Below, in pieces: positions 1-64,000 of a stretch of 64,000 nt of DNA. Position 1 is the first letter of the stretch. Each line of letters begins with the position of its first letter. Under the pieces are notes generated by a model. It ran no database searches, was not told where the DNA came from, and saw only the letters and a program-made list of their open reading frames with translations. Source of the DNA: Metabacillus endolithicus (GTDB lineage: Bacteria; Bacillota; Bacilli; Bacillales; Bacillaceae); contig NZ_CP095550.1 of the NCBI RefSeq assembly GCF_023078335.1, forward strand, positions 1,240,001 through 1,304,000, given 5' to 3'. A program made the translations under genes and the position numbers.

Positions 1-231
1 TGCTAAGAAATCTCCGCCATAAACAGTGTCATCAAAGTGCTCCCAAGGTGAATCTCCTTCACCTTTTGTATTTACAGCCCCGTTAATCCCACCCTGTGCA
101 CACACTGAGTGTGATCTTTTAACAGGTACTAATGAAAATAAATCTACTTGAACGCCGGCTTCAGCAGCTTTTATAGTAGCCATTAAACCAGCTAACCCGC
201 CTCCGACAACGATAATTTTACTTTTACTCAT
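1..231 (-). CDS. sdhA: Succinate dehydrogenase flavoprotein subunit, N-terminal part (partial)
   Basis: SdhA is the FAD-carrying catalytic subunit that oxidises succinate to fumarate in respiratory complex II. Only the first 77 codons are present because the gene runs off the left edge. The translation starts MSKSKIIVVGGGLAGLMAT, with the GGGLAG dinucleotide-binding loop. It continues through RSHSVCAQGGING, where the family His that binds FAD covalently lies, and then GEGDSPWEHFDDT. The start ATG at 231 is preceded by AAAGGGAG. It lies 32 bases downstream of sdhC in the usual sdhCAB order. The frame is open to the window edge. Confidence 0.95.
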   Translation of the reverse strand, partial: MSKSKIIVVGGGLAGLMATIKAAEAGVQVDLFSLVPVKRSHSVCAQGGINGAVNTKGEGDSPWEHFDDTVYGGDFLA

Positions 232-263
232 TAAGCCCACTCCCTTTAATAGCTATTGCTGGA

Positions 264-872
264 TTAGACGAATGCAAAGATTGCTCGAACACCCACGAAT
301 GACAACGCTAAGAAGATACCGAGCGTGACATAAGTAGAGATTACTTGTGAGCGAGGAGTAACTGTGATTCCCCAACTAACTCCAAATGACCATAAACCAT
401 TAGCAAAATGGAACACGGTTGAAATAACACCAATTAAGTAGAATACAAGCATAAAAGGACTACTTAAAATAGAAGCCATCATGTCATAGTTTACTTCTGC
501 TCCAAGTGCAGCAGCAATTCTCGTTTCCCAAACATGCCAAGCGATAAAAATAAAGGTAATAATTCCTGTTACACGCTGCAGCATGAATAACCAATTTCGA
601 AGATAACCATAGTTACTTACATTGTTTTTCGCTGTAAATGCAATATAAACTCCGTAAATCGCATGGTATAAAAGTGGAAGGAAAATAATTACAATCTCAA
701 GCACATACCTAAATGGCAACATTTCCATAAAGTGTGCTGCATTGTTAAATGCTTCTGCACCTCTTGTGGCAAAATGGTTGACGATTAGATGCTGAATCAA
801 AAAGATCCCTACCGGAATTACTCCAAGTAATGAGTGCAGTCTACGATTAATAAACTCTCGGTTTCCAGCCAT
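264..872 (-). CDS. sdhC: Succinate dehydrogenase cytochrome b558 subunit
   Basis: SdhC is the membrane anchor of complex II. It holds two haems b and passes electrons to menaquinone. The 202-residue product has five hydrophobic segments (about residues 12-32, 56-80, 94-115, 135-155 and 165-190). Histidines at 28, 70, 113 and 155 match the four axial haem ligands known for the B. subtilis protein. The length equals the family's. The start ATG at 872 follows a GGGGGTAAG ribosome site. It is the first gene of sdhCAB. I see no convincing promoter upstream, only a short TGTAAT/ATTACA inverted repeat near 940-960. Confidence 0.96.
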   Translation of the reverse strand: MAGNREFINRRLHSLLGVIPVGIFLIQHLIVNHFATRGAEAFNNAAHFMEMLPFRYVLEIVIIFLPLLYHAIYGVYIAFTAKNNVSNYGYLRNWLFMLQRVTGIITFIFIAWHVWETRIAAALGAEVNYDMMASILSSPFMLVFYLIGVISTVFHFANGLWSFGVSWGITVTPRSQVISTYVTLGIFLALSFVGVRAIFAFV

Positions 873-1246
873 AAAACTTACCCCCTAGTATCAATAATGC
901 GCTCACTTTTTTAAAACTAATTTGTTTCCTAATAAAGTTTACCAAATGTAATAATGGTCTACATTACAGTCAGTAAAATTTACGAATATAAACTAGCAGT
1001 CTAGTAAACTTTCTTGCCAGTTTAAAAGTAGGTAAATGCAACAAGTACATTTTACTCCCTTAAAGAAAGAGCGTCAAGAAAACGTGTTCATAAATTATAA
1101 TTTTTCGACAAATACTAATTACATGTAATTTTACTTTATCAGTATACCTTATTTTAAAACAACCTACTTTAGCATCCTATTCTGGAAATTTCAACCTCAT
1201 TACTAGTTCTAACTTACGCAGTTCATAATTTTCCTTAATATTTCAT
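873..1246. other. AT-rich divergent intergenic region between sdhC and yslB
   Basis: About 370 bases without a gene. The region must hold the sdhCAB promoter (minus strand) and the upstream part of the yslB promoter (plus strand). I see no ORF with a ribosome site, no strong terminator and no recognised riboswitch. A small inverted repeat TGTAAT/ATTACA lies around 940-960, of unknown meaning. Confidence 0.5.
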
Positions 1247-1275
1247 GTTTTTCACCTTGGATGTTGATATATAAT
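1247..1275 (+). promoter_or_regulatory. Probable SigA promoter of yslB
   Basis: A perfect TATAAT at 1270-1275 lies about 25 bases before the GTG start of yslB. The -35 region (GTTTTT, 17 bases upstream) is poor, so the call rests mainly on the -10 box. Confidence 0.4.
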
Positions 1276-1299
1276 ATGAAATAGAAAGAGGGGAATACC

Positions 1300-1782
1300 G
1301 TGAACAAACAATCCGCAAGACTTGATAAGGACAAATTAGAAAACATCCAAATGCCAGCATTCGGACTGGAACTACTTAGGGAGGTTTTAATCCCTGATAT
1401 TCTCGGCCAAGACTACCAGCAAATGCTCTATTGGGCGGGTAAAGGCTTAGCACGAAAATACCCTGTATCCTCTATTGAAGAACTCTCTGATTTTTTTCAA
1501 GCAGCAGGATGGGGACAGCTTACTTTGCTACATAATAAAAAAAATGAAATGGAATTTGAGCTAAGTGGAGAACTAATTTCCATTCGTTTTTCTAAAAGTA
1601 ATGAATATACGTTTCAGTTAGAAGCAGGGTTTATAGCTGAACAACTTCAGATGATGAACAAGCATATAACTGAGACATATGAGCAACTAAAGAAGCGTGC
1701 GAACAAAGTTGTGTTTACTGTAAAGTGGGATAGCAAAGACATTCTTGATGATGCACCGTTAGGTAAAAGAAGCCAAAGGTGA
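1300..1782 (+). CDS. yslB: YslB family protein (DUF2507)
   Basis: This 160-residue soluble protein lies between sdhC and lysC exactly as B. subtilis yslB does. The DUF2507 family is small, Bacillus-type and of unknown biochemical function. Nothing catalytic can be read from the sequence, and there is no signal peptide or membrane segment. It opens with a charged stretch followed by the family-typical MPAFGLELLREVLIPDILG and LYWAGKGLARKYP. The GTG start at 1300 follows AGAGGGG at good spacing. It is transcribed alone on the plus strand and ends in a terminator shared with lysC. Confidence 0.88.
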   Translation: MNKQSARLDKDKLENIQMPAFGLELLREVLIPDILGQDYQQMLYWAGKGLARKYPVSSIEELSDFFQAAGWGQLTLLHNKKNEMEFELSGELISIRFSKSNEYTFQLEAGFIAEQLQMMNKHITETYEQLKKRANKVVFTVKWDSKDILDDAPLGKRSQR

Positions 1783-1790
1783 ATAATAAT

Positions 1791-1823
1791 AGAATAAGAG
1801 GGGAAATCTCCCCTCTTTATTCT
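1791..1823. terminator. Bidirectional terminator between yslB and lysC
   Basis: Stem of about 13 base pairs (arms around AGAATAAGAGGGG and its complement, one bulged T) with a six-base loop. It sits between convergent yslB and lysC and has A/T-rich flanks on both sides. Confidence 0.8.
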
Positions 1824-1826
1824 GAA

Positions 1827-2321
1827 TTACACGGTTGCAGCAGGTTTTGAGAGCTCAAACGCATTGTGCAACGTATCAACAGCAGATACCATATGCGCTT
1901 GAGAAATAACCGTTGAAACTTTAATTTCAGACGTACTAACCATCTTCACTTCAATACCTTGTTTTGCTAATACATCAAACATCTCTGCAGCTACACCAGG
2001 GTTTGAAACCATTCCTGAACCTACAATAGAGACTTTTGCTAATTCAGATTCAGATTCAACGCGTTCATAACCTAACTCTTCTTTATACTGCTCCAATACA
2101 CGAATAGTATCTTCAAGATCACCTGTTTTTACTGAAAAAGAAATAGAAGTTTTGTTATCAGTTGTTGTATTCTGAATAATTATGTCCACATTTAGCCCGT
2201 TTTTCGCTAATGTTGAAAAAATAGTTGATAATGTTGTTAATTCATTAGGCAATCCTAACACTGATACTCTTGTTACTTGATCTTCAAATGCAATTCCTCT
2301 AACAATTAAGTTTTGTTCCAT
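1827..2321 (-). CDS. lysC: Aspartokinase II beta subunit (internal in-frame start)
   Basis: In B. subtilis the smaller beta subunit of aspartokinase II is made from an internal in-frame start. The same arrangement is visible here: ATG at 2321 (protein MEQNLIVRGIAF...) lies eight bases after a strong GGAGG (2330-2334). It gives a 164-residue protein with the two ACT domains only. Position and SD are seen directly. Translation is inferred from the known homologue. Confidence 0.75.
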   Translation of the reverse strand: MEQNLIVRGIAFEDQVTRVSVLGLPNELTTLSTIFSTLAKNGLNVDIIIQNTTTDNKTSISFSVKTGDLEDTIRVLEQYKEELGYERVESESELAKVSIVGSGMVSNPGVAAEMFDVLAKQGIEVKMVSTSEIKVSTVISQAHMVSAVDTLHNAFELSKPAATV

Positions 2322-3056
2322 TTCCGCTTCCTCCTCAATAATTGTGCCCCGCTCATTTTCCATACTAGAACGAACTTCTAATGGGATGTTATAATTTTTC
2401 GCAAACTCTACTGCTCTTGGATGTAAAACACCGGCTCCTAAATTTGCTAATTCTAACATTTCATCGTATGATATCGATTCTAGTTTTCTTGCTTCCTTTA
2501 CAAATCGAGGATCCGTTGTATAGACTCCAGTTACATCAGTGTAAATGTCACACTTGTCTGCTTTCAGTGCTGCAGCTAAGGCCACTGCTGTCGTATCAGA
2601 TCCACCTCTACCTAATGTAGTAATCTGACCTTCTACCGCTACCCCTTGGAACCCGGCAACAACGACAACTTTTCCTTTCTCTAGTTCTTTATTCATTTTT
2701 TGTGGATTTATATTAGTAATTCTTGCATTTCCATGCGTTGACTCCGTTTCAATTCCTGCCTGCCAGCCAGTAAATGAAATGGCATCATACCCTTTTTCTA
2801 TTAGCGCCATTGATAAAAGGGAAATGGTTATTTGCTCACCAGTTGTAAGAAGCATATCCATTTCACGCTTGCTCGGCTTAGAAGTTAGTTGACTTGCTAA
2901 ATCAACAAGCTGATCAGTCGATTTTCCCATTGCAGAAACGACAACAACCACTTCGTTTCCTGCCTCTTTTTCTTGTATCACACGATTCGCAACATGTTGA
3001 ATTCTCTCTACTGAACCCACAGACGTTCCGCCAAATTTTTGAACAATAATACCCAA
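1827..3056 (-). CDS. lysC: Aspartokinase II, lysine-controlled
   Basis: Phosphorylates aspartate, the first step of the lysine, methionine, threonine and diaminopimelate pathway. The kinase domain (about residues 1-240) carries KFGGTSVG near the N-terminus and GRGGSDTTAVALAAAL. Two ACT domains follow (about 260-409). I set the start at the TTG at 3056, preceded by AAGGTGAG with six-base spacing. This gives 409 residues, almost the same as B. subtilis (408). A longer open frame upstream to 3161 runs back into the leader terminator and begins with unrelated hydrophobic residues, so I reject it. Expression is controlled by the lysine riboswitch just upstream. Confidence 0.95.
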   Translation of the reverse strand: MGIIVQKFGGTSVGSVERIQHVANRVIQEKEAGNEVVVVVSAMGKSTDQLVDLASQLTSKPSKREMDMLLTTGEQITISLLSMALIEKGYDAISFTGWQAGIETESTHGNARITNINPQKMNKELEKGKVVVVAGFQGVAVEGQITTLGRGGSDTTAVALAAALKADKCDIYTDVTGVYTTDPRFVKEARKLESISYDEMLELANLGAGVLHPRAVEFAKNYNIPLEVRSSMENERGTIIEEEAEMEQNLIVRGIAFEDQVTRVSVLGLPNELTTLSTIFSTLAKNGLNVDIIIQNTTTDNKTSISFSVKTGDLEDTIRVLEQYKEELGYERVESESELAKVSIVGSGMVSNPGVAAEMFDVLAKQGIEVKMVSTSEIKVSTVISQAHMVSAVDTLHNAFELSKPAATV

Positions 3057-3124
3057 TGATATCTCACCTTCCATTTTGTTTTTCAATGATCGATCATTTG
3101 TTAGTAGATAAGAAATCACATTGC

Positions 3125-3402
3125 AGAACAACAAAAAAGCAATGGGCGCATAAGATCCCATTGCTAATTAAACGAAAAGTATTTATTCGCTTATACAATG
3201 AGATAGCTCTCCAAGAACATAGTGTTTCTTGACAATTTTACACCTCTTAAATGTAAAACCAGCGATAAAAGTAATGGAGCTTTTATCACTTCGGCAATCA
3301 TTCCTTTCACTGGTTGTCATTGGAATCCACTTTCCTCAAACCAGTTACTCTTAATGACCGCACCTCTACCATCATTTACAAACTAACGATCAATATCAAA
3401 TT
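3125..3402 (-). promoter_or_regulatory. Lysine riboswitch (L-box) of lysC
   Basis: Read on the minus strand, the leader contains the conserved L-box blocks in order: GGTAGAGGTGCG (around 3360-3371), AAGAGTAA, GAGGAAAG, GAAAGGAATGATTGCCGAAG and GCTGGT. A closing segment near 3200 and an intrinsic terminator follow. The family binds lysine and then allows the terminator to form, lowering lysC expression. The aptamer spans roughly 3195-3373. Confidence 0.93.
3133..3165 (-). terminator. Riboswitch-controlled terminator of the lysC leader
   Basis: Perfect nine-base arms (AGCAATGGG at 3138-3146 and its complement at 3157-3165) followed by TTTTTTG on the minus strand. It lies between the L-box aptamer and the lysC start. 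Confidence 0.88.
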
Positions 3403-3408
3403 AATAAA

Positions 3409-3437
3409 ATCTTATCAAACATTTTAATAAAGCGCAA
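3409..3437 (-). promoter_or_regulatory. SigA-type promoter of lysC
   Basis: TTGCGC (3432-3437), 17-base spacer, TAAGAT (3409-3414) on the minus strand. Transcription would begin near 3402, about 30 bases before the first conserved L-box element. Confidence 0.6.
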
Positions 3438-3468
3438 GAGATTGTTTGTAAGGAAATATAATGGAATA

Positions 3469-5262
3469 TCAGTTCCCATTTTCCTCTTTTAAATAATCCG
3501 TTATTTGCTTTGCTATATTTTCCGGCATACCAGCTTCTTTAAAATCATCGAGACTTGCTTCTTTCATTTTTTTAACAGATCCAAAATATTTTAAGAGCAT
3601 CTTTTTTCTTTGTTCTCCAACACCTGGAATATCATCCAAAATAGATTGAAAGGCATTCTTTCCTCTAAGTTGACGATGAAAGGTGATCGCAAAACGGTGA
3701 ACTTCATCCTGAATTCTTTGAAGCAGGTAAAATTCCTGACTGTTTCTTTCTAGCTGTATAAATTCAGGTGGTGAACCTATAATGAGCTCAGAAGTTCGGT
3801 GTTTATCATCTTTTACCAATCCGGCTACAGGAATAGATAATCCTAACTCATTCTCTAGCACATCCTGAGCAGCTGCCAAATGCCCTTTTCCACCATCAAT
3901 AATAATCAGGTCAGGTAATGCTAACTGTTCTTTTAAAACTCTTGTATAGCGTCTTCTGACAACTTCCCTCATAGACTCATAATCATCAGGACCTTTTACG
4001 CTTTTTATTTTATACTTACGATAATATTTTTTTGCCGGCTTTCCATCCTCAAACACAACCATTGCAGATACGGGGTCAGTTCCTTGTATGTTTGAATTAT
4101 CGAATGCTTCAATTCGGTGGGGAGTATGGATTCCTAATTTATCACCTAAATTTTCCACAGCCTTAATTGTTCTTTCTTCATCTCTTTCAATTAAAGAAAA
4201 TTTCTCTTGAAGAGCAATCTTTGCATTTTTGTGAGCTAATAATATAAGGTCCTTCTTTTTACCACGCTTAGGCTGAAGTGTTGTTACGTCTAACAACTTT
4301 TCAACTAATTCGAATTCGATACTATCCGGAAGCAGGATTTCCTTTGGGATAAAGTGACTCGCTTTAGAATAAAATTGACCTAAAAACGTAAGAAACTCCT
4401 GTTCAGGACTATCATAGATTGGAAACATTGAAACATCACGTTCAATTAATTTTCCTTGTCGGATAAAAAAGACTTGTACACACATCCAACCCTTATCGTA
4501 TGCATACCCAAACACATCACGATCAACAAAATCATTTAACGTCATCTTTTGTTTTTCCATCGTCGCTTCTATATGAAGAATTTGGTCTCTAAGCTCTTTT
4601 GCGCGCTCAAATTCAAGCTCTTCTGCAGCCTTACTCATTTTTTCCGATAATTCATTCTTAATATTTTTATATCCACCATTTAGGAACTTCGTAATTTCCT
4701 CTACCATTTGTCGATTTGTTTCTTCTGACACATCTTTAACGCACGGTGCTAAACATTGACCCATATGGTAATAAAGACAAACACGATCAGGCAATGTCGA
4801 GCATTTTCTTAGAGGGTATAAACGATCTAGTAATTTTATCGTTTCACGCGCCGATTGAACGTTAGGGTATGGCCCAAAGTACTTTCCTTTATCCTTTTTA
4901 ACTTGTCTTGTTACAAGGAGTCTAGGGTGCCGTTCATTTGTAATTTTAATAAAAGGATATGTTTTATCATCCTTTAACATCACATTGTATTTAGGATCAT
5001 ATTTTTTAATAAGATTTAATTCCAATATTAATGCTTCTAAATTAGAAGAGGTAATAATATATTCAAAGTCAGTAATTTCATTAACTAAGCGTAATGTTTT
5101 TCCATCATGTGAGCCTGTAAAGTATGAGCGAACGCGATTTTTCAGAACTTTTGCTTTCCCTACATAAATGACAGTTCCCTGTCGATCCTTCATGATATAA
5201 CAACCAGGTTGATCAGGAAGAAGTGCAAGCTTTTCCTTAATATGTTCTTTCATAGCAGACAC
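3469..5262 (-). CDS. uvrC: Excinuclease ABC subunit C
   Basis: UvrC makes the two incisions flanking DNA damage in nucleotide excision repair, together with UvrA and UvrB. The 597-residue product has the N-terminal GIY-YIG nuclease domain ([19 protein letters not shown], about residues 20-39), a UvrB-binding UVR motif rich in E/A/R (about 205-240) and the RNase H-like C-terminal nuclease domain ([10 protein letters not shown] ... IIDGGKGHL). It ends in helix-hairpin-helix repeats ([12 protein letters not shown], about 545-590). Length is normal. The ATG at 5262 follows AAAGGAGTG. A long hairpin (5293-5347) sits just upstream, and trxA precedes it as in B. subtilis. Confidence 0.97.
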
Positions 5263-5292
5263 TCCTTTTTTAATTAGTAATTTGACAGTAAG

Positions 5293-5347
5293 ATAGGCAG
5301 TAATTCCCCACTTTAATTTTGAATTAAAAAGGCGAATTACTGCCTAT
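5293..5347. repeat. Large near-perfect inverted repeat upstream of uvrC
   Basis: Perfect 14-base arms (ATAGGCAGTAATTC at 5293-5306 and its complement at 5334-5347). The 27-base centre is itself largely self-complementary (TTTAATT/AATTAAA around TTG). The whole 55 bases can form one long stem with few mismatches. There is no T-run, so it is not an ordinary terminator. It could be a small palindromic repeat or a processing or regulatory hairpin in the uvrC leader. Confidence 0.7.
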
Positions 5348-5446
5348 ATAAAAATAGCTATAGACCATTTTATCATGTACACTTTCTTTCGTCCTTTGTT
5401 AATTTGTCGTATTCTATGAAATTCTTTCCTATAATGCATTCATTGT

Positions 5447-5477
5447 AAAAAGGATTGACACTAGGTCAATCCTTTTT
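5447..5477 (-). terminator. Terminator of trxA
   Basis: Thirteen-base perfect stem (AAAAAGGATTGAC / GTCAATCCTTTTT) with a five-base loop and T-run, 30 bases after the trxA stop. Confidence 0.85.
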
Positions 5478-5508
5478 CTTAACAGCATGATAAAAATCAA
5501 TGCAATTC

Positions 5509-5823
5509 TTATACGTGCTTGTTTAAAACTTCAGCAAGCGCTTCTTTTGGCTGATATCCTACAGCTTTATCAACAACTTCACCGTCTTTAAGTACTAGTA
5601 AAGTTGGGATACTCATAACGCCGAATTTACCAGCTGTTTCTTGGTTCTCATCAACATCAACCTTAACGATTTTCACTTTATCTCCCATATCTGTATCAAG
5701 CTCTTCAAGAACTGGAGCAATCATTTTACAAGGTCCGCACCATGGTGCCCAGAAATCTACTAATACGACACCTTCGTTTGTTTCGTTTGAAAATGTTTGA
5801 TCTGTTACATTTGTAATTGCCAT
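5509..5823 (-). CDS. trxA: Thioredoxin
   Basis: Cytosolic dithiol reductant for ribonucleotide reductase, methionine sulfoxide reductases and other thiol enzymes. The 104-residue product has the active site W28-C29-G30-P31-C32 and the cis-proline loop SIPT. Length is exactly the family's. The ATG at 5823 follows TTAGGAGGAATTACG, an excellent ribosome site. A TATACT (-10; plus-strand 5863-5868) lies about 40 bases upstream, but its -35 is weak. The gene has its own terminator, so it looks monocistronic. Confidence 0.97.
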
Positions 5824-5971
5824 TCGTAATTCCTCCTAAATTGTAAGGGTAAATATGTTTAAAGTATAGCATTCCAGTGCTAAGTAAGCTAATGATTTGC
5901 TTCAGTATTACTTTTCCCTATGTTGAGAAAGAATAACATGTTTTTTCAATAAACGACATAATATGTATAAA

Positions 5972-6001
5972 ATAAGTTGTATTGAAGCAAATACAACTTA
6001 T
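5972..6001. repeat. Perfect 12-base-pair hairpin between trxA and etfA
   Basis: Arms ATAAGTTGTATT (5972-5983) and AATACAACTTAT (5990-6001) around a six-base loop. It has no clean T-run on either strand and lies about 50 bases from the GC-rich repeat at 6050-6163, so the two may be related or just neighbours. Confidence 0.6.
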
Positions 6002-6049
6002 ACTACTTTATTTTCATCCCGCGTGAAAATAGTTCGTTACATTGCGCTA

Positions 6050-6163
6050 CAGACACTCGCTTTTCCGCGGGGAGGAAGCTGAGCCTCCTCGGCTTTTTGC
6101 CTGCGGGGTCTCAGCCTTTCCTCTGCTCCCGCAGGAGTCGAGTGTCTTTCGCTCCATTTCACT
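6050..6163. repeat. GC-rich palindromic extragenic repeat
   Basis: A GC-rich block in an AT-rich intergenic region. It is bounded by inverted GACACTCG (6052-6059) and CGAGTGTC (6139-6146). Nested complementary blocks lie inside (CCGCGGGGAGGAAGCTGAG against CTCAGCCTTTCCTC, and GAGCCTCCTCGGC). This resembles the multicopy REP-like intergenic palindrome I know from many Bacillaceae genomes, often followed by TTTCGCTCCA. No ORF is carried. Copy number cannot be judged from one window. Confidence 0.7.
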
Positions 6164-6226
6164 CTTGTTTAAAATAATAGTGAAGAGCAACATAATTTAC
6201 TATTATTACTAAAAACGGCCCGAAAT

Positions 6227-6255
6227 AAAAAGCACGCTTTGGAAACGTGCTTTTT
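6227..6255 (-). terminator. Terminator of the fad/etf operon after etfA
   Basis: Arms AAAAAGCACG (6227-6236) and CGTGCTTTTT (6246-6255), nine-base loop, 12 bases after the etfA stop. Confidence 0.85.
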
Positions 6256-6267
6256 GGTGAGTTTAAA

Positions 6268-7245
6268 TTATGCGTGAACCTTTAATTTTCTAAATTCTTC
6301 TGTTAATAGTGGAACAACTTCAAATAGATCTCCTACGATTCCGTAATCAGCTACTTTAAAGATGTTTGCTTCTGGGTCTTTGTTAATCGCCACTATGACT
6401 TTAGAGTTTGACATACCTGCTAGATGTTGAATAGCACCTGAGATTCCGCATGCAATATATAAATCAGGAGTTACAACTTTTCCAGTTTGACCGATTTGAA
6501 GAGAATAATCACAGTATTCAGCATCACATGCTCCACGTGAAGCCCCTACTGCTCCCCCTAAAACATTTGCTAATTCTTGTAAAGGTTCAAAACCATCTTC
6601 ACTCTTAACTCCACGACCACCAGCAATAACAACTTTTGCTTCTGATAAATCAACACCTTCTGAAGCTTTACGAACAACTTCCTTTACGATTGTTCTTAAA
6701 TCTTTAATATCGACAGATAGTGTACTTGTGTCTCCACTTCTTGAATCATCTTTCTCAAGTGGAGAGATATTGTTTGGACGAATAGTAGCAAAGATAACTC
6801 CGTCAGTTACAATTTTCTTTTCAAATGCTTTCCCTGAATATATTGGACGAGTAAATACAACATTTCCTCCTGTCACTTCAATAGCAGTTGCATCTGAAAT
6901 TAAACCTGAGCCTAATTTTGCTGCAATTTTAGGTGACAAGTCTTTACCAAGTGCTGTATGACCAAAAACAATGCCTTCTGGATTTTCTTCTGAAATCACT
7001 GACAATAAAGCTTGAGAATAACCATCTGGTGTATATGTTTGTAATTTTTCATTTTCCACCGCTACAACACGGTCAGCACCATAATGAATTAATTCGGTTG
7101 ATAATGCGGAAACATTATCTCCTAATAAAACAGCAACAACCTCTCCACCCTCTGCAATTGTTTTTCCTGCAGCAATTGCCTCAAAAGATACATTACGTAA
7201 TGATTGATCACGAACCTCACCTAATACAAGTACTTTTCTTGCCAT
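6268..7245 (-). CDS. etfA: Electron transfer flavoprotein alpha subunit
   Basis: EtfA and EtfB form the FAD heterodimer that accepts electrons from acyl-CoA dehydrogenases during beta-oxidation. The protein has the N-terminal ETF fold (ARKVLVLGEVRD...) and the C-terminal FAD-binding half, with GGRGVKS near residue 210, GASRGACDAEY, and the IACGISGAIQHLAGM and NKDPEANIF signatures. Three ATGs lie in a row (7251, 7248, 7245). I prefer 7245, eight bases after GGGGG. It is the last gene of fadR-fadB-etfB-etfA and is followed by a terminator. Confidence 0.96.
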   Translation of the reverse strand: MARKVLVLGEVRDQSLRNVSFEAIAAGKTIAEGGEVVAVLLGDNVSALSTELIHYGADRVVAVENEKLQTYTPDGYSQALLSVISEENPEGIVFGHTALGKDLSPKIAAKLGSGLISDATAIEVTGGNVVFTRPIYSGKAFEKKIVTDGVIFATIRPNNISPLEKDDSRSGDTSTLSVDIKDLRTIVKEVVRKASEGVDLSEAKVVIAGGRGVKSEDGFEPLQELANVLGGAVGASRGACDAEYCDYSLQIGQTGKVVTPDLYIACGISGAIQHLAGMSNSKVIVAINKDPEANIFKVADYGIVGDLFEVVPLLTEEFRKLKVHA

Positions 7246-7311
7246 CATCATTTCCCCCTGTTCAACTATTTAAAATTTCTCTCCCAGACACTCCAGAACC
7301 TTCTCTATCAA

Positions 7312-8085
7312 TTAAACAACTTTCGCTTCATTTCTAAGTAATAAAACTAATTCTTTTACTTGATCCTCTATTTCACCTTCTAATACTTTTCCAGCCTCTT
7401 TTTTCGGTGGTAGATAGATTTCAATTGTTTTTGTTTTAGCTTCAACATCGTCTTCGTCTAAATCCAGATCATCTAATTCAAGCTCATCTAATGGCTTTTT
7501 CTTCGCTTTCATAATTCCAGGTAACGATGGATAACGAGGCTCATTTAATCCCTGTTGAGCTGTTACAAGAATTGGAAGGGATGCTTCAATAACCTCAGAG
7601 TCTCCCTCTACATCTCGAACAATCGTTGCTTTGTCTCCATCGATTTCAAGCTTAGTAATTGTTGTTACATACGCAATATCCAATAACTCAGCTAGTCTTG
7701 GACCAACCTGACCAGATCCACCGTCAATAGCTACATTTCCACCAAGGATAATATCTACTTCTTGATCTTTAAGATATTCAGCTAAAATTCTTGAAGTTGA
7801 ATATTGATCACCATTTTCTAAATCATCTTCAGTATTAATTAAAACAGCTTTATCACACCCCATAGCCAAAGCTGTTCTTAATTCTTTCTCTGAATCCTCT
7901 CCACCAATTGTGACTACTGTTACTTCTCCCCCATTTGCATCACGTAATTGAATAGCTTCTTCGATTGCATATTCATCATAAGGATTAATAATAAACTCTG
8001 CTCCATCCTCATTGATTTGTCCATTTTGCACAGCAATCTTTTCCTCAGTATCAAACGTTCTTTTCATAATTACGAAGATATTCAT
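7312..8085 (-). CDS. etfB: Electron transfer flavoprotein beta subunit
   Basis: Partner of EtfA in passing electrons from fatty acyl-CoA oxidation to the respiratory chain. The sequence MNIFVIMKRTFDTEEKI, followed by INPYDEYAIEEAIQLRD, is typical of EtfB, as is the AMP-binding AMGCDKAVLI region. I start it at the ATG at 8085, eight bases after GGGGG. This gives 257 residues like B. subtilis. An upstream in-frame ATG at 8100 overlaps the ribosome site itself. It is separated by 43 bases from fadB. Confidence 0.95.
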   Translation of the reverse strand: MNIFVIMKRTFDTEEKIAVQNGQINEDGAEFIINPYDEYAIEEAIQLRDANGGEVTVVTIGGEDSEKELRTALAMGCDKAVLINTEDDLENGDQYSTSRILAEYLKDQEVDIILGGNVAIDGGSGQVGPRLAELLDIAYVTTITKLEIDGDKATIVRDVEGDSEVIEASLPILVTAQQGLNEPRYPSLPGIMKAKKKPLDELELDDLDLDEDDVEAKTKTIEIYLPPKKEAGKVLEGEIEDQVKELVLLLRNEAKVV

Positions 8086-8128
8086 TTTCCATTCCCCCAT
8101 GTTAAGTTAAGTATTTTAAATAGAAATT

Positions 8129-8899
8129 CTATTTTCCCGTAAAATTTGGCTTTCTCTTTTCAATAAAAGCTGTAATCCCCTCTTTGGCATCAGCACTATT
8201 AAAAAGTTCCCCAAAAAGCTTAGCTTCCTGTTTCATTCCTTCTTCATAGGTGGTCATTTTGGAAGCATTTAAAAGTGTTATAACCGCTTTAACTGAGCCT
8301 GGACTTTTTTGAGCAAACTTGCCTGCTAATTTCTTCGCTTCTTCTAACATACTTTCTTGCGGGTAGGCATGATTTGCAAGACCAAGTTCTACTGCTTCCT
8401 TCCCTAGGATTGGTTCACTTGTTACCATCATTTCTAATGCACGGCCCTTACCGACATATCTTGGTAGCCTTTGAGTACCACCAAACCCCGGAATAATTCC
8501 CAGCTGTAATTCCGGTAATCCAAGCTTTGCATCTTCTGTTACAATTCTTAGATGACAAGACATTGCAAGTTCTAATCCCCCTAATGCAGCTCCATGTATG
8601 GCTGCAATAATCGGCTTAGGGAAATTTTCAATTCTTTCAAATATTTTCTGTCCCTCTTCTGCTAATTTTGAAAACTCTCCATCTGATGAAACAGTAACAA
8701 ACTCCTTTATATCTGCTCCAGCAGAGAAAAATCTTCCTTCACCATGAAGAACGACCGCTCGGACCTGTTCATCTTGTTCAATTGAATCAAGTAAAATTGA
8801 AAGCTCTTTCAAAACATTTGATGAAAGGGCATTTGCTGGTTCATGATTAATCGTTACAACAGCAATATAGTTTTCTTTGGTTAGCTTTAACAGCTTCAT
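8129..8899 (-). CDS. fadB: Enoyl-CoA hydratase/isomerase (beta-oxidation)
   Basis: A 256-residue crotonase-fold enzyme, predicted to hydrate trans-2-enoyl-CoA in fatty acid degradation. Visible marks are the oxyanion-hole segments GRFFSAGADIKEF (about residues 52-64) and AIHGAALGGLELAM (about 98-111), and the catalytic-Glu region LGLPELQLGIIPGFGGTQRLPR. The ATG at 8899 follows AGGAGG. Position between etfB and fadR matches B. subtilis fadB (ysiB), a FadR-controlled gene. Substrate chain length cannot be read from the sequence. Confidence 0.93.
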   Translation of the reverse strand: MKLLKLTKENYIAVVTINHEPANALSSNVLKELSILLDSIEQDEQVRAVVLHGEGRFFSAGADIKEFVTVSSDGEFSKLAEEGQKIFERIENFPKPIIAAIHGAALGGLELAMSCHLRIVTEDAKLGLPELQLGIIPGFGGTQRLPRYVGKGRALEMMVTSEPILGKEAVELGLANHAYPQESMLEEAKKLAGKFAQKSPGSVKAVITLLNASKMTTYEEGMKQEAKLFGELFNSADAKEGITAFIEKRKPNFTGK

Positions 8900-9004
8900 T
8901 TAATTTCCTCCTATTTACTAAAATCTACTTAAATGTATTTTCTTTATAGTAGGAAAATGCCTTATTTATCATGTCCCTTCCCTTATTTAGAGAAGGAACA
9001 AATT

Positions 9005-9598
9005 TTACGAAGTTTTAGGAGTCACAAAACCGTAAACAAATAAATCGTGAACTTTCTTTGTTTGATTAACCAAACTGTATTTTTGTTCATTCATGACCCA
9101 TGTTGTTACTGTTTCATCAATGGTTCCAAAAATCATTTGTCTTGCTAATCTTACATCTAAGTCTTGTCTAAATTCTCCGCTTTCCTTTCCTTCTTGAATA
9201 ATTTTGTCAACAACATTGAGGTAACCCTTTAATACCTCGTTTATGCGAAGTCGTAAGTCCTTATTAGACTGTCTTAACTCAAGTTGTGTAACAACGGCAA
9301 GTTGATGATCCTCTGAAAGCAGTGTAAAGTGCTTTTCTATCAGAGAATACAACTTATCAGCTGCATTCGTTTTATCTTTTATTTCTTCTTCAATTTTTTC
9401 TATAAAAACGCCCATCTTCTCTTGGAAAAGAGAGACAAGGATGTCTTCTTTATTTTTAAAATATAAGTATATGGTTCCATCTGCAACTCCTGCTTGCTTT
9501 GCAATCTTAGATACTTGTGCTTGATGATAACCATTTTCAGCAATTACAATTACAGCTGCATCAATGATTTGAATAAACTTCGGTTTCTTCTGTCTCAA
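9005..9598 (-). CDS. fadR: TetR-family fatty acid degradation regulator FadR
   Basis: Represses beta-oxidation genes and is released by long-chain acyl-CoA. The N-terminal TetR helix-turn-helix reads IIDAAVIVIAENGYHQAQVSKIA followed by AGVADGTIYLYFKNKEDIL. The C-terminal ligand domain follows. I start it at TTG 9598 (protein LRQKKPKFIQ...), after AAAGGAG with about 12-base spacing, giving 197 residues against 194 in B. subtilis. A possible ATG at 9643 lacks a ribosome site and would place the FadR operator inside the gene, so I reject it. It lies between lcfA and fadB on the same strand. Confidence 0.93.
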   Translation of the reverse strand: MRQKKPKFIQIIDAAVIVIAENGYHQAQVSKIAKQAGVADGTIYLYFKNKEDILVSLFQEKMGVFIEKIEEEIKDKTNAADKLYSLIEKHFTLLSEDHQLAVVTQLELRQSNKDLRLRINEVLKGYLNVVDKIIQEGKESGEFRQDLDVRLARQMIFGTIDETVTTWVMNEQKYSLVNQTKKVHDLFVYGFVTPKTS

Positions 9599-9624
9599 TG
9601 TAATGTTCGACTCCTTTTTCTTAA

Positions 9625-9642
9625 TGAATGAACCATCATTCA
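9625..9642 (-). promoter_or_regulatory. FadR operator
   Basis: An 18-base palindrome, TGAATGA-N4-TCATTCA, matching the published B. subtilis FadR box pattern. It lies about 27 bases upstream of the chosen fadR TTG start. It suggests autoregulation of fadR and control of fadB-etfB-etfA. Confidence 0.8.
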
Positions 9643-9724
9643 TAATTTAATCTTAAGTTTTCCTTAGCATTATGTCAAGCCTTCAATTAACAATTTTTTA
9701 TTTTCATCTTTCAATTATGTAATC

Positions 9725-9752
9725 GAGAGGGTCTATAGAATAAAACCCTCTC
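9725..9752. terminator. Hairpin downstream of lcfA, possible terminator
   Basis: Arms GAGAGGGT (9725-9732) and ACCCTCTC (9745-9752), 12-base loop. It sits 18 bases after the lcfA stop. No clear U-tract follows on the minus strand, so termination would be weak and read-through from lcfA into fadR is possible. Confidence 0.4.
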
Positions 9753-9769
9753 TATCTCTTTATTTTGTC

Positions 9770-11458
9770 TTAGTTTGCGTTTTTCATTTTTTCTTTTTCC
9801 TCATCAACTAACGCACGTCTTAATATTTTTCCAACAGCAGTTTTAGGAAGATCCTCTCTAAATTCATAAATGTGAGGTACCTTATATGCAGCTAAATGCT
9901 TACGCGCATATTCATTAAATTCCTCAGCTGTTGCATGTTGGTTATCTTTTAAGACAATATAAGCTTTTACTGTCTCTCCACGGTAAGGATCAGGAATCCC
10001 CGCAACTACTACCTCTTTGACTTTTTCATGTTCATATAGAATTTCTTCAATCTCACGTGGGTAAATATTAAACCCACCAGCAATAATCATGTCTTTCTTA
10101 CGATCTACAATATAAAAGTATCCTTCTTCATCCATGTAGCCAATATCACCTGTTAGCAGCCAACCATCTTTAATTGTTGCTTCTGTTTCTTCTTTTTTAT
10201 TCCAATATCCTTGCATAACTTGAGGACCCCTAATCGCAATCTCTCCAAGTTCATTAGGCTCAGCAATACCTCCATTTTCATATGAAAGAACAACTGAGTC
10301 TGTGTTTGGCCATGGAACACCAATACTGCCTTTCTTTCTTTTTCCCCAAATAAAATTTGAATGAGTAACAGGAGATGCTTCCGATAATCCATAGCCTTCT
10401 ACTAATTTTCCACCTGTAAGTTGTTCAAATTTTTCTTGTATCTCAACAGGAAGTGGAGCCGACCCACTTATGCAGCAATCGATTGAAGAAAGATTATACT
10501 TATGAATATCAGGATGATTTAAAAGTGCAATATAAATTGTTGGAGCACCTGGAAATAATGTTGGCTTTAATTTTTCAATTGTTTTTAACGTATCTGTTGC
10601 ATCAAACTTTGGTAAAAGAATCATTTTAAAGCTTTGCATCACAGATAAGTTCATAACTGTCGTCATCCCATAAACGTGAAAGAAAGGAATAATTCCTAAT
10701 ACAGATTCTTCGCCTCTTTTGCATTTATACATCCATGAAGCACACATCTTTGTGTTTGAAACAACATTTTCATGTGAAAGCATAACACCCTTTGGAAAAC
10801 CTGTCGTACCTCCAGTATATTGCAGGAGGGCCACATCTTCTGAAGGAATATATGTTGGTACTTCAACAGAAGGCTTTGATAACTCCATAATTTTCTTAAA
10901 TAAATGAGTGTTACCCTCATGTTCTACTTTTACAACGATTTGATTTTGCTTTTTTTGGACAAAAGGATACAATAAATTTTTCGGAAATGGCAAATAATCT
11001 TTAATGCTTGTGACGATAATATGCCGTAGGTTTGTTAACGCTTTCATTTTAGAAACTCTCGGATATAATAAATCTAGCGTTACGATAAAAGTGGACTCGC
11101 TGTCTTTTAATTGGTATTCTAATTCTCTTTCCATATATAAAGGATTCGTCTGGACAACAATACCGCCAGCTAGTAACACGGCATAATAAGAGATCACTGC
11201 TTGTGGACAATTTGGAAGCATTATTGACACACGATCTCCCTTTTCTAACCCCAAGGATTGAAAATAATTCGCCAGTTTTAAAGATTGATCGTATAGGTCT
11301 GAATAGGTTAACTCCTTTCCTAAAAAATGAATAGCGATTTTATTAGGAAATTCTAGTGCAGATTGCTCTAAATAATAATGCAGTGGTTTTTGGTCAATAT
11401 TAATTTGATGAGGGATTTCGGTAGGATATAACGATAACCAAGGTTTTTGACTTTCCAT
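9770..11458 (-). CDS. lcfA: Long-chain fatty-acid--CoA ligase
   Basis: Activates long-chain fatty acids to acyl-CoA with ATP, the entry step of beta-oxidation. This 562-residue ANL-superfamily enzyme has the AMP-binding motif YTGGTTGFPKGV (about residue 212), GYGLSEASP, DGWLLTGD and the C-terminal PKTAVGKILRR lysine motif. The start is ATG 11458, eight bases after GGAGG, and the protein opens MESQKPWLSLYP like B. subtilis LcfA. A 26-residue upstream extension has no ribosome site. I found no FadR box directly before it; a TATACT lies near 11548. Confidence 0.95.
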   Translation of the reverse strand: MESQKPWLSLYPTEIPHQINIDQKPLHYYLEQSALEFPNKIAIHFLGKELTYSDLYDQSLKLANYFQSLGLEKGDRVSIMLPNCPQAVISYYAVLLAGGIVVQTNPLYMERELEYQLKDSESTFIVTLDLLYPRVSKMKALTNLRHIIVTSIKDYLPFPKNLLYPFVQKKQNQIVVKVEHEGNTHLFKKIMELSKPSVEVPTYIPSEDVALLQYTGGTTGFPKGVMLSHENVVSNTKMCASWMYKCKRGEESVLGIIPFFHVYGMTTVMNLSVMQSFKMILLPKFDATDTLKTIEKLKPTLFPGAPTIYIALLNHPDIHKYNLSSIDCCISGSAPLPVEIQEKFEQLTGGKLVEGYGLSEASPVTHSNFIWGKRKKGSIGVPWPNTDSVVLSYENGGIAEPNELGEIAIRGPQVMQGYWNKKEETEATIKDGWLLTGDIGYMDEEGYFYIVDRKKDMIIAGGFNIYPREIEEILYEHEKVKEVVVAGIPDPYRGETVKAYIVLKDNQHATAEEFNEYARKHLAAYKVPHIYEFREDLPKTAVGKILRRALVDEEKEKMKNAN

Positions 11459-11625
11459 TCTACTCTCCTCCTCCTGAGGGAAATATAAGAAATGAGGATA
11501 TCTAATTCTTTTGAACTTATTCACTTTCGCTTCCACTTAAAAAAAGTATAGCAGATTTTTTTATTTTCAGAAATATAAAATATTTAGAAAAGGCAAACTC
11601 ACTATATGATGACCAAATTGAACAA

Positions 11626-11654
11626 ATAAAAAAGCCTGACATATAGCCAGACTT
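11626..11654 (-). terminator. Terminator after yshE and the small downstream ORF
   Basis: Nine-base stem with two G-U pairs (arms 11632-11640 and 11646-11654), five-base loop, then TTTTTTATT on the minus strand. Confidence 0.8.
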
Positions 11655-11669
11655 ATTTATAAATATCAT

Positions 11670-11750
11670 TTAAAAGAAAACTAAATAAATAACCCCAATT
11701 AAAATAAACAGACCGCATAAACCGAACATTACCTTTGCCAACGTCTCCAA
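11670..11750 (-). CDS. Small 26-residue membrane peptide downstream of yshE
   Basis: A TTG-started frame reads METLAKVMFGLCGLFILIGV then IYLVFF, a single hydrophobic segment after a short amphipathic start. The ribosome site (AAGGAGTG) overlaps the end of yshE with seven-base spacing. The frame ends just before the terminator at 11626-11654. This arrangement implies a translationally linked small gene of the yshE operon. I do not recognise the peptide, and its function is unknown. Confidence 0.55.
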   Translation of the reverse strand: METLAKVMFGLCGLFILIGVIYLVFF

Positions 11751-11763
11751 AATTATACACTCC

Positions 11764-12168
11764 TTATATTGCTGCCCCAATAACAAATGATAAACCTACA
11801 GATATGACTAATGAAATAAATCCTACTGCACGATTATCCTTTTGTATCTCTTCATCTATTTTAAATTTAGGTGTCATAAATTCATAAATAAAATAACCTA
11901 AAAGTAACAATATGAAGCCAAACAAACCTGAGCTCATCATTTCCAATAAGCTATCATGCTGGTTAATTGAAAAACGAAAGATATTTGCAATCCCAAATAT
12001 TTTCCCACCAGTAGCCATTGCAACGGCAAAATTACCATTTTGAATTTCTTCCCAATTTTTATATTTCGTAACGAGTTCAAATATGGTCAAAAATACAATG
12101 ATACATAGTACAACAACACTATAGTAGGCAGCAATTTGAACAAGCTCATTTTCCCAAAATGTATTCAT
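11764..12168 (-). CDS. yshE: DUF350 (UPF0719) membrane protein YshE
   Basis: A 134-residue integral membrane protein with four predicted helices (about residues 12-33, 48-66, 74-94 and 112-132), in the position of B. subtilis yshE next to mutS2. DUF350 proteins have no established activity. The ATG at 12168 lies after GGGGAGAAG. Fifteen bases separate it from the mutS2 stop, so the two are probably co-transcribed. Confidence 0.88.
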   Translation of the reverse strand: MNTFWENELVQIAAYYSVVVLCIIVFLTIFELVTKYKNWEEIQNGNFAVAMATGGKIFGIANIFRFSINQHDSLLEMMSSGLFGFILLLLGYFIYEFMTPKFKIDEEIQKDNRAVGFISLVISVGLSFVIGAAI

Positions 12169-12183
12169 ATCATCTTCTCCCCA

Positions 12184-14544
12184 CTATTTGAGTTCAACTA
12201 TTGTTACACCTGTACCGCCTTCACCAGCTTCTCCAAATCGTGTATTTTTCACGCTACGATGATTCTTTAATAGCTCCTTAACACCTGTTCTCAGTGCACC
12301 TGTTCCTTTTCCGTGAATAATGGATACTCTTGGGTATCCCGCTAAAACTGCGTCATCCAAGTATTTTTCTACTCTTAATAAGGCATTTTCATATCGTTCT
12401 CCACGTAAATCCAATTCAAGTGAGACGTGATAATCTTTTCCTTTTACAGCAGCTAATGGCTTTGCTTGTACCTCCTGCTTAGGACGTTTAATGTATTGAA
12501 GATCTGCTTCTTTAACCTTCATCTTCATAATCCCCATTTGTACTTGCCACTCATTATCACTAACTTTATCAACAAGATGACCCTTTTGGTCAAAACTAAT
12601 CACTTTTACTTCATCACCAGGCAGGAACTCCTGTTTAACAGGCTCCTTTTTCTCTACCTTTTTGCTTTTCACAAAATGAGGCTGAGCTTCTTCCAGTCGT
12701 TTTTTTGCATCAATTAATTCATGCTCCTTTACTTGAGCATGCTGTTCTTTGCGCATCTTTCTTAAATCTCTAATAATTTGTTCAGCTTCTTTGTTTGCCT
12801 CTTCTAGTTTTTCTGCCGCACTACGTTCTGCTTTTTCATATAAAGCGTCACGTTGCTCATTAAATTCAATGATTTGTTTTTGAAGCTCTTTATGGAGCTT
12901 TTCAGCTTCTTGACGAAATCTCTCCGCCTCAACACGTTCATGTTCAGCTGATTTTTTGCTTGTTTCTAATGAAGCAATCATTGTATCAACTTCATTACTT
13001 TCGTCGGTCATTTGTGCCTTTGCCATGTTAATGATTTGTTCTTGTAATCCTAGTCGCTTGGAAATTTCAAAAGCGTTACTACGACCGGGAACACCAATTA
13101 AAAGTTTATACGTTGGACTTAAGGTTGTGACATCAAACTCAACACTCGCATTAATTACGCCTGGACGATTGTAGCCATACGCTTTTAATTCCGGATAATG
13201 AGTTGTTGCAACAACTCTTGCTCCTCTGTTATACACTTCATCAAGAATAGAGATAGCTAATGCTGCCCCTTCTTGCGGATCAGTTCCAGCTCCAAGCTCA
13301 TCAAACAACACAAGACTTTGGTCATCTGCTTTTTTAAGAATATCAACAATATTCACCATATGTGAAGAGAATGTACTTAAACTTTGCTCAATTGATTGCT
13401 CATCACCAATGTCGGCATATACTGCTTTAAAAACAGTCACTTCTGATCCATCTAGTGCTGGAATTTGTAACCCGGCCTGTGCCATAAGTATACATAATCC
13501 AAGTGTTTTCAGAGCAACTGTTTTACCTCCTGTATTCGGTCCTGTAATAACGATTGTTGTGAAATCAGTTCCTAATTCAATATCATTAGCAACAACTTCG
13601 TCTAAAGGTAAAAGTGGATGTCGAGCCTTTAGCATCCGAATAACACCATCTTGATTCACTTCTGGCTTTGTCCCTTTAATTTGCTTTGCATATTTAGCCT
13701 TTGTAAACATAAAATCCATGTCTGCTAAGCAATTGACATTTTGTAAAATGTCATCGCCTTGCTCAGCAACTTCCTGTGATAAAAGCGTTAAAATTCGATC
13801 GATTTCTACTTTTTCTTTTACCTTAGCCTGCTGCAGAACATTATTCAATTCTACGATAGCTTGAGGCTCAATAAATAACGTCGCACCAGAGCTGGATTGA
13901 TCATGAACAATCCCACCATACGAAGCTCGATATTCCTGCTTAACTGGTAAAACAAAACGGTCATTTCTTATCGTAATGATTGCATCTGATAACATTTTAG
14001 AAGCAGAAGAAGAGCGGATCATTGATTCTAATTTATCTCTAACTCTTGCTTCATTTGTTCTTAATTGTTGACGGATTCCTTTTAAAGTCACACTGGCACT
14101 ATCAAGTACATAGCCATTATCATCAATACATTGATTTATATTTCTCTCTAAGTCATGAAGAATAACAATCTGCTCTGCAAGTTGTGGCAAATGTGTTAAT
14201 TCGATTTCTTCCTCTACCATTTTTTCAACAAACCGCTTCATTTGACGTCCAGCATATAAAGTTCCGGCAACCTCTATTAATTCCACCGAGCTTAACATAC
14301 CGCCAATTTTTGCTCTTTTCACTGTTGACCTTACATCAACAAGTCCACCTAATGGTATGTTTCCCTTCAGCCTGAGCACCTTTGCAGCCTCATCTGTTTG
14401 CTCTTGGAGGGTGACAACATCCATGTAATCACTTGAAGGAATAAGTGCCTTTGCCTTCTCTTTTCCAAGAGAAGATGAAGCATGCTTTATTAATTGTTCT
14501 TTTACTTTTTCAAACTCTAACACATGTAAAACTTTTTGCTGCAA
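12184..14544 (-). CDS. mutS2: Endonuclease MutS2
   Basis: A MutS-like ATPase acting on branched DNA and, in B. subtilis, on collided ribosomes. It is not a mismatch-repair MutS. The 786-residue product has the core and lever helices (1-310), Walker [16 protein letters not shown] (about 332-346), the Walker B/signature region [18 protein letters not shown], a long charged coiled coil (about 515-620) and a C-terminal Smr domain ([12 protein letters not shown] ... [11 protein letters not shown]). It lacks the MutS mismatch-recognition domain. The ATG at 14544 follows TAGGAGG. It lies between polX and yshE as in B. subtilis. Confidence 0.95.
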
Positions 14545-14624
14545 TGTGGTTTACCTCCTAATTAGAACAAACATGCCACTATTTTTAGTAGGCATGACTT
14601 TCTACAAAACAAATGTATAAAGTG

Positions 14625-16347
14625 TTACTCACTATGATGTCTATTTAAAAATGATTTAAGTCTGTCAAGATCCCAAGTGTTAATAACATTTTCACTCTCA
14701 ATCCAACCTTTTTTAGCTGTTGAGATACCTATTGTCATATCTTCTAGCATTTCCATATTATGCGCATCAGTATTAATCACAATTTTCACTCCAGCTTCTT
14801 GAGCTTTCCTTACATATTCTGAGTTTAAGTCTAAACGATGAGGATTTGCGTTTAATTCAAGCGCAGTATTCGTGTCTTTTGCCAGCTGTATTAATAGATC
14901 AATATCCACATCATATCCCTTACGCTTACCAATAATTCTTCCTGTTGGATGTGCAATAATATCAACATGATGATTTTCTAGAGCTGTTTTTAATCTTTTC
15001 ATAATCACATCCTGTGATTGTGAAAAACTAGAGTGGATAGAAGCGATAACAATGTCCATTTCCTTTAATAGCTCATCATCATAATCTAATGTAGCATCAG
15101 GAAGTATATCCATTTCTACTCCAGCAAGGATTGTTATATCGTCATATTCTTCGTTCAGAGCATCAATTTCCTTTTTTTGTGCTCTTAATCTTTCAGGTGT
15201 TAAACCATTTGCTACTTTTAAATATTGAGAATGATCAGTAATAGCAATATATTTGTACCTTCTTACGACAAGCCTCTACCATTTCCCTAATCGTAAATGC
15301 ACCATCACTCCAAGTTGAGTGCATATGAAGATCTCCCTTTATATCTTCTAAAGAGATAAGCTGAATTTGATGATGAAACGAATCCACCTCTGTTCCATCT
15401 TCACGAATTTCAGGTGAAAAATGTGGGAGATTAAAATACTGATAAAACTCTTCCTCCGTTTGAAACGTTTTGATTTCATTTGTTTCTATATTTTCTACAC
15501 CATATTCACTTATTTTTTCGCCACGTTCTTTTGCAAGCTGTCTCATTCTTACATTATGATCCTTCGATCCCGTAAAATGATGGAGAGTTGTAGCAAATTC
15601 TGCAGGCTTAACTAAACGAAAATCAACACTCACTTCATATTCATATTGCAATTGAACTGAAACTTTCGTATCTCCACTCGCAATAGTGTCTGACAACTTC
15701 GGTAAAGCTAAGAGCTGATCCCTTACCTTACCAGGTTCATTTGTAGAAATAATAAAGTCCAAATCTTTAATTGTTTCTCTCATACGACGCAGACTTCCTG
15801 CTCTTGAGTAACTTTCAATTCCTTCACATTCTTCAAGATATGCTTCAATTTCTTCAGCTATTGGCAACATGAAAGACAATGGTAACCGTTCAGGACGACT
15901 GCCCATTTCCTCAATAGCCGCTAGTATTTTTTCTTCTGATTTTTTTCCGAAGCCAGCTAATCCTTGGATTTTATTTTCTTCACAAGCCTGTTTTAAAGAC
16001 TCAACACTATCTATATTAAGTTCTTTATATAGCTTGGCAATTTTTTTGCCACCTAACCCTGGAAGCTTTAATAATGGCAGCAACCCTTCTGGTACTTCTT
16101 TTTGCAATTGCTCCAAAACCTCTGATCTTTTTGTCTCAACAAATTCTTTAATTACGGCTGAAGTGCCTTTTCCAATCCCCGCTATCTTTGTAAAGTCATC
16201 AATAAGAGCCAAGCTTCGATCGTCCGATTCTAAAGCATTTGCTGCTTTTCTAAATGCTGATATTTTAAAAGGGTTTTCTCCTTTTAATTCCATTAGTACT
16301 GCTATATTTTCTAATAGTCGAATAACATCTTTTTTATGAATATCCAT
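14625..16347 (-). pseudogene. polX: DNA polymerase/3'-5' exonuclease PolX (frameshifted, probably a sequencing indel)
   Basis: PolX is a family X gap-filling polymerase with a C-terminal PHP nuclease, used in base excision repair. The first part (16347 down to about 15259) has HhH motifs (KIAGIGKGTSAVIKEF, KLPGLGGKKIAKLY), the nucleotidyltransferase acid pair DLDFIIST, and the PHP start DLHMHSTWSDGAF. The frame then breaks after EACRKK. The rest (YKYIAITDHSQYLKVANG ... EMDIVIASIHSSF ... HPTGR ... INTDAHN) continues in another frame to 14625. The total is one base too long for a 573-residue protein (570 in B. subtilis). The start ATG 16347 follows AGAGGTG. Both halves are well conserved, so an indel error is likelier than decay. 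Confidence 0.88.
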
Positions 16348-16435
16348 TTTTTCACCTCTATATCTAACACTTATATAAAAATGATACAAATAATTAAAGA
16401 AAATGTACAATTTTGACCCATTTCATAACATATCA

Positions 16436-16523
16436 AAAGAGACTGACTCAAACCAAGGGCAAGATCCTCTGGTCTCATAACTGCTGAGTGATGGAGGGAT
16501 TACCCTTTTGAGTCAGTCTCTTT
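16436..16523. repeat. Long-loop inverted repeat at the 3' end of cvpA
   Basis: Perfect 17-base arms (AAAGAGACTGACTCAAA at 16436-16452 and its complement at 16507-16523) enclose 54 bases. These contain further complementary blocks (GGGcaagATCC against GGATtaCCC). The right arm overlaps the cvpA stop codon. TTTT follows on the minus strand, so it can act as a terminator. The size and structured loop look like a mobile terminator-type repeat. Confidence 0.65.
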
Positions 16524-17061
16524 AGGACATATATTGAATCCAAAGCTCATTAACTTTATCTGAGAAGTAAGGAGTATGATTCACGATTAAATTGGCTAAA
16601 ACTGATTGATCTAAAGCAGTTTGTATCTGTTCCATAGGAATTAAGGCTGCAATAAAAAGTAAGATAAATAAAACAAGATATGATTCCAAAAAGCCTAATA
16701 TAGAACCAGCCCACCTATTTAATTGCTTTAATATCGGCAACAGCGCAACAAAATCAAGCATTGTCCCGATAATTTGCATCACAATTTTCGTTCCTATAAA
16801 TAGAATAACAAATGCTACAGCACGATAATAAGCACCTTCAAGATCCTCTCCACTTAACAATGAGAGAATAGCTGGTCCATCACTTGTAGCTGGATAAGGT
16901 ACCCATAATTTCAATTTGGGTGCAAGATCATCAAAATACTGGTATGCTACTATGTATGCGATAATAAATCCTGTCAAATGAACAAATTGAAGGATAAAAC
17001 CGCGTTTTAAGCCGACTAGTATCCCGAATAGTAGAATAATAAATAATACGAAATCTAGCAT
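16522..17061 (-). CDS. yshB: CvpA family membrane protein
   Basis: A 179-residue integral membrane protein of the CvpA (colicin V production) family. Four hydrophobic segments are visible (about residues 2-18, 25-42, 76-100 and 122-145). GLKRGFILQFVHLTGFIIAYI at the N-terminus is typical. The biochemical role in Bacillus is unknown. The ATG at 17061 lies 9 bases after the zapA stop, so both are in one operon with polX and mutS2 downstream, as in B. subtilis yshA-yshB. Confidence 0.9.
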   Translation of the reverse strand: MLDFVLFIILLFGILVGLKRGFILQFVHLTGFIIAYIVAYQYFDDLAPKLKLWVPYPATSDGPAILSLLSGEDLEGAYYRAVAFVILFIGTKIVMQIIGTMLDFVALLPILKQLNRWAGSILGFLESYLVLFILLFIAALIPMEQIQTALDQSVLANLIVNHTPYFSDKVNELWIQYMS

Positions 17062-17070
17062 TTCTTAGCT

Positions 17071-17343
17071 TCAATCCTTTTCTATTAGTTGTTTCTCCAG
17101 TTTTTCATAATCTTCTTTTAATTTTAAATAATCATGAACAACATTGACTGCTGTTAAAACAGCTAATTTATTAATATCAAGAGAAGGGTTTTTACTATTA
17201 ATCTCTCGCATTTTATCATCAACCATTGCAGCAACAGCTCGAATATGGCTTGTGCTTTCAGTCCCAATAATTGAAAATTGTTGACCATATATATCTACTG
17301 TTGTTTTAGACTTAGGGCGATTTGACAACGATAAATCCTCCAT
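17071..17343 (-). CDS. zapA: Cell division protein ZapA
   Basis: ZapA binds FtsZ and promotes bundling of the division ring. The short protein has the family core [17 protein letters not shown], the conserved [35 protein letters not shown] split across two helices, and a C-terminal coiled coil. I choose ATG 17343 (90 residues, near the 85 of B. subtilis). A TTG three codons upstream is possible. It is divergent from rnhC and heads the cvpA-polX-mutS2 run. Confidence 0.92.
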
Positions 17344-17450
17344 TTCCTGCAAATCCTAATTCTTATCATAACACGAAGCTTTATCATATGGGAAGAATAT
17401 CGATAGCCATTACTTTTCTAAAAGAGTATATAAACGAAAGGATGTTTCAT

Positions 17451-18385
17451 ATGGCCAACTCAGTCATTAAAGTAAATTCGACAACGATCAATCAAATGGA
17501 AAAACATTATGAAAACAATAGAACAGAGAAAACTCCCCAAGGTGCTGTTTTTTCAGCAAAAACCAATGGATGTACAATAACTGCGTACAAATCAGGTAAA
17601 GTTCTTTTTCAAGGAGCTTCAGCGGAAGCGGAAGCAGCCAAATGGGGAACGGTTAGTCCTTCAGCTAAAAAGAGTCCGTCAACAAGCAAAACGCCAACTG
17701 GTTTTCAGCCACCTTCCAATATTTCAAGTCTCTCTATTATCGGTTCAGATGAAGTTGGAACTGGAGACTTTTTCGGACCAATGACAGTAGTAGCAGCATA
17801 CGTTAGAAAAGAGCAAATGCCGTTATTACAGGAGCTCGGTGTTAAAGATTCTAAAAACTTAAAAGATCCTCAAATCTGTCAGATTGCAAAGGACCTTATA
17901 AAAACAATCCCTTATCATTTACTAGTTCTTCATAATGAAAAATATAACGAGTTACAACAGCAGGGAATGTCACAAGGTAAAATGAAAGCTTTATTACATA
18001 ATCAGGCAATAAACAAGCTACTAAGCAAGATTGATCCTGAAAAACCAGATGGGCTTTTAATTGATCAGTTTGCAGAGCCCCCTGTGTATTTTAAGTATCT
18101 TCAAGGGAAAAAAGTGTATAAAGATAATATTTATTTTTCAACAAAGGCGGAAGGTGTTCACCTGGCCGTTGCAGCCGCATCTATTATTGCAAGATACTCG
18201 TTTATTAAAGAGTTCGACAAGCTATCTGAAAAAGCGGGTGTTATAATCCCAAAAGGTGCAGGTGCACAAGTTGACGTTGCCGCAGCAAAAATCATTCAAA
18301 AAAAGGACCTGAATTTTTAGCTACCATTACGAAAAAACATTTTGCAAATACCGAAAAAGCAGCAAAGCTTGCTAAAAGGTCATGA
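17451..18385 (+). pseudogene. rnhC: Ribonuclease HIII (3' frameshift, probably a sequencing indel)
   Basis: RNase HIII removes RNA from RNA-DNA hybrids. The start is ATG 17451 after AAAGGA with eight-base spacing. The upstream open frame to 17322 has no ribosome site. The N-terminal TBP-like substrate domain (about 1-85) and the RNase H domain with GSDEVGTGDFFGPM (catalytic D and E), VKDSKNLKD and IDQFAEP are intact. Near 18298-18304 a run of seven A breaks the frame. Adding one A restores the conserved ending LATITKKHFANTEKAAKLAKRS up to TGA 18385. As written, the protein stops at 18320 and lacks about 20 residues. Confidence 0.9.
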
Positions 18386-18391
18386 ACAAAA

Positions 18392-18422
18392 AAAACGAAT
18401 CACCGCATCGGTGATTCGTTTT
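18392..18422. terminator. Bidirectional terminator between rnhC and pheT
   Basis: Perfect 14-base arms (AAAACGAATCACCG / CGGTGATTCGTTTT) with a three-base loop between convergent genes. Confidence 0.88.
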
Positions 18423-18428
18423 CTTGTG

Positions 18429-20843
18429 TTATCCTCTTAATGTTGCGCCAGTTTTTTCTTCTACAGCACTCAATACTTTCTCGTGTGCTTTTGATACTTC
18501 TTCATCTGTTAACGTACGTTCAGGATCGAAGTAGCGAAGCGAGAATGCCACTGATTTTTTTCCTTCTTCAAGACGATCGCCTTCATAAAGGTCAAAAACA
18601 GCTACATCTTTCAGCATTTTTCCTCCAGCTTCTTTAATTACCTTTTCAATATCACCAACAATAACATCTTTGTTTACAACAAGCGCAATGTCTCTAGTGA
18701 TAGAAGGATAGCGAGGAATGACTTCAAAACGAGTTTCTTCTACATCTGCTGTTAAAAGATCAACTAATGAAAGTTCAAACACATATGTTTCTGAAAGATC
18801 AAGTTCCTTTTGAACAGTTGGATGAACTTGACCAACAAATCCAACAAGCTTATCTCCGAGGAATACCTCAGCAGTACGTCCTGGATGCATGCCTTCTCGT
18901 TTAGATTGCTTATATTCAATAACATCTGATAAGCCTAATAAATTAACAAGACCATCAATTATTCCTTTAACAACATAAAAATCAACCGGCTTTTTCTCAC
19001 CCTGCCATGAATGTGAATGCCATAGGCCAGTAACAGCTCCTGATAAGCGTTCTTTTTCAAGCGGCTGAACATCTTTTCCTTGTGAAAGGAATACTGAGCC
19101 AATCTCATAAAGTGCCACTTGATCAATTTGTCGAGCCAAATTGTATCGTAACGCATCTAAAAGATGTGGAAGAAGACTTAGACGTAATACACTTCTTTCC
19201 TCACTCATTGGTAAAGCAAGCTTAGTTAGGTCAGATGTTTCAAGTGCATATTTAGGTGCCTTTTCTTCACTAGTTAGTGAATAAGTAATGGCTTGATATA
19301 ATCCTGTACCTTCTAAATAACGGCGAACTTTGCGACGTTTTTCCTGGTAATCAGTTAATTTACCTGGAATTGCTTGACCTACAGGTAATGTTGTTGGGAT
19401 ATTATCATAACCGTAAAGTCTAGCTACTTCTTCTACAAGATCTTCTTCAATTGTAATATCACCACGACGAGTAGGTACAGTTACAATTATTGTAGAGTTA
19501 TCTAGTTCCACTCCAAATTGAAGTCGTTCAAAGATACTCTTCATTTCTTCAGCTGAAATGTTCATGCCAAGTACTCTGTTTACTTTTTCAACCGTTGTTT
19601 TTACAACAACTGGTTCAAAACTTGTAGACCTAACCTCTACTGCTCCTTCTAGCACTTCTCCACCAGCATATAAAGAAATTAATTGTGCTGCACGCTCCGC
19701 AGCTGCAGGAACACGATTAGGATCAACTCCTTTTTCATATCTTGCACTTGCTTCACTTCTTAATCCATGATCTTTTGAAGCTGTGCGAATACGTTGACCA
19801 TTAAACAAAGCAGACTCTAAAAGAATTGTTTTTGTGTCAGATTGGACTTCTGAATTCGCTCCACCCATTACACCAGCTAAAGCAACAGGCTCTGTACCAT
19901 TTGTGATCACTAAATGTTCAGAAGTTAGTGTTCGTTCTTGATCATCAAGTGTAACAATTTTCTCTCCGCCTTTTGCACGACGAACTAAGATTTCCTTAGA
20001 TCCTAAACGGTCATAGTCAAAAGCATGAAGAGGCTGACCGTATTCTAATAGTACAAAGTTTGTAATATCAACCACATTATTATGAGGGCGGATTCCAGCT
20101 GCCATTAAACGTGATTGCATCCATAACGGTGAAGGAGCAATCGTGACATTTTTCATTACTTTTGCGATGTATAATGGATTATCTTCAGTTGCTTCTACAT
20201 TTACTTCAACATAACTCGAAGCTGTCTCTGATGAGCTTTCAAAAGAAATTTCCGGATACTTCACTTCACGATTTAAAATCGCTGCAACTTCATGTGCTAC
20301 CCCTAGCATGCTAAGAGCATCTGCACGGTTTGGAGTTAATCCTAACTCAAGTACAGCATCATCAAGATTTAATTGTTCTAAAGCATCTTTTCCAACTTCT
20401 GCATCATTTGGGAAAACAAAAATACCTTCAGAATATTCCTTCGCTACAAGCTTGCTTTCAATTCCTAGCTCTTGTAATGAGCAAATCATTCCGTTTGACA
20501 CTTCTCCACGAAGCTTGGCTTTTTTGATTTTAAAGTTGCCAGGTAAAACAGCACCTACTGTTGCAACTGCAACCTTTTGTCCTTTATCAACATTTTTAGC
20601 TCCACAAATGATTTGGACAACTTCACCGTTTCCTAAATCCACTTGACATTTATTTAGTTTGTCCGCATCAGGATGTTGTTCTTTTTCTACAACATGACCA
20701 ATAACAACACCCTTCATGCCTTCGTTAAGAACCTCGACACCTTCAACCTCGATACCGCTGCGTGTAATTTTTTCTGCTAATTCATCTGGTGTAATGCCTG
20801 ACAAATCAACATATTCTGCTAACCATTTATATGAAACATACAT
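18429..20843 (-). CDS. pheT: Phenylalanine--tRNA ligase beta subunit
   Basis: Beta chain of the alpha2-beta2 PheRS, carrying tRNA binding and editing. The 804-residue product has the N-terminal EMAP/OB tRNA-binding domain ([19 protein letters not shown], about 45-63), the B3/B4 editing region ([23 protein letters not shown]), the B5 domain and the C-terminal anticodon-binding FDX-ACB domain ([13 protein letters not shown] ... [19 protein letters not shown]). The length is the family's. The ATG at 20843 follows AGGAGG, 16 bases after pheS. The operon is controlled by the pheS T-box. Confidence 0.97.
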
Positions 20844-20859
20844 GTTTAAAGCCTCCTAT

Positions 20860-21894
20860 TTACGCTCGTTTAAATTGTTTTAAGAATCGTACATCATCTG
20901 TGTAGAAATGACGAATATCATCGATACCGTACTTTAACATGGCGATACGTTCTGGTCCCATTCCAAATGCAAACCCACTATATTTTTTAGAATCAAAGCC
21001 TGCCATTTCTAGTACATTCGGGTGTACCATTCCTGCTCCAAGGATTTCAATCCATCCTGTACCTTTACATACATTACAGCCTTTACCTCCACATGAGAAA
21101 CATGATACATCAACTTCTACTGAAGGCTCTGTAAATGGGAAAAAGCTAGGACGCAGACGAATTTCACGCTCTTCACCAAACATTTTCTTTGCAAATACTT
21201 CAAGTGTTCCTTTTAAATCACTCATACTAATGTTTTCATCAATAACAAGTCCTTCAATTTGTGTAAATTGATGAGAGTGTGTAGCATCATCGTTATCACG
21301 TCGAAACACTTTACCTGGACAAATAATTTTAACTGGTCCCTTGCCCTCATGCTTTTGCATTGTTCTTGCTTGAACCGGTGAGGTATGTGTACGTAAAAGA
21401 AGTTCTTCAGTAATATAGAAAGAATCCTGCATATCACGAGCTGGATGACCTTTTGGAAGGTTTAAAGCTTCAAAGTTGTAATAATCAGTTTCAACCTCTG
21501 GACCCTCGGCAATTTGATAGCCCATTCCAAGGAAAAGATCTTCAATCTCTTCAATAACCGCAGTGATTGGGTGATGATTTCCTACTCTTACAGGACGACC
21601 TGGTAACGTAACATCAATCGTTTCTGTTGCTAGCTTTTGCTCAACAGCGAGCTGTTCTAAATGCTCCTGCTTACTAGAAATAGACGTAGCAATTGCTTCT
21701 CTTACTTCATTTGCTAACGCACCCATTACTGGACGTTCTTCAGCTGAAAGCTTACCCATTCCACGTAATACTTCTGTAATTGGACCTTTCTTTCCTAAAT
21801 AAGCGACACGAATGTCATTTAAAGCTTTTAAATCCTGCGCTTGTTCTACTTTTTCAAGCGCTTCTTGTTGAAGCTGTTTTAATTGCTCCTGCAT
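20860..21894 (-). CDS. pheS: Phenylalanine--tRNA ligase alpha subunit
   Basis: Catalytic class II subunit of PheRS. The 344-residue product has the N-terminal coiled coil and the class II motifs: motif 2 [19 protein letters not shown] and motif 3 [35 protein letters not shown] insertion is typical of Bacillus PheS. The start is ATG 21894 (MQEQLKQLQ), after AAAGGAGG. A 16-residue upstream extension lies in leader RNA. First gene of pheST, preceded by a Phe T-box. Confidence 0.97.
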
Positions 21895-21947
21895 GTTGTT
21901 TCCTCCTTTATTTAAAAAGCGTATTAGCAGCTTTTTTTGCAAAATAA

Positions 21948-22269
21948 AAAACTCGCCCCATAAAAGGGACGAGTTGAATTCGCGTTACCACCCTTGTTAA
22001 TCATACTAAAAAAATACTTAGTACAACTCACTTCATTTCCATAACGGTAAAAACCGGAACACCTTTACGTTTTTAGAGGTCGGATGTTGGAGAGAGGTCG
22101 GATAAACCATTACTTCCAAAACCGATTCCATACGGTCCTAGTGTCAACTCGAGAGATGAATTCATTTACTTCAATCTAAAAAATGCTTTCAGTCAAGGCA
22201 TTTTCTCCCTGGGTAGACGAACTGTAAAGTACTAGTCTCTGTCATCGTTTTTTAAGCTTATGTAATTTC
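21948..22269 (-). promoter_or_regulatory. T-box leader of pheST (phenylalanine, UUC specifier)
   Basis: On the minus strand, Stem I begins GATGACAGAGACTAGTAC and includes the AGGGAGA-type loop. The specifier loop GAATTCATC offers the Phe codon UUC (22158-22160). The T-box bulge GGGTGGTAACGCG lies at 21981-21993, just before the terminator. Uncharged tRNA-Phe binding would favour the antiterminator and raise pheST expression. Confidence 0.93.
21950..21975 (-). terminator. T-box terminator of pheST leader
   Basis: Arms AACTCGCCCC and GGGACGAGTT (with G-U), six-base loop, followed by TTTTTTATTTT on the minus strand. Confidence 0.88.
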
Positions 22270-22275
22270 TATCTT

Positions 22276-22304
22276 ATTATAATCAAACTCTTTTGTTCCC
22301 GCAA
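22276..22304 (-). promoter_or_regulatory. SigA promoter of pheST
   Basis: TTGCGG (22299-22304), 17-base spacer, perfect TATAAT (22276-22281) on the minus strand. It begins just after the end of the upstream methyltransferase gene. Confidence 0.75.
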
Positions 22305-22309
22305 CCTGC

Positions 22310-23068
22310 CTAACCACGTAAATGATAAAGTAATATTCCTGTTGCAATGGCCACGTTTAACGATTCTGCCCCTCCATATATAGGTATATACAGATTTTTT
22401 GATGTTTTTTGTAATAATTTATTGTGTACCCCACTACCTTCATTGCCAACTATTAAGCAGAATTCCTCAGCAGGAGCAGCTTCTTTATAACTCTGCCCAT
22501 TTTGTAATGAAGTACCGTAAGTAGGAATTTGCTTTTCATTGTAAACATCGATCCATTCTTCTAAATTACCTTTTGCAATTGGAAGATGAAAGAGTGAACC
22601 TTGACTTGAACGGATAACTTTTGAATTATAATGATCAACAGTTCCTTCACCTAATATTATTCCATCAACGCCCGCCGCGTCCGCTGTGCGTATAATTGTT
22701 CCTAAATTTCCTGGATCTTGAACACTGTCTATTAATAAAACTTTACTCCATGATTGTGGAGAGTGCTCTCGTTGGAATTCACATATAGCAGCTACTCCTT
22801 GTGGTGCTTCTGTATCACTAATGGCTTTCATAACATCCTTTGTAACAAGTATTAAGTTTAAATTATCAACGTTTAAATGAGGAGGAAGCGACATTTCTTC
22901 CGAAACAATTAATAACTTAATCATCTCTTTCGTTTTTAAAGCCTCTTCAATTAAATGTAGCCCTTCTATAAGAAATGTACCGGTTGCTTCACGTTCTTTT
23001 TTTGTATGTAATTTTTTCCACTGCTTTACTTTTGGATTTTTGACTGATTCTATTCGATCCACTTTCAT
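22310..23068 (-). CDS. ysgA: TrmH/SpoU-family RNA 2'-O-methyltransferase
   Basis: A 252-residue SPOUT-class methyltransferase acting on rRNA or tRNA. The exact target is not readable. The N-terminal RNA substrate-binding domain (KVKQWKKLHTKKEREATGTFLIEG) precedes the knotted catalytic domain: LLIDSVQDPGNLGTIIRTADAAG (about 128-150), IVGNEGSGV and LNVAIATGILLY (SAM-binding knot). B. subtilis YsgA has the same place and length. It sits upstream of the pheST promoter, so it may be transcribed separately. Confidence 0.92.
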   Translation of the reverse strand: MKVDRIESVKNPKVKQWKKLHTKKEREATGTFLIEGLHLIEEALKTKEMIKLLIVSEEMSLPPHLNVDNLNLILVTKDVMKAISDTEAPQGVAAICEFQREHSPQSWSKVLLIDSVQDPGNLGTIIRTADAAGVDGIILGEGTVDHYNSKVIRSSQGSLFHLPIAKGNLEEWIDVYNEKQIPTYGTSLQNGQSYKEAAPAEEFCLIVGNEGSGVHNKLLQKTSKNLYIPIYGGAESLNVAIATGILLYHLRG

Positions 23069-23226
23069 ACTCCTTTAATAACAATTCCATTTTCTCTTTC
23101 CAATCATACATAATTATAGCCTAATTAACAAATTCTAAAATTAAATGCGGAGAAGCCTTGATACTTTACATAAGTTTTACTAATCAAGGAACGAAGCTAG
23201 AACCAATTAAAAAGGAGTGTGCTACA

Positions 23227-23445
23227 TTGAATTTAAATCTACGTCATGCAGTTATCTCAAATGTTTCAGGAAATACGCAAGATCAATTACAAGACACGAT
23301 TGTTGATGCGATACAAAGCGGTGAAGAAAAAATGCTACCAGGCTTAGGTGTTCTTTTCGAAGTGATTTGGCAAAATGCTAATAATGAAGATAAAAAAGAA
23401 ATGTTAACAATGTTAGAGCAAGGTCTAAACAAAAACGTTCAATAA
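23227..23445 (+). CDS. sspI: Small acid-soluble spore protein SspI
   Basis: A 72-residue minor spore protein made in the forespore. The core [20 protein letters not shown] and [18 protein letters not shown] are nearly identical to B. subtilis SspI, which supports a sporulating host. The TTG at 23227 follows AAAGGAGTG with good spacing. A longer frame reaching back to 23158 is unsupported. A SigG promoter is expected, but I could not see a convincing one. It ends in a strong shared terminator. Confidence 0.95.
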
Positions 23446-23489
23446 AAATAAGAAATGCTGGGGACATTTCCCCAGCATTTCTTATTTTT
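23444..23489. terminator. Bidirectional terminator between sspI and the M42 peptidase
   Basis: Perfect 20-base arms (23444-23463 and 23470-23489), six-base loop, between convergent genes. It is the longest perfect terminator stem in the window. Confidence 0.9.
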
Positions 23490-24573
23490 AATCAAATGTA
23501 ATTTTGTTTACTGTGTCACGATCTAATTTTTTTACTACTTCAGTAATTAATTTTACGGCATTTTCATAATCATCACGATGAAGCATTGCTGCATGTGAGT
23601 GAATGTAGCGAGTAGCGATTGTAATAGATAAAGCAGGTACCCCGTTTGCTGAGATATGAATCGCACCTGAATCAGTACCGCCACCTGCAATCGCATCAAA
23701 TTGATATGGAATACTTAATTCATCAGCTGTATCTGTTACTAAATCACGCAAACCTTTATGAGATACCATTGAGGCATCATAAAGAATTATTTGTGGACCT
23801 TCACCCATTTTACTTGCTGCTTCCTTATCTGATATACCCGGAGTATCTCCAGCAATACCTACGTCAACACCGAAAGCAATATCAGGCTCAATCATGTTAG
23901 CCGAAGTTCTTGCTCCACGTAAGCCTACTTCTTCTTGAACAGTTCCAACACCATATACTACGTTTGGATGATCCGTTCCTTTTAAATTCTTTAATACATC
24001 GATTGCAATCGCACAGCCAATTCGGTTGTCCCAAGCTTTTGCAAGAAGAAATTTCTCGTTTTTCATAACTGTAAATTCAAAATAAGGAACAACTTGATCA
24101 CCTGGTTTCACACCAAATTCTAAAGCTTCCTCACGACTTGTTGCACCAATATCAATAAACATATCTTTAATGTCCACCGGTTTTTTACGAGCCTCAGGAG
24201 GTAAGATATGTGGAGGCTTAGAGCCGATAATTCCAGTTACGTCACCTTTACTTGTCACAATCGTCACACGTTGTGCAAGCATTACCTGTGACCACCATCC
24301 TCCAACTGTTTGAAAACGAAGAAAACCTTTGTCATCAATTTGTGTCACCATAAATCCTACTTCATCTAAGTGGCCCGCAATCATAATCTTAGGTCCGTTT
24401 TCTTGTCCAACCTTTTTAGCAATTAAGCTTCCTAAATGATCTGTTGTCACTTCATCAGAATATTGAGTTATGTATTTTTTCATTACATCACGAACTTCAC
24501 GCTCGTTTCCAGGTATGCCTTTTGCATCTGTTAAATCTTTTAGCATTGTTAACGTTTCATCTAGCTTTGTCAT
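23488..24573 (-). CDS. ysdC: M42 family metallo-aminopeptidase
   Basis: A cytosolic dinuclear-metal aminopeptidase of the M42 (TET/PepA-like glutamyl aminopeptidase) family, often mis-described as an endoglucanase. The 361-residue product shows the family metal ligands: [13 protein letters not shown] (His, Asp), [15 protein letters not shown] (Asp), [10 protein letters not shown] (catalytic and ligand Glu), [13 protein letters not shown] (Asp) and [16 protein letters not shown] (His). The ATG at 24573 follows AAGGAGG with seven-base spacing. An eight-codon upstream extension overlaps that SD. Peptide substrate is unknown. Confidence 0.93.
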
Positions 24574-24645
24574 TATGTTGCCTCCTTCTATTAACAATCA
24601 TATTCATTATACAACAAGTATTTAGTCGAAAGAAAATAGCACGGT

Positions 24646-25134
24646 TTAATAACCTTGCTCCTGTCTTTGATGATTCACTTCATTTTTTGAAATATATGCT
24701 TCTTCCACTTGCTTTGATGAAAAACCTAACAATTTTCCAAGCAGTAAATATTCTTCAAACATCTCTTTATAGGTTGCGTGAGATTGATCTTTTTTAAAAG
24801 CTTGAATTGTTTCATATACCTTTAAAAATTGTTCTGTTATCGTTCGATCCGCTTGTACCTCATTTAAATCTAACAACCTATTTACTTTCATCTCTAATCC
24901 CAATGACAGGATAAAATGGATGCCATCTACATATTCTTCTAATATAACGGAAGTTGATGCAGATGGCTTTAAACTCCAAAATTTAAAGCATCTTGTTTCA
25001 TTAGCTAACTCTCCGACTTCAACTAATAATGCTAATACTTTTCGCTCAATTAAATTTTCATTTTGTAGTTGGTGCTGAGCTTCTATTTTGCTGTCTAATT
25101 CTTGCTGCATGTTAAATAGTATTGAAAAGTTCAT
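24646..25134 (-). CDS. Dimeric dUTP diphosphatase (DUTPase_2 family)
   Basis: An all-alpha dUTPase related to MazG, which hydrolyses dUTP to dUMP and keeps uracil out of DNA. Family marks are EVGELANETRCFKFWS (metal-binding E-x-x-E type motif, about residues 42-57) and the second metal motif EEYVDGIHFILSLG (about 66-79). There are 162 residues from ATG 25134, which is eight bases after GGGGG. The ATG 15 bases upstream lies within the ribosome site. This family is also common in phages, but here it sits between ysdC and ysdB in an otherwise core region. Confidence 0.88.
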   Translation of the reverse strand: MNFSILFNMQQELDSKIEAQHQLQNENLIERKVLALLVEVGELANETRCFKFWSLKPSASTSVILEEYVDGIHFILSLGLEMKVNRLLDLNEVQADRTITEQFLKVYETIQAFKKDQSHATYKEMFEEYLLLGKLLGFSSKQVEEAYISKNEVNHQRQEQGY

Positions 25135-25253
25135 GAACTTATCCCCCATTAAAAAAATCTCTTCAAAAAAATTATAACAAATTGAGAAAAACTTGAAACC
25201 TTTTCTACCTTTATTCGTATATAAGGAAAATTACCCTGAGGAGGGGTTAGCAA

Positions 25254-25646
25254 ATGATTGTGATAATTTTACGATTACTTTTAATCGTTATCATCCTATT
25301 TCTGCTTTATTCAGGTTTTAAATATTTATTTAACCCAAAACGAAAGCTTGAATTAGCTCATGAACAAAAGCAATTTTATTTTTTAGATGATAAAGAAAAT
25401 GTAAGAAAAAACTTCCTTCTCACCTATAAGGGCGCATTATTTGAAGGAGAAAAATATCTAGGGACAACAACTAACGCTTTCGAGGTCGTGTCAGTCTTTA
25501 TATGGACAAAATCAACTAGCAGCTTACAATTTAACATTGGATGATTTTAATACTATTGAGGAAGAAGTAAAAAAACGTTATCCATTTTCTAAAGTTGATT
25601 GGAAAAGCCTATTAAGGAATTGTTAATTAAAAAACGTGAAAATTGA
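25254..25646 (+). pseudogene. ysdB: YsdB family protein (two frameshifts, probably sequencing indels)
   Basis: YsdB is a sigma-W-regulon protein of unknown function in B. subtilis. The start ATG 25254 follows GAGGAGGGG. The N-terminus has one membrane segment (about residues 2-20), followed by FNPKRKLELAHEQKQFYFLDDKENVRKNFLLTYKG split over this conserved block. The frame is lost after FEVVSVFIW near 25503-25507, resumes as QNQLAAYNLTLDDFNTIEEEVKKRYPFSKVDW, and is lost again near 25608. The conserved tail PIKELLIKK then ends at TGA 25646. The total of 393 bases equals 131 codons, matching the 130-residue family, so the shifts cancel. Confidence 0.8.
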
Positions 25647-25656
25647 TACAATACAA

Positions 25657-25687
25657 AAAAGCTTGAGATGATTTTTCTCAAGCTTTT
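25657..25687. terminator. Bidirectional terminator between ysdB and the TVP38-like gene
   Basis: Perfect 12-base arms (AAAAGCTTGAGA and complement), seven-base loop, between convergent genes. It overlaps the last bases of the downstream stop. Confidence 0.8.
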
Positions 25688-26288
25688 ATGCTTTTTCCTT
25701 CACAAAAAAATCGCTCCATTTAATAAAGGCCTGTTTTTCTCTAAAAAAATAAATTAATGCTAGTAACATCATAACAATGCCAGCGATTACTAATGGTGAT
25801 AGAGTTTGAATGGAAGCACCTAAACAAGTAAAACAAAGAGTTGACGGAATATGTGTTAAAAACGATACCTTCGTATAACGACGAAATGTTTTTGTTTTGT
25901 CTAAAATACATAAAGAAATCAGAGAAAAGTTAACAAAAGGAATAACTCTTAAAATGATAATTTGCATAATTGATAAGTTTGTATAAGCTCCCAACCATTT
26001 CTCTTTCATCTTAACAAATCGATTAATAAAAATCGGAAAGAGTTTGGAGAAAAAATAAAATGTAATACTAGCACATGTTAGTCCAATGACAGAATACAAC
26101 GATCCAGGAAGTGTACCAAATAAGATCCCACCTGCTAAACATACTACCGCTACAGGAATAAGAAGAAACTGCCTAATAATATGAAACAAAATAAAGACCA
26201 CGGGCGCAAAAAATCCAGTTGTTTCAATAGCTGTTAATACAGTGGAGGTTGCGAGTTGAATCTTCATCACCACTTTCATGTTTGCCAT
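25686..26288 (-). CDS. TVP38/TMEM64 family membrane protein
   Basis: A 200-residue DedA-related (VTT domain) integral membrane protein with about five hydrophobic segments. The family region IIRQFLLIPVAVVCLAGGILFG followed by GSLYSVIGLTCASITFYFFSK lies at about 37-81, and RVIPFVNFSLIS at about 114. DedA/VTT proteins include lipid carrier flippases and envelope stress factors, but no specific substrate can be assigned. No good ribosome site precedes the ATG at 26288. ATG 26279 or a nearby start is possible. Confidence 0.8.
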   Translation of the reverse strand: MANMKVVMKIQLATSTVLTAIETTGFFAPVVFILFHIIRQFLLIPVAVVCLAGGILFGTLPGSLYSVIGLTCASITFYFFSKLFPIFINRFVKMKEKWLGAYTNLSIMQIIILRVIPFVNFSLISLCILDKTKTFRRYTKVSFLTHIPSTLCFTCLGASIQTLSPLVIAGIVMMLLALIYFFREKQAFIKWSDFFVKEKA

Positions 26289-26337
26289 TCTAGAGGTTTG
26301 TAGTGTTTGTTTCCATTTTACGAGAAGGTGTATGAGT

Positions 26338-26607
26338 TTATGCTAATCGAACAGATAAATAAACAAAAAGACCGATATGTACCAAAGTTAAAATAGGCAG
26401 CCCATATTTAAATGAAGAATGCTTTGTTTTGTGTCGGAAAGTCCTCATAGCTAAATAGCTACCTAAAGCTCCTCCAATAGCAGCAACAAGCCAAAGCGTT
26501 GACTCCTTAATCCTCCATTCTCCTTTTTTAGCTCGATTCTTATCCATGCCCATTATCGTAAAACCAATAAGATTTATTAATAAATAAAAACCAATTAGAT
26601 AGGTCAT
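26338..26607 (-). CDS. ysdA: DUF1294 membrane protein YsdA
   Basis: An 89-residue protein of unknown function with two to three membrane segments. The conserved DUF1294 block MGMDKNRAKKGEWRIKESTLW precedes GGALGSYLAMRTFRHKTKHSSF. It lies just downstream of rplT, as in B. subtilis. The ATG at 26607 follows AAAGGAG. Confidence 0.88.
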   Translation of the reverse strand: MTYLIGFYLLINLIGFTIMGMDKNRAKKGEWRIKESTLWLVAAIGGALGSYLAMRTFRHKTKHSSFKYGLPILTLVHIGLFVYLSVRLA

Positions 26608-26650
26608 GTTTTTCTCCTTTGTTTTTATATAAATAGTAGCCCATTCTATG

Positions 26651-26685
26651 AAAAAAGAGCTAACTCATTTAAGAGTCAGCTCTTT
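26651..26685 (-). terminator. Terminator of infC-rpmI-rplT
   Basis: Thirteen-base stem with one G-U or mismatch (AAAGAGCTAACTC / GAGTCAGCTCTTT), loop of six, then TTTTTT on the minus strand, directly after the rplT stop. Confidence 0.85.
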
Positions 26686-26694
26686 CGCGTTCAA

Positions 26695-27054
26695 TTATTT
26701 GTTAAGCTGTGCTTTAGCAGCATCTGCTAATTGAGCAAATGCTTTTTCATCAGCAATTGCTAAGTCAGCAAGCATTTTGCGGTTTACTTCGATACCAGCA
26801 AGCTTTAATCCGTGCATTAAACGGCTGTAAGAAAGACCATTTACACGAGCAGCTGCATTGATACGAGTGATCCATAACTTACGGAAATCGCGTTTCTTTT
26901 GACGACGATCACGGTAAGCATACATCCATGATTTCATTACTTGTTGGTTTGCAACTTTGTATAATCTATGTTTAGAACCGAAATAACCTTTAGCTAATTT
27001 TAATACTTTTTTACGACGTTTACGTGAAACGATACCGCCTTTTACTCTTGGCAT
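26695..27054 (-). CDS. rplT: Large ribosomal subunit protein bL20
   Basis: Binds 23S rRNA early in 50S assembly and represses its own operon by binding the leader RNA. The 119-residue, very basic protein starts [26 protein letters not shown], interrupted nowhere, and contains the family [15 protein letters not shown]. The ATG at 27054 follows AGGAGGG. Last gene of infC-rpmI-rplT. Confidence 0.98.
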
Positions 27055-27085
27055 GTAAATTCCCTCCTATATTACGATGGTCCGA

Positions 27086-27286
27086 TTATTTAAGATTGTC
27101 TAATAAATGACGAATACGTTTGAAATCGCCTTTGCTTACTACAGTTGATTTACGTAATTTACGTTTAGCTTTTGTAGATTTGTTAGCGAATAAGTGACTT
27201 GTGTAAGCATGTGAACGTTTAAGTTTACCAGAGCCTGTTCTTTTGAAACGCTTAGCAGCTCCACGGTGAGTTTTCATTTTTGGCAT
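27086..27286 (-). CDS. rpmI: Large ribosomal subunit protein bL35
   Basis: A 66-residue basic ribosomal protein opening [20 protein letters not shown] and ending [10 protein letters not shown](K), standard for the family. The ATG at 27286 follows AAGGAGG. It lies between infC and rplT, 21 bases after the infC stop. Confidence 0.98.
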
Positions 27287-27307
27287 AAGGTATTCCTCCT
27301 TAAGGGA

Positions 27308-27828
27308 TTATTGCTTTTCATTTTTCGGTGCTAAAACTAGGAACATGCTACGACCATCCATTTTTGGATGTGATTCAATCGTACTTAAATCAGCACATTC
27401 TGCAGAGAAACGATCAAGCACCTTTTGACCGATTCCTTTATGAGTGATTGCACGGCCTTTAAAGCGGATAGAAGCTTTTACTTTATCGCCTTTTTCTAAG
27501 AATTTACGTGCATTTCGAAGCTTAGTGTTAAAATCATGTTCATCGATTGTTGAACCAAGCGAACCTCTTTAAGATTAATAATCTTTTGATTTTTACGTGC
27601 TTCTTTTTCTTTCTTTTGCTGTTCGAAACGAAATTTACCGTAATCCATGATGCGGCATACAGGAGGCTTCGCATTAGGAGCTACTAAAACTAAATCTAGA
27701 TTAGCTCTTGTTGCAATTTCTAAAGCCTCTTGGCGAGATTTAATTCCAAGCTGATCTCCGTTGGCACCGATTAGACGAACCTCACGTGCGCGAATTCCGT
27801 CATTTACCATCATATCTTTGCTAATAAT
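27308..27828 (-). pseudogene. infC: Translation initiation factor IF-3 (frameshifted, probably a sequencing indel)
   Basis: IF-3 binds the 30S subunit and checks start codons. The N-domain ([15 protein letters not shown] ... [20 protein letters not shown]) is intact up to INLKEVRL. There, near 27553-27560, one base is missing. The C-domain ([23 protein letters not shown] ... KGRAITH ... [19 protein letters not shown]) continues in another frame to TAA 27308. With one base added the gene has 174 codons, the family size. The likely start is an ATT (27828 or 27825), after GGAGGTGG, giving ISKDMMVND like B. subtilis. The gene is essential, so a real frameshift is very unlikely. Confidence 0.92.
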
Positions 27829-27904
27829 TAGCCACCTCCAAGGTTTTTTAAAAACTGAATAGTGATTTTAAATCCGGTTTTGTAGGTCACGGTTCTTTTA
27901 TTTT

Positions 27905-28052
27905 TCAGGAAAAATAAAAAAGCGTGGACGCAAAACACCCACACTACGATTGTTATCATCTATCATCGCAACCTGCCAACTACAAACGGATGTGTCAATC
28001 AGGTGAGAAGCGGGTGCTTCTACTTGTATATATAAAAGACTATTCAATTACC
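27905..28052 (-). promoter_or_regulatory. Ribosomal protein L20 leader of infC-rpmI-rplT
   Basis: The minus-strand leader contains AGAAGCACCCGCTTCTCACCTG, ACACATCCGTTTGTAGTTGG and a terminator hairpin (plus-strand 27921-27945, AGCGTGGACGC/ACACCCACACT) followed by TTTTTTATTTTT. Order and sequence fit the known Bacillus L20 leader, where excess L20 promotes premature termination. Confidence 0.88.
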
Positions 28053-28058
28053 TTGAAA

Positions 28059-28087
28059 ATTATAACACCATTACTAGTTTGTTGCAA
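28059..28087 (-). promoter_or_regulatory. SigA promoter of infC operon
   Basis: TTGCAA (28082-28087), 17-base spacer, perfect TATAAT (28059-28064), minus strand, directly upstream of the L20 leader. Confidence 0.8.
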
Positions 28088-28175
28088 GTAAGTACTGTAT
28101 GTTTTTTAACAACATAAGTTATTCTAACAGAACGATTTCATTCATGCAATAACTTTTTTAATTAGTTAATGTATG

Positions 28176-28211
28176 AAAAAACAGTAGGGCCTAATGCCTC
28201 TACTGTTTTTT
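28176..28211 (-). terminator. Terminator of thrS
   Basis: Arms AAAAAACAGTAG and CTACTGTTTTTT with an internal GGC/GCC extension, four bases after the thrS stop. Confidence 0.85.
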
Positions 28212-28214
28212 ACA

Positions 28215-30155
28215 TTATGATCTTTTTACTTCTTGCTTAATCTGTTCTAAGAATTGTTCGAATGGTACAGTTTCTGATTTTTGTTCACCATATTTACGAA
28301 CGTTAACAGCTTTCTCAGTAATCTCGTTATCACCAATTACAAGCATATAAGGTATTTTTTGGATTTGAGATTCACGGATTTTATACCCTAATTTTTCATC
28401 ACGAGCGTCCAGCTCTACACGAAGTCCAGCTTCTTGTAGTTGCTCTTGAACTTGCTTAGCATAATCAAGATGAACGGCTGGTGATACTGGAATTACTTGA
28501 ACCTGAACAGGTGCAAGCCATGTTGGAAATGCCCCTTTGTATTCTTCAATTAAGAAGGCAACAAAACGTTCCATTGTTGAAACAACACCACGGTGAATAA
28601 CAACAGGTCGATGTTGTTTTCCATCTTCACCAACATATGTTAAATCAAAGCGCTCAGGAAGTAAGAAGTCTAATTGAACAGTTGAAAGAGTTTCATCTTT
28701 GCCTAGAGCTGTTCTTACTTGTACATCAAGCTTCGGGCCATAGAATGCCGCTTCTCCCTCTGCTTCATAATAATCATGACCTAATTCATCCATTGCATCT
28801 TTTAACATGCTTTGTGCTTTTTCCCACATGTTATCATCGTCAAAATACTTTTCTTTATCTTCTGGATCACGATAAGATAAGCGGAATGAATATTTATCAA
28901 TTCCAAAGTCTTTGTAAACAGCTTCAACTAAACGTACAACACGAATGAATTCATCTTTAATTTGATCAGGTCGTACAAAGATATGAGCATCATTCAACGT
29001 CATTCCACGAACACGCTGTAAACCAGTTAGTGCTCCTGACATTTCATAACGATGCATTAATCCAAGCTCAGCAATACGAATTGGTAGTTCGCGGTAGCTG
29101 TGAATGTCATTTTTATAAATCATCATATGGTGTGGACAGTTCATTGGGCGAAGAACTAAATCTTCATTATCCATCTCCATTTTAGGGAACATGTCCTCTT
29201 GATAGTGCTCCCAGTGTCCAGATGTCTTGTAAAGCTCAACACTTCCTAAAGCAGGTGTGTACACGTGCTGATAGCCTAAGCGCTCTTCTTTATCAACAAT
29301 GTAGCGCTCAACAATACGACGAATTGTTGCACCTTTTGGTAACCAAAGCGGTAAACCTTGTCCAACTTTTTGAGAAGAAGTAAATAATCCAAGCTCTTTA
29401 CCTAATTTACGGTGGTCACGCTCTTTTGCTTCCTCTAATAAACGAAGATGTTCATCTAAGTCAGCTTTTTTAAAGAAAGCTGTTCCATAGATTCGTTGCA
29501 ACATTTTGTTATTGCTGTCCCCACGCCAGTATGCTCCAGCAACACTTAATAATTTAAATTCTTTAATTTTACCAGTTGAAGGAAGGTGTATTCCACGGCA
29601 TAGGTCAAAAAATTCACCTTGCTCGTAAAATGAAACTGTCTCTCCTTCAGGAATTGCTTCAAGTAACTCAAGCTTTAAAGGATCTTGAATTTCTTCATAA
29701 CGGCGTTTTGCTTCATCACGGCTTACTTCTACACGTACAATGTCAAGGTTCTCATTTACAATCTTTTTCATTTCCTTTTCAATTGCCGGTAGATCCTCAG
29801 GAGTAATGGCTTGTTCCATATCAATGTCATAATAAAAACCATTTTCAATAACAGGTCCAATTCCCAGTTTTACTGACTGATCTTTATACAAACGCTTAAT
29901 AGCCTGCGCCATTAAATGGGCAGTCGAGTGTCTCATAATCTCTAATGCTTCAGCACTATCTTGTGTAACAATTTCAATTGCACCATCTTCTTCAATTGGT
30001 GTACGTAAGTCGACCAATTGACCATCAATTTTCCCTGCAAGTGACTTCTTTCTTAAACCAGGGCTAATGGATGCCGCAATGTCTTCTGTTGTGGTGCCTT
30101 TTGCAAACTCCTTTACAGCTCCGTCTGGAAACGCAATTTTTATAACGTCTGACAT
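28215..30155 (-). CDS. thrS: Threonine--tRNA ligase
   Basis: Class II synthetase charging tRNA-Thr. The 646-residue product has the TGS domain (1-62), the editing domain with [15 protein letters not shown] (metal-site HxxxH, about 75-90) and the catalytic core. In the core, motif 2 is [14 protein letters not shown] and the zinc Cys/His are in MNCPHH and PVVIHRG; motif 3 is [21 protein letters not shown]. The anticodon-binding domain follows (about 545-646). Length is normal. Start ATG 30155. It is controlled by the upstream T-box. Confidence 0.97.
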
Positions 30156-30218
30156 CCTTGTTCACCTCATATAATGATATAATTTCTTTAAAATAGGCTC
30201 GTTTAAAATTGCCTAAAA

Positions 30219-30514
30219 ATAAATAAAACCCGTCCCTAAAAAAGGGACGAGTTAGATAACTTATCAATGGACCGTGGTTCCACCCTTGTTCCCAATATCT
30301 ATCCAAAAACATACATAAACAAATAGACATGGCTTAAAATCGATAACGGGAGACCGTCAGCTACTAATTAGATGCATACAGCATCCTTTCACAACTGAAG
30401 TTTAAAGGTGGTAAGTACGTTAATCGTGTTAGGAAGGTTTCAGCAACTCCTTCCCTCTCTGGGAACCGTAAAAACAAACTCGTGTCCTTATCAATACAGA
30501 TAATTTTTCAATTA
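30219..30514 (-). promoter_or_regulatory. T-box leader of thrS (threonine, ACC specifier)
   Basis: The T-box bulge GGGTGGAACCACGGT (30271-30285) precedes a terminator. Stem I carries CCAGAGAGGGAAGG and GCTGAAACCTTCC. The specifier region CTTACCACC offers Thr codon ACC, most likely at 30410-30412 on the minus strand. Uncharged tRNA-Thr would relieve termination. Confidence 0.92.
30227..30253 (-). terminator. T-box terminator of thrS leader
   Basis: Eleven-base arms (AACCCGTCCCT / AGGGACGAGTT with one mismatch-type G-U), five-base loop, then TTTTATTTATTTTT on the minus strand. Confidence 0.87.
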
Positions 30515-30520
30515 CCTCGT

Positions 30521-30549
30521 ATTATAAAATGTTTCATCTTTAAAATCAA
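30521..30549 (-). promoter_or_regulatory. SigA promoter of thrS
   Basis: TTGATT (30544-30549), 17-base spacer, perfect TATAAT (30521-30526) on the minus strand. The transcript would start near 30514 at the head of the T-box. Confidence 0.78.
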
Positions 30550-30582
30550 GAATGGATTTCAATTAAATATATGTAGAGAACC

Positions 30583-31401
30583 TTAAAAATTTTCCAGTGG
30601 ATATATTGTCACCCGTTCCTCAAAAATATTTTGAATGGTCTGAACCATACCTTCAAATGAGTTATTTGTATAAAGCATAAGCCAATCGGGTGCAATTGAT
30701 ACAAGTGGTGCCAACAACTGCTTATCAATATACATCGGATGTTGATAAACGAAATCTTTATCAATATATTTTTTTAGTTGATGTTCAGTCATTAATTGTT
30801 TGTCCTGGTCATAAACCAAACATTCTTGATCAAATACAATTTGAAGCTTAGACAGCTTACTTTCTTTTTTTGCCAAGTAATCTCTTAAACTTTGAACAAA
30901 ACTTTGATATTCTTGTTCCATTTTATATTCTTCAATCGCAATTTCAACATATTCTCTTAAACTATCTATATATTTGTGAAGACGAAATTTTTGAAAAGAT
31001 GAAAATGAAAAATATAAGTCAGGACGAAGAAATTGTTCAAGTGCATCACTAATCATTTGCTCTCTGGAAGATATCTCTTGAACCCTTGGAATTTCTTCCC
31101 TTTGGCCTTCCATAATAGAATGTGCAATATGTATAATCTGTTGCTGTTCCTCTTCCTCACTAAAATAATAATTTTCTTTTATCATTTTTAACATAATAAG
31201 ATGCTCTTTATGATTGATAATAAATTGAATTAAACCTGGTATAACTAGTTGTTTTACTGTAATATCCCATGATTTTGGATTGAGTTTTATGGACTGATTA
31301 TTAACTAATTGAAGTTCTGAATGAAATTTATCGTGAATCGAATGAAAGATCGAATAGATTGCTCTTGCCTCTTTCGGAGACCCAAATAATATCTCGAGCA
31401 T
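30583..31401 (-). CDS. ytxC: YtxC family protein
   Basis: A 272-residue soluble protein in the place of B. subtilis ytxC, between thrS and the dnaB-dnaI genes. The family is found in endospore formers and is often labelled sporulation protein, but its activity is unknown. Visible pattern: charged, helix-rich, with FRLHKYIDSLREYVEIAIEEYK near residue 150, and no membrane segment. Start ATG 31401 follows GGGGGG. The eight-codon upstream extension (31425) lies in front of that site. Confidence 0.83.
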   Translation of the reverse strand: MLEILFGSPKEARAIYSIFHSIHDKFHSELQLVNNQSIKLNPKSWDITVKQLVIPGLIQFIINHKEHLIMLKMIKENYYFSEEEEQQQIIHIAHSIMEGQREEIPRVQEISSREQMISDALEQFLRPDLYFSFSSFQKFRLHKYIDSLREYVEIAIEEYKMEQEYQSFVQSLRDYLAKKESKLSKLQIVFDQECLVYDQDKQLMTEHQLKKYIDKDFVYQHPMYIDKQLLAPLVSIAPDWLMLYTNNSFEGMVQTIQNIFEERVTIYPLENF

Positions 31402-31490
31402 GTTTGTCCCCCCTATTTGCAGCACCTCGATTCATATATATGGGGGGAACATATATTTTAGAAGTAAAGAATTAGTTGGATTATACAAAA

Positions 31491-31521
31491 GAAAAGAGAT
31501 TGATCATCTCAATCTCTTTTC
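31491..31521 (-). terminator. Terminator of dnaB-dnaI
   Basis: Perfect 13-base arms (GAAAAGAGATTGA / TCAATCTCTTTTC), five-base loop, ten bases after the dnaI stop. Confidence 0.85.
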
Positions 31522-31530
31522 TACCACCAC

Positions 31531-32469
31531 TTAGCCTCTGCGATTTCGACCGATTAGTTCTACTGGTGTTGTCATATGTTTGATTCGTTCCATGATTCTT
31601 GCAGCTTTAACAGGTTCTTCTTCACCACGTTGAGAGTATGCAAGGTGATGTTGAAGTTCTTTTAAACCAAAGTTGGATGAGATAAAAGTAGGGAGATTTT
31701 CAAGCATGCGATATTGTAAAATTGTTCCTAATATCTCATCTCTCATCCAGCTTGATACTGATTCTGCCCCTAAATCATCGAGCATAAGAACAGGAATTTT
31801 CTTTACCGCATCAAGTTTTTCATCCAATGATGAATTTTGAAATGACCCTTTTAGCTCTCTCATAAATTCCGGGACATAAACAAGCATAGATGATACTTTA
31901 TGTGAAGCAAGTTCATTTGCGATTGCACCTAAAATATAGGTCTTACCAACTCCGAAAGAGCCATATAAATACAAACCTTTTGTACGTTGCCCACTGTTGT
32001 ATGCTTCCACAAAATCTTGAGCCATCCCGATCACTTTTAATCTGCTTGTTTCCTCTACATCAACATCAATTTTATCAAATTGAGCCTCGAGGATATCCTT
32101 TGGAATATACATGCTTTTAATAAGAGCCTCGTGTTTCTTACGTTCATCATATGCTTCCTTCGTTGGGCATTTTGTATATTGAAGGTCAATAATACGCCCT
32201 TGAATCACTAAATGAGGGTGATAGCCTTCTAAAATATTTTTACACTGTGATAGTGAAGGACAGCTTTTGCAATTTTTGCTTTGGTTGACAAATTCATAAA
32301 GCTTAACCAAGCTTCTATTAATCATACCCTCTTCTATTTCAGTCGAATGTTTTGTTATAAAAGCTTGTACATCAGGATTGTTTAATACTTCTTTTTTCAA
32401 ATCATTATAGCGATCATTAAAATCTGGTCTATTTGCTAATTTTTTAAAGGAATTGCTTAAATGTTCCAT
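31531..32469 (-). CDS. dnaI: Primosomal protein DnaI (helicase loader)
   Basis: AAA+ ATPase that loads the replicative helicase DnaC at the origin and at restart sites with DnaB and DnaD. In this 312-residue product the N-terminal helicase-binding domain has a zinc site (NCKSCPSLSQCKNI and H86-type residues). The AAA+ domain carries Walker A LYGSFGVGKTYILG (about 165-178), Walker B VLMLDDLGAES and an RIMERIKHM arginine region. The ATG at 32469 follows GAGGGGG. It lies 18 bases after dnaB, in the nrdR-dnaB-dnaI order of B. subtilis. Confidence 0.96.
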   Translation of the reverse strand: MEHLSNSFKKLANRPDFNDRYNDLKKEVLNNPDVQAFITKHSTEIEEGMINRSLVKLYEFVNQSKNCKSCPSLSQCKNILEGYHPHLVIQGRIIDLQYTKCPTKEAYDERKKHEALIKSMYIPKDILEAQFDKIDVDVEETSRLKVIGMAQDFVEAYNSGQRTKGLYLYGSFGVGKTYILGAIANELASHKVSSMLVYVPEFMRELKGSFQNSSLDEKLDAVKKIPVLMLDDLGAESVSSWMRDEILGTILQYRMLENLPTFISSNFGLKELQHHLAYSQRGEEEPVKAARIMERIKHMTTPVELIGRNRRG

Positions 32470-32487
32470 TTATTCCCCCTCCTCTCA

Positions 32488-33954
32488 TTATGTCTCGTTA
32501 TTTTTATTATCCTTATATTTTCTAATCCGATCAAATAATTTCTTTTTCTCTAACTCAAATTGTTCAATATCCACGCTTGATGCTTTATCATCATGTTTTT
32601 CTTTTTGTTTTAATTCCTGCTGATCTTTATGGTCACTATTTGTTTCTTCACTTAACCATGCCGGTAGCATTTCTTTACGAATAGGTGCTTTCTTATTATT
32701 CTCCGTTTTCTTCTTTGTTGTCTTTTCTTCTGCCCATTGTTGATATTGACGGTGCTCTTGTTTAGCTAAATCCATAGCATCTTTTACAGTCTTCACTTGT
32801 TTCCTTGTCCAATGGCTTGCAATTTTTTGAACATAAGCTCTCGTAAGCTTCATATCCGTCTTTAACATAACATAATAAATTAATACATTCACAACTCCAG
32901 GCTCGAGCCTTTGTTGAAGCATCACTTCTTCAATAATTTGCAAATCACCAACAGAAGGAGTAACTCCACCGGAAACATCCATTAAAAATTGTTTTGGCGA
33001 TATTCTTTCTAGTTGAAAGATAAGCTCCTCTTCCTTTGTTAATTGTTTCTGATCTTGCTTCCCTCGCAATAATGGTGGCTGTACTTTATCTATTAAGCCT
33101 GGTAATTCATCTCCATGCTGAAATTGATACCAATCACGTGCAGATTTTCTTAGCAATTCAAGATCAATGTTTTCGTCTTGATCAATACTTGCCATCACAA
33201 CATTTTTCATATCAATAGCATTAATGCCGTACAGGTACGAGAGCTTCTTTATTACATCCTTTACTAAGGAAGTGATAGATTTATGCGGGATGAGAGCATC
33301 AGAAAGTCCTGCAAGGAATAAATCAAAATCAAAAGCAGAATCAGAAATCTCTAATTTTGATCTACTTTCTGTACTAACAAATTCTCGATTCTTTTCAAGC
33401 GACAAATCTTTTATCGTTTCTTCATTCATTCTTCCAACCATTTCAGCGGAACGAACAGAGTCAAAAACATCATTAAATGACTTGGTAATGTCCTGCATTC
33501 CTTCAGTTTTTTGTTCATCTGAAAAAAAACGTTTTAACTGCAAAAATTTATTTTTGCCTACCCGATTATAAAGATAAACATTTAAAACACCATCTTGAAA
33601 GAACTCTGTCGGCCTTACTGGAGCTTGTAGTTCATAAACATATTTCTTAACACCGTCATCTTCGTTTACAAAAGTTTTTAATAAACCAAGACCTTCTAAT
33701 TTTAGTCGTTCTTGATAGATGTCACGTAAGTTACTTTGCATAATCGTCATTAAACTATGATGCGTTGTTTCCTCACTCCATAAGCGATTCTGCTCCAACT
33801 CTCCCCAAAGAGTCATAAATAAACTGAAACATTTTGACCCAATCAATGGTTGATAAAGCAATGTTAATATTTTTCGATCCAAGTCTTGTAGAATTGAGTT
33901 GCTTTTTACTGAATAACGGTCAATAGCAAGCAATTCCTTCCAATGCTGTTCCAT
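32488..33954 (-). CDS. dnaB: Replication initiation and membrane attachment protein DnaB
   Basis: Firmicute DnaB co-loads the helicase with DnaD and DnaI. It is not the E. coli helicase. The 488-residue product opens MEQHWKELLAIDRYSV, has a winged-helix N-terminal region, and a C-terminal DnaD-like domain (ISPKQFLMDVSGG ... VVNVLIYYVMLKTDMKL ... IASHWTRKQVKTVKDAMDLAK) with a charged tail. Start ATG 33954, nine bases after GAAAGG. The open frame upstream to 34026 has no support. Slightly longer than in B. subtilis because of the linker and tail. Confidence 0.93.
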   Translation of the reverse strand: MEQHWKELLAIDRYSVKSNSILQDLDRKILTLLYQPLIGSKCFSLFMTLWGELEQNRLWSEETTHHSLMTIMQSNLRDIYQERLKLEGLGLLKTFVNEDDGVKKYVYELQAPVRPTEFFQDGVLNVYLYNRVGKNKFLQLKRFFSDEQKTEGMQDITKSFNDVFDSVRSAEMVGRMNEETIKDLSLEKNREFVSTESRSKLEISDSAFDFDLFLAGLSDALIPHKSITSLVKDVIKKLSYLYGINAIDMKNVVMASIDQDENIDLELLRKSARDWYQFQHGDELPGLIDKVQPPLLRGKQDQKQLTKEEELIFQLERISPKQFLMDVSGGVTPSVGDLQIIEEVMLQQRLEPGVVNVLIYYVMLKTDMKLTRAYVQKIASHWTRKQVKTVKDAMDLAKQEHRQYQQWAEEKTTKKKTENNKKAPIRKEMLPAWLSEETNSDHKDQQELKQKEKHDDKASSVDIEQFELEKKKLFDRIRKYKDNKNNET

Positions 33955-34048
33955 CCCCTTCAACCTTTCATTACAATATATTAAACGTGAAAAGTTCCTA
34001 CACTGAAAAAAGAGCTTGAAGAACACCTCTTCAAAAGCTCTTTCGATT

Positions 34049-34507
34049 CTATCTTACTTTCTTAATTAAATCGGTTAACTCTTCAATAAACACATTAATA
34101 TCCTTAAATTGACGATAAACGGATGCAAACCTCACATATGCTACCTCATCAATTCTCGCAAGCCTGTCCATGACCATTTCACCTACAAATTCACTGTTAA
34201 CTTCAGAGACACCTTGATTTCTCAGTTCCTTCTCAATATCATGAACAACATCCTCAAGCTTTTGCAGGGGAACCGGTCTTTTTTCACACGCTTTAATAAG
34301 ACCTCTTAAAATTTTCTCACGACTAAACTCTTCTCTAGTCCCTTCCTTTTTCACGACAATTAATGGGAATTCCTCAACCTTTTCAAATGTAGTAAATCGA
34401 TATTGACATTCTTCACATTCACGTCGGCGTCGAATTGATTTTCCCTCATCTACAGGCCGTGAGTCTAATACTCTTGTCCCATTATGCTGACACGAAGGAC
34501 ATTTCAT
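34049..34507 (-). CDS. nrdR: Transcriptional repressor NrdR
   Basis: ATP/dATP-sensing repressor of ribonucleotide reductase genes. The 152-residue product starts [20 protein letters not shown] and has the second zinc pair [12 protein letters not shown], forming the N-terminal zinc ribbon. The ATP-cone follows ([21 protein letters not shown], about 50-70). Start ATG 34507, eight bases after GGAG. Length equals B. subtilis NrdR (ytcG). First gene of nrdR-dnaB-dnaI. Confidence 0.95.
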
Positions 34508-34571
34508 ATGACCAGCTCCAATCAAATGTCAAAATTTTAAGTTGTTGACATTTCATCACTCATTTTTAAAT

Positions 34572-34970
34572 TTATTTTCGTGTTTTCCCAGTTCCAACAA
34601 ATGATTCTTTTTGGTCGAGCTTTTTGTAAAGTTCAGTAATTAATTTCTTACTGTATCCAAAATCTGTCGGGAGGACCGTTGTTGTAGTCGCTGTAAAATC
34701 AACTGCTGTCTCAAAAGGACGCACAGAAATAACCGTTACAATAAGAAAAGCTTTTCTCGGACGATCAACGTTTACGCTCATTTCTCCACGTTCTTCTGAA
34801 ACAGATGTAACAGTCATTCCTGGTGTTTGTTCAATTAATTCTTTTACAGATTGTAATGCTTTTTTATTCGTTGTTTTATAATAATGACTTTTCAAATCGG
34901 GATTATGGTGATTTTCCCTTGTTTCTTGATGGGTACTAAAAATATCTTTTAATTTATTCACAAAACTCAT
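34572..34970 (-). CDS. Conserved hypothetical cytosolic protein
   Basis: A 132-residue protein I do not recognise with certainty. It has no signal peptide or membrane segment. The first 45 residues are basic and hydrophilic (KDIFSTHQETRENHHNPDL). The rest looks like a compact alpha-beta domain: KALQSVKELIEQTPGMTVTS, an ERGEMSVNVDRPRKAFLIVTVISVRP strand pair broken here for length, and TTVLPTDFGYSKKLITELYKKLD. Start ATG 34970, nine bases after GGGG. An ATG six bases earlier is too close. It lies alone between nrdR and speD; a comparable gene is annotated only as cytosolic protein in some Bacillus genomes. Confidence 0.8.
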   Translation of the reverse strand: MSFVNKLKDIFSTHQETRENHHNPDLKSHYYKTTNKKALQSVKELIEQTPGMTVTSVSEERGEMSVNVDRPRKAFLIVTVISVRPFETAVDFTATTTTVLPTDFGYSKKLITELYKKLDQKESFVGTGKTRK

Positions 34971-35058
34971 TGTCATATTCCCCTTTATTCTTATTAATTT
35001 TCACTTTATGTATCGAAATTTATTCTACTACTATCATACTGAAATTTGCCGATAATAA

Positions 35059-35092
35059 AAAGAGGTGCAGATCAATTAATCCGCACCTCTTT
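35059..35092 (-). terminator. Terminator of speD
   Basis: Arms AAAGAGGTGCAG and CCGCACCTCTTT (one mismatch), ten-base loop, then TTTTTATTATC on the minus strand. Confidence 0.83.
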
Positions 35093-35097
35093 ACGTT

Positions 35098-35478
35098 TTA
35101 AAGAGCTTTTGCTTGAGCTTGCTTTACTTGTACCGGTCCCATACCTCTAGGGATCTCAATGTTTTCACGAGTTTGTGCTCCTAAAGATTCTGCAATATGA
35201 TCTGCAGCAATGTTAGGATTTAAATCACCGCAAGTGTAAACATCGATACTAGCATAACCATGCTCTGGAAAGCTGTGAATTGTCAAATGTGATTCAGAGA
35301 TAATAACCACACCACTTACTCCTTGAGGAGCAAATTTGTGAAAAGCAACCTCTCTAATTTCCGCGCCTGATTTTAATGCTGCATTTACAAATGTTTTTTC
35401 AATGTAATCCATGTCATTTAACTTATCAAAATCGCAACCCCATAGTTCAGAGATTACGTGTCTACCCATTGTTTCCAT
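35098..35478 (-). CDS. speD: S-adenosylmethionine decarboxylase proenzyme
   Basis: Makes decarboxylated SAM, the aminopropyl donor for spermidine. It is translated as a 126-residue proenzyme that cleaves itself between E62 and S63 in [14 protein letters not shown] to create the pyruvoyl cofactor. H68 and C83 are the usual processing and catalytic residues. Start [14 protein letters not shown] at ATG 35478. An ATG two codons earlier sits only about four bases from the GGGGG ribosome site. Same length as B. subtilis. The 5' leader appears highly structured (35488-35620). Confidence 0.96.
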
Positions 35479-35487
35479 ATTCATGGA

Positions 35488-35620
35488 TCCCCCTTTAACT
35501 ATTTTTTATACATGAATTCTTCGCTTAATGGTATGTGTAACTACCACGGGGGAAAGTTAGTCCAGAGAGGTCCTAACCCTTTAAGTAGCCATAACACCTT
35601 GGCTTTGATAAGAAGTTCAC
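35488..35620 (-). ncRNA. Candidate structured regulatory leader of speD
   Basis: Folding the minus-strand transcript by eye gives a closed junction. P1 pairs 35610-35620 with 35512-35521 (ten pairs, one bulged C). P2 pairs AGCCA (35600-35604) with UGGCU (35587-35591). P3 pairs AGGGUUAG (35573-35580) with CUAACUUU (35553-35560), with two G-U. P4 pairs GUGGUA (35542-35547) with UACCAU (35528-35533). Loops P2 and P4 contain GUGU and ACAC, which can kiss. The strand between P3 and P4 reads UCCCCC and is complementary to the speD Shine-Dalgarno GGGGGA (35488-35493). I do not recognise a known family. The fold is inference. Confidence 0.5.
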
Positions 35621-35627
35621 GAAAAAT

Positions 35628-35656
35628 AGTATACTTTGTTTGTATTTGTTTTGCAA
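35628..35656 (-). promoter_or_regulatory. SigA promoter of speD
   Basis: TTGCAA (35651-35656), 17-base spacer, TATACT (35628-35633) on the minus strand. Transcription from about 35621 would give a leader of roughly 140 bases, starting exactly at the outer helix of the candidate RNA. Confidence 0.75.
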
Positions 35657-35752
35657 CACACTTTTGAAAAAAATTAGTTAAAGGGTTAATCAAATATTCG
35701 GTCACACATTTATTACTTTAACCGCCGGGAACTTTATTATCCAAAATATTTT

Positions 35753-36776
35753 TTATACCTCTAATAAATGAGTCATACTATTTGCTACTAATTTTGTTAA
35801 ATCGGCAACACGGCATGAATAACCCCATTCATTATCATACCAAGCTAAAACTTTTATTTTTTGATTTTCCATTACCATTGTTGATAAACCGTCAATGATA
35901 GCTGAATGTGGATTTGTATTGTAGTCAATTGATACTAACGGCTCAGTCGTGAAGTCTAGAATCCCTTTTAAAAAAGCCCCTTGAAGCAAATTGGAAAGCT
36001 CGATTAACTTCCTCTACAGTAACAGGCTTTTCTACATCAACTACAAGGTCAACTAATGAAACATTTGGTGTTGGGACTCGTAAAGCCATACCATGTAACT
36101 TGCCTTTCATGTTTGGGAGAACAAGCTCTAGTGCCTTTGCTGCACCAGTTGTTGTCGGGATAATGGATTGCGCACAAGCTCTAGCCCTTCTCAAATCCTT
36201 ATGCGGGTTGTCAATGTTTTTCTGGTCATTTGTATAAGCATGTACGGTTGTCATTAAACCATTTTTTATATAGAAAGATTCATCTATCACCTTAATGACC
36301 GGAGCAAGACAATTTGTTGTACACGACGCATTCGAAATAATTTTATGTTGATTAGCATCAAACTGATTTTCGTTAACTCCCATCACAATCGTAATATCTT
36401 CATTTTTACCAGGTGCAGTTAAGATCACCTTCTTTGCTCCCGCTTTAACATGGAGCATTGCCTTTTCCCTGCTATTAAACTTCCCTGTTGCCTCAATAAC
36501 AATATCAATCCCTAAAACATCCCAAGGAAGCTTCTCAGGGTCACGTTCATTTATTAATAACACCTTTTGACCATTTACAAGTAAATGGTCTTCATAGGCA
36601 ATTACTTCCCCCTGAAATTTCCCGTGAGTTGTATCATATTTTATTAAATGAGCAAGAGTATCAGCTGGATAACTTGCATTGATCGCCACAATATTCATAT
36701 CTTCCATCATTGCATACCTAAAAACCATTCTCCCAATTCGACCAAACCCATTTATTGCAATATTGGCTCTCATCAT
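35753..36776 (-). pseudogene. gapB: Gluconeogenic glyceraldehyde-3-phosphate dehydrogenase GapB (frameshifted, probably a sequencing indel)
   Basis: GapB is the NADP-preferring GAPDH used in gluconeogenesis. The N-terminal NAD(P) fold begins AINGFGRIGRMVFRYAM, and the catalytic Cys lies in SNASCTTNCLAP (about 152). The frame breaks between EVNRAFQ and AFLKGILDFTTEPLVS near 35970-35990, where GGGG and TTTTTT runs lie. The remaining NTNPHSAIIDGLSTMVMENQ and AWYDNEWGYSCR follow in another frame. The 1024 bases are one too many for 340 residues, the B. subtilis GapB length, so a one-base insertion is likely. Start ATG 36776 or 36773, after AGGGG. Two CcpN-type boxes lie upstream. Confidence 0.9.
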
Positions 36777-36792
36777 CGTTTCCCCTCTCTAT

Positions 36793-36803
36793 TATATGTC
36801 ATA
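36793..36803 (-). promoter_or_regulatory. Putative CcpN operator, downstream copy
   Basis: Minus-strand TATGACATATA fits the CcpN consensus TRTGHYATAYW, as I recall it, at all eleven positions. It lies between the gapB -10 box and its ribosome site. Confidence 0.65.
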
Positions 36804-36826
36804 CTTTTAAATTATTTTATACAATT

Positions 36827-36837
36827 AGTATAACACA
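36827..36837 (-). promoter_or_regulatory. Putative CcpN operator overlapping the gapB -10 box
   Basis: Minus-strand TGTGTTATACT fits TRTGHYATAYW at every position and includes the gapB -10 hexamer TATACT (36827-36832). The left half also forms an inverted repeat TAACACA/TGTGTTA with 36851-36857. CcpN represses gapB during glycolytic growth in B. subtilis. Confidence 0.68.
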
Positions 36838-36912
36838 TTGAATCAAAAAGTGTGTTATTAAAATTTACATTTTTATAAAACAGACTTTTGATGAGATTAG
36901 AGAAATTAAAAA

Positions 36913-36933
36913 AAGAGACTATAAAAGTCTCTT
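36913..36933 (-). terminator. Terminator after coaE
   Basis: Arms AAGAGACT and AGTCTCTT with a five-base loop, then TTTTTTTAATTT on the minus strand, three bases after the coaE stop. Confidence 0.83.
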
Positions 36934-36935
36934 GG

Positions 36936-37529
36936 TTAAATTAGTTTCTTTAAGATTTCATGTAACTGCTTTTCTGTCTGCTCAATCGCGCCATTATTGT
37001 CAATAATTTCATCTGAGAGATCTTTTTTCGTGTGTAATGGAAGCTGTGACTCGATTCTCATTTTAGCTTCTTTCTCTGTATATCCATTTCTCTTCATAAG
37101 ACGTTTAAGCTGTGTTTTTTCATCCACATACACTAGAATGGTTTTGTCAACCATATGAGTTAATTTACTTTCAAAAAGCAGTGGTATATCAAGAACGACT
37201 GCCTTTGAATTTTTAGCTTTTTCTTCTTCAACTCCGTTTAGCATTTCTTTTCTAACTGCCGGATGTACTATTTTGTTTAATTGCTCTCTTTTTGAATGGT
37301 CACCAAAAATAATGGCACCAAGCTTTTCTCGATTTATCGTTTTATCTTGATGAAGTATTTCATCACCAAAAACAGAAAGTATTTGTTGATAAGCTGGCTT
37401 TCCAACTTCAACCACTTCCCTAGAAATCTGGTCTGCATCAACAACCCGAATTCCCAGGTTTTTCAACATATTTGAAACTGTACTTTTACCACTTGCAATT
37501 CCACCAGTTAGACCGATAACTACTGTCAC
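36936..37529 (-). CDS. coaE: Dephospho-CoA kinase
   Basis: Last step of coenzyme A synthesis. The 197-residue P-loop kinase has Walker A GLTGGIASGKST (about 6-17), DADQISREVV, the CoA-domain HPAVRKEM and the lid region RLMKRNGYTEKEAKMRI. Normal length. The ATG at 37529 lies 19 bases after ytaF. It forms the polA-mutM-ytaF-coaE run seen in B. subtilis and is followed by a terminator. Confidence 0.95.
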   Translation of the reverse strand: MTVVIGLTGGIASGKSTVSNMLKNLGIRVVDADQISREVVEVGKPAYQQILSVFGDEILHQDKTINREKLGAIIFGDHSKREQLNKIVHPAVRKEMLNGVEEEKAKNSKAVVLDIPLLFESKLTHMVDKTILVYVDEKTQLKRLMKRNGYTEKEAKMRIESQLPLHTKKDLSDEIIDNNGAIEQTEKQLHEILKKLI

Positions 37530-37548
37530 TATGATAAGCCTCCATTGT

Positions 37549-38190
37549 CTAAAGTTTCCATATTCCTATCATAATGAGAATAATACCCGGGAGGCAAGAA
37601 AATTTGTCCATCCACGCAAATTTAGAGAAAATATGTCCTGATTTAATGCCAATCGATACAAATAACGAGCTCATACACGCTACTAATAAACTCATTACAA
37701 TAGGAGAATAACCTAATAACGCAGCGCCAATACCCGCTCCAAAGGCATCGAGTGATAATGCCAGCCCGAGTAACAATGCTTCTACACCTGTAATCGTACC
37801 AGATTTATCAATATCTGCCGTCATAGGTTTTCTAAGTATGTTAATGACAATTCCAAATGTTTTGATTTCAAAATTAATTAACATTTTTTCCGTTTCTTCT
37901 TCAACTGAAGTTTCTTCTTTTGCAGGACGGAAAAATTGGTATAAGACCCATGCCCCAATAAGCATTAAAATAAAGCCACCAAGCTTTTCTGTTATATAAA
38001 CCGGAAAAACTCTTGTTAAAAGTTCACCAAGAAACATTGCCCCAAGCATCGTGGCCGCTGAACAACATGCGATAATAAAAATCGACTTAAAAGGGATCCT
38101 CATCTTTCTCATTCCATACGTAAATCCAACCGAAAAGCTATCCAAACTAACTGCGAACGCTAATAACAAGAGTGATGTATATTGAAACAT
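37549..38190 (-). CDS. ytaF: Sporulation membrane protein YtaF (MntP-like)
   Basis: A 213-residue integral membrane protein with six hydrophobic segments and two internal repeats (LLAFAVSLDSFSVGFTYGMR near the N-terminus; LLLGLALSLDAFGAGIGAALLG near 140), the pattern of the MntP/YtaF manganese-exporter superfamily. It is linked to sporulation in B. subtilis, but the transported ion is not established. A hydrophilic loop (about residues 80-105) separates the halves. Start ATG 38190, nine bases after GGGG; upstream in-frame ATGs lack that spacing. Confidence 0.88.
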   Translation of the reverse strand: MFQYTSLLLLAFAVSLDSFSVGFTYGMRKMRIPFKSIFIIACCSAATMLGAMFLGELLTRVFPVYITEKLGGFILMLIGAWVLYQFFRPAKEETSVEEETEKMLINFEIKTFGIVINILRKPMTADIDKSGTITGVEALLLGLALSLDAFGAGIGAALLGYSPIVMSLLVACMSSLFVSIGIKSGHIFSKFAWMDKFSCLPGIILIMIGIWKL

Positions 38191-38315
38191 ACTGCCTAGC
38201 CCCTTCCTTCTAATTGCTAACATAGTGTATGATGAACGCCCAGAGAATGTTAAAGAAGGTCGCTTTATTTTTTGAGTATGGATTACCTTATGATTTATAT
38301 TGATTCTTTATAAAC

Positions 38316-38356
38316 AAAAAAGGCAAAAAACATATTTATGTCTTTTGCCTTTTTTC
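38316..38356 (-). terminator. Hairpin terminator after mutM
   Basis: A/T-rich arms AAAAAAGGCAAAA and TTTTGCCTTTTTT with complementary CATA/TATG inside. It lies just after the mutM stop with a T-run on the minus strand. Confidence 0.78.
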
Positions 38357-38362
38357 TTCGAC

Positions 38363-39187
38363 CTATTTTTGACATTGCTCACAATAATGAGTTCCACGTC
38401 CGCCCACGACTGTTTTTGTTAATGTTTTTCCACATTTTTTACATGGCTCATTTGTTCTGCCGTAAACGTATAATTGAAGCTGAAACATACCGATTTCACC
38501 TTGTGTATTTACATATGAACGAACAGTACTACCTCCTTGAGCAACTGCTTCTTCAAGGGTTTTAATGATTTGCTCATGTAAAATCTTATATTCCGCTTTT
38601 GTTAATTTACTGGCTATACGATCTGGTTTAATACTTGATCTAAAAAGAGCTTCATCTACATATATATTGCCAAGTCCCACAACAACTGATTGATCTAACA
38701 AAGCCGTTTTAATTTTCCGTTCAGTTTTTGCCAGACGACCTCGAAGATATTCCACCGTGAATTCTTCAGAAAATGGCTCAGGCCCTAGTTGGGAAAGTGG
38801 GAGTGTACTTTCTTCTTCTCCCTTCTTAAATAAATGCATAGTCCCGAACTTTCGAACATCCCGATATCTTAATTCCGTATGATCTGTAAACGTAAAAATA
38901 ACATGTGTATGATGATCAAATTCCTCTTGTGGTTGATATAAACCATATCTTCCTTCCATTCGCAAATGAGAAACAAGAACAAAATCATCTAGTATAAATT
39001 TTAAAAATTTGCCTCTGCGCTGAACATCATGAATTGTTTGACCAATGATTGCATCTCTAAATTGTTCAGGCTCTTCTGGCTTTTTAATGATTTTCGGCCA
39101 ATGAATATTGACTCCGTTAATCGTTTTCCCTTTCACTAACTGAAGCAACGTTCGTCGTACCGTTTCAACCTCTGGTAATTCAGGCAT
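38363..39187 (-). CDS. mutM: Formamidopyrimidine-DNA glycosylase
   Basis: Base-excision repair enzyme that removes 8-oxoguanine and formamidopyrimidines and cuts the abasic site. The 274-residue product starts MPELPEVETVRRTL, with the catalytic Pro-Glu after Met removal. Lys in LSQLGPEPF is downstream. QSVVVGLGNIYVDEALF is the H2TH region, and the C-terminal zinc finger is CKKCGKTLTKTVVGGRGTHYCEQCQ. Normal length. It lies between polA and ytaF, as in B. subtilis. Confidence 0.97.
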   Translation of the reverse strand: MPELPEVETVRRTLLQLVKGKTINGVNIHWPKIIKKPEEPEQFRDAIIGQTIHDVQRRGKFLKFILDDFVLVSHLRMEGRYGLYQPQEEFDHHTHVIFTFTDHTELRYRDVRKFGTMHLFKKGEEESTLPLSQLGPEPFSEEFTVEYLRGRLAKTERKIKTALLDQSVVVGLGNIYVDEALFRSSIKPDRIASKLTKAEYKILHEQIIKTLEEAVAQGGSTVRSYVNTQGEIGMFQLQLYVYGRTNEPCKKCGKTLTKTVVGGRGTHYCEQCQK

Positions 39188-39253
39188 TGTAATTTGTTCA
39201 CATCCTTTTCACATTAGTGCTTGGCTTATCACCAAGTTCTAATGAAAAGTAAA

Positions 39254-39270
39254 GGGGCCAATCAAGCCCC
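39254..39270 (-). terminator. Weak terminator after polA
   Basis: GGGGC/GCCCC stem extended by A-U pairs, seven-base loop, followed by TTTACTTTTC on the minus strand. It may be leaky and allow polA-mutM read-through. Confidence 0.5.
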
Positions 39271-39285
39271 TACAGTTTTCTATGC

Positions 39286-41913
39286 TTATTTTGCATCATA
39301 CCAGGAATCTCCATAAGAATAGTCCACCTTTAATGGCACTTTTAACTCAACCGCATTTTCCATTACTTCTGGAACAATTTCTTCTAAAATTGACACTTCT
39401 TCTCTAGGAGCTTCAAAAATCAATTCATCATGCACCTGTAATAACAGCTTTGTTTGCAGCTTTTCTTGCTTTAATCTTGCCGCCATATCAATCATCGCTT
39501 TTTTGATAATATCGGCTGCGCTTCCTTGAATTGGAGTGTTCATAGCTGTTCGTTCAGCAAAGCTACGAAGATTAAAGTTTCTGCTCGTGATTTCAGGAAT
39601 ATACCTTCTTCGATGAAGCAATGTTTTAACATAACCCTTCTCTCTTGCATCAGCTACAATATCATCCATATAGTCCTGTACTCCAACAAAGGATTCTAAA
39701 TAACGCTTGATAAATTCACCGGCTTCTTTACGAGTAATCCCCAAACTTTGAGAAAGACCAAAATCACTGATTCCGTATACGATGCCAAAATTAACAGCCT
39801 TGGCTTGTCTTCTCATATTTGAAGTCACTTCATCTTCTTCAACATGAAATACATCCATAGCTGTTTTCGTATGAATGTCTAAATCATTCTGGAAGGCTTC
39901 TACTAAATTTTGATCATTTGCGATATGAGCTAATACCCTTAATTCAATTTGTGAATAGTCAGCTGCAAAAATGACCCAATCTTTATGAGAAGGTACAAAA
40001 GCTTGACGAATCTTACGTCCTTCTTCTAATCGAATCGGTATGTTTTGTAGGTTAGGATCGATTGAGCTAAGTCTTCCTGTTGTTGTTAGCACCTGGTTAA
40101 AACGAGTATGAATTTTATGCGTGTCTTTATGAACAACTTTTAATAACCCTTCAATATAGGTTGATTGTAATTTACCTAACTGACGATAATGAAGGATATC
40201 CTTTACGATTTCATGCTTATCTTCAAGCTTTTCTAATACATCCGCTGAAGTTGAATAACCTGTTTTCGTCTTTTTCACGACTGGCAGCTGAAGCTTCTCA
40301 AATAAAATAACACCAAGCTGCTTTGGAGAATTAATATTAAATGATTCACCAGCATGCTCATAAATATTTTTTTCAAGAGCGTTTAATTGTTCTGCTAAAT
40401 GTTCACCCATGTCTTTCAAACGGTCCACATCAACAGCTATTCCCTCAGCTTCCATTTGTGCAAGAATAAGAGATAAAGGTAATTCTAAGTCATACAATAA
40501 AGATGATTGATCATTTTGTTCGAGTTGTTCAATTAACTTTTCTTTTAAATCAAAGATCGCTAACCCCTTACGAACAAGGTGCTCACTAAGAGTCTCTTCA
40601 CCAGGAATAGAACGTTTTGCTCCTTTTCCATAAACAACCTCATCAGCTTGTACAATCGATATGCCATGTGATTTAGCTACACTAGCTACGTCATCAAATG
40701 TTGCCGAAGGATTCAATAGATAAGCCGCAATTAAAATATCAAAGTCAATTCCTTTTAAAGAGATTCCTTTCCAACTTAAGCCAACCGTTGTTTTTTTACC
40801 ATCATAAACTGTTTTACGTTTGGTTTCGTCTGCAGCCCATTCCTTAAATAAATCAGAATTAAGAGCAAGTTGAGCTGATATATAATAATGACCATTTTTA
40901 TTTATAATTGAAAAGCCACTTATGTCAGCTTGGTGATAACTATCCTCTAGTATTTCTACATACATTGCTGCTTCATCTGTCAGTATATCTGAGGTAAGCT
41001 CTGTTACGTTTTCAAAGCTGATATCCTCGTATATTTCTTCCTCAGCTACTTCTTCACCCATTTTTTCTAATAAAGAATTAAATCCTAGTTCCTTAAAGAT
41101 TTCCTTTACTTTACTAGCATCGAAGCCTTCATATTGTACTTCATCCAATGTGATTGCTAAGGGTGCTTCACAGTCAATCGTTGCAAGCTTTTTACTCATT
41201 AAAGCCTGCTCGCGATTTTCTTCAAGCTTTTCCTTTAATTTTTTCCCACTTACTTTTTCAATTGAATCTAATACACTCTCTAATGTTTTAAACTCACTTA
41301 ACAGTTTTATTGCTGTTTTTTCTCCCACTCCCGGTACACCAGGAATATTATCAGACGTATCTCCCATAAGACCTTTCATATCAATAATTTGCTCGGGAGT
41401 TAATCCATACTTTTCCATCACAAAGTCAGGAGTGTAAGAATCTACATCTGTTATCCCTTTTTTTGTAATATCAACTGTTATTTTATCTGTAACCAATTGA
41501 GTTAAATCTTTGTCCCCTGATATTACCTTAACTTCATAGCCATCCTGTTCAGCCTGTTTGGAAAGAGTACCGATGATATCATCTGCTTCATAGTTTTCCA
41601 GTTCATATCTTGAGATTTGATAAGCATCTAATAGTTCTCGAATAAACGGAAATTGCTCTGATAGCTCAGGTGGAGTTTTTTGTCTTCCACCTTTGTATTC
41701 TTGGAATGTTTTATGTCTAAATGTTGTTTTACCAGCATCAAAAGCCACAAGCATATGAGACGGCTTCTCATCTTCTAGTATTTTCATTAAAATCATGGTA
41801 AATCCATAAATTGCGTTCGTATGTACACCTTTGTCATTATTTAATAATGGCAGGGCAAAGAAAGCCCTATAGGCAATACTATTCCCATCAATTAATACTA
41901 TTTTTTTCGTCAA
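39286..41913 (-). CDS. polA: DNA polymerase I
   Basis: Fills gaps and removes RNA primers in repair and lagging-strand synthesis. The 875-residue product has the N-terminal 5'-3' nuclease (VDSYTPDFVMEKYGLTPEQI, GLMGDTSDNIPGVPGVGEKTA), a degenerate 3'-5' exonuclease domain (about 300-470, lacking the full acidic set as in Bacillus Pol I), and the polymerase domain. The polymerase motifs are FAADYSQIELRVLAHI (A), RRQAKAVNFGIVYG (B) and LLQVHDELIFE (C). The TTG at 41913 lies nine bases after CAGGAGG. Length is close to the 880 of B. subtilis. A perfect palindrome sits 24 bases upstream. Confidence 0.97.
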   Translation of the reverse strand: MTKKIVLIDGNSIAYRAFFALPLLNNDKGVHTNAIYGFTMILMKILEDEKPSHMLVAFDAGKTTFRHKTFQEYKGGRQKTPPELSEQFPFIRELLDAYQISRYELENYEADDIIGTLSKQAEQDGYEVKVISGDKDLTQLVTDKITVDITKKGITDVDSYTPDFVMEKYGLTPEQIIDMKGLMGDTSDNIPGVPGVGEKTAIKLLSEFKTLESVLDSIEKVSGKKLKEKLEENREQALMSKKLATIDCEAPLAITLDEVQYEGFDASKVKEIFKELGFNSLLEKMGEEVAEEEIYEDISFENVTELTSDILTDEAAMYVEILEDSYHQADISGFSIINKNGHYYISAQLALNSDLFKEWAADETKRKTVYDGKKTTVGLSWKGISLKGIDFDILIAAYLLNPSATFDDVASVAKSHGISIVQADEVVYGKGAKRSIPGEETLSEHLVRKGLAIFDLKEKLIEQLEQNDQSSLLYDLELPLSLILAQMEAEGIAVDVDRLKDMGEHLAEQLNALEKNIYEHAGESFNINSPKQLGVILFEKLQLPVVKKTKTGYSTSADVLEKLEDKHEIVKDILHYRQLGKLQSTYIEGLLKVVHKDTHKIHTRFNQVLTTTGRLSSIDPNLQNIPIRLEEGRKIRQAFVPSHKDWVIFAADYSQIELRVLAHIANDQNLVEAFQNDLDIHTKTAMDVFHVEEDEVTSNMRRQAKAVNFGIVYGISDFGLSQSLGITRKEAGEFIKRYLESFVGVQDYMDDIVADAREKGYVKTLLHRRRYIPEITSRNFNLRSFAERTAMNTPIQGSAADIIKKAMIDMAARLKQEKLQTKLLLQVHDELIFEAPREEVSILEEIVPEVMENAVELKVPLKVDYSYGDSWYDAK

Positions 41914-41936
41914 CTTTTACAGCCTCCTGTATTCAG

Positions 41937-41960
41937 TGTTGAACAAGCTCTTGTTCAACA
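41937..41960. promoter_or_regulatory. Perfect 24-base palindrome upstream of polA
   Basis: TGTTGAACAAG (41937-41947), two bases, CTTGTTCAACA (41950-41960). Eleven perfect pairs around two bases look like a dimeric regulator operator or a tight hairpin just before the polA ribosome site. I do not recognise the cognate protein. Confidence 0.5.
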
Positions 41961-42084
41961 TTTTATGTCTAAAGCTCTCTTTTACTGGTCTATTGATTTC
42001 TAATTCAGACACTCTCTTTTTGCAGGAGGTCCTGGAGCACTCTTTTACTTGTACATGTACCTAAATTAGCAATAAACCAAAAAA

Positions 42085-42144
42085 AGACCCCTTATTTCCC
42101 TCTATTTTATCATGTCTTTAAATAGAAAGGAAAATCAGGGGTCT
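42085..42144 (-). terminator. Long terminator after hflC
   Basis: Outer arms AGACCCCT (42085-42092) and AGGGGTCT (42137-42144) with further imperfect pairing (ATTTCCCTCTATTT against AAATAGAAAGGAAAAT) inside. TTTTTTT follows on the minus strand. Confidence 0.83.
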
Positions 42145-42153
42145 GTATAAAGT

Positions 42154-43083
42154 TTACTGAACTCCTTTTAGCAAGGAAGCATAAGGAGAATTAAACGGAA
42201 TAATAATGACGGTTTCTTCATCAATTGTTTGTTTATAAGATTGTAATGTTCGATACATCTCATAGAAGCCTGGATCTTTAGAGTAAGCAGTATTATAAAT
42301 TTTAGCTGCTTCCCTTTCACCCTCACTTCGAATAACATCAGCATCTGCCTGTGCCTTTGCTAGCATCTCTTTTACTTCTCGATCAGTCTCTGCGATGATT
42401 CGATTCTTTTCAGCATCACCTTTTGACAAATACCCTTGTGCAGTTGATTCACGTTCAGAAATCATTCGTGTGAATACTGACTGCTCATTTTCAGCCGGTA
42501 AATCTGTTCTTTTCATTCTCACATCTGTAACAACGATCCCATAGTTACCATTTTCTAATAAATTATTAACAATTTCCGTTACTTTATCATTTAAACTTCC
42601 TCTTGAAGATTTTTCATCATTAATAATCTCATCATAGTTTAATTGACCTAGTTCAGAACGAACTGTTGAAAAAACATATTCAGCCATCTTCGTTTCAGCA
42701 TTAACAATCGACCTTGCATTGGAGATCATCTTTTTAGGGTCACTTATTCGCCAAACTGTATAGTTATCAATGATTAACCTCTTCTTATCCTTTGTATTAA
42801 TTTCAGCCTCTTCTACATCATAAGTCATTTGATATTTAGGAAGAGTTGTAACTGATTGAATAAACGGTATTTTAAAGCTTAATCCTGGTTCTTCAATAAT
42901 CTTCACAACTTCACCGAATTGACGGACAACCTTATATTCATTTTCTTTAACAATAAAAAGGTTGGTGAATATTAACACAAGTAAGACAATTAATACCAGA
43001 AGAATAATCCCTCCGCGTAAATACCCTTTAAATGAAAAAGCAGGTTTCTTCTCCTCCATGTTGACAATATTATCATTGTCCAT
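42154..43083 (-). CDS. hflC: HflC-like SPFH-domain protease modulator
   Basis: A 309-residue band-7/SPFH protein with one N-terminal membrane segment (about residues 25-45) and a large extracytoplasmic domain. HflC with HflK forms a cage around FtsH in proteobacteria; the Bacillus role is not established. SPFH marks are NEYKVVRQFGEVVKIIEEPG (about 50-70) and DVRMKRTDLP, followed by a coiled coil (RESTAQGYLSKGDAEKNR ... EREAAKIYNTAYSKDPGFYEMYRTLQ). Start ATG 43083 after GGAAG. It overlaps the end of hflK by 11 bases, so the two are translationally coupled. Confidence 0.93.
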   Translation of the reverse strand: MDNDNIVNMEEKKPAFSFKGYLRGGIILLVLIVLLVLIFTNLFIVKENEYKVVRQFGEVVKIIEEPGLSFKIPFIQSVTTLPKYQMTYDVEEAEINTKDKKRLIIDNYTVWRISDPKKMISNARSIVNAETKMAEYVFSTVRSELGQLNYDEIINDEKSSRGSLNDKVTEIVNNLLENGNYGIVVTDVRMKRTDLPAENEQSVFTRMISERESTAQGYLSKGDAEKNRIIAETDREVKEMLAKAQADADVIRSEGEREAAKIYNTAYSKDPGFYEMYRTLQSYKQTIDEETVIIIPFNSPYASLLKGVQ

Positions 43084-44047
43084 TCGTATCACTTCCTTCC
43101 TGTTCAGCTGGTACGACAGGCTTTGAAGCCGGATCTTTAATCGGCAAATACTTCATTGTGTTTCCGTTGTCTTCCATAATATAAATCTCAGCATTTGGGA
43201 GAACTTGATCTATTGTCTCTAATACTAAACGTTTTTGTGTAATTTCTTTGTTATTAACATATTCGTTATAAATGGCATTGAATTGCGCAACATCTCCACG
43301 AGCCTCTTCCATTCGGGCAGCTTTGTCACCAGCTGCTGAAGACATAATCGCATCCTTTTCCCCTTGTGCTTCCTCTGTTCGTTTATTTCGGTATTTATTT
43401 GCTTCATTCTTACGTGTATTCATCGTTTCACGGGCATCAGTAACAGCTGTAAAAGCTTTTCTAACCTCTTCATTTGGTAAATCAACATCCTGAAGCTTTA
43501 CGGCTAAAATGGTAATGCCAATATCATATCCATCTACAAGATTCGATAATAACTCCTGGACTTGTTTCTCAATTTCTACCTTTCCAGATGTTAAAGCATC
43601 ATCAATTGTTGAGCTTCCAATAATACTTCTCAAGCTTGCTGAAGTAGCATCTTCTAACATTTCCTGTGGATTTTCCGCATTAAATAAATATTTACCTGGC
43701 TCGGTAATTTTCCACTGAACGACCATATCTGCTAAAACGATATTCTCATCACCTGTAATCATTTTTGTTTCTTTTGGGAAATCTTTCACTTCACCATCCT
43801 CAGATTCTTCATAACCAAACTGTAAACTGAAGGTTTCTTTAGATAGAACTTCAACTGATTGGATTGGCCATGGCATCTTAAAATGTAATCCTGGTTCACT
43901 AATTCCTTCTTCTACCTCTCCAAGAGTGATCATCACGGCTTGTTCTGACTCATCTACGGTATACCATGAAGTAAAAGCAACAATTCCTAAGACCACAATT
44001 AACAACGCAAATCCGAAGATCATGAGTACTCGTTTTATACTTAACAT
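43073..44047 (-). CDS. hflK: HflK-like SPFH-domain protease modulator
   Basis: Partner of HflC; a 324-residue SPFH protein with one N-terminal membrane helix (about 6-28). Marks include VDESEQAVMITLGEVEEGISEPGLHFKMPWPIQ split over the SPFH start, DENIVLADMVVQWKI, and a long charged coiled coil (TDARETMNTRKNEANKYRNK ... AGDKAARMEEARGDVAQFNAIYNEY). The ATG at 44047 follows AGGCAGGGG. B. subtilis has no hflKC between phoR and polA, so this pair is an insertion relative to that synteny. No clear promoter was identified upstream. Confidence 0.92.
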   Translation of the reverse strand: MLSIKRVLMIFGFALLIVVLGIVAFTSWYTVDESEQAVMITLGEVEEGISEPGLHFKMPWPIQSVEVLSKETFSLQFGYEESEDGEVKDFPKETKMITGDENIVLADMVVQWKITEPGKYLFNAENPQEMLEDATSASLRSIIGSSTIDDALTSGKVEIEKQVQELLSNLVDGYDIGITILAVKLQDVDLPNEEVRKAFTAVTDARETMNTRKNEANKYRNKRTEEAQGEKDAIMSSAAGDKAARMEEARGDVAQFNAIYNEYVNNKEITQKRLVLETIDQVLPNAEIYIMEDNGNTMKYLPIKDPASKPVVPAEQEGSDTNGQ

Positions 44048-44403
44048 CCAACCCCTGCCTTTCTTATTCGGTACATTTAGTATGTACTGCTTTATTTTTC
44101 TTGTTAAGTTATATACGAATCATCATTAAAAAGGTTTCATATTTCCCTTTTAATAGCTTCCCACTATTAGTATTAATTAGAAAATAAATTTATGAAGAGT
44201 TGAATTTTTGAGGATTTATTATGACAACAAAAAAAGGGACGTGAGTTTATTTGGTAAACTCACGTCCAAAAGATTGGCTCCTTGGATGAAGGGGTTTTCA
44301 CTTAGTATATTACCAACATTTTATTAAGTAATAATAAACCTAGTGTAAATTAATTGTAAATAATGTCGAAATTAACAGATAGAAAGGTTTTACGGTCACT
44401 CCG
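44048..44403. other. Intergenic region between phoR and hflK
   Basis: About 356 bases without a gene. It must hold the hflKC promoter, which I could not place with confidence, and the phoPR terminator at 44237-44267. A minus-strand TATACT (44304-44309) with a weak -35 lies 65-75 bases before that terminator and could drive a short RNA (see findings). Confidence 0.45.
44237..44267 (-). terminator. Strong terminator downstream of phoR
   Basis: Perfect 13-base arms GGACGTGAGTTTA and TAAACTCACGTCC, five-base loop, then CTTTTTTTGTTG on the minus strand. It lies unusually far (about 140 bases) from the phoR stop. Confidence 0.85.
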
Positions 44404-46173
44404 TTATGAAGTTTCATCAAATTTTCTATTCAGCTTAACTGTAAACGTAGTACCTTTTCCAACTTCACTTTCCACACTAATTTGACCTTTATGAGCTTCC
44501 ACCAAATGTTTTACAATTGCCAAACCTAAACCTGTTCCACCAGAGTTTCTACTTCTCGCCCTGTCAACACGATAGAAACGCTCAAAAATACGTGGAATTT
44601 CCTCCGTTTTAATGCCGATCCCTGTGTCTGAAACAGTGACGATTGCATAATCAGGATATTTATCCACTTTTGCATGAACAGAGCCACCTTGTGGAGTATA
44701 TGTTAGAGCATTACTAATTAAATTAATAAAAATTTGCTTTAATCGATAAATGTCGCCTTCAATATAAGTAAGACCTTCAGGTAAAGAGACAGAAAGCTCT
44801 ACCTCTTTTTCTCTTGCTTTACTTTCTAACATTACGATAATATCATCCAAGATCTCTCGTAAATCACATGTTTGGATCGATAATTCAAATCCTTGCTGTT
44901 CAATTTTCGATAAATCAAGCAAATCTTGAATTAAAGATTGTAAACGGTCGCTTTCCTTTAGAATAATGGAAAGGAAGTATTCAGCTGTCTGCTTATCACT
45001 AAGCGCTCCGTCCAGTAATGTTTCACTAAATCCTTTAATCGATGTGATTGGTGTTTTTAATTCATGTGATACGTTCGCAACAAAATCCTTACGCATCTGT
45101 TCGAGTTTTTTAAGTTCAGTAATGTCATGAAATACAAGGACAATTCCTTTCCATTCATCATTAGTTCCAATAATAGGTGCCCCATACACTTCAAAATGCT
45201 TACGTTCAATCTTCAAGGGAAGATGAAGCTGCTTTCTGACCTTTACCTCAGTCATAAAAATCTCTTCCACAATTTCAATAATTTCTTTATGAGTAAATGC
45301 GTCATAATATAATTGATAAAGAAACTTAGCTGAGTCAACTTCAAATAATTCTTTATATGCCCTGTTGACTAAGTTAATATAACCTCTTCCATCAATCAAA
45401 ATTAGCCCGCTTCCCATATTTTCAATTAACGTTTGCAAACGATCTTGTTGCATTTCCTGTGCCCTTGTCATATCTTGAAGATTTCTAGCAAGTATATTAA
45501 TTGACTGACTCAGTATTCCTGTTTCGTCTAAATGATCTTCATATGTACGTGCTTTATAATTTCCCTTTGCAAGTTCCATTGATACTTTAATTGCAGACTC
45601 AATCGGTCTAGTAAATTGGGCTGTAATTCTTACTCCAATTAATAATATAATGATGAATGCGATGCCGAGACTAGCTACTAGAATACCCCACATTTGTTGA
45701 TTTACTTTAGTTAAAGAGCTTACAGACGCGCTAACGAGCACAATCCCTTCATAAGCAGCTTTTTCCTTTATAGGCAATCCATAATAAGCCAGCCCATGAA
45801 CTTGGTCACTATAATAATACCCCTTAGTTTGTCCCCTCATGATTGGAAGTACGTTATTCTTTAATGAATTCATATCCAGATCTTGTGTTAGTTCACCTGC
45901 ATCAAACAAAATGGTATTATCTTCATCTATAATAGTAATATGTGATTTATAATTCTTCCCTAAGTCAGAAAGTAATTCTGAGATTTGAGAATTTGATAAA
46001 TCCTCACGAGATATTATCGTTAAGATTGAGTGTGCTTCTCTTTGTAACTCTTCTTTAAACGTGTTCAAATAGTAGCTATTAAAAATTTGCCCTAGCAATA
46101 ACCCTAAGCCAACCAGTACAGCAATGATTAATGTAATAAGGGCAAACAAAAAGCGTGAACGAAATCTATTCAT
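44404..46173 (-). CDS. phoR: Phosphate-responsive sensor histidine kinase PhoR
   Basis: Senses phosphate limitation through wall teichoic acid metabolism in B. subtilis and phosphorylates PhoP. The 589-residue product has two membrane helices (about 8-30 and 160-182) flanking an extracytoplasmic PAS-like domain, then HAMP (RITAQFTRPIESAI) and PAS (LQTLIENMGSGLILID). HisKA follows with NVSHELKTPITSIKGF, the phospho-His, and then HATPase with NLISNALTYTPQGG, VSDTGIGI and GGTGLGLAIVKHL. It overlaps phoP by eight bases. The annotation as PhoR rests on synteny with phoP, polA and mdh. Confidence 0.93.
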   Translation of the reverse strand: MNRFRSRFLFALITLIIAVLVGLGLLLGQIFNSYYLNTFKEELQREAHSILTIISREDLSNSQISELLSDLGKNYKSHITIIDEDNTILFDAGELTQDLDMNSLKNNVLPIMRGQTKGYYYSDQVHGLAYYGLPIKEKAAYEGIVLVSASVSSLTKVNQQMWGILVASLGIAFIIILLIGVRITAQFTRPIESAIKVSMELAKGNYKARTYEDHLDETGILSQSINILARNLQDMTRAQEMQQDRLQTLIENMGSGLILIDGRGYINLVNRAYKELFEVDSAKFLYQLYYDAFTHKEIIEIVEEIFMTEVKVRKQLHLPLKIERKHFEVYGAPIIGTNDEWKGIVLVFHDITELKKLEQMRKDFVANVSHELKTPITSIKGFSETLLDGALSDKQTAEYFLSIILKESDRLQSLIQDLLDLSKIEQQGFELSIQTCDLREILDDIIVMLESKAREKEVELSVSLPEGLTYIEGDIYRLKQIFINLISNALTYTPQGGSVHAKVDKYPDYAIVTVSDTGIGIKTEEIPRIFERFYRVDRARSRNSGGTGLGLAIVKHLVEAHKGQISVESEVGKGTTFTVKLNRKFDETS

Positions 46174-46885
46174 TCAGCTTTGGCTCCTCAAGCTTGTACC
46201 CCAACCCTCTTATTGTTTTAATATATAATGGTTTTTTTGTATTTCTTTCTATTTTTTCTCGTAAGTGACTAATATGAACATCCACAATTCTAGTATCACC
46301 AGCAAAATCATAATTCCAAACCGCACTGAGCAGCTGATCTCTTGTAAGAACTCTTCCCTTATGCTTTGCTAAATACACTAGTAATTCAAATTCTTTTGGA
46401 GTTAAATCCAAACGCTCTTTTCCATAATAAGCCTCGTAGTGATCAGGTAACACTCGTAAATCGCCAATCAGTACTTGATTTTCATCCTCAATTTCTTGTA
46501 CCTCAGGTTCAGGCTGCGACTGACTGCGTCTCAATATAGCCTTTATTCTTGCTACAACCTCTCTAGGGCTAAAAGGCTTTGTCATATAATCGTCTGCACC
46601 TAATTCTAAGCCTAATACTTTATCAAATTCATCGTCTTTTGCTGTAAGCATAAGAATTGGCACCATGATTTTCCTTTGTCGAAGCTGTTTACACACTTCA
46701 ATTCCATCCATTTTTGGAAGCATTAAATCAAGCACAAGTAAATCAGGCTCTTCTTTTATACAAAGATTCAGACCTTCTTCACCATCCATAGCTGTTGAGA
46801 CTGTATAGCCTGCTTGTTCCAAATTATACTTTAACAAGGTTGAAATTGATTGTTCATCATCTACTACTAATACTCTCTTACTCAT
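46166..46885 (-). CDS. phoP: Response regulator PhoP
   Basis: OmpR-type regulator of the phosphate-starvation regulon. The 239-residue product has a receiver domain with VVDDEQSI (acidic pocket), phospho-acceptor Asp in LLVLDLMLPKMDG (about 53), K in YMTKPFSPRE (about 102), and a C-terminal winged helix (LTPKEFELLVYLAKHKGRVLTRDQL ... VDVHISHLREKIE ... IRGLGYKLE). The ATG at 46885 follows CTGGAGG. Next to mdh-icd-citZ as in B. subtilis. Confidence 0.95.
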   Translation of the reverse strand: MSKRVLVVDDEQSISTLLKYNLEQAGYTVSTAMDGEEGLNLCIKEEPDLLVLDLMLPKMDGIEVCKQLRQRKIMVPILMLTAKDDEFDKVLGLELGADDYMTKPFSPREVVARIKAILRRSQSQPEPEVQEIEDENQVLIGDLRVLPDHYEAYYGKERLDLTPKEFELLVYLAKHKGRVLTRDQLLSAVWNYDFAGDTRIVDVHISHLREKIERNTKKPLYIKTIRGLGYKLEEPKLNE

Positions 46886-46963
46886 ATAGGCCTCCAGAGA
46901 TCAAATTTCCCTTCAATTGAACCAATCTATTTTATTCGTTTTTTCTCTATATATGTTAGTTCT

Positions 46964-46993
46964 ATTCTAGCGAATAGTAGGGAAAAAGGGCAA
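46964..46993 (-). promoter_or_regulatory. Possible SigA promoter of phoPR
   Basis: TTGCCC (46988-46993), 18-base spacer, TAGAAT (46964-46969) on the minus strand, about 80 bases before phoP. PhoP boxes (TTAACA-type repeats) were not evident. Confidence 0.45.
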
Positions 46994-47031
46994 CTATTGT
47001 TTAAAATAATGTTTTTATTTAAATATAAAAA

Positions 47032-47055
47032 AACTGGCTCCAAATAGAGTCAGTT
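47032..47055 (-). terminator. Terminator after the MaoC-like gene
   Basis: Arms AACTGGCTC and GAGTCAGTT (one G-U), six-base loop, then TTTTTTTATATTT on the minus strand. Confidence 0.83.
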
Positions 47056-47074
47056 AGTTCTCGGCACAATTTAG

Positions 47075-47551
47075 TTAGAAATTTTCTAATGCTTTGCCTT
47101 CCATTGGAGTCATTTTATGAGGAGGGCATACTGTGATTTTTCCTTCTAGCACGGTTTGTTCTTCACTATTCACAGCATGAATATCTACTATAATTTTGTT
47201 TTCTGAAGTATGGACTTCTCCTACCTCAAACAAAAATTGGACAACATCATAATGGTATAACGGTTGAAGGAATGAAATTTCTTGGTTTACAATGTGGCTT
47301 CCTGGACCAGGTAAATATTTCGATACAGCTGCTGTAATGATTCCAGTTAGCATGATTGTTGGTACAATTGGCTTTTCATAAGGAGTTTGTGAGGCATAGT
47401 CATGCTGAATATAAAGTGGGTTGGCATCATTGGTTAATCCTAAATAAAGAAGTAAATCTTTATCTTCAATTTTTTCTGTTAGAGTTAATTTTTCTCCGAC
47501 CGATATTTCTTCGATATGTCTACCAATCTTTCTCTTTTTGCCAAGAAGCAT
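47075..47551 (-). CDS. MaoC-like (R)-enoyl-CoA hydratase domain protein
   Basis: A 158-residue single hot-dog protein of the MaoC/R-hydratase family. The active-site segment YLGLTNDANPLYIQHDYA (Asp and His, about 35-52) and GIITAAVSKYLPGPGSHIVN fit (R)-specific enoyl-CoA hydratases, which act on 2-enoyl-CoA or related thioesters. The substrate is not readable. The ATG at 47551 follows AAAGGGG. It lies between phoPR and mdh with its own terminator. I know MaoC-like genes in this position from other Bacillus genomes but not from B. subtilis. Confidence 0.82.
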   Translation of the reverse strand: MLLGKKRKIGRHIEEISVGEKLTLTEKIEDKDLLLYLGLTNDANPLYIQHDYASQTPYEKPIVPTIMLTGIITAAVSKYLPGPGSHIVNQEISFLQPLYHYDVVQFLFEVGEVHTSENKIIVDIHAVNSEEQTVLEGKITVCPPHKMTPMEGKALENF

Positions 47552-47675
47552 TTTAACACCCCTTTTTCCAAATTAGTGACTAATTTACAACACTGCAATT
47601 TTACTATTAGATTATTTCTTAGTAAAAAAGAAAATTGAGGAAATCCTCAACTTTCTTTTTATTTTAAACACTTTC

Positions 47676-48614
47676 TTAAGATAATACTTTCATAACGTTT
47701 CTAACAGAATCAGCAGATTTTTCAAGAGCTGCTTTTTCTTCTTCGGTGAGTTCAAGCTCAATAATTTGTTCAAGACCATTTCCACCTAGTACAGTTGGAA
47801 CACCTAGGTAGATTCCATCAAAGCCATATTCTCCTTCAAGATAGACAATCGAGGGAAGAACTCGTCGTTGATCTTTTAAAATGGCCTCTACCATTTCCAC
47901 TAGTGAAGCTGCAGGTGCATAGTATGCACTGCCGTTTCCTAGTAGATTAACGATTTCACCGCCACCCTTACGTGTTCTTTCAACAATTGCATCTAATCTG
48001 TCTTTAGACATTAATGTTTCGAGAGGAATACCACCCGCATAAGAATAGCGTACTAAAGGTACCATATCATCACCATGTCCACCTAAAACAAACCCTGTTA
48101 CATCCTTCACAGAAAGGTTAAGCTCTTGTGCAACAAACGTACGGAAACGAGCTGTATCTAACACTCCTGATTGTCCAATCACACGATGCTTAGGAAAACC
48201 TGACTCTTTAAAAACTGTATAAGTCATTGCATCTACAGGATTGGTTAACACAATAATCGTGCATTCAGGAGAATACTTAACAATTTCTTTTGTTACAGCC
48301 TTCATAATGCCTGCATTTGTTGTAACAAGATCGTCACGACTCATACCTGGCTTCCTAGCAATACCTGCTGTAATGACAACAATATCAGAACCTGCTGTGT
48401 CTTCATAATTAGATGTTCCGGTAATGTTTGCGTCGAAACCTTGTACCGGACTAGCTTCAAGCATATCAAGAGCTTTCCCTTTTGTCGGGTTTTCCATTTG
48501 AGGAATATCAACTAATACTACATCTGCAAGTTCTTTTTGCCCTAATAAAAACGCTGTGGTGGCTCCAGTGAAGCCCCCACCAATTACGGAAACTTTTTTA
48601 CGGTTAATAGCCAT
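47676..48614 (-). CDS. mdh: Malate dehydrogenase
   Basis: NAD-dependent malate to oxaloacetate step of the TCA cycle; LDH-like tetrameric type. The 312-residue product has the Rossmann motif [17 protein letters not shown] (about 9-25), the discriminating Asp at the end of the second strand (VVLVDIP), active-site loop [11 protein letters not shown] with substrate arginines, and catalytic His in [17 protein letters not shown]. The ATG at 48614 follows AAGGAGATG. Last gene of citZ-icd-mdh; separated from icd by a long hairpin. Confidence 0.97.
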
Positions 48615-48650
48615 ATGTAAACATCTCCTTAAATTCTGTATAAATTAGGA

Positions 48651-48700
48651 AAGAGGGCAAAGCGCATAAATGAAATACATTTATGCGCAAAGCCCCTCTT
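48651..48700. repeat. Long hairpin between icd and mdh
   Basis: Inner perfect 11-base arms GCGCATAAATG (48662-48672) and CATTTATGCGC (48678-48688), five-base loop. Outer arms AAGAGGG (48651-48657) and CCCTCTT (48694-48700) are joined by small internal loops. There is no T-run on the minus strand, so it looks like an mRNA processing or stability element rather than a terminator. Confidence 0.65.
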
Positions 48701-48792
48701 AGATATATATTCGACTTTTTATGGTCAATTCTTGCAGAGTACCTAGATACCCTAATTACTGTGTTTTTTAACAGAGCATTTTAGGTTACAAA

Positions 48793-50064
48793 TTAACCCA
48801 TGTTTTTGATTAATTCATCACCGAACTCAGAGCATTTAACTTCAGTTGCACCTTCCATTAAACGAGCAAAGTCATAAGTTACAACTTTTGAAGCAATAGT
48901 TTTCTCTACTGATTTCATTACTAATTCAGCAGCTTCAGTCCATCCTAAATGCTCAAGCATAAGAACACCAGAAAGAAGAACAGAAGATGGGTTAACCTTA
49001 TCAAGACCTGCATATTTAGGAGCAGTACCGTGAGTTGCTTCGAAAATTGCATGTCCTGTTTCATAGTTAATGTTTGCCCCTGGAGCAATACCGATACCAC
49101 CAACTTGTGCAGCAAGTGCATCAGAGATATAGTCACCATTTAAGTTCATTGTCGCAACAACATCGAACTCACGTGGACGAGTTAGAATTTGTTGTAAGAA
49201 GATATCTGCAATAGAATCTTTTACAATGATTTTCCCTGCTGCTTCAGCATCAGCTTGAGCTTTGTTTGCAGCATCTTTACCTTCGTTTTCAACGATGCGG
49301 TCGTATTCAGCCCATGTAAATACTTTATCACCGAATTCTTTCTCAGCTAGTTCATAACCCCAGTTTTTGAAAGCACCTTCAGTAAATTTCATAATGTTAC
49401 CTTTGTGAACAAGTGTTACTGATTTACGGCCATGTTCAATTGCATAGTTAATAGCAGCTCTCACTAAGCGGCTAGTACCTTCTTGTGATACAGGCTTAAT
49501 TCCGATACCAGATGTTTCTGGGAAACGAATTTTATTAACACCCATTTCATTTTGTAAAAAGCTGATAAGCTTTTTAACTTCATCTGAACCATTTGCATAT
49601 TCAATACCAGCATAAATATCTTCTGTATTTTCACGGAAGATAACCATATCTGTATCTTCTGGACGTTTAACTGGAGAAGGTACACCTTGGAAATAGCGCA
49701 CTGGACGTAAGCAAGTGAATAAATCTAATTCTTGACGAAGTGCAACGTTTAGAGAACGAATTCCTCCACCGATTGGTGTTGTTAGAGGTCCTTTGATTGC
49801 AATTAGATATTCACGAATCATATCAAGTGTTTCTGCTGGTAACCATTCACCTGTTTGGTTAAAAGCCTTTTCACCAGCTAATACTTCTTTCCATACGATT
49901 TGTTTTTCTCCGTTGTATGCTTTTTCAACAGCTGCTTCTAAAACACGTGATGCAGACGCCCAGATATCAGGACCAATACCATCTCCTTCGATGAATGGGA
50001 TTACTGGGTTGTTTGGTACGTTTAATACTCCATTAGTTGTTGTAATTTTTTCACCTTGTGTCAA
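48793..50064 (-). CDS. icd: Isocitrate dehydrogenase (NADP)
   Basis: Oxidative decarboxylation of isocitrate to 2-oxoglutarate. The 423-residue homodimeric NADP type has the phospho-loop region [18 protein letters not shown], isocitrate-binding arginines ([17 protein letters not shown]), catalytic Lys in [15 protein letters not shown], and metal-binding Asp in [20 protein letters not shown]. The ATG at 50064 follows GGGAGG. Length equals B. subtilis Icd. Second gene of citZ-icd-mdh. Confidence 0.97.
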
Positions 50065-50224
50065 GAAAATTACCTCCCGGGTTATGTAATTGATTTTTCA
50101 AATCTATTTTACCAATAGATTCTCTTCTCTTAAAGTGTTGTTACTTTTGTTTTTATAAAATTAATTAAATTTATATTATTCAGGCCTTTTATAAAAAGCC
50201 TTTATATTGAAAGCGTAGAAAACG

Positions 50225-50268
50225 ATTCCACACAGTAATCCTCCCATAGAGGGAGGACAATGTGGAAT
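50225..50268 (-). terminator. Hairpin between citZ and icd, possible partial terminator
   Basis: Outer arms ATTCCACA/TGTGGAAT (50225-50232, 50261-50268) and inner CCTCCC/GGGAGG (50240-50245, 50251-50256). The minus-strand continuation CGTTTTC is a poor U-tract, so partial termination or mRNA processing is plausible. Confidence 0.55.
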
Positions 50269-50299
50269 TGCCTCTTCACTATTCTATATCACTATAAAA

Positions 50300-51417
50300 T
50301 TATCCTCTTTGGTCTAAAGGAATATAAGCTTGTTTTTCTGGTCCAACATACTCTGCACGTGGACGAATTAATCGGTTATTTTCATATTGCTCTAGAATAT
50401 GAGCTAACCATCCTGATACACGGCTTACAGCAAAGATTGGTGTGAATAAATCATGATCAATGCCTAAGCTATGGTAAACAGATGCTGAATAGAAATCAAC
50501 ATTTGGCGGAAGTGGTTTTTGAGAAGTAACTAATTCTTCAACTTTTGTTGACATCTCATACCATTTTGGTTCACCTGTGATTTTTGTTAGCTTTTCAGAC
50601 ATCTTCTTTAAGTGCTTCGCTCTTGGGTCACCTTGACGGTATACACGATGTCCGAAGCCCATTATTTTTTCTTTATTTGCTAACTTCTCATTAATATAAC
50701 TTTCAGCATTTTCTACTTCACCAATTTCTGAAAGCATCTTCATTACTGCTTCATTAGCTCCACCGTGTAATGGACCTTTTAGAGCGCCAATAGCAGCTGT
50801 TACACCAGAATAAACATCAGATAATGTCGCAACACATACACGTGCTGTAAAAGTAGATGCATTTAATTCATGATCTGCGTGTAAAACAAGTGCTTTATTA
50901 AATGCTTCCACAGCAATTTCATCTGGCTCATTTCCTGATAATGTGTATAAGAAATTTGCAGCCATTGATAAGTCTGTTCTAGGCTCAACTGGCTCTAAAC
51001 CTTTACGAATACGAGCAAAAGAAGTAACAACAATCGGAAGCTGTGCTTGTAGACGGATGGCTTTTCTGTAGTTAGCCTCTGTATCCATCACATCTGCTTC
51101 TTCATCAAACAAGCCAAGTAAAGATACAGCAGTACGTAGAGCAGCCATTGGGTGAACTTTATTGATAGGGTATGATTTGAAGTGTTCAATAACTTGCTGT
51201 GGAATCTTTGCATTTTCCGCAAGTTGTTTCTTAATTTCATTTAATTGTTCTGCATTCGGAAGTTTTCTGTGCCATAATAAATAAACCACTTCCTCAAAGC
51301 TTGCGTTTTCTGCTAAATCATCAATGTTATAACCGCATATGTTAATGTATCATCAATAATCGAGCTTACAGATGAAGTAGTTGCAACGATACCTTCAAGA
51401 CCTTTTGTTGCTGTCAT
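50300..51417 (-). pseudogene. citZ: Citrate synthase CitZ (N-terminal frameshift, probably a sequencing indel)
   Basis: First TCA step, condensing acetyl-CoA and oxaloacetate. The start ATG 51417 follows AGGAGAGGG and gives MTATKGLEGIVATTSSVSSI. After DDTLTYA, near 51333-51335, one base is missing; the frame then runs from GYNIDDLAENASFEEVVYLLWH to the end. Catalytic residues are present: His in GPLHGGANEAVM and GFGHRVYRQGDPRAKHL, and Asp in VDFYSASVYH. With the base restored it has 373 codons, the same 372 residues as B. subtilis CitZ. A working TCA cluster downstream argues for a sequencing error. Confidence 0.92.
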
Positions 51418-52006
51418 ATAAATCCCTCTCCTTTACCTTTTTTCCCCATTTGTTTCATCTTAAAAGTTTAAATGATATAAGTAGTAGAAATCCTACTTGA
51501 CTCAGTCATAAACTGTTCCATATGTAAGGAAATAGGCTTTTGTCAAAGTAGATATTTCTCTTATGTTTCGTAGATCACGAATCATGAATTTATAGTATAA
51601 TTTTAAACTTTTAGACGATTGAGCGCTTGCTCACATGCAAGCAAAGAAAAAGAAAATGCTTACATTTTTTATTATTTTGATAAAGCATCACTCCGTATAA
51701 ATTGAACGTGACATATACTATCAGATCATCTTATTTAAATAATAGATAGTATACCTATCTCATTTCAAAAAGAGATGAGATAAGGTTGCCTTATCATGTA
51801 GGCATTATTTTAGAACATATCCCTATTATAAACAATTATCAGACTTTTGTGAATGGAAACCACTTTATTACTTAAAAATTTGTTAGAAAAATTTTATTTT
51901 AGGGATTCTTTCGTTAAAACTGCCTTACTAATATAACCATAACATATATTTGTTATATTAGTGTATAATTCCACTAAATTAATTGGCTTTTTACAGGATT
52001 ATATAA
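51418..52006. promoter_or_regulatory. citZ upstream region: candidate promoter, cre-like site and inverted repeats
   Basis: About 590 bases with no gene. On the minus strand a TATACT at 51594-51599 lies inside a perfect 11-base palindrome (51590-51600, TTATA/TATAA), about 170 bases before citZ. TGTAAGCATTTTCT (51651-51664) resembles a CcpA cre site with one core mismatch. Farther up, GATAAGG/CCTTATC (near 51779) followed by TCTTTTT may end ytwI. A second TATACT lies in the inverted repeat TATACTATC/GATAGTATA (51714-51722, 51745-51753). B. subtilis citZ is controlled by CcpA and CcpC, so such sites are expected. The exact assignments here are inference. Confidence 0.45.
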
Positions 52007-52472
52007 TTAAGAACTAAATAGTTTTACAATTTGCATGGCTAGATACGCTATTCCTGCCCCTATTAAAGGTCCTACAGCCACACCATTGAATAACGAAACT
52101 GCTAGAATTGTGCCAAAAACAAGAGCAGTTGTAATATGAGGATCTTCCGCTAACAACGTTAGCCCCGTTTTTGGCAATTAATGCGACAGCTATCCCTGCT
52201 CCTAAAGCAATCCAAGCATAAGAAGATTTTAAAGCATCAATCAGCTGTTTAAAGCCAATTTCTCCTGTTGCTATTGGCACTAAGACAGCAATTGTAATAA
52301 CTGTAACTCCCCAGTTAATTCCCTTTGCCCCAATAGTTGGTAATAACTTCGATTCTAATCCAATCAATTTAATGACTAGCAAACATCCAACAGCTATTAA
52401 CAATGATTGATTTTTCGCTAAAAATCCAACTCCTAATAAGATTAATAAAAAGAGTACTGGTTGACTAAACAC
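52007..52472 (-). pseudogene. ytwI: DUF441 membrane protein YtwI (frameshifted, probably a sequencing indel)
   Basis: An UPF0756 integral membrane protein of unknown function, next to citZ as in B. subtilis. The first part (MFSQPVLFLLILLGVGFLAK ... IALGAGIAVALIAKNG) is normal. At a GGGG run near 52163-52166 one G too many breaks the frame. Removing it restores LTLLAEDPHITTALVFGTIL ... NGVAVGPLIGAGIAYLAMQIV up to TAA at 52007. The repaired length is 154 residues, the family size. Four to five membrane segments are predicted. Confidence 0.87.
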
Positions 52473-52663
52473 TGAGTAAAACCTCCAAAAAGTAGTAATA
52501 TGGTTAAATTAATTACATGTATAAACCCATGACTAACCATCGAAACTCAAAAGATTAATTCAAATAGTATAAACAAGCTTAATATGTAATAAACATGCTA
52601 TATAGCCTTATTCAAAAATTGGAAAAGCCCATAGGAATTGAAAAATGGGGAGGAATTCATTAA

Positions 52664-53779
52664 GTGAATATGAATTATTTATATAGCATGTTAAGAATTT
52701 TACTTATTATAGCTGTTACATGTTTAGCATTATCAATATGTTATTATCTATCTACTTTGACCTATCCATTTTTAATTGCAATCTTAATTGCTATGATTAT
52801 TAATCCTCTTGTAAATGGGTTGGAACGGATCCTCAGGATTCCTAGAGGATTTTCAGTGATTATCTCAATTATTTTACTGATTTGTTTAATTGCAGGTATT
52901 CTCATTCTTTTAGTAGCAGAAATTGTAACAGGCACCACCTATTTGGCAAGAGTTCTCCCTGGACATTTAGAGTTGTTAGCTGTATATATCGAAACGTTTT
53001 TTGTCACAAAAATCATGCCACTATATAACCAACTAACATACCTTTTTAACAGTCTTGAATCAAATCAACAACAATCCATTATCACAAACATTCAAAATAT
53101 TGGTGAATCAGTTGCATCTAGTGTTGGAAATTTCATCAAAGGCTTTTTAGAAAATATTCCAGTTATCATTAGTTGGCTCCCAAATGCCGCAACTGTCATC
53201 ATCTTTTCTTTACTTGCAACCTTTTTCATTAGTAAAGATTGGTATAAATTCAAATCTGCTGTTTCTGGTTTACTACCACAGAGAGCAAAATCAAGTGGAA
53301 GGACAATTACTGATGAGTTAAAGAAAGCATTGATAGGTTTTGTTCGTGCACAAGCAACCCTAATTTCCATTACCACCGCCATTGTTTTAATAGGCCTTTT
53401 GATTTTACGGGTTGATTATGCTATTACAATCGCTTTATTAATCGGTTTAGTTGATATTCTCCCATATTTAGGTACGGGTTTAGTGTTCATTCCATGGATT
53501 ATTTATTTATCGTTTAGTGGAGGAATACCGCTTGCAATTGGACTAGGAGTATTATACCTTATCGTCTTAATACAGCGTCAAATAATGGAACCAAAAGTAC
53601 TTTCCTCCAATATCGGACTTGACCCACTTGCTACCCTTGTTTCACTTTTTATTGGTTATCAACTAATTGGCTTTTTAGGACTGATAGCTGGGCCAGTCGC
53701 ATTAGTCGTATTAAAAACATTTAAAAGTGCGGGCCTTTATGAGGACCTATGGAAATTCATCATAGGGAATAATAGATAA
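52664..53779 (+). CDS. ytvI: Sporulation integral membrane protein YtvI (AI-2E transporter family)
   Basis: A 371-residue polytopic protein with about eight membrane segments: two at the N-terminus (about 10-45), one at about 62-90, and a C-terminal bundle (about 160-360). The C-terminal block VDILPYLGTGLVFIPW and IMEPKVLSSNIGLDPLATLVSLFIGYQL are signatures of the AI-2E/PF01594 family. In spore formers the family member at this locus is called YtvI; its transported substrate is unknown. GTG 52664 after GGGGAGG (ten-base spacing) is likely; ATG 52670 is an alternative. Confidence 0.9.
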   Translation: MNMNYLYSMLRILLIIAVTCLALSICYYLSTLTYPFLIAILIAMIINPLVNGLERILRIPRGFSVIISIILLICLIAGILILLVAEIVTGTTYLARVLPGHLELLAVYIETFFVTKIMPLYNQLTYLFNSLESNQQQSIITNIQNIGESVASSVGNFIKGFLENIPVIISWLPNAATVIIFSLLATFFISKDWYKFKSAVSGLLPQRAKSSGRTITDELKKALIGFVRAQATLISITTAIVLIGLLILRVDYAITIALLIGLVDILPYLGTGLVFIPWIIYLSFSGGIPLAIGLGVLYLIVLIQRQIMEPKVLSSNIGLDPLATLVSLFIGYQLIGFLGLIAGPVALVVLKTFKSAGLYEDLWKFIIGNNR

Positions 53780-53791
53780 TAGTAAAACGAA

Positions 53792-53817
53792 CGGGGCTGA
53801 TACTAAGATCAGCCCCG
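53792..53817. terminator. Bidirectional terminator between ytvI and fxsA
   Basis: Perfect ten-base GC-rich arms CGGGGCTGAT / ATCAGCCCCG, six-base loop, between convergent genes. Flanking T-runs are short. Confidence 0.72.
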
Positions 53818-53836
53818 CAATTACTTTGATTAACTT

Positions 53837-54223
53837 CTACCTTATGATCGTTATCTGATTTTTATCAATCATTTTTCGAATAGTTGTTAATAAAATCGGT
53901 TTAAACTTATTTCTGCTAAATGGAAATAACAATAAAAACCCTACTGTATCTGTTATAAACCCAGGAGTTAATAACAAAACTCCACCAATCAAGATACAAA
54001 GCCCATCAATAATGGCCATTCCAGGAATTTGTCCATATTGCATTTCTTGCTGAGCTTTTCTTAACGTTTCCAATCCTTGTTTCTTAGCAAGCCAAGCTCC
54101 TACAACACCCGTTAAAATAATAAGTAATACAGTTGGAATTGGGCCAATTGTATTTCCTGATAGTATTAGAATTCCGATTTCTAGAGCAGGTATAACAATA
54201 ATGAGAAACATTAATAATCGCAT
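53837..54223 (-). CDS. fxsA: FxsA family membrane protein
   Basis: A 128-residue FxsA-family (phage T7 exclusion suppressor) membrane protein; its function in Bacillus is unknown. Marks: N-terminal hydrophobic start LLMFLIIVIPALEIGILILSG, the conserved TGVVGAWLAKKQGLETLRKAQ, and GLCILIGGVLLLTPGFITDTVG near 74-95. Three to four membrane segments. The ATG at 54223 follows AGAGGTG. It lies next to pyk, as in B. subtilis. Confidence 0.9.
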   Translation of the reverse strand: MRLLMFLIIVIPALEIGILILSGNTIGPIPTVLLIILTGVVGAWLAKKQGLETLRKAQQEMQYGQIPGMAIIDGLCILIGGVLLLTPGFITDTVGFLLLFPFSRNKFKPILLTTIRKMIDKNQITIIR

Positions 54224-54312
54224 GTATTCACCTCTTAAACTCTACTAATAAAACAACATCCTTTTTTAAATCTCGATACTCTCTCTATTCTATTCCAAAA
54301 ATGCAAAAAAAA

Positions 54313-54330
54313 GAAGGGATTACTCCCTTC
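54313..54330 (-). terminator. Terminator of pfkA-pyk
   Basis: GAAGGG/CCCTTC stem extended by A-T pairs, six-base loop, then TTTTTTTT on the minus strand, just after the pyk stop. Confidence 0.82.
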
Positions 54331-54343
54331 CTCTTAATGATAA

Positions 54344-56104
54344 TTATAGTACACTCGCATGTCCTTGGTAAATAACTCCTCGAACAGCATCTACTGTAAT
54401 ATCTTGACCATCTTTTAACAATGTTGTTGCGTTTTCTACACCTACAATAACAGGAATTCCAAGACTTAATCCCACAACAGCAGCATGACTTGTTAAGCCA
54501 CCTTCTTCTGTTACAAGAGCAGATGCTTTCTCAAGAGCATCCATCATATCACGGTCAGTTCCTTGTGCAACAAGTATAGCACCTTGTGTCATTTTTTCTT
54601 GTGCATCATTTGCAGTGCTTGCCACTACAACCTTACCAAAAGCTGATTTACGTCCGATGCCTTGTCCCTTTGCAATTACATCTCCAATAACGTGGACTTT
54701 CATAAGGTTTGTTGTGCCTGCTTCACCAACAGGTACACCCGCTGTAATCACAATAAGATCACCATGTGTCACAAGTCCACTATTAATTGCTTCTAATACA
54801 GAATGATCTAGCATTTCATCTGTTGTTGTTGAGTGATTTCCGCTTCTTGGGTAAACACCCCATACTAAAGCTAACTTACGAGAATATGAATCAGAAACTG
54901 TTACAGCAATGATTGGTGCTTTAGGACGATATTTTGAAATCATTCTTGCAGTGTGTCCACTCTCTGTTGGAGTAACAATTGCTGATACACCTAAATTTAG
55001 AGCTGTATAAGCTGTAGATTGGCCAATCGCATCTGTGATTGTTGTGCCAACCTGAGCACTGCGCTTCGATAAAATTTGCTTATAATCTAAAGCTTGCTCT
55101 GCTCTTGAAGCAATATTGTGCATTGTTTTAACCGCTTCCACTGGATAAGTACCGGCAGCAGTCTCACCAGAAAGCATAATCGCATCCGTACCGTCAAAAA
55201 TAGCATTGGCTACGTCACTTGCTTCCGCTCTAGTCGGTCTTGGGTTACGTTGCATACTATCAAGCATTTGAGTAGCTGTAATAACAGGCTTTCCTAGAGC
55301 ATTACATTTACGAATTAATTCTTTTTGAACTAATGGAACTTCCTCTGCAGGAATCTCAACACCCAAATCTCCACGAGCAACCATTAAACCGTCTGACACT
55401 TCAAGAATCTCATCGATGTTATCTACACCTTCTTGATTCTCAATTTTAGGGATAATTTGAATATGGCCTGCATTATGCTCTTCAAGGAGCTCGCGAATTT
55501 CAAGTACGTCTGAAGCACGACGAACGAATGAAGCAGCTATAAAGTCAACATCCTGTTCAATACCAAAAACAATATCTTTAGCATCTTTTTCAGTAATACC
55601 TGGAAGCTTCACACTAACTCCTGGTACGTTAACACCTTTTTTATTTTTTAATGTACCAGTATTTTTAATTAATGTTTTAATCTCACCTTTTGATTGGTCA
55701 AGACCGATTACTTCCAACTCAATTAGACCATCATCTAGTAAAATTGTTGACCCAATATGTACATCATCAATAAGTCCTTCATATGTAACAGAGAACTTTT
55801 CTGTTGTACCAATTACTTCTGTCATTGACACAATGATTTCTTTTCCTGCCTCAAGCTCAATAGCACCATTTTCCATTGTGTTTGTGCGGATTTCAGGGCC
55901 TTTAGTATCTAGAAGAATAGCTACAGTTTTGTTTAGTTCGGCAGAAGCCTCTCTAATATTTTTAATTCTTGCACCATGCTCATCAAAATCACCGTGTGAA
56001 AAATTCAAACGTGCTACATTCATTCCAGCCTGCATTAATTCTGATAATTTATCAATTGATTCACTCGCAGGACCAATTGTACATACAATTTTCGTTTTGC
56101 GCAT
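54344..56104 (-). CDS. pyk: Pyruvate kinase
   Basis: Last ATP-yielding step of glycolysis. The 586-residue Bacillus type has the catalytic TIM barrel ([47 protein letters not shown] with the catalytic Lys; [21 protein letters not shown]), the regulatory domain (about 355-470), and an extra C-terminal PEP-utiliser-like domain ([20 protein letters not shown]), as in B. subtilis (585 residues). Start ATG 56104, seven bases after GGAGG; the six-codon extension lies in the ribosome site. Downstream of pfkA, probably one operon. Confidence 0.97.
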
Positions 56105-56252
56105 TTCGTTTCCTCCTACCATTTAGAAGGGTAAAGGTTTCACTTATCCCATGTTAGATTCGTTTTCCTTTACCCATTTTTAGTATGGTTCTATTGTTTT
56201 ATTTCTTCTTTTCAGCATTGTAAAATAATATGGTAACGATACCAACTAGTAT

Positions 56253-57297
<1,045 letters not shown>

Positions 57298-57459
57298 CTT
57301 TTGTCGAATAACCTTTTTATGAGCCTTTTTCATTATACAATAAATTATCTGCTGTGTTTAATGAATTATGTAATTTTGCAAAATTATTGTCCTACTTTGC
57401 AAAAAAAGTATAATCTGTAAATAAAATAGAATGAATTGTTTTTTTTACATCCGCAAAAG

Positions 57460-57488
57460 AAAACGTGGACCGGTCGGCCGCACGTTTT
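57460..57488 (-). terminator. Terminator of accD-accA
   Basis: Arms AAAACGTG and CACGTTTT with an inner CCG/CGG pairing, one base after the accA stop (which overlaps the T-run region). Confidence 0.78.
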
Positions 57489-57489
57489 T

Positions 57490-58467
57490 CTATTTTACCC
57501 CAAGTAGATCGTTTGCAAACGATACTTGACCTATTCTTTTATATTTTTCATAACGATGCTGAATTAATTCTTCCCCTGTCATACTTGAGAGAGTTTTTAA
57601 AGAGCTTGCGATTACCTCAGTAATATTGGTTGCTTGCTGAGCTACATCTTTATGTGCTCCACCTTTTACTTCTGGGATAATTTCATCAACAACACCAAGT
57701 TGCTTTAAATCTGGGGCAGTTATTTTCATCGTTTCTGCAGCTTTCTTTGCTAATCCTGAGTCTTTCCAAAGTAATGCTGCTGCACCTTCAGGAGAAATAA
57801 CAGAGTAGGTAGAGTTCTCCAACATATGAATATAATTTCCTACACCTAATGCTAGTGCTCCACCACTACCACCTTCTCCAATAACGATACAAATAACTGG
57901 AACAGATAAACCAGCCATTTCGAACAAGTTTTTAGCAATTGCTTCACTTTGTCCTCTTTCTTCAGCTGCTTTTCCTGGATAAGCACCTTTTGTATCTATA
58001 AAACATATAATCGGACGATTGAATTTATCAGCTTGTTTCATCAACCGTAATGCTTTACGATAGCCTTCAGGATGTGGCATACCAAAATTTCTTCGAATAT
58101 TTTCTTTTGTATCTTTACCACGCTGGTGACCAATTACAGTTACTGGTACATCTCTGAACTTAGCTATACCACTAACAATGGCATCATCATCACCATAATA
58201 TCGGTCACCATGACATTCTAAGAAATTAGTAAAAATTTGTTCAATATAATCTAGAGTTGTAGGGCGACTAGGATGCCTTGCAATTTGAACACGATCCCAA
58301 GGCTTTATATTTGTATAAATTTCATTTTCAAGCTTTTCTAATCTTGCTTCTAATTTTTCAATTTCAGATGATAAATCAACATCAGATTGAGCAGTAAAAT
58401 CTTTCAGTTCTTTAATTTTAGCTCTAAGCTCGGTAACTGGCTTTTCAAACTCCATTTCACCTACCAT
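57490..58467 (-). CDS. accA: Acetyl-CoA carboxylase carboxyltransferase alpha subunit
   Basis: With AccD transfers CO2 from carboxybiotin to acetyl-CoA, making malonyl-CoA for fatty acid synthesis. The 325-residue crotonase-fold protein has [50 protein letters not shown] in two blocks, and the oxyanion [15 protein letters not shown] and [15 protein letters not shown]. The ATG at 58467 follows AGGAGGTG and overlaps the end of accD by seven bases, implying translational coupling and equal expression. Confidence 0.96.
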
Positions 58468-59336
58468 GTTATTTCACCTCCTGTTTGATGAATATCAAGT
58501 ATGCTCCCAAGAGTTTCCTTTAAATCTTGGCGATTAATAACATTGTCTAATTGCCCGTGCTTCAGTAAAAATTCTGCTGTTTGGAAGTCTTCAGGAAGAT
58601 CTTCTCTAATGGTTTGTTCAATAATTCTTCTACCAGCAAACCCAATTAAAGCACCTGGCTCAGCAAAATTATAGTCACCTAGTGATGCAAAGCTTGCCGA
58701 AACTCCTCCAGTTGTTGGATGTGTCATAACAGAAATGATCAACCCGCCATTATCACTAAAAAGCTTAAGGGCAGAACTTGTTTTAGCCATTTGCATGAGA
58801 CTTAAAACACCTTCTTGCATCCTAGCCCCGCCGGAAGCAGTAAAAATAATAATCGGTAATCCTTTTTCATTCGCATTTTCTATTGCTCGAGTAATTTTTT
58901 CTCCTACAACAGAACCCATACTTCCCATTCTAAAACTAGCGTCCATGATAGCCACAGCTGTTCTAAAGCCGTTTATCAGACCTTCTCCTGTCACTACAGC
59001 TTCATTTTGTTTTGTTTTTTGACGATCTTTTTCAAGTTTTTCCTCATAATCAGGGAAGTTTAGAGGATTTTCAGATATCATGTTTTGATCATATTCAAGG
59101 AAGCTACTTTCATCAAATAAGCTCTCGATTCGCTCTCTAGCGTTCATTTGATGATGATATCCACAATTCATACAAACTTTTAGATTTTTATTAAGTTCTT
59201 TCGTATACATGATCTTTTTACAATTCGGGCATTTTATGACAATCCCTTCCGGAACATCTTGCTTAGCCTGCTCAGAAGGAATTGAGGCATATTTCTTTTT
59301 CTTTGGTTTTGGCTTAGTAAATAAATCTTTTAACAA
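58461..59336 (-). CDS. accD: Acetyl-CoA carboxylase carboxyltransferase beta subunit
   Basis: The 291-residue beta subunit has an N-terminal zinc ribbon ([20 protein letters not shown] then MNCG, about 36-58) and a crotonase-fold catalytic domain ([59 protein letters not shown]). The TTG at 59336 lies seven bases after GGGGAGG. It leads the accDA pair. No certain promoter or FapR site was found in the 246 bases upstream. Confidence 0.96.
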
Positions 59337-59525
59337 AACGGTACCTCCCCTTTTTCAAAGGCACTGTTATAATTGGCCGAAGATTTCCTATTAGTTCATA
59401 TCAATTTATAGCCAAAAATAACAACGCGCTTAAACATAGCCTTTATTAAAGCTGCTTCTATTTAAATCAGATAATGATTACATAAACTAGTATTCACTTT
59501 AAGAAACTATTTTCTAAAAAAGTGT

Positions 59526-59540
59526 CAGTTATATTAACTG
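59526..59540 (-). terminator. Small possible terminator after the GntR gene
   Basis: CAGTTA/TAACTG six-base arms around three bases, then ACACTTTTTT on the minus strand. A short stem, so weak support. Confidence 0.4.
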
Positions 59541-59582
59541 TAACGATTGGTGGACAAACATGTTGTAGAAAGTTGTCAATAT

Positions 59583-60233
59583 CTATTCGACATTTTCTTT
59601 AAGGGATACCGCTTCATACTGAATAAACACTTCTAAATGATCCTTTTTTATTAAAGCATCAAGCAACATTGCTAAATGTTTTTTTGAAGAACTATGCGAT
59701 TGATCACCTTTATATACAAAGCTGACATATTCGTTTAAAACATTCCAAATTCGATATAAGAGAAAATTGTTTGCTAATTTAACAAGCTCAGTCATTAATT
59801 CAAATCTTGTTATCTCTGTATCCTGAACTTTACTAGATAATTCTTCTAATTGTACATTTATGTCACTTTGTAAGATTAGCTGCAGGGCATTTTTTTCTAA
59901 TAGCTCGTTCATTTTAATAACATCCTTTATTGCTTTTGTATCATCAAGAATAAAGGTACCCAGCAGTTCAATTAAATTATGTTCTCTAAAATCCTTTATA
60001 AAAGTTCCTTCGCCTCTTCTCGTTTCAATCATTCCTAATAATTCAAGGGCTCTTAACGCTTCACGAACAGAAGATCTTCCAACTTTTAAATTCTCAGCCA
60101 GCTCTCTTTCTGAAGGAATTTTATCTCCATAAGAAAGCTGTTTTTCTGCAATAATTGCGCGAATATGGCGAAGGATTTCAATATAAACTTTTGAATGCGG
60201 AGTTGTCAAAGAAGAATCACTCACTTTAATCAA
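59583..60233 (-). CDS. GntR/FadR-subfamily transcriptional regulator
   Basis: A 216-residue regulator whose N-terminal winged helix is clear: VYIEILRHIRAIIAEKQLSYGDKIPSERELAENLKVGRSSVREALRALELLGMIETRRGEGTF across residues 16-80 (IPSERELAE and SVREALRALE are diagnostic). The C-terminal half is a shortened FCD-like helical ligand domain. It overlaps the end of the malic enzyme gene by eight bases (TTG at 60233, weak ribosome site), so the two are one operon. A perfect FadR-type palindrome in the malic enzyme promoter suggests autoregulation, with malate or another organic acid as a possible effector (inference). Confidence 0.9.
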   Translation of the reverse strand: MIKVSDSSLTTPHSKVYIEILRHIRAIIAEKQLSYGDKIPSERELAENLKVGRSSVREALRALELLGMIETRRGEGTFIKDFREHNLIELLGTFILDDTKAIKDVIKMNELLEKNALQLILQSDINVQLEELSSKVQDTEITRFELMTELVKLANNFLLYRIWNVLNEYVSFVYKGDQSHSSSKKHLAMLLDALIKKDHLEVFIQYEAVSLKENVE

Positions 60234-61455
60234 TGATGGCTAATTGCCTCGTTTTCTCAGCAACTTCCTCCGGATCGACTTTTATTCTTGCCACACCGGT
60301 TTCCATTGCTGCCTTAGCTACTGCTGAAGCAACAGCTGGTGCCACTCTTGGATCAAATGGTGCCGGAATAACATAATCTGGACTTAAATCCTTTTCAGAA
60401 ACAAGTGCTGCGATTGCCTCAACCGCCGCAATTTTCATTTTCTCATTAATGTGTGTAGCACGTACATCTAACGCACCTCTAAAAATCCCTGGGAAGGCCA
60501 ATACATTGTTTACTTGGTTTGGAAAATCAGATCGGCCTGTTCCAATAACCATCGCCCCTGCTTCTTTAGCTTCATTCGGCATAATTTCTGGAACAGGATT
60601 AGCCATAGCAAAGATAATTGGATTCTCATTCATTGATTGAACCATTTCTTTAGACAAGGCCCCTTCAACCGAAACTCCAATAAATACATCGGCACCCTTA
60701 ATAACATCGGCCAAACTACCTTCCAGCTGATCTCTATTTGTATATTTAGCTACCTCAGATTTCACATTGTTCATACCGTGTGAACGATTTTCAAAGATTG
60801 CACCTTTCGTGTCACACATAATAATATCTCTTACACCATAGCTATATAAAAGTTTAATGATTGCAATACCCGCTGCACCTGCACCGTTAGCTACAACCCG
60901 GATATTAGACATACTTTTTCCAACTAATTTAAGAGCATTAACAAGTCCTGCTACAGTTACAATTGCAGTACCATGTTGGTCATCGTGAAAAATAGGGATA
61001 TTCGTTTCCTTTTTTAAACGTTCTTCAATAACAAAACAATTAGGAGCAGCTATGTCTTCTAAGTTTACTCCACCAAACGTTGGTTCAAGCAACTTAACTG
61101 TATTAACAATTTCATCAATATCTGTTGTGTTTAAACAAATTGGAAATGCATCCACTCCAGCAAAACTTTTGAAAAGAACTGCTTTTCCTTCCATAACCGG
61201 TAATGCTGCTTCAGGACCAATGTTTCCTAACCCGAGCACAGCCGTACCATCAGAAACTACTGCAACCATATTACCTTTCATCGTATAATCATAGACTTTG
61301 CTTTTATCATCATAGATATCTTTACAAGGTTCAGCTACACCAGGTGAATAAGCAAGGCTTAAATCATAAGCGTTTTTTACTGGAATCTTTGACTTTGATT
61401 CTAATTTCCCTTTGTTAACACGATGAATATGTAAGGCTTCTTCTCTCAATGACAT
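60226..61455 (-). CDS. ytsJ: NAD(P)-dependent malic enzyme
   Basis: Oxidatively decarboxylates malate to pyruvate, supplying NADPH and pyruvate. The 409-residue short-form enzyme has YSPGVAEPC (Tyr/malate site), GLGNIGPEAALPVMEGKAVLFK, catalytic Lys region FKSFAGVDAFP, metal acids in EDIAAPNCF and FHDDQHGTAIV, and NAD(P) fold VVANGAGAAGIAII. ATG 61455, eight bases after GGGGAG, matches B. subtilis YtsJ in start and length; ATG 61458 is possible. It lies between dnaE and accDA, as in B. subtilis, but here is coupled to a GntR regulator. Confidence 0.95.
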   Translation of the reverse strand: MSLREEALHIHRVNKGKLESKSKIPVKNAYDLSLAYSPGVAEPCKDIYDDKSKVYDYTMKGNMVAVVSDGTAVLGLGNIGPEAALPVMEGKAVLFKSFAGVDAFPICLNTTDIDEIVNTVKLLEPTFGGVNLEDIAAPNCFVIEERLKKETNIPIFHDDQHGTAIVTVAGLVNALKLVGKSMSNIRVVANGAGAAGIAIIKLLYSYGVRDIIMCDTKGAIFENRSHGMNNVKSEVAKYTNRDQLEGSLADVIKGADVFIGVSVEGALSKEMVQSMNENPIIFAMANPVPEIMPNEAKEAGAMVIGTGRSDFPNQVNNVLAFPGIFRGALDVRATHINEKMKIAAVEAIAALVSEKDLSPDYVIPAPFDPRVAPAVASAVAKAAMETGVARIKVDPEEVAEKTRQLAIID

Positions 61456-61566
61456 CATGAACACTCCCCATGTAAAGTACTAGAACAAGTACCCTATTGT
61501 AAGAATCTAATTGTTTGGTTACCAGTTCAGCTGTATCTATTATTACACTGCCTATCATTCTTTAAA

Positions 61567-61585
61567 AAAGTGGTCAGACCACTTT
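61567..61585. promoter_or_regulatory. Predicted operator of the GntR regulator
   Basis: Perfect 19-base palindrome AAAGTGGTC-A-GACCACTTT. The core TGGTCAGACCA fits the GntR/FadR subfamily pattern T-N-G-T-N3-A-C-N-A. It lies just downstream of the malic enzyme -10 box, where a bound repressor would block transcription. Confidence 0.7.
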
Positions 61586-61598
61586 AAATCATTATTAA

Positions 61599-61626
61599 AT
61601 GATAACATAATTCATTTGATTGTAAA
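61599..61626 (-). promoter_or_regulatory. Probable promoter of malic enzyme-GntR operon
   Basis: TTTACA (61621-61626), 16-base spacer, TATCAT (61599-61604) on the minus strand. Start near 61592, so the palindromic operator covers about +7 to +25. Confidence 0.6.
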
Positions 61627-61679
61627 GCATCGTTTAGCATAAACATCCTCATTTACGAAAATAGCCTTACAATTAAAGG

Positions 61680-64000
61680 CTACTCCTGTTTTAGTACAAC
61701 ATTATTTTGCCCAAGTAAATTCATTAAATCTGTTAAACACTCTTCTGTAGCTGAAACTGAGAACTCTTCAGGTAATTGAATGGTCCTCTTCTCATGCTCA
61801 TAATACAGGTAGACAGGGATACTCCCGTTAAAACGACTTAGTATCTTCTTTACATCTAGCAATTTTTGTTGATCTGAGAACTGCTTTTCAATTTTCACAA
61901 AGAGCTTTGCATGTTTAGAAACGGCTGGTAAGTGTTCCAGTTCTTTTATTTGCTGCACAATAAACTGAAGTTTATCCTGTCTTCTTTCAACTTTTCCCTC
62001 CAGATAGAAAATCATTCCGTCCCTCACCTTTTCACCAAACTTTGAATAAGTTTGTGGGAAAATAACGGCGTCAATATCTCCTGTTTCATCTCCAAGTAGT
62101 AAAAAAGCCATAACCTCACCTTTTTTAGTACGTATTGTTCGTACATTCGCTACCAAAGCCCCAATTGAAACCTTTCGATCTACATTTGAAGATAAATCAT
62201 CAATAGTAACAGCACGGATCCCTTGAAGGTTTGAACGATACATTTCAACAGGATGAATGGAAAAGTATAAACCTAGAGATTCTTTTTCAAATCTAAGTTT
62301 TTCTTCAATTTTAAATGGCTCTACTTCAATATACTTTGGCTTTAGATTAAATTCTTCTTCCAAAAAGAGATCAAATTGACTTTCATCTGATGGAGTCATT
62401 AGCTCCGCATGCTCAATGGCAACATCGAGGCTTGCAAGCAACGTTGCACGATCAATAGTAAACTCATCCATTGCACCTGCAAAAATAAGTTGCTCCATTG
62501 TTTTTCTAGTCACAATTTTCATTGATACCCTTATACAAAAATCAAATAAGTCAGTAAAAGGTTTTTTCTTTCTTGCATGAAAGATTTCCTTAATAGCCGC
62601 AATACCTACATTTTTAATAGATGTTAAATTATAGCGAATACTTGCACCTTCTACTAAAAATGCAAACTCACTTTTGTTTACAGAAGGTGGCAGCACCGTG
62701 AAACCTTTACGCTTCGCCTCTCGAACATATTGAGCCACTTTATCTTCATTTCCACTTACACTTGTTAATAAAGCTGTTAAAAAATGGAGAGGATAATTTG
62801 CTTTTAAAAAGGCTAATTGGTAAGCAATCATACTATAAGCAACTGCATGACTTCGGTTAAATCCATAGTTGGCAAACTTTACAATTAAATCATAAATTGA
62901 GTTTGCCACTTGTTGACTATAACCATTTCTAGTACACCCGAGACAAAATGTTCCCTCTCTTGATCTAGTATATCTTTCTTTTTCTTCCCAACGGCTCTTC
63001 TTAATAAGTCTGCTTCCCCTAGAGTAAATCCTGCAATAGTAGAAGCCAATTCCATTATTTGCTCCTGATAAACAATAACACCATAGGTATTCTGCAAAAT
63101 CGGTTCAAGTGTGGGGTGTAAATATGTTGTACTTTTTCTTTTATGTTTTCTGTCAATAAAGAGTGGAATATTTTCCATCGGACCAGGTCTGTATAATGCA
63201 TTTACAGCAACAATATCCTCGAGACTGCTAGGTTTAAGACGTTTTAAAACACTTCTCATCCCCTCAGATTCAAGTTGAAAAACTCCTGATGTATCTCCCT
63301 GGGATAAAAGGTCAAACGTTTTTTCGTCTTGATAGGATATGTTCGTCAAATCAACTCGTTTTCCTTCAACACGTTGTATAGATTTCATAATATTCTCGAT
63401 TAAAGAAAGATTTCTTAAGCCTAAAAAATCCATTTTTAAAAGCCGAGATCTTCTAAGTAATCCATAGAGTACTGTGTTAAGTACACATCCTGTTGTCCTT
63501 CCTGAATTGGGACAATATTTGTTAAAGGTTGATCACTTAAAACAACACCTGCTGCATGTGTAGAAGTATGCCTTGGGAGGCCTTCTAGTTTTAAAGCTGT
63601 TTCATAGATTTTTTTATTTTGTTCATTTTCAGTAATTAATTTCTGTAGTGCCTGAGATTCTTTAAATGCTTCTTGAAGGGTGATTCCGGGTCGAGATGGG
63701 ATCAGCTTCGATAAGACATCTGTTTCCTTAGGTGAAGCTCCCATTACTCTCCCCACATCACGAATAGCTGCTTTGGCTGCTAACGTACCAAAGGTGATAA
63801 TTTGAGCAACATGTAATTTGCCATATTTGTTTGCTACATAAGCTATTACTTCATCACGTCTTGTATCTGGAAAGTCAATATCAATATCCGGCATCGTAAT
63901 ACGCTCTGGATTTAAAAACCTTTCAAAAAGCAATCTATGTTTAATTGGATCTACATCCGTAATTCGCAGTACATATGAAACAAGAGAACCTGCAGCAGAA
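61680..64000 (-). pseudogene. dnaE: DNA polymerase III alpha subunit DnaE, C-terminal two thirds (partial; two frameshifts, probably sequencing indels)
   Basis: DnaE extends lagging-strand primers in Bacillus and is essential. The gene enters from the right edge in frame (SAAGSLVSYVL...), carries the catalytic acids MPDIDIDFPDTRRDEV and the palm/fingers, then loses frame near 63438-63441 (LEDLGF; one T missing before LLKMDFLGLRNLSL). It loses frame again near 62925 (GVLEM; one A missing before NGYSQQVANSIYDLIVKFANYGFNRSHAV). The rest holds HhH motifs (LTSIKNVGIAAIKEI) and the OB fold (VSIGALVANVRTIRTKKGEVMAFLLL), ending at 61680. Both shifts are single deletions in homopolymers. The first third of the gene lies outside the window. 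Confidence 0.92.

Follow-up and report, generated by a model that had tools for sequence, protein, structure and literature searches.

What kind of RNA precedes speD in Metabacillus endolithicus, and how might it control the gene? The window (the whole stretch of 64,000 nucleotides that was analysed) carries speD on the minus strand at 35484-35098, between a gapB-like gene and nrdR. The encoded protein is the Bacillus-type S-adenosylmethionine decarboxylase and scored 134.3 bits against TIGR03330 (cut-off 75.65), which confirms the gene that a sequence-only reading of this DNA had placed downstream of a riboswitch-like leader. A second in-frame ATG of speD, at 35478, agrees with the start ATGGAAAC common to the relatives. 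The promoter proposed at 35656-35628 was also confirmed: TTGCAA-17-TATACT as a bare pattern is at chance level (2 sites found, 1.8 expected), and its support comes from the family alignment, in which the -35, the -10 and the bases as far as the outer helix P1 are almost unchanged. Judged from the position of this promoter, the leader begins near 35621 and is about 140 nucleotides long. The coordinates given in that reading are right, and the working unit also takes in the Shine-Dalgarno (SD) sequence. The features are as follows.

35628 to 35656, minus strand: speD promoter TTGCAA-17-TATACT, from the pattern and the family alignment
35621-35610 with 35521-35511, minus strand: P1, outer helix, with C35615 unpaired
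35598-35594 (GGUGU) with 35534-35530 (AUACC), minus strand: P2a, putative family-level extension of P2, pairs checked in the window
35590-35584 with 35545-35539, minus strand: P2, covarying closing helix, from the comparative analysis
35577 to 35586, minus strand: 5′ core strand ACUUAAAGGG, near-invariant, its first three bases in P2 and its last G in P3
35577-35573 (GUUAG) with 35560-35556 (CUAAC), minus strand: P3 hairpin, with inner CC/GG pairs 35570-35569 with 35563-35562
35548 to 35553, minus strand: anti-SD strand UCCCCC inside the core, complement of GGGGGA
35488 to 35493, minus strand: speD SD sequence GGGGGA, partner of UCCCCC
35098 to 35484, minus strand: speD, S-adenosylmethionine decarboxylase (TIGR03330)

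Upstream of speD, the gapB-like gene of the window (36776-35753, minus strand) is broken. Its frame stops early at 35943, after a frame shift near 35975, within a run rich in A and T, and the remainder of the protein lies in another frame. The gene is intact in four relatives (L003-L006), and the break in the window is a mutation or an assembly error.

The comparative analysis revealed a near-invariant core, ACUUAAAGGGUUAGGACCUC-NN-GGACUAACUUUCCCCCGUGGU, almost unchanged across dozens of families, whose internal loop is made of the strands UUAAAGG and UUUCCCCCGUG. This core is closed by P2, which in the window pairs GGCUACU (35590-35584) with GGUAGUU (35545-35539) and elsewhere takes the forms UAC/GUA, UGC/GCA, UUAC/GUAA, CAC/GUG, UUCAC/GUGAA, CGUCAC/GUGACG and CACGCC/GGCGUG. 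In the model-fitted alignment of 98 sequences, 92.9% of the P2 and P3 cells were paired, against 17.4-58.7% with a slid partner, and the covariation score was 0.321 against at most 0.133 when slid. All five modelled P2 pairs changed on both sides among these sequences. A core-anchored test of P2 that used no fitted alignment gave a score of 5.07 for the true partners over 223 leaders and at most 4.13 in 300 shuffles. Furthermore, parsimony on a FastTree tree of the 98 SpeD proteins counted 57 double compensatory changes in P2, versus 10-16 with slid partners. Covariation in relatives, which the sequence-only reading had proposed to look for, is strong in P2, a helix other than those of that reading's fold. 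A counterpart of the extension P2a, GGCA/UGCC, was seen by eye in L034. The hairpin P3 was paired in 98.2% of cells and changed on both sides in three of its seven pairs; it is remade as GUGGG/CUCAC in L303-L305, and L310-L317 have GUUGGGGC/GCCCGAC or a comparable helix in its place. In the short form of the element in L251, P3 is a plain hairpin. Because P3 is rebuilt in divergent loci, and its loop is 52 nucleotides longer in L296, the loop itself is not essential. Throughout, the joining strands stay fixed while P2 varies freely, and this combination of a covarying helix with fixed joining strands is aptamer-like. From these alignments, the conserved unit is best described as a single extended hairpin with imperfect pairing, and the SD-matching CCCCC lies in its internal-loop core.

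This architecture differs in part from the first proposal, an outer helix closing three hairpins, two of them joined by complementary GUGU and ACAC loops. The outer helix is present exactly where it had been placed, and within the family 99.3% of the cells were paired for five of its pairs. Outside the family, the arm-swap test gives P1 weak and not general support: the native arms did better than the median of their swaps in 120 of 198 comparisons and in 23 of 34, with some cores set too long. The central hairpin also lies exactly at its proposed position, and the two side hairpins are only partly kept in the family, where the first was paired in 63.0% of cells and the second in 75.9% (71.0% jointly; up to 52.6% slid), with a covariation score of 0.124 against at most 0.066 slid and with both-side changes in three of the five pairs of the first. 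The GUGU and ACAC motifs exist in the window and are not retained in the relatives of the family alignment. As a conserved structure, the closed junction with kissing loops was thus not upheld, the alignment favouring P2 (P1, P2 and P3 together paired in 98.1% of cells, versus 71.0% for the side hairpins). RNAfold of 35621-35512 returned the earlier hand fold as the minimum-energy structure, at -28.1 versus -21.6 kcal/mol for the comparative fold in the window, a preference of 6.5 kcal/mol under an energy model that is blind to pseudoknots and tertiary contacts. The folding energy of the leader is ordinary (z of -0.73 and -0.86). On these data we regard P2 as the conserved fold; the side hairpins may at most form an alternative state among close relatives.

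The conservation in relatives that the sequence-only reading had set as a check proved to be very wide. A DNA search found the leader region in 79 of 80 family genomes. Model R1, built from 27 family sequences with the SD sequence left out, matched 320 of 397 genomes of the window's order (108 of 136 genera), with a single match per genome among the matches listed; the genome from which the window comes holds a single copy. Within the class, the core model R2 (69 sequences) matched 190 of 398 genomes, in 87 of 146 genera. The broader model R3 (98 sequences) was run on 61 genomes from a second class in the phylum, the class of G804; it matched 11, and in 10 of these the divergent copy precedes SpeD. 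In two phylum-wide samples, R2 matched 17 of 398 genomes (8 in the window's class, one divergent copy, L251, and 8 by chance) and R3 matched 4 of 249, every one in the window's class; beyond these, the two samples yielded no other convincing match. Named carriers are Sinobaca qinghaiensis and Alicyclobacillaceae bacterium I2511, and genome G036, which we take to be B. subtilis 168, also carries the element. An exact-pattern contig scan, run with five N where four are usual, matched just two records with a longer loop. In a plasmid collection the one match was a 258 kb plasmid of Anoxybacillus amylolyticus (L320), on which the gene order is mutM, coaE, gapB, leader, speD, cytosolic protein, nrdR. 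A viral collection and phage records gave zero matches with blastn and with exact patterns, the first of which had the wrong spacing. The leader is genuine, and its spread goes well beyond what the window alone could show.

The link to speD is equally constant. Of 217 loci fetched as model matches (L101-L240 and L243-L319, some genomes twice), 206 are directly followed by speD in the same orientation, the kind of constant association with the genes of one pathway that marks riboswitches. The other 11 (L252-L259, L308, L309 and L319) have weak E values of 0.001 to 0.023 and no downstream speD and were dropped as chance matches; genuine copies may score weakly too, down to an R1 E value of 0.0025 (L210). 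Four SpeD proteins from divergent loci each scored above the TIGR03330 cut-off. Conversely, 20 listed of the 34 SpeD-less genomes of the order were all absent, by eye, from the RNA-positive matches listed. Twelve genomes of the order with SpeD were scored RNA-negative by R1, among which L322 does carry the RNA according to R3. At L321, a probable decayed copy lies about 60-90 nucleotides before speD, with the 3′ half including CUUCCCCUGUGGUACC left and the SD sequence GGGGG retained. Together, these observations make the speD leader almost certainly a conserved, structured cis-regulatory RNA.

Membership in a described family had been named as the outcome that would speak against a new RNA. 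The Rfam 15 covariance models gave zero matches on the leader at the gathering score, and none on the leader itself with E up to 5, a setting at which one short spurious nuoG match appeared upstream of the leader and two matches inside speD. Likewise, the cores of 10 divergent loci and their surroundings gave no match with E up to 0.1, and the SAM-I covariance model matched neither the leader of the window (E up to 5) nor these loci (E up to 0.1). By these searches, the leader is a riboswitch-like RNA of a class absent from Rfam, which means that a widespread and highly conserved leader RNA can still escape that collection. Elsewhere in the window, all on the minus strand, Rfam recognised a lysine riboswitch (3196-3376), a T-box (21962-22254) and an L20 leader (27910-28031).

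How the RNA might act is indicated by the strand within its core. The complementarity of UCCCCC (35553-35548) to the speD SD sequence GGGGGA (35493-35488), pointed out in the sequence-only reading, was confirmed in the window and is kept in 222 of 223 distinct leaders, a set that leaves out L036, which carries the RNA and escaped the core finder. A GGGGG lies within 30 nucleotides before the aligned start in 222 of the 223, and 18 to 3 nucleotides before an in-frame start in 219. The CCCCC strand is likewise found in 222, a count that is partly by construction because the core finder demanded CCC[C/T]C, and with which the fitted alignments agree. The exception, L207, has CCCUC with GGUGG and shows no compensation. 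In 200 of the 222 leaders the pairing could extend to a sixth pair (169 U-A and 31 U-G). For comparison, with any candidate start allowed, GGGGG precedes 6 of the 51 remaining genes of the window and, in the loci of the relatives, 16 to 23 of 416 genes other than speD. By eye it was also seen in 4 of 11 RNA-less speD genes (L321, the possible decayed copy, L323, L324 and L328), so that this SD sequence accompanies the RNA, although not strictly. Since both strands are nearly invariant, covariation is unable to prove that they pair. The distance between them ranges from 34 to 94 nucleotides, with a median of 53. The duplex alone is worth -11.0 kcal/mol, and when the SD sequence was included in the fold (35621-35479), the minimum-energy structure paired UCCCCC with GGGGGA and lost P1. 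The P1-closing strand of the divergent orders (GGUCCUAG or GAUCCUAG) has an alternative partner, with which it can form a hairpin ending directly before AAGGGGG. Between the core and speD, an extra hairpin, whose loop is alike in the two classes, takes the forms CUAGC-UUGAGAGG-GCUAG and GCAUGC-UUGAGAAG-GCAUG (L310-L318; Bacilli loci such as L179, L184 and L203) and is possibly another conserved element.

The leader very probably acts on translation through the SD sequence. Transcription attenuation was considered and dropped: in 35420-35820 there is no terminator-like site between the core and speD, the sole such site lying inside speD (1 found, 0.3 expected). As P2 encloses CCCCC and the SD sequence lies outside it, pairing of the two strands would form a pseudoknot, a device that small translational riboswitches use. 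For the ligand, the pseudoknot and the switching direction, we infer the following scheme. In the folded aptamer, CCCCC and the SD sequence would form a pseudoknot onto which the A-rich strand packs; a pathway metabolite would stabilise this state and turn speD translation off. When the ligand is scarce, the pre-SD hairpin of the divergent orders would take the 3′ strand of P1, breaking P1 and leaving the ribosome site free. The OFF direction follows from this competition between P1 with its aptamer and a structure that leaves the SD sequence open. It is likely, we predict, that the RNA binds a small molecule directly; a common small ligand is favoured because the core is common to SpeD proteins that are just about 40% identical. 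Spermidine suggests itself because the RNA was found before no gene other than speD, which encodes the committed step; this identification, or that of a close polyamine, is predicted from the gene association and falls a little short of an even chance. Among single compounds, spermidine, the end product, would come first, followed by decarboxylated SAM, SAM or MTA. On balance, and with moderate confidence, we favour a new riboswitch-like class in which an SD pseudoknot shuts off speD translation and which probably senses spermidine or another metabolite of the pathway. What thus survives of the sequence-only reading is a riboswitch-like cis-regulatory RNA before speD, with its conservation, covarying P2 and SD complement; the four-way kissing-loop junction does not.

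Other readings of the same elements were weighed. The leader might be a translational operator whose protein partner, on binding the core, closes or exposes the ribosome site; the partner could be SpeD itself, a ribosomal protein or an RNA-binding protein devoted to the task. Protein operators of comparable size occur among translational leaders, and the window holds an L20 leader. In B. subtilis, a 79-nucleotide Hfq pull-down peak lies on the domain, according to a table row of PMC3574147. Against such an operator, the core hardly changes among loci whose SpeD proteins range from about 40 to 100% identity, unlike what co-evolution with SpeD would give. Conservation is, moreover, strongest in the joining strands, as is typical of ligand pockets, and we regard a protein operator as unlikely. 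Reversal of the switch, with a ligand such as the substrate SAM or putrescine keeping CCCCC inside the aptamer and freeing the SD sequence, appears more doubtful still: some computed folds do pair GGG with CCC within the core (L050, L037), which would free the SD sequence, but committed steps are usually under end-product feedback and in the divergent orders the pre-SD hairpin competes with P1 in the OFF sense.

The RNA could also dispense with a specific ligand, the SD structure responding to temperature, magnesium or polyamines generally. The SD pair is stable on its own, at the duplex energy given above, and polyamines bind RNA generally (PMC10853860, in the accessible part of its text). 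A plain SD trap would, however, have no need for a near-invariant core of about 40 nucleotides with fixed joining strands and a free P2, which makes this explanation improbable to a high degree. Lowest of all we rate an arrest peptide encoded across the core, which we consider hardly credible. A frame CUA CUU AAA GGG UUA GGA CCU CUN NGG ACU AAC UUU CCC CCG UGG UAG is open in many members, but a coding role fails on length: modulo 3, the stretch between GGG and CCCCC falls into all three classes (200, 15 and 8 of 223). Third codon positions are, besides, no more variable than the first two, and the family and wider alignments revealed no common start; a conserved frame with a start signal, as a leader peptide would have, was thus not found. 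We therefore retain the ligand-binding OFF switch as the preferred reading.

The speD leader of B. subtilis has been noticed before. A row in the Hfq co-immunoprecipitation table of PMC3574147 reads 'Unknown or speD leader region', 79 nt, and the paper, in its accessible part, cites Rasmussen 2009 and Irnov 2010, so that a speD leader had already been suggested; Rasmussen 2009 makes no mention of speD in its main text, and Irnov 2010 may hold an earlier mention. Mapped onto G036 (L052, genome coordinates 2966841-2966919), on the assumption that this genome is B. subtilis 168, the published peak coincides with the P2-core-P2′ domain. The row thus shares our locus, and structure, conservation and SD pairing are absent from it. 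The accessible portions of four surveys and reviews (PMC2864571, PMC8632094, PMC11109978 and PMC7266159) hold nothing on speD, and in the open-access literature, the subscription literature being mostly uncovered, we found no paper on the speD leader RNA beyond that table row.

Among the closest known RNAs are SAM-II, SAM-V and preQ1-II, small translation-controlling riboswitches in which a loop strand pairs with the SD sequence across the closing helix. The speD leader resembles them in having a strand that can pair with the SD sequence across its closing helix, as a predicted pseudoknot, and differs from them in its core and its genes and in lacking an Rfam match to them. The odc1 motif, as described in the accessible text of PMC8632094, is an RNA leader of ornithine decarboxylase genes that incorporates a uORF. 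Both RNAs are leader elements of a polyamine decarboxylase gene; the uORF belongs to odc1, and the two were compared in sequence through the Rfam scan (PMC8632094). The published spermidine riboswitch is a rare SAM-I variant before polyamine genes including speD, in the accessible part of its description (PMC10853860). With that RNA our leader shares the position before speD and, presumably, the OFF logic and spermidine as ligand; unlike its SAM-I-like aptamer, the speD leader has no match to Rfam or SAM-I, another core and another SD arrangement (PMC10853860).

The speD leader could accordingly represent a second, architecturally independent class of spermidine riboswitch, an SD-pseudoknot aptamer giving end-product feedback on S-adenosylmethionine decarboxylase, a proposal to which we give somewhat less than an even chance. 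With the same reserve, this RNA would span much of the sampled class and would also occur in the second class of the phylum. If spermidine or decarboxylated SAM is bound, the RNA would explain how the committed step of spermidine synthesis is controlled in these bacteria and would add one more natural aptamer for a polyamine or a SAM derivative, few of which are established. In eukaryotes, S-adenosylmethionine decarboxylase is under polyamine-responsive translation control, and a second spermidine riboswitch would be the RNA counterpart of that control.
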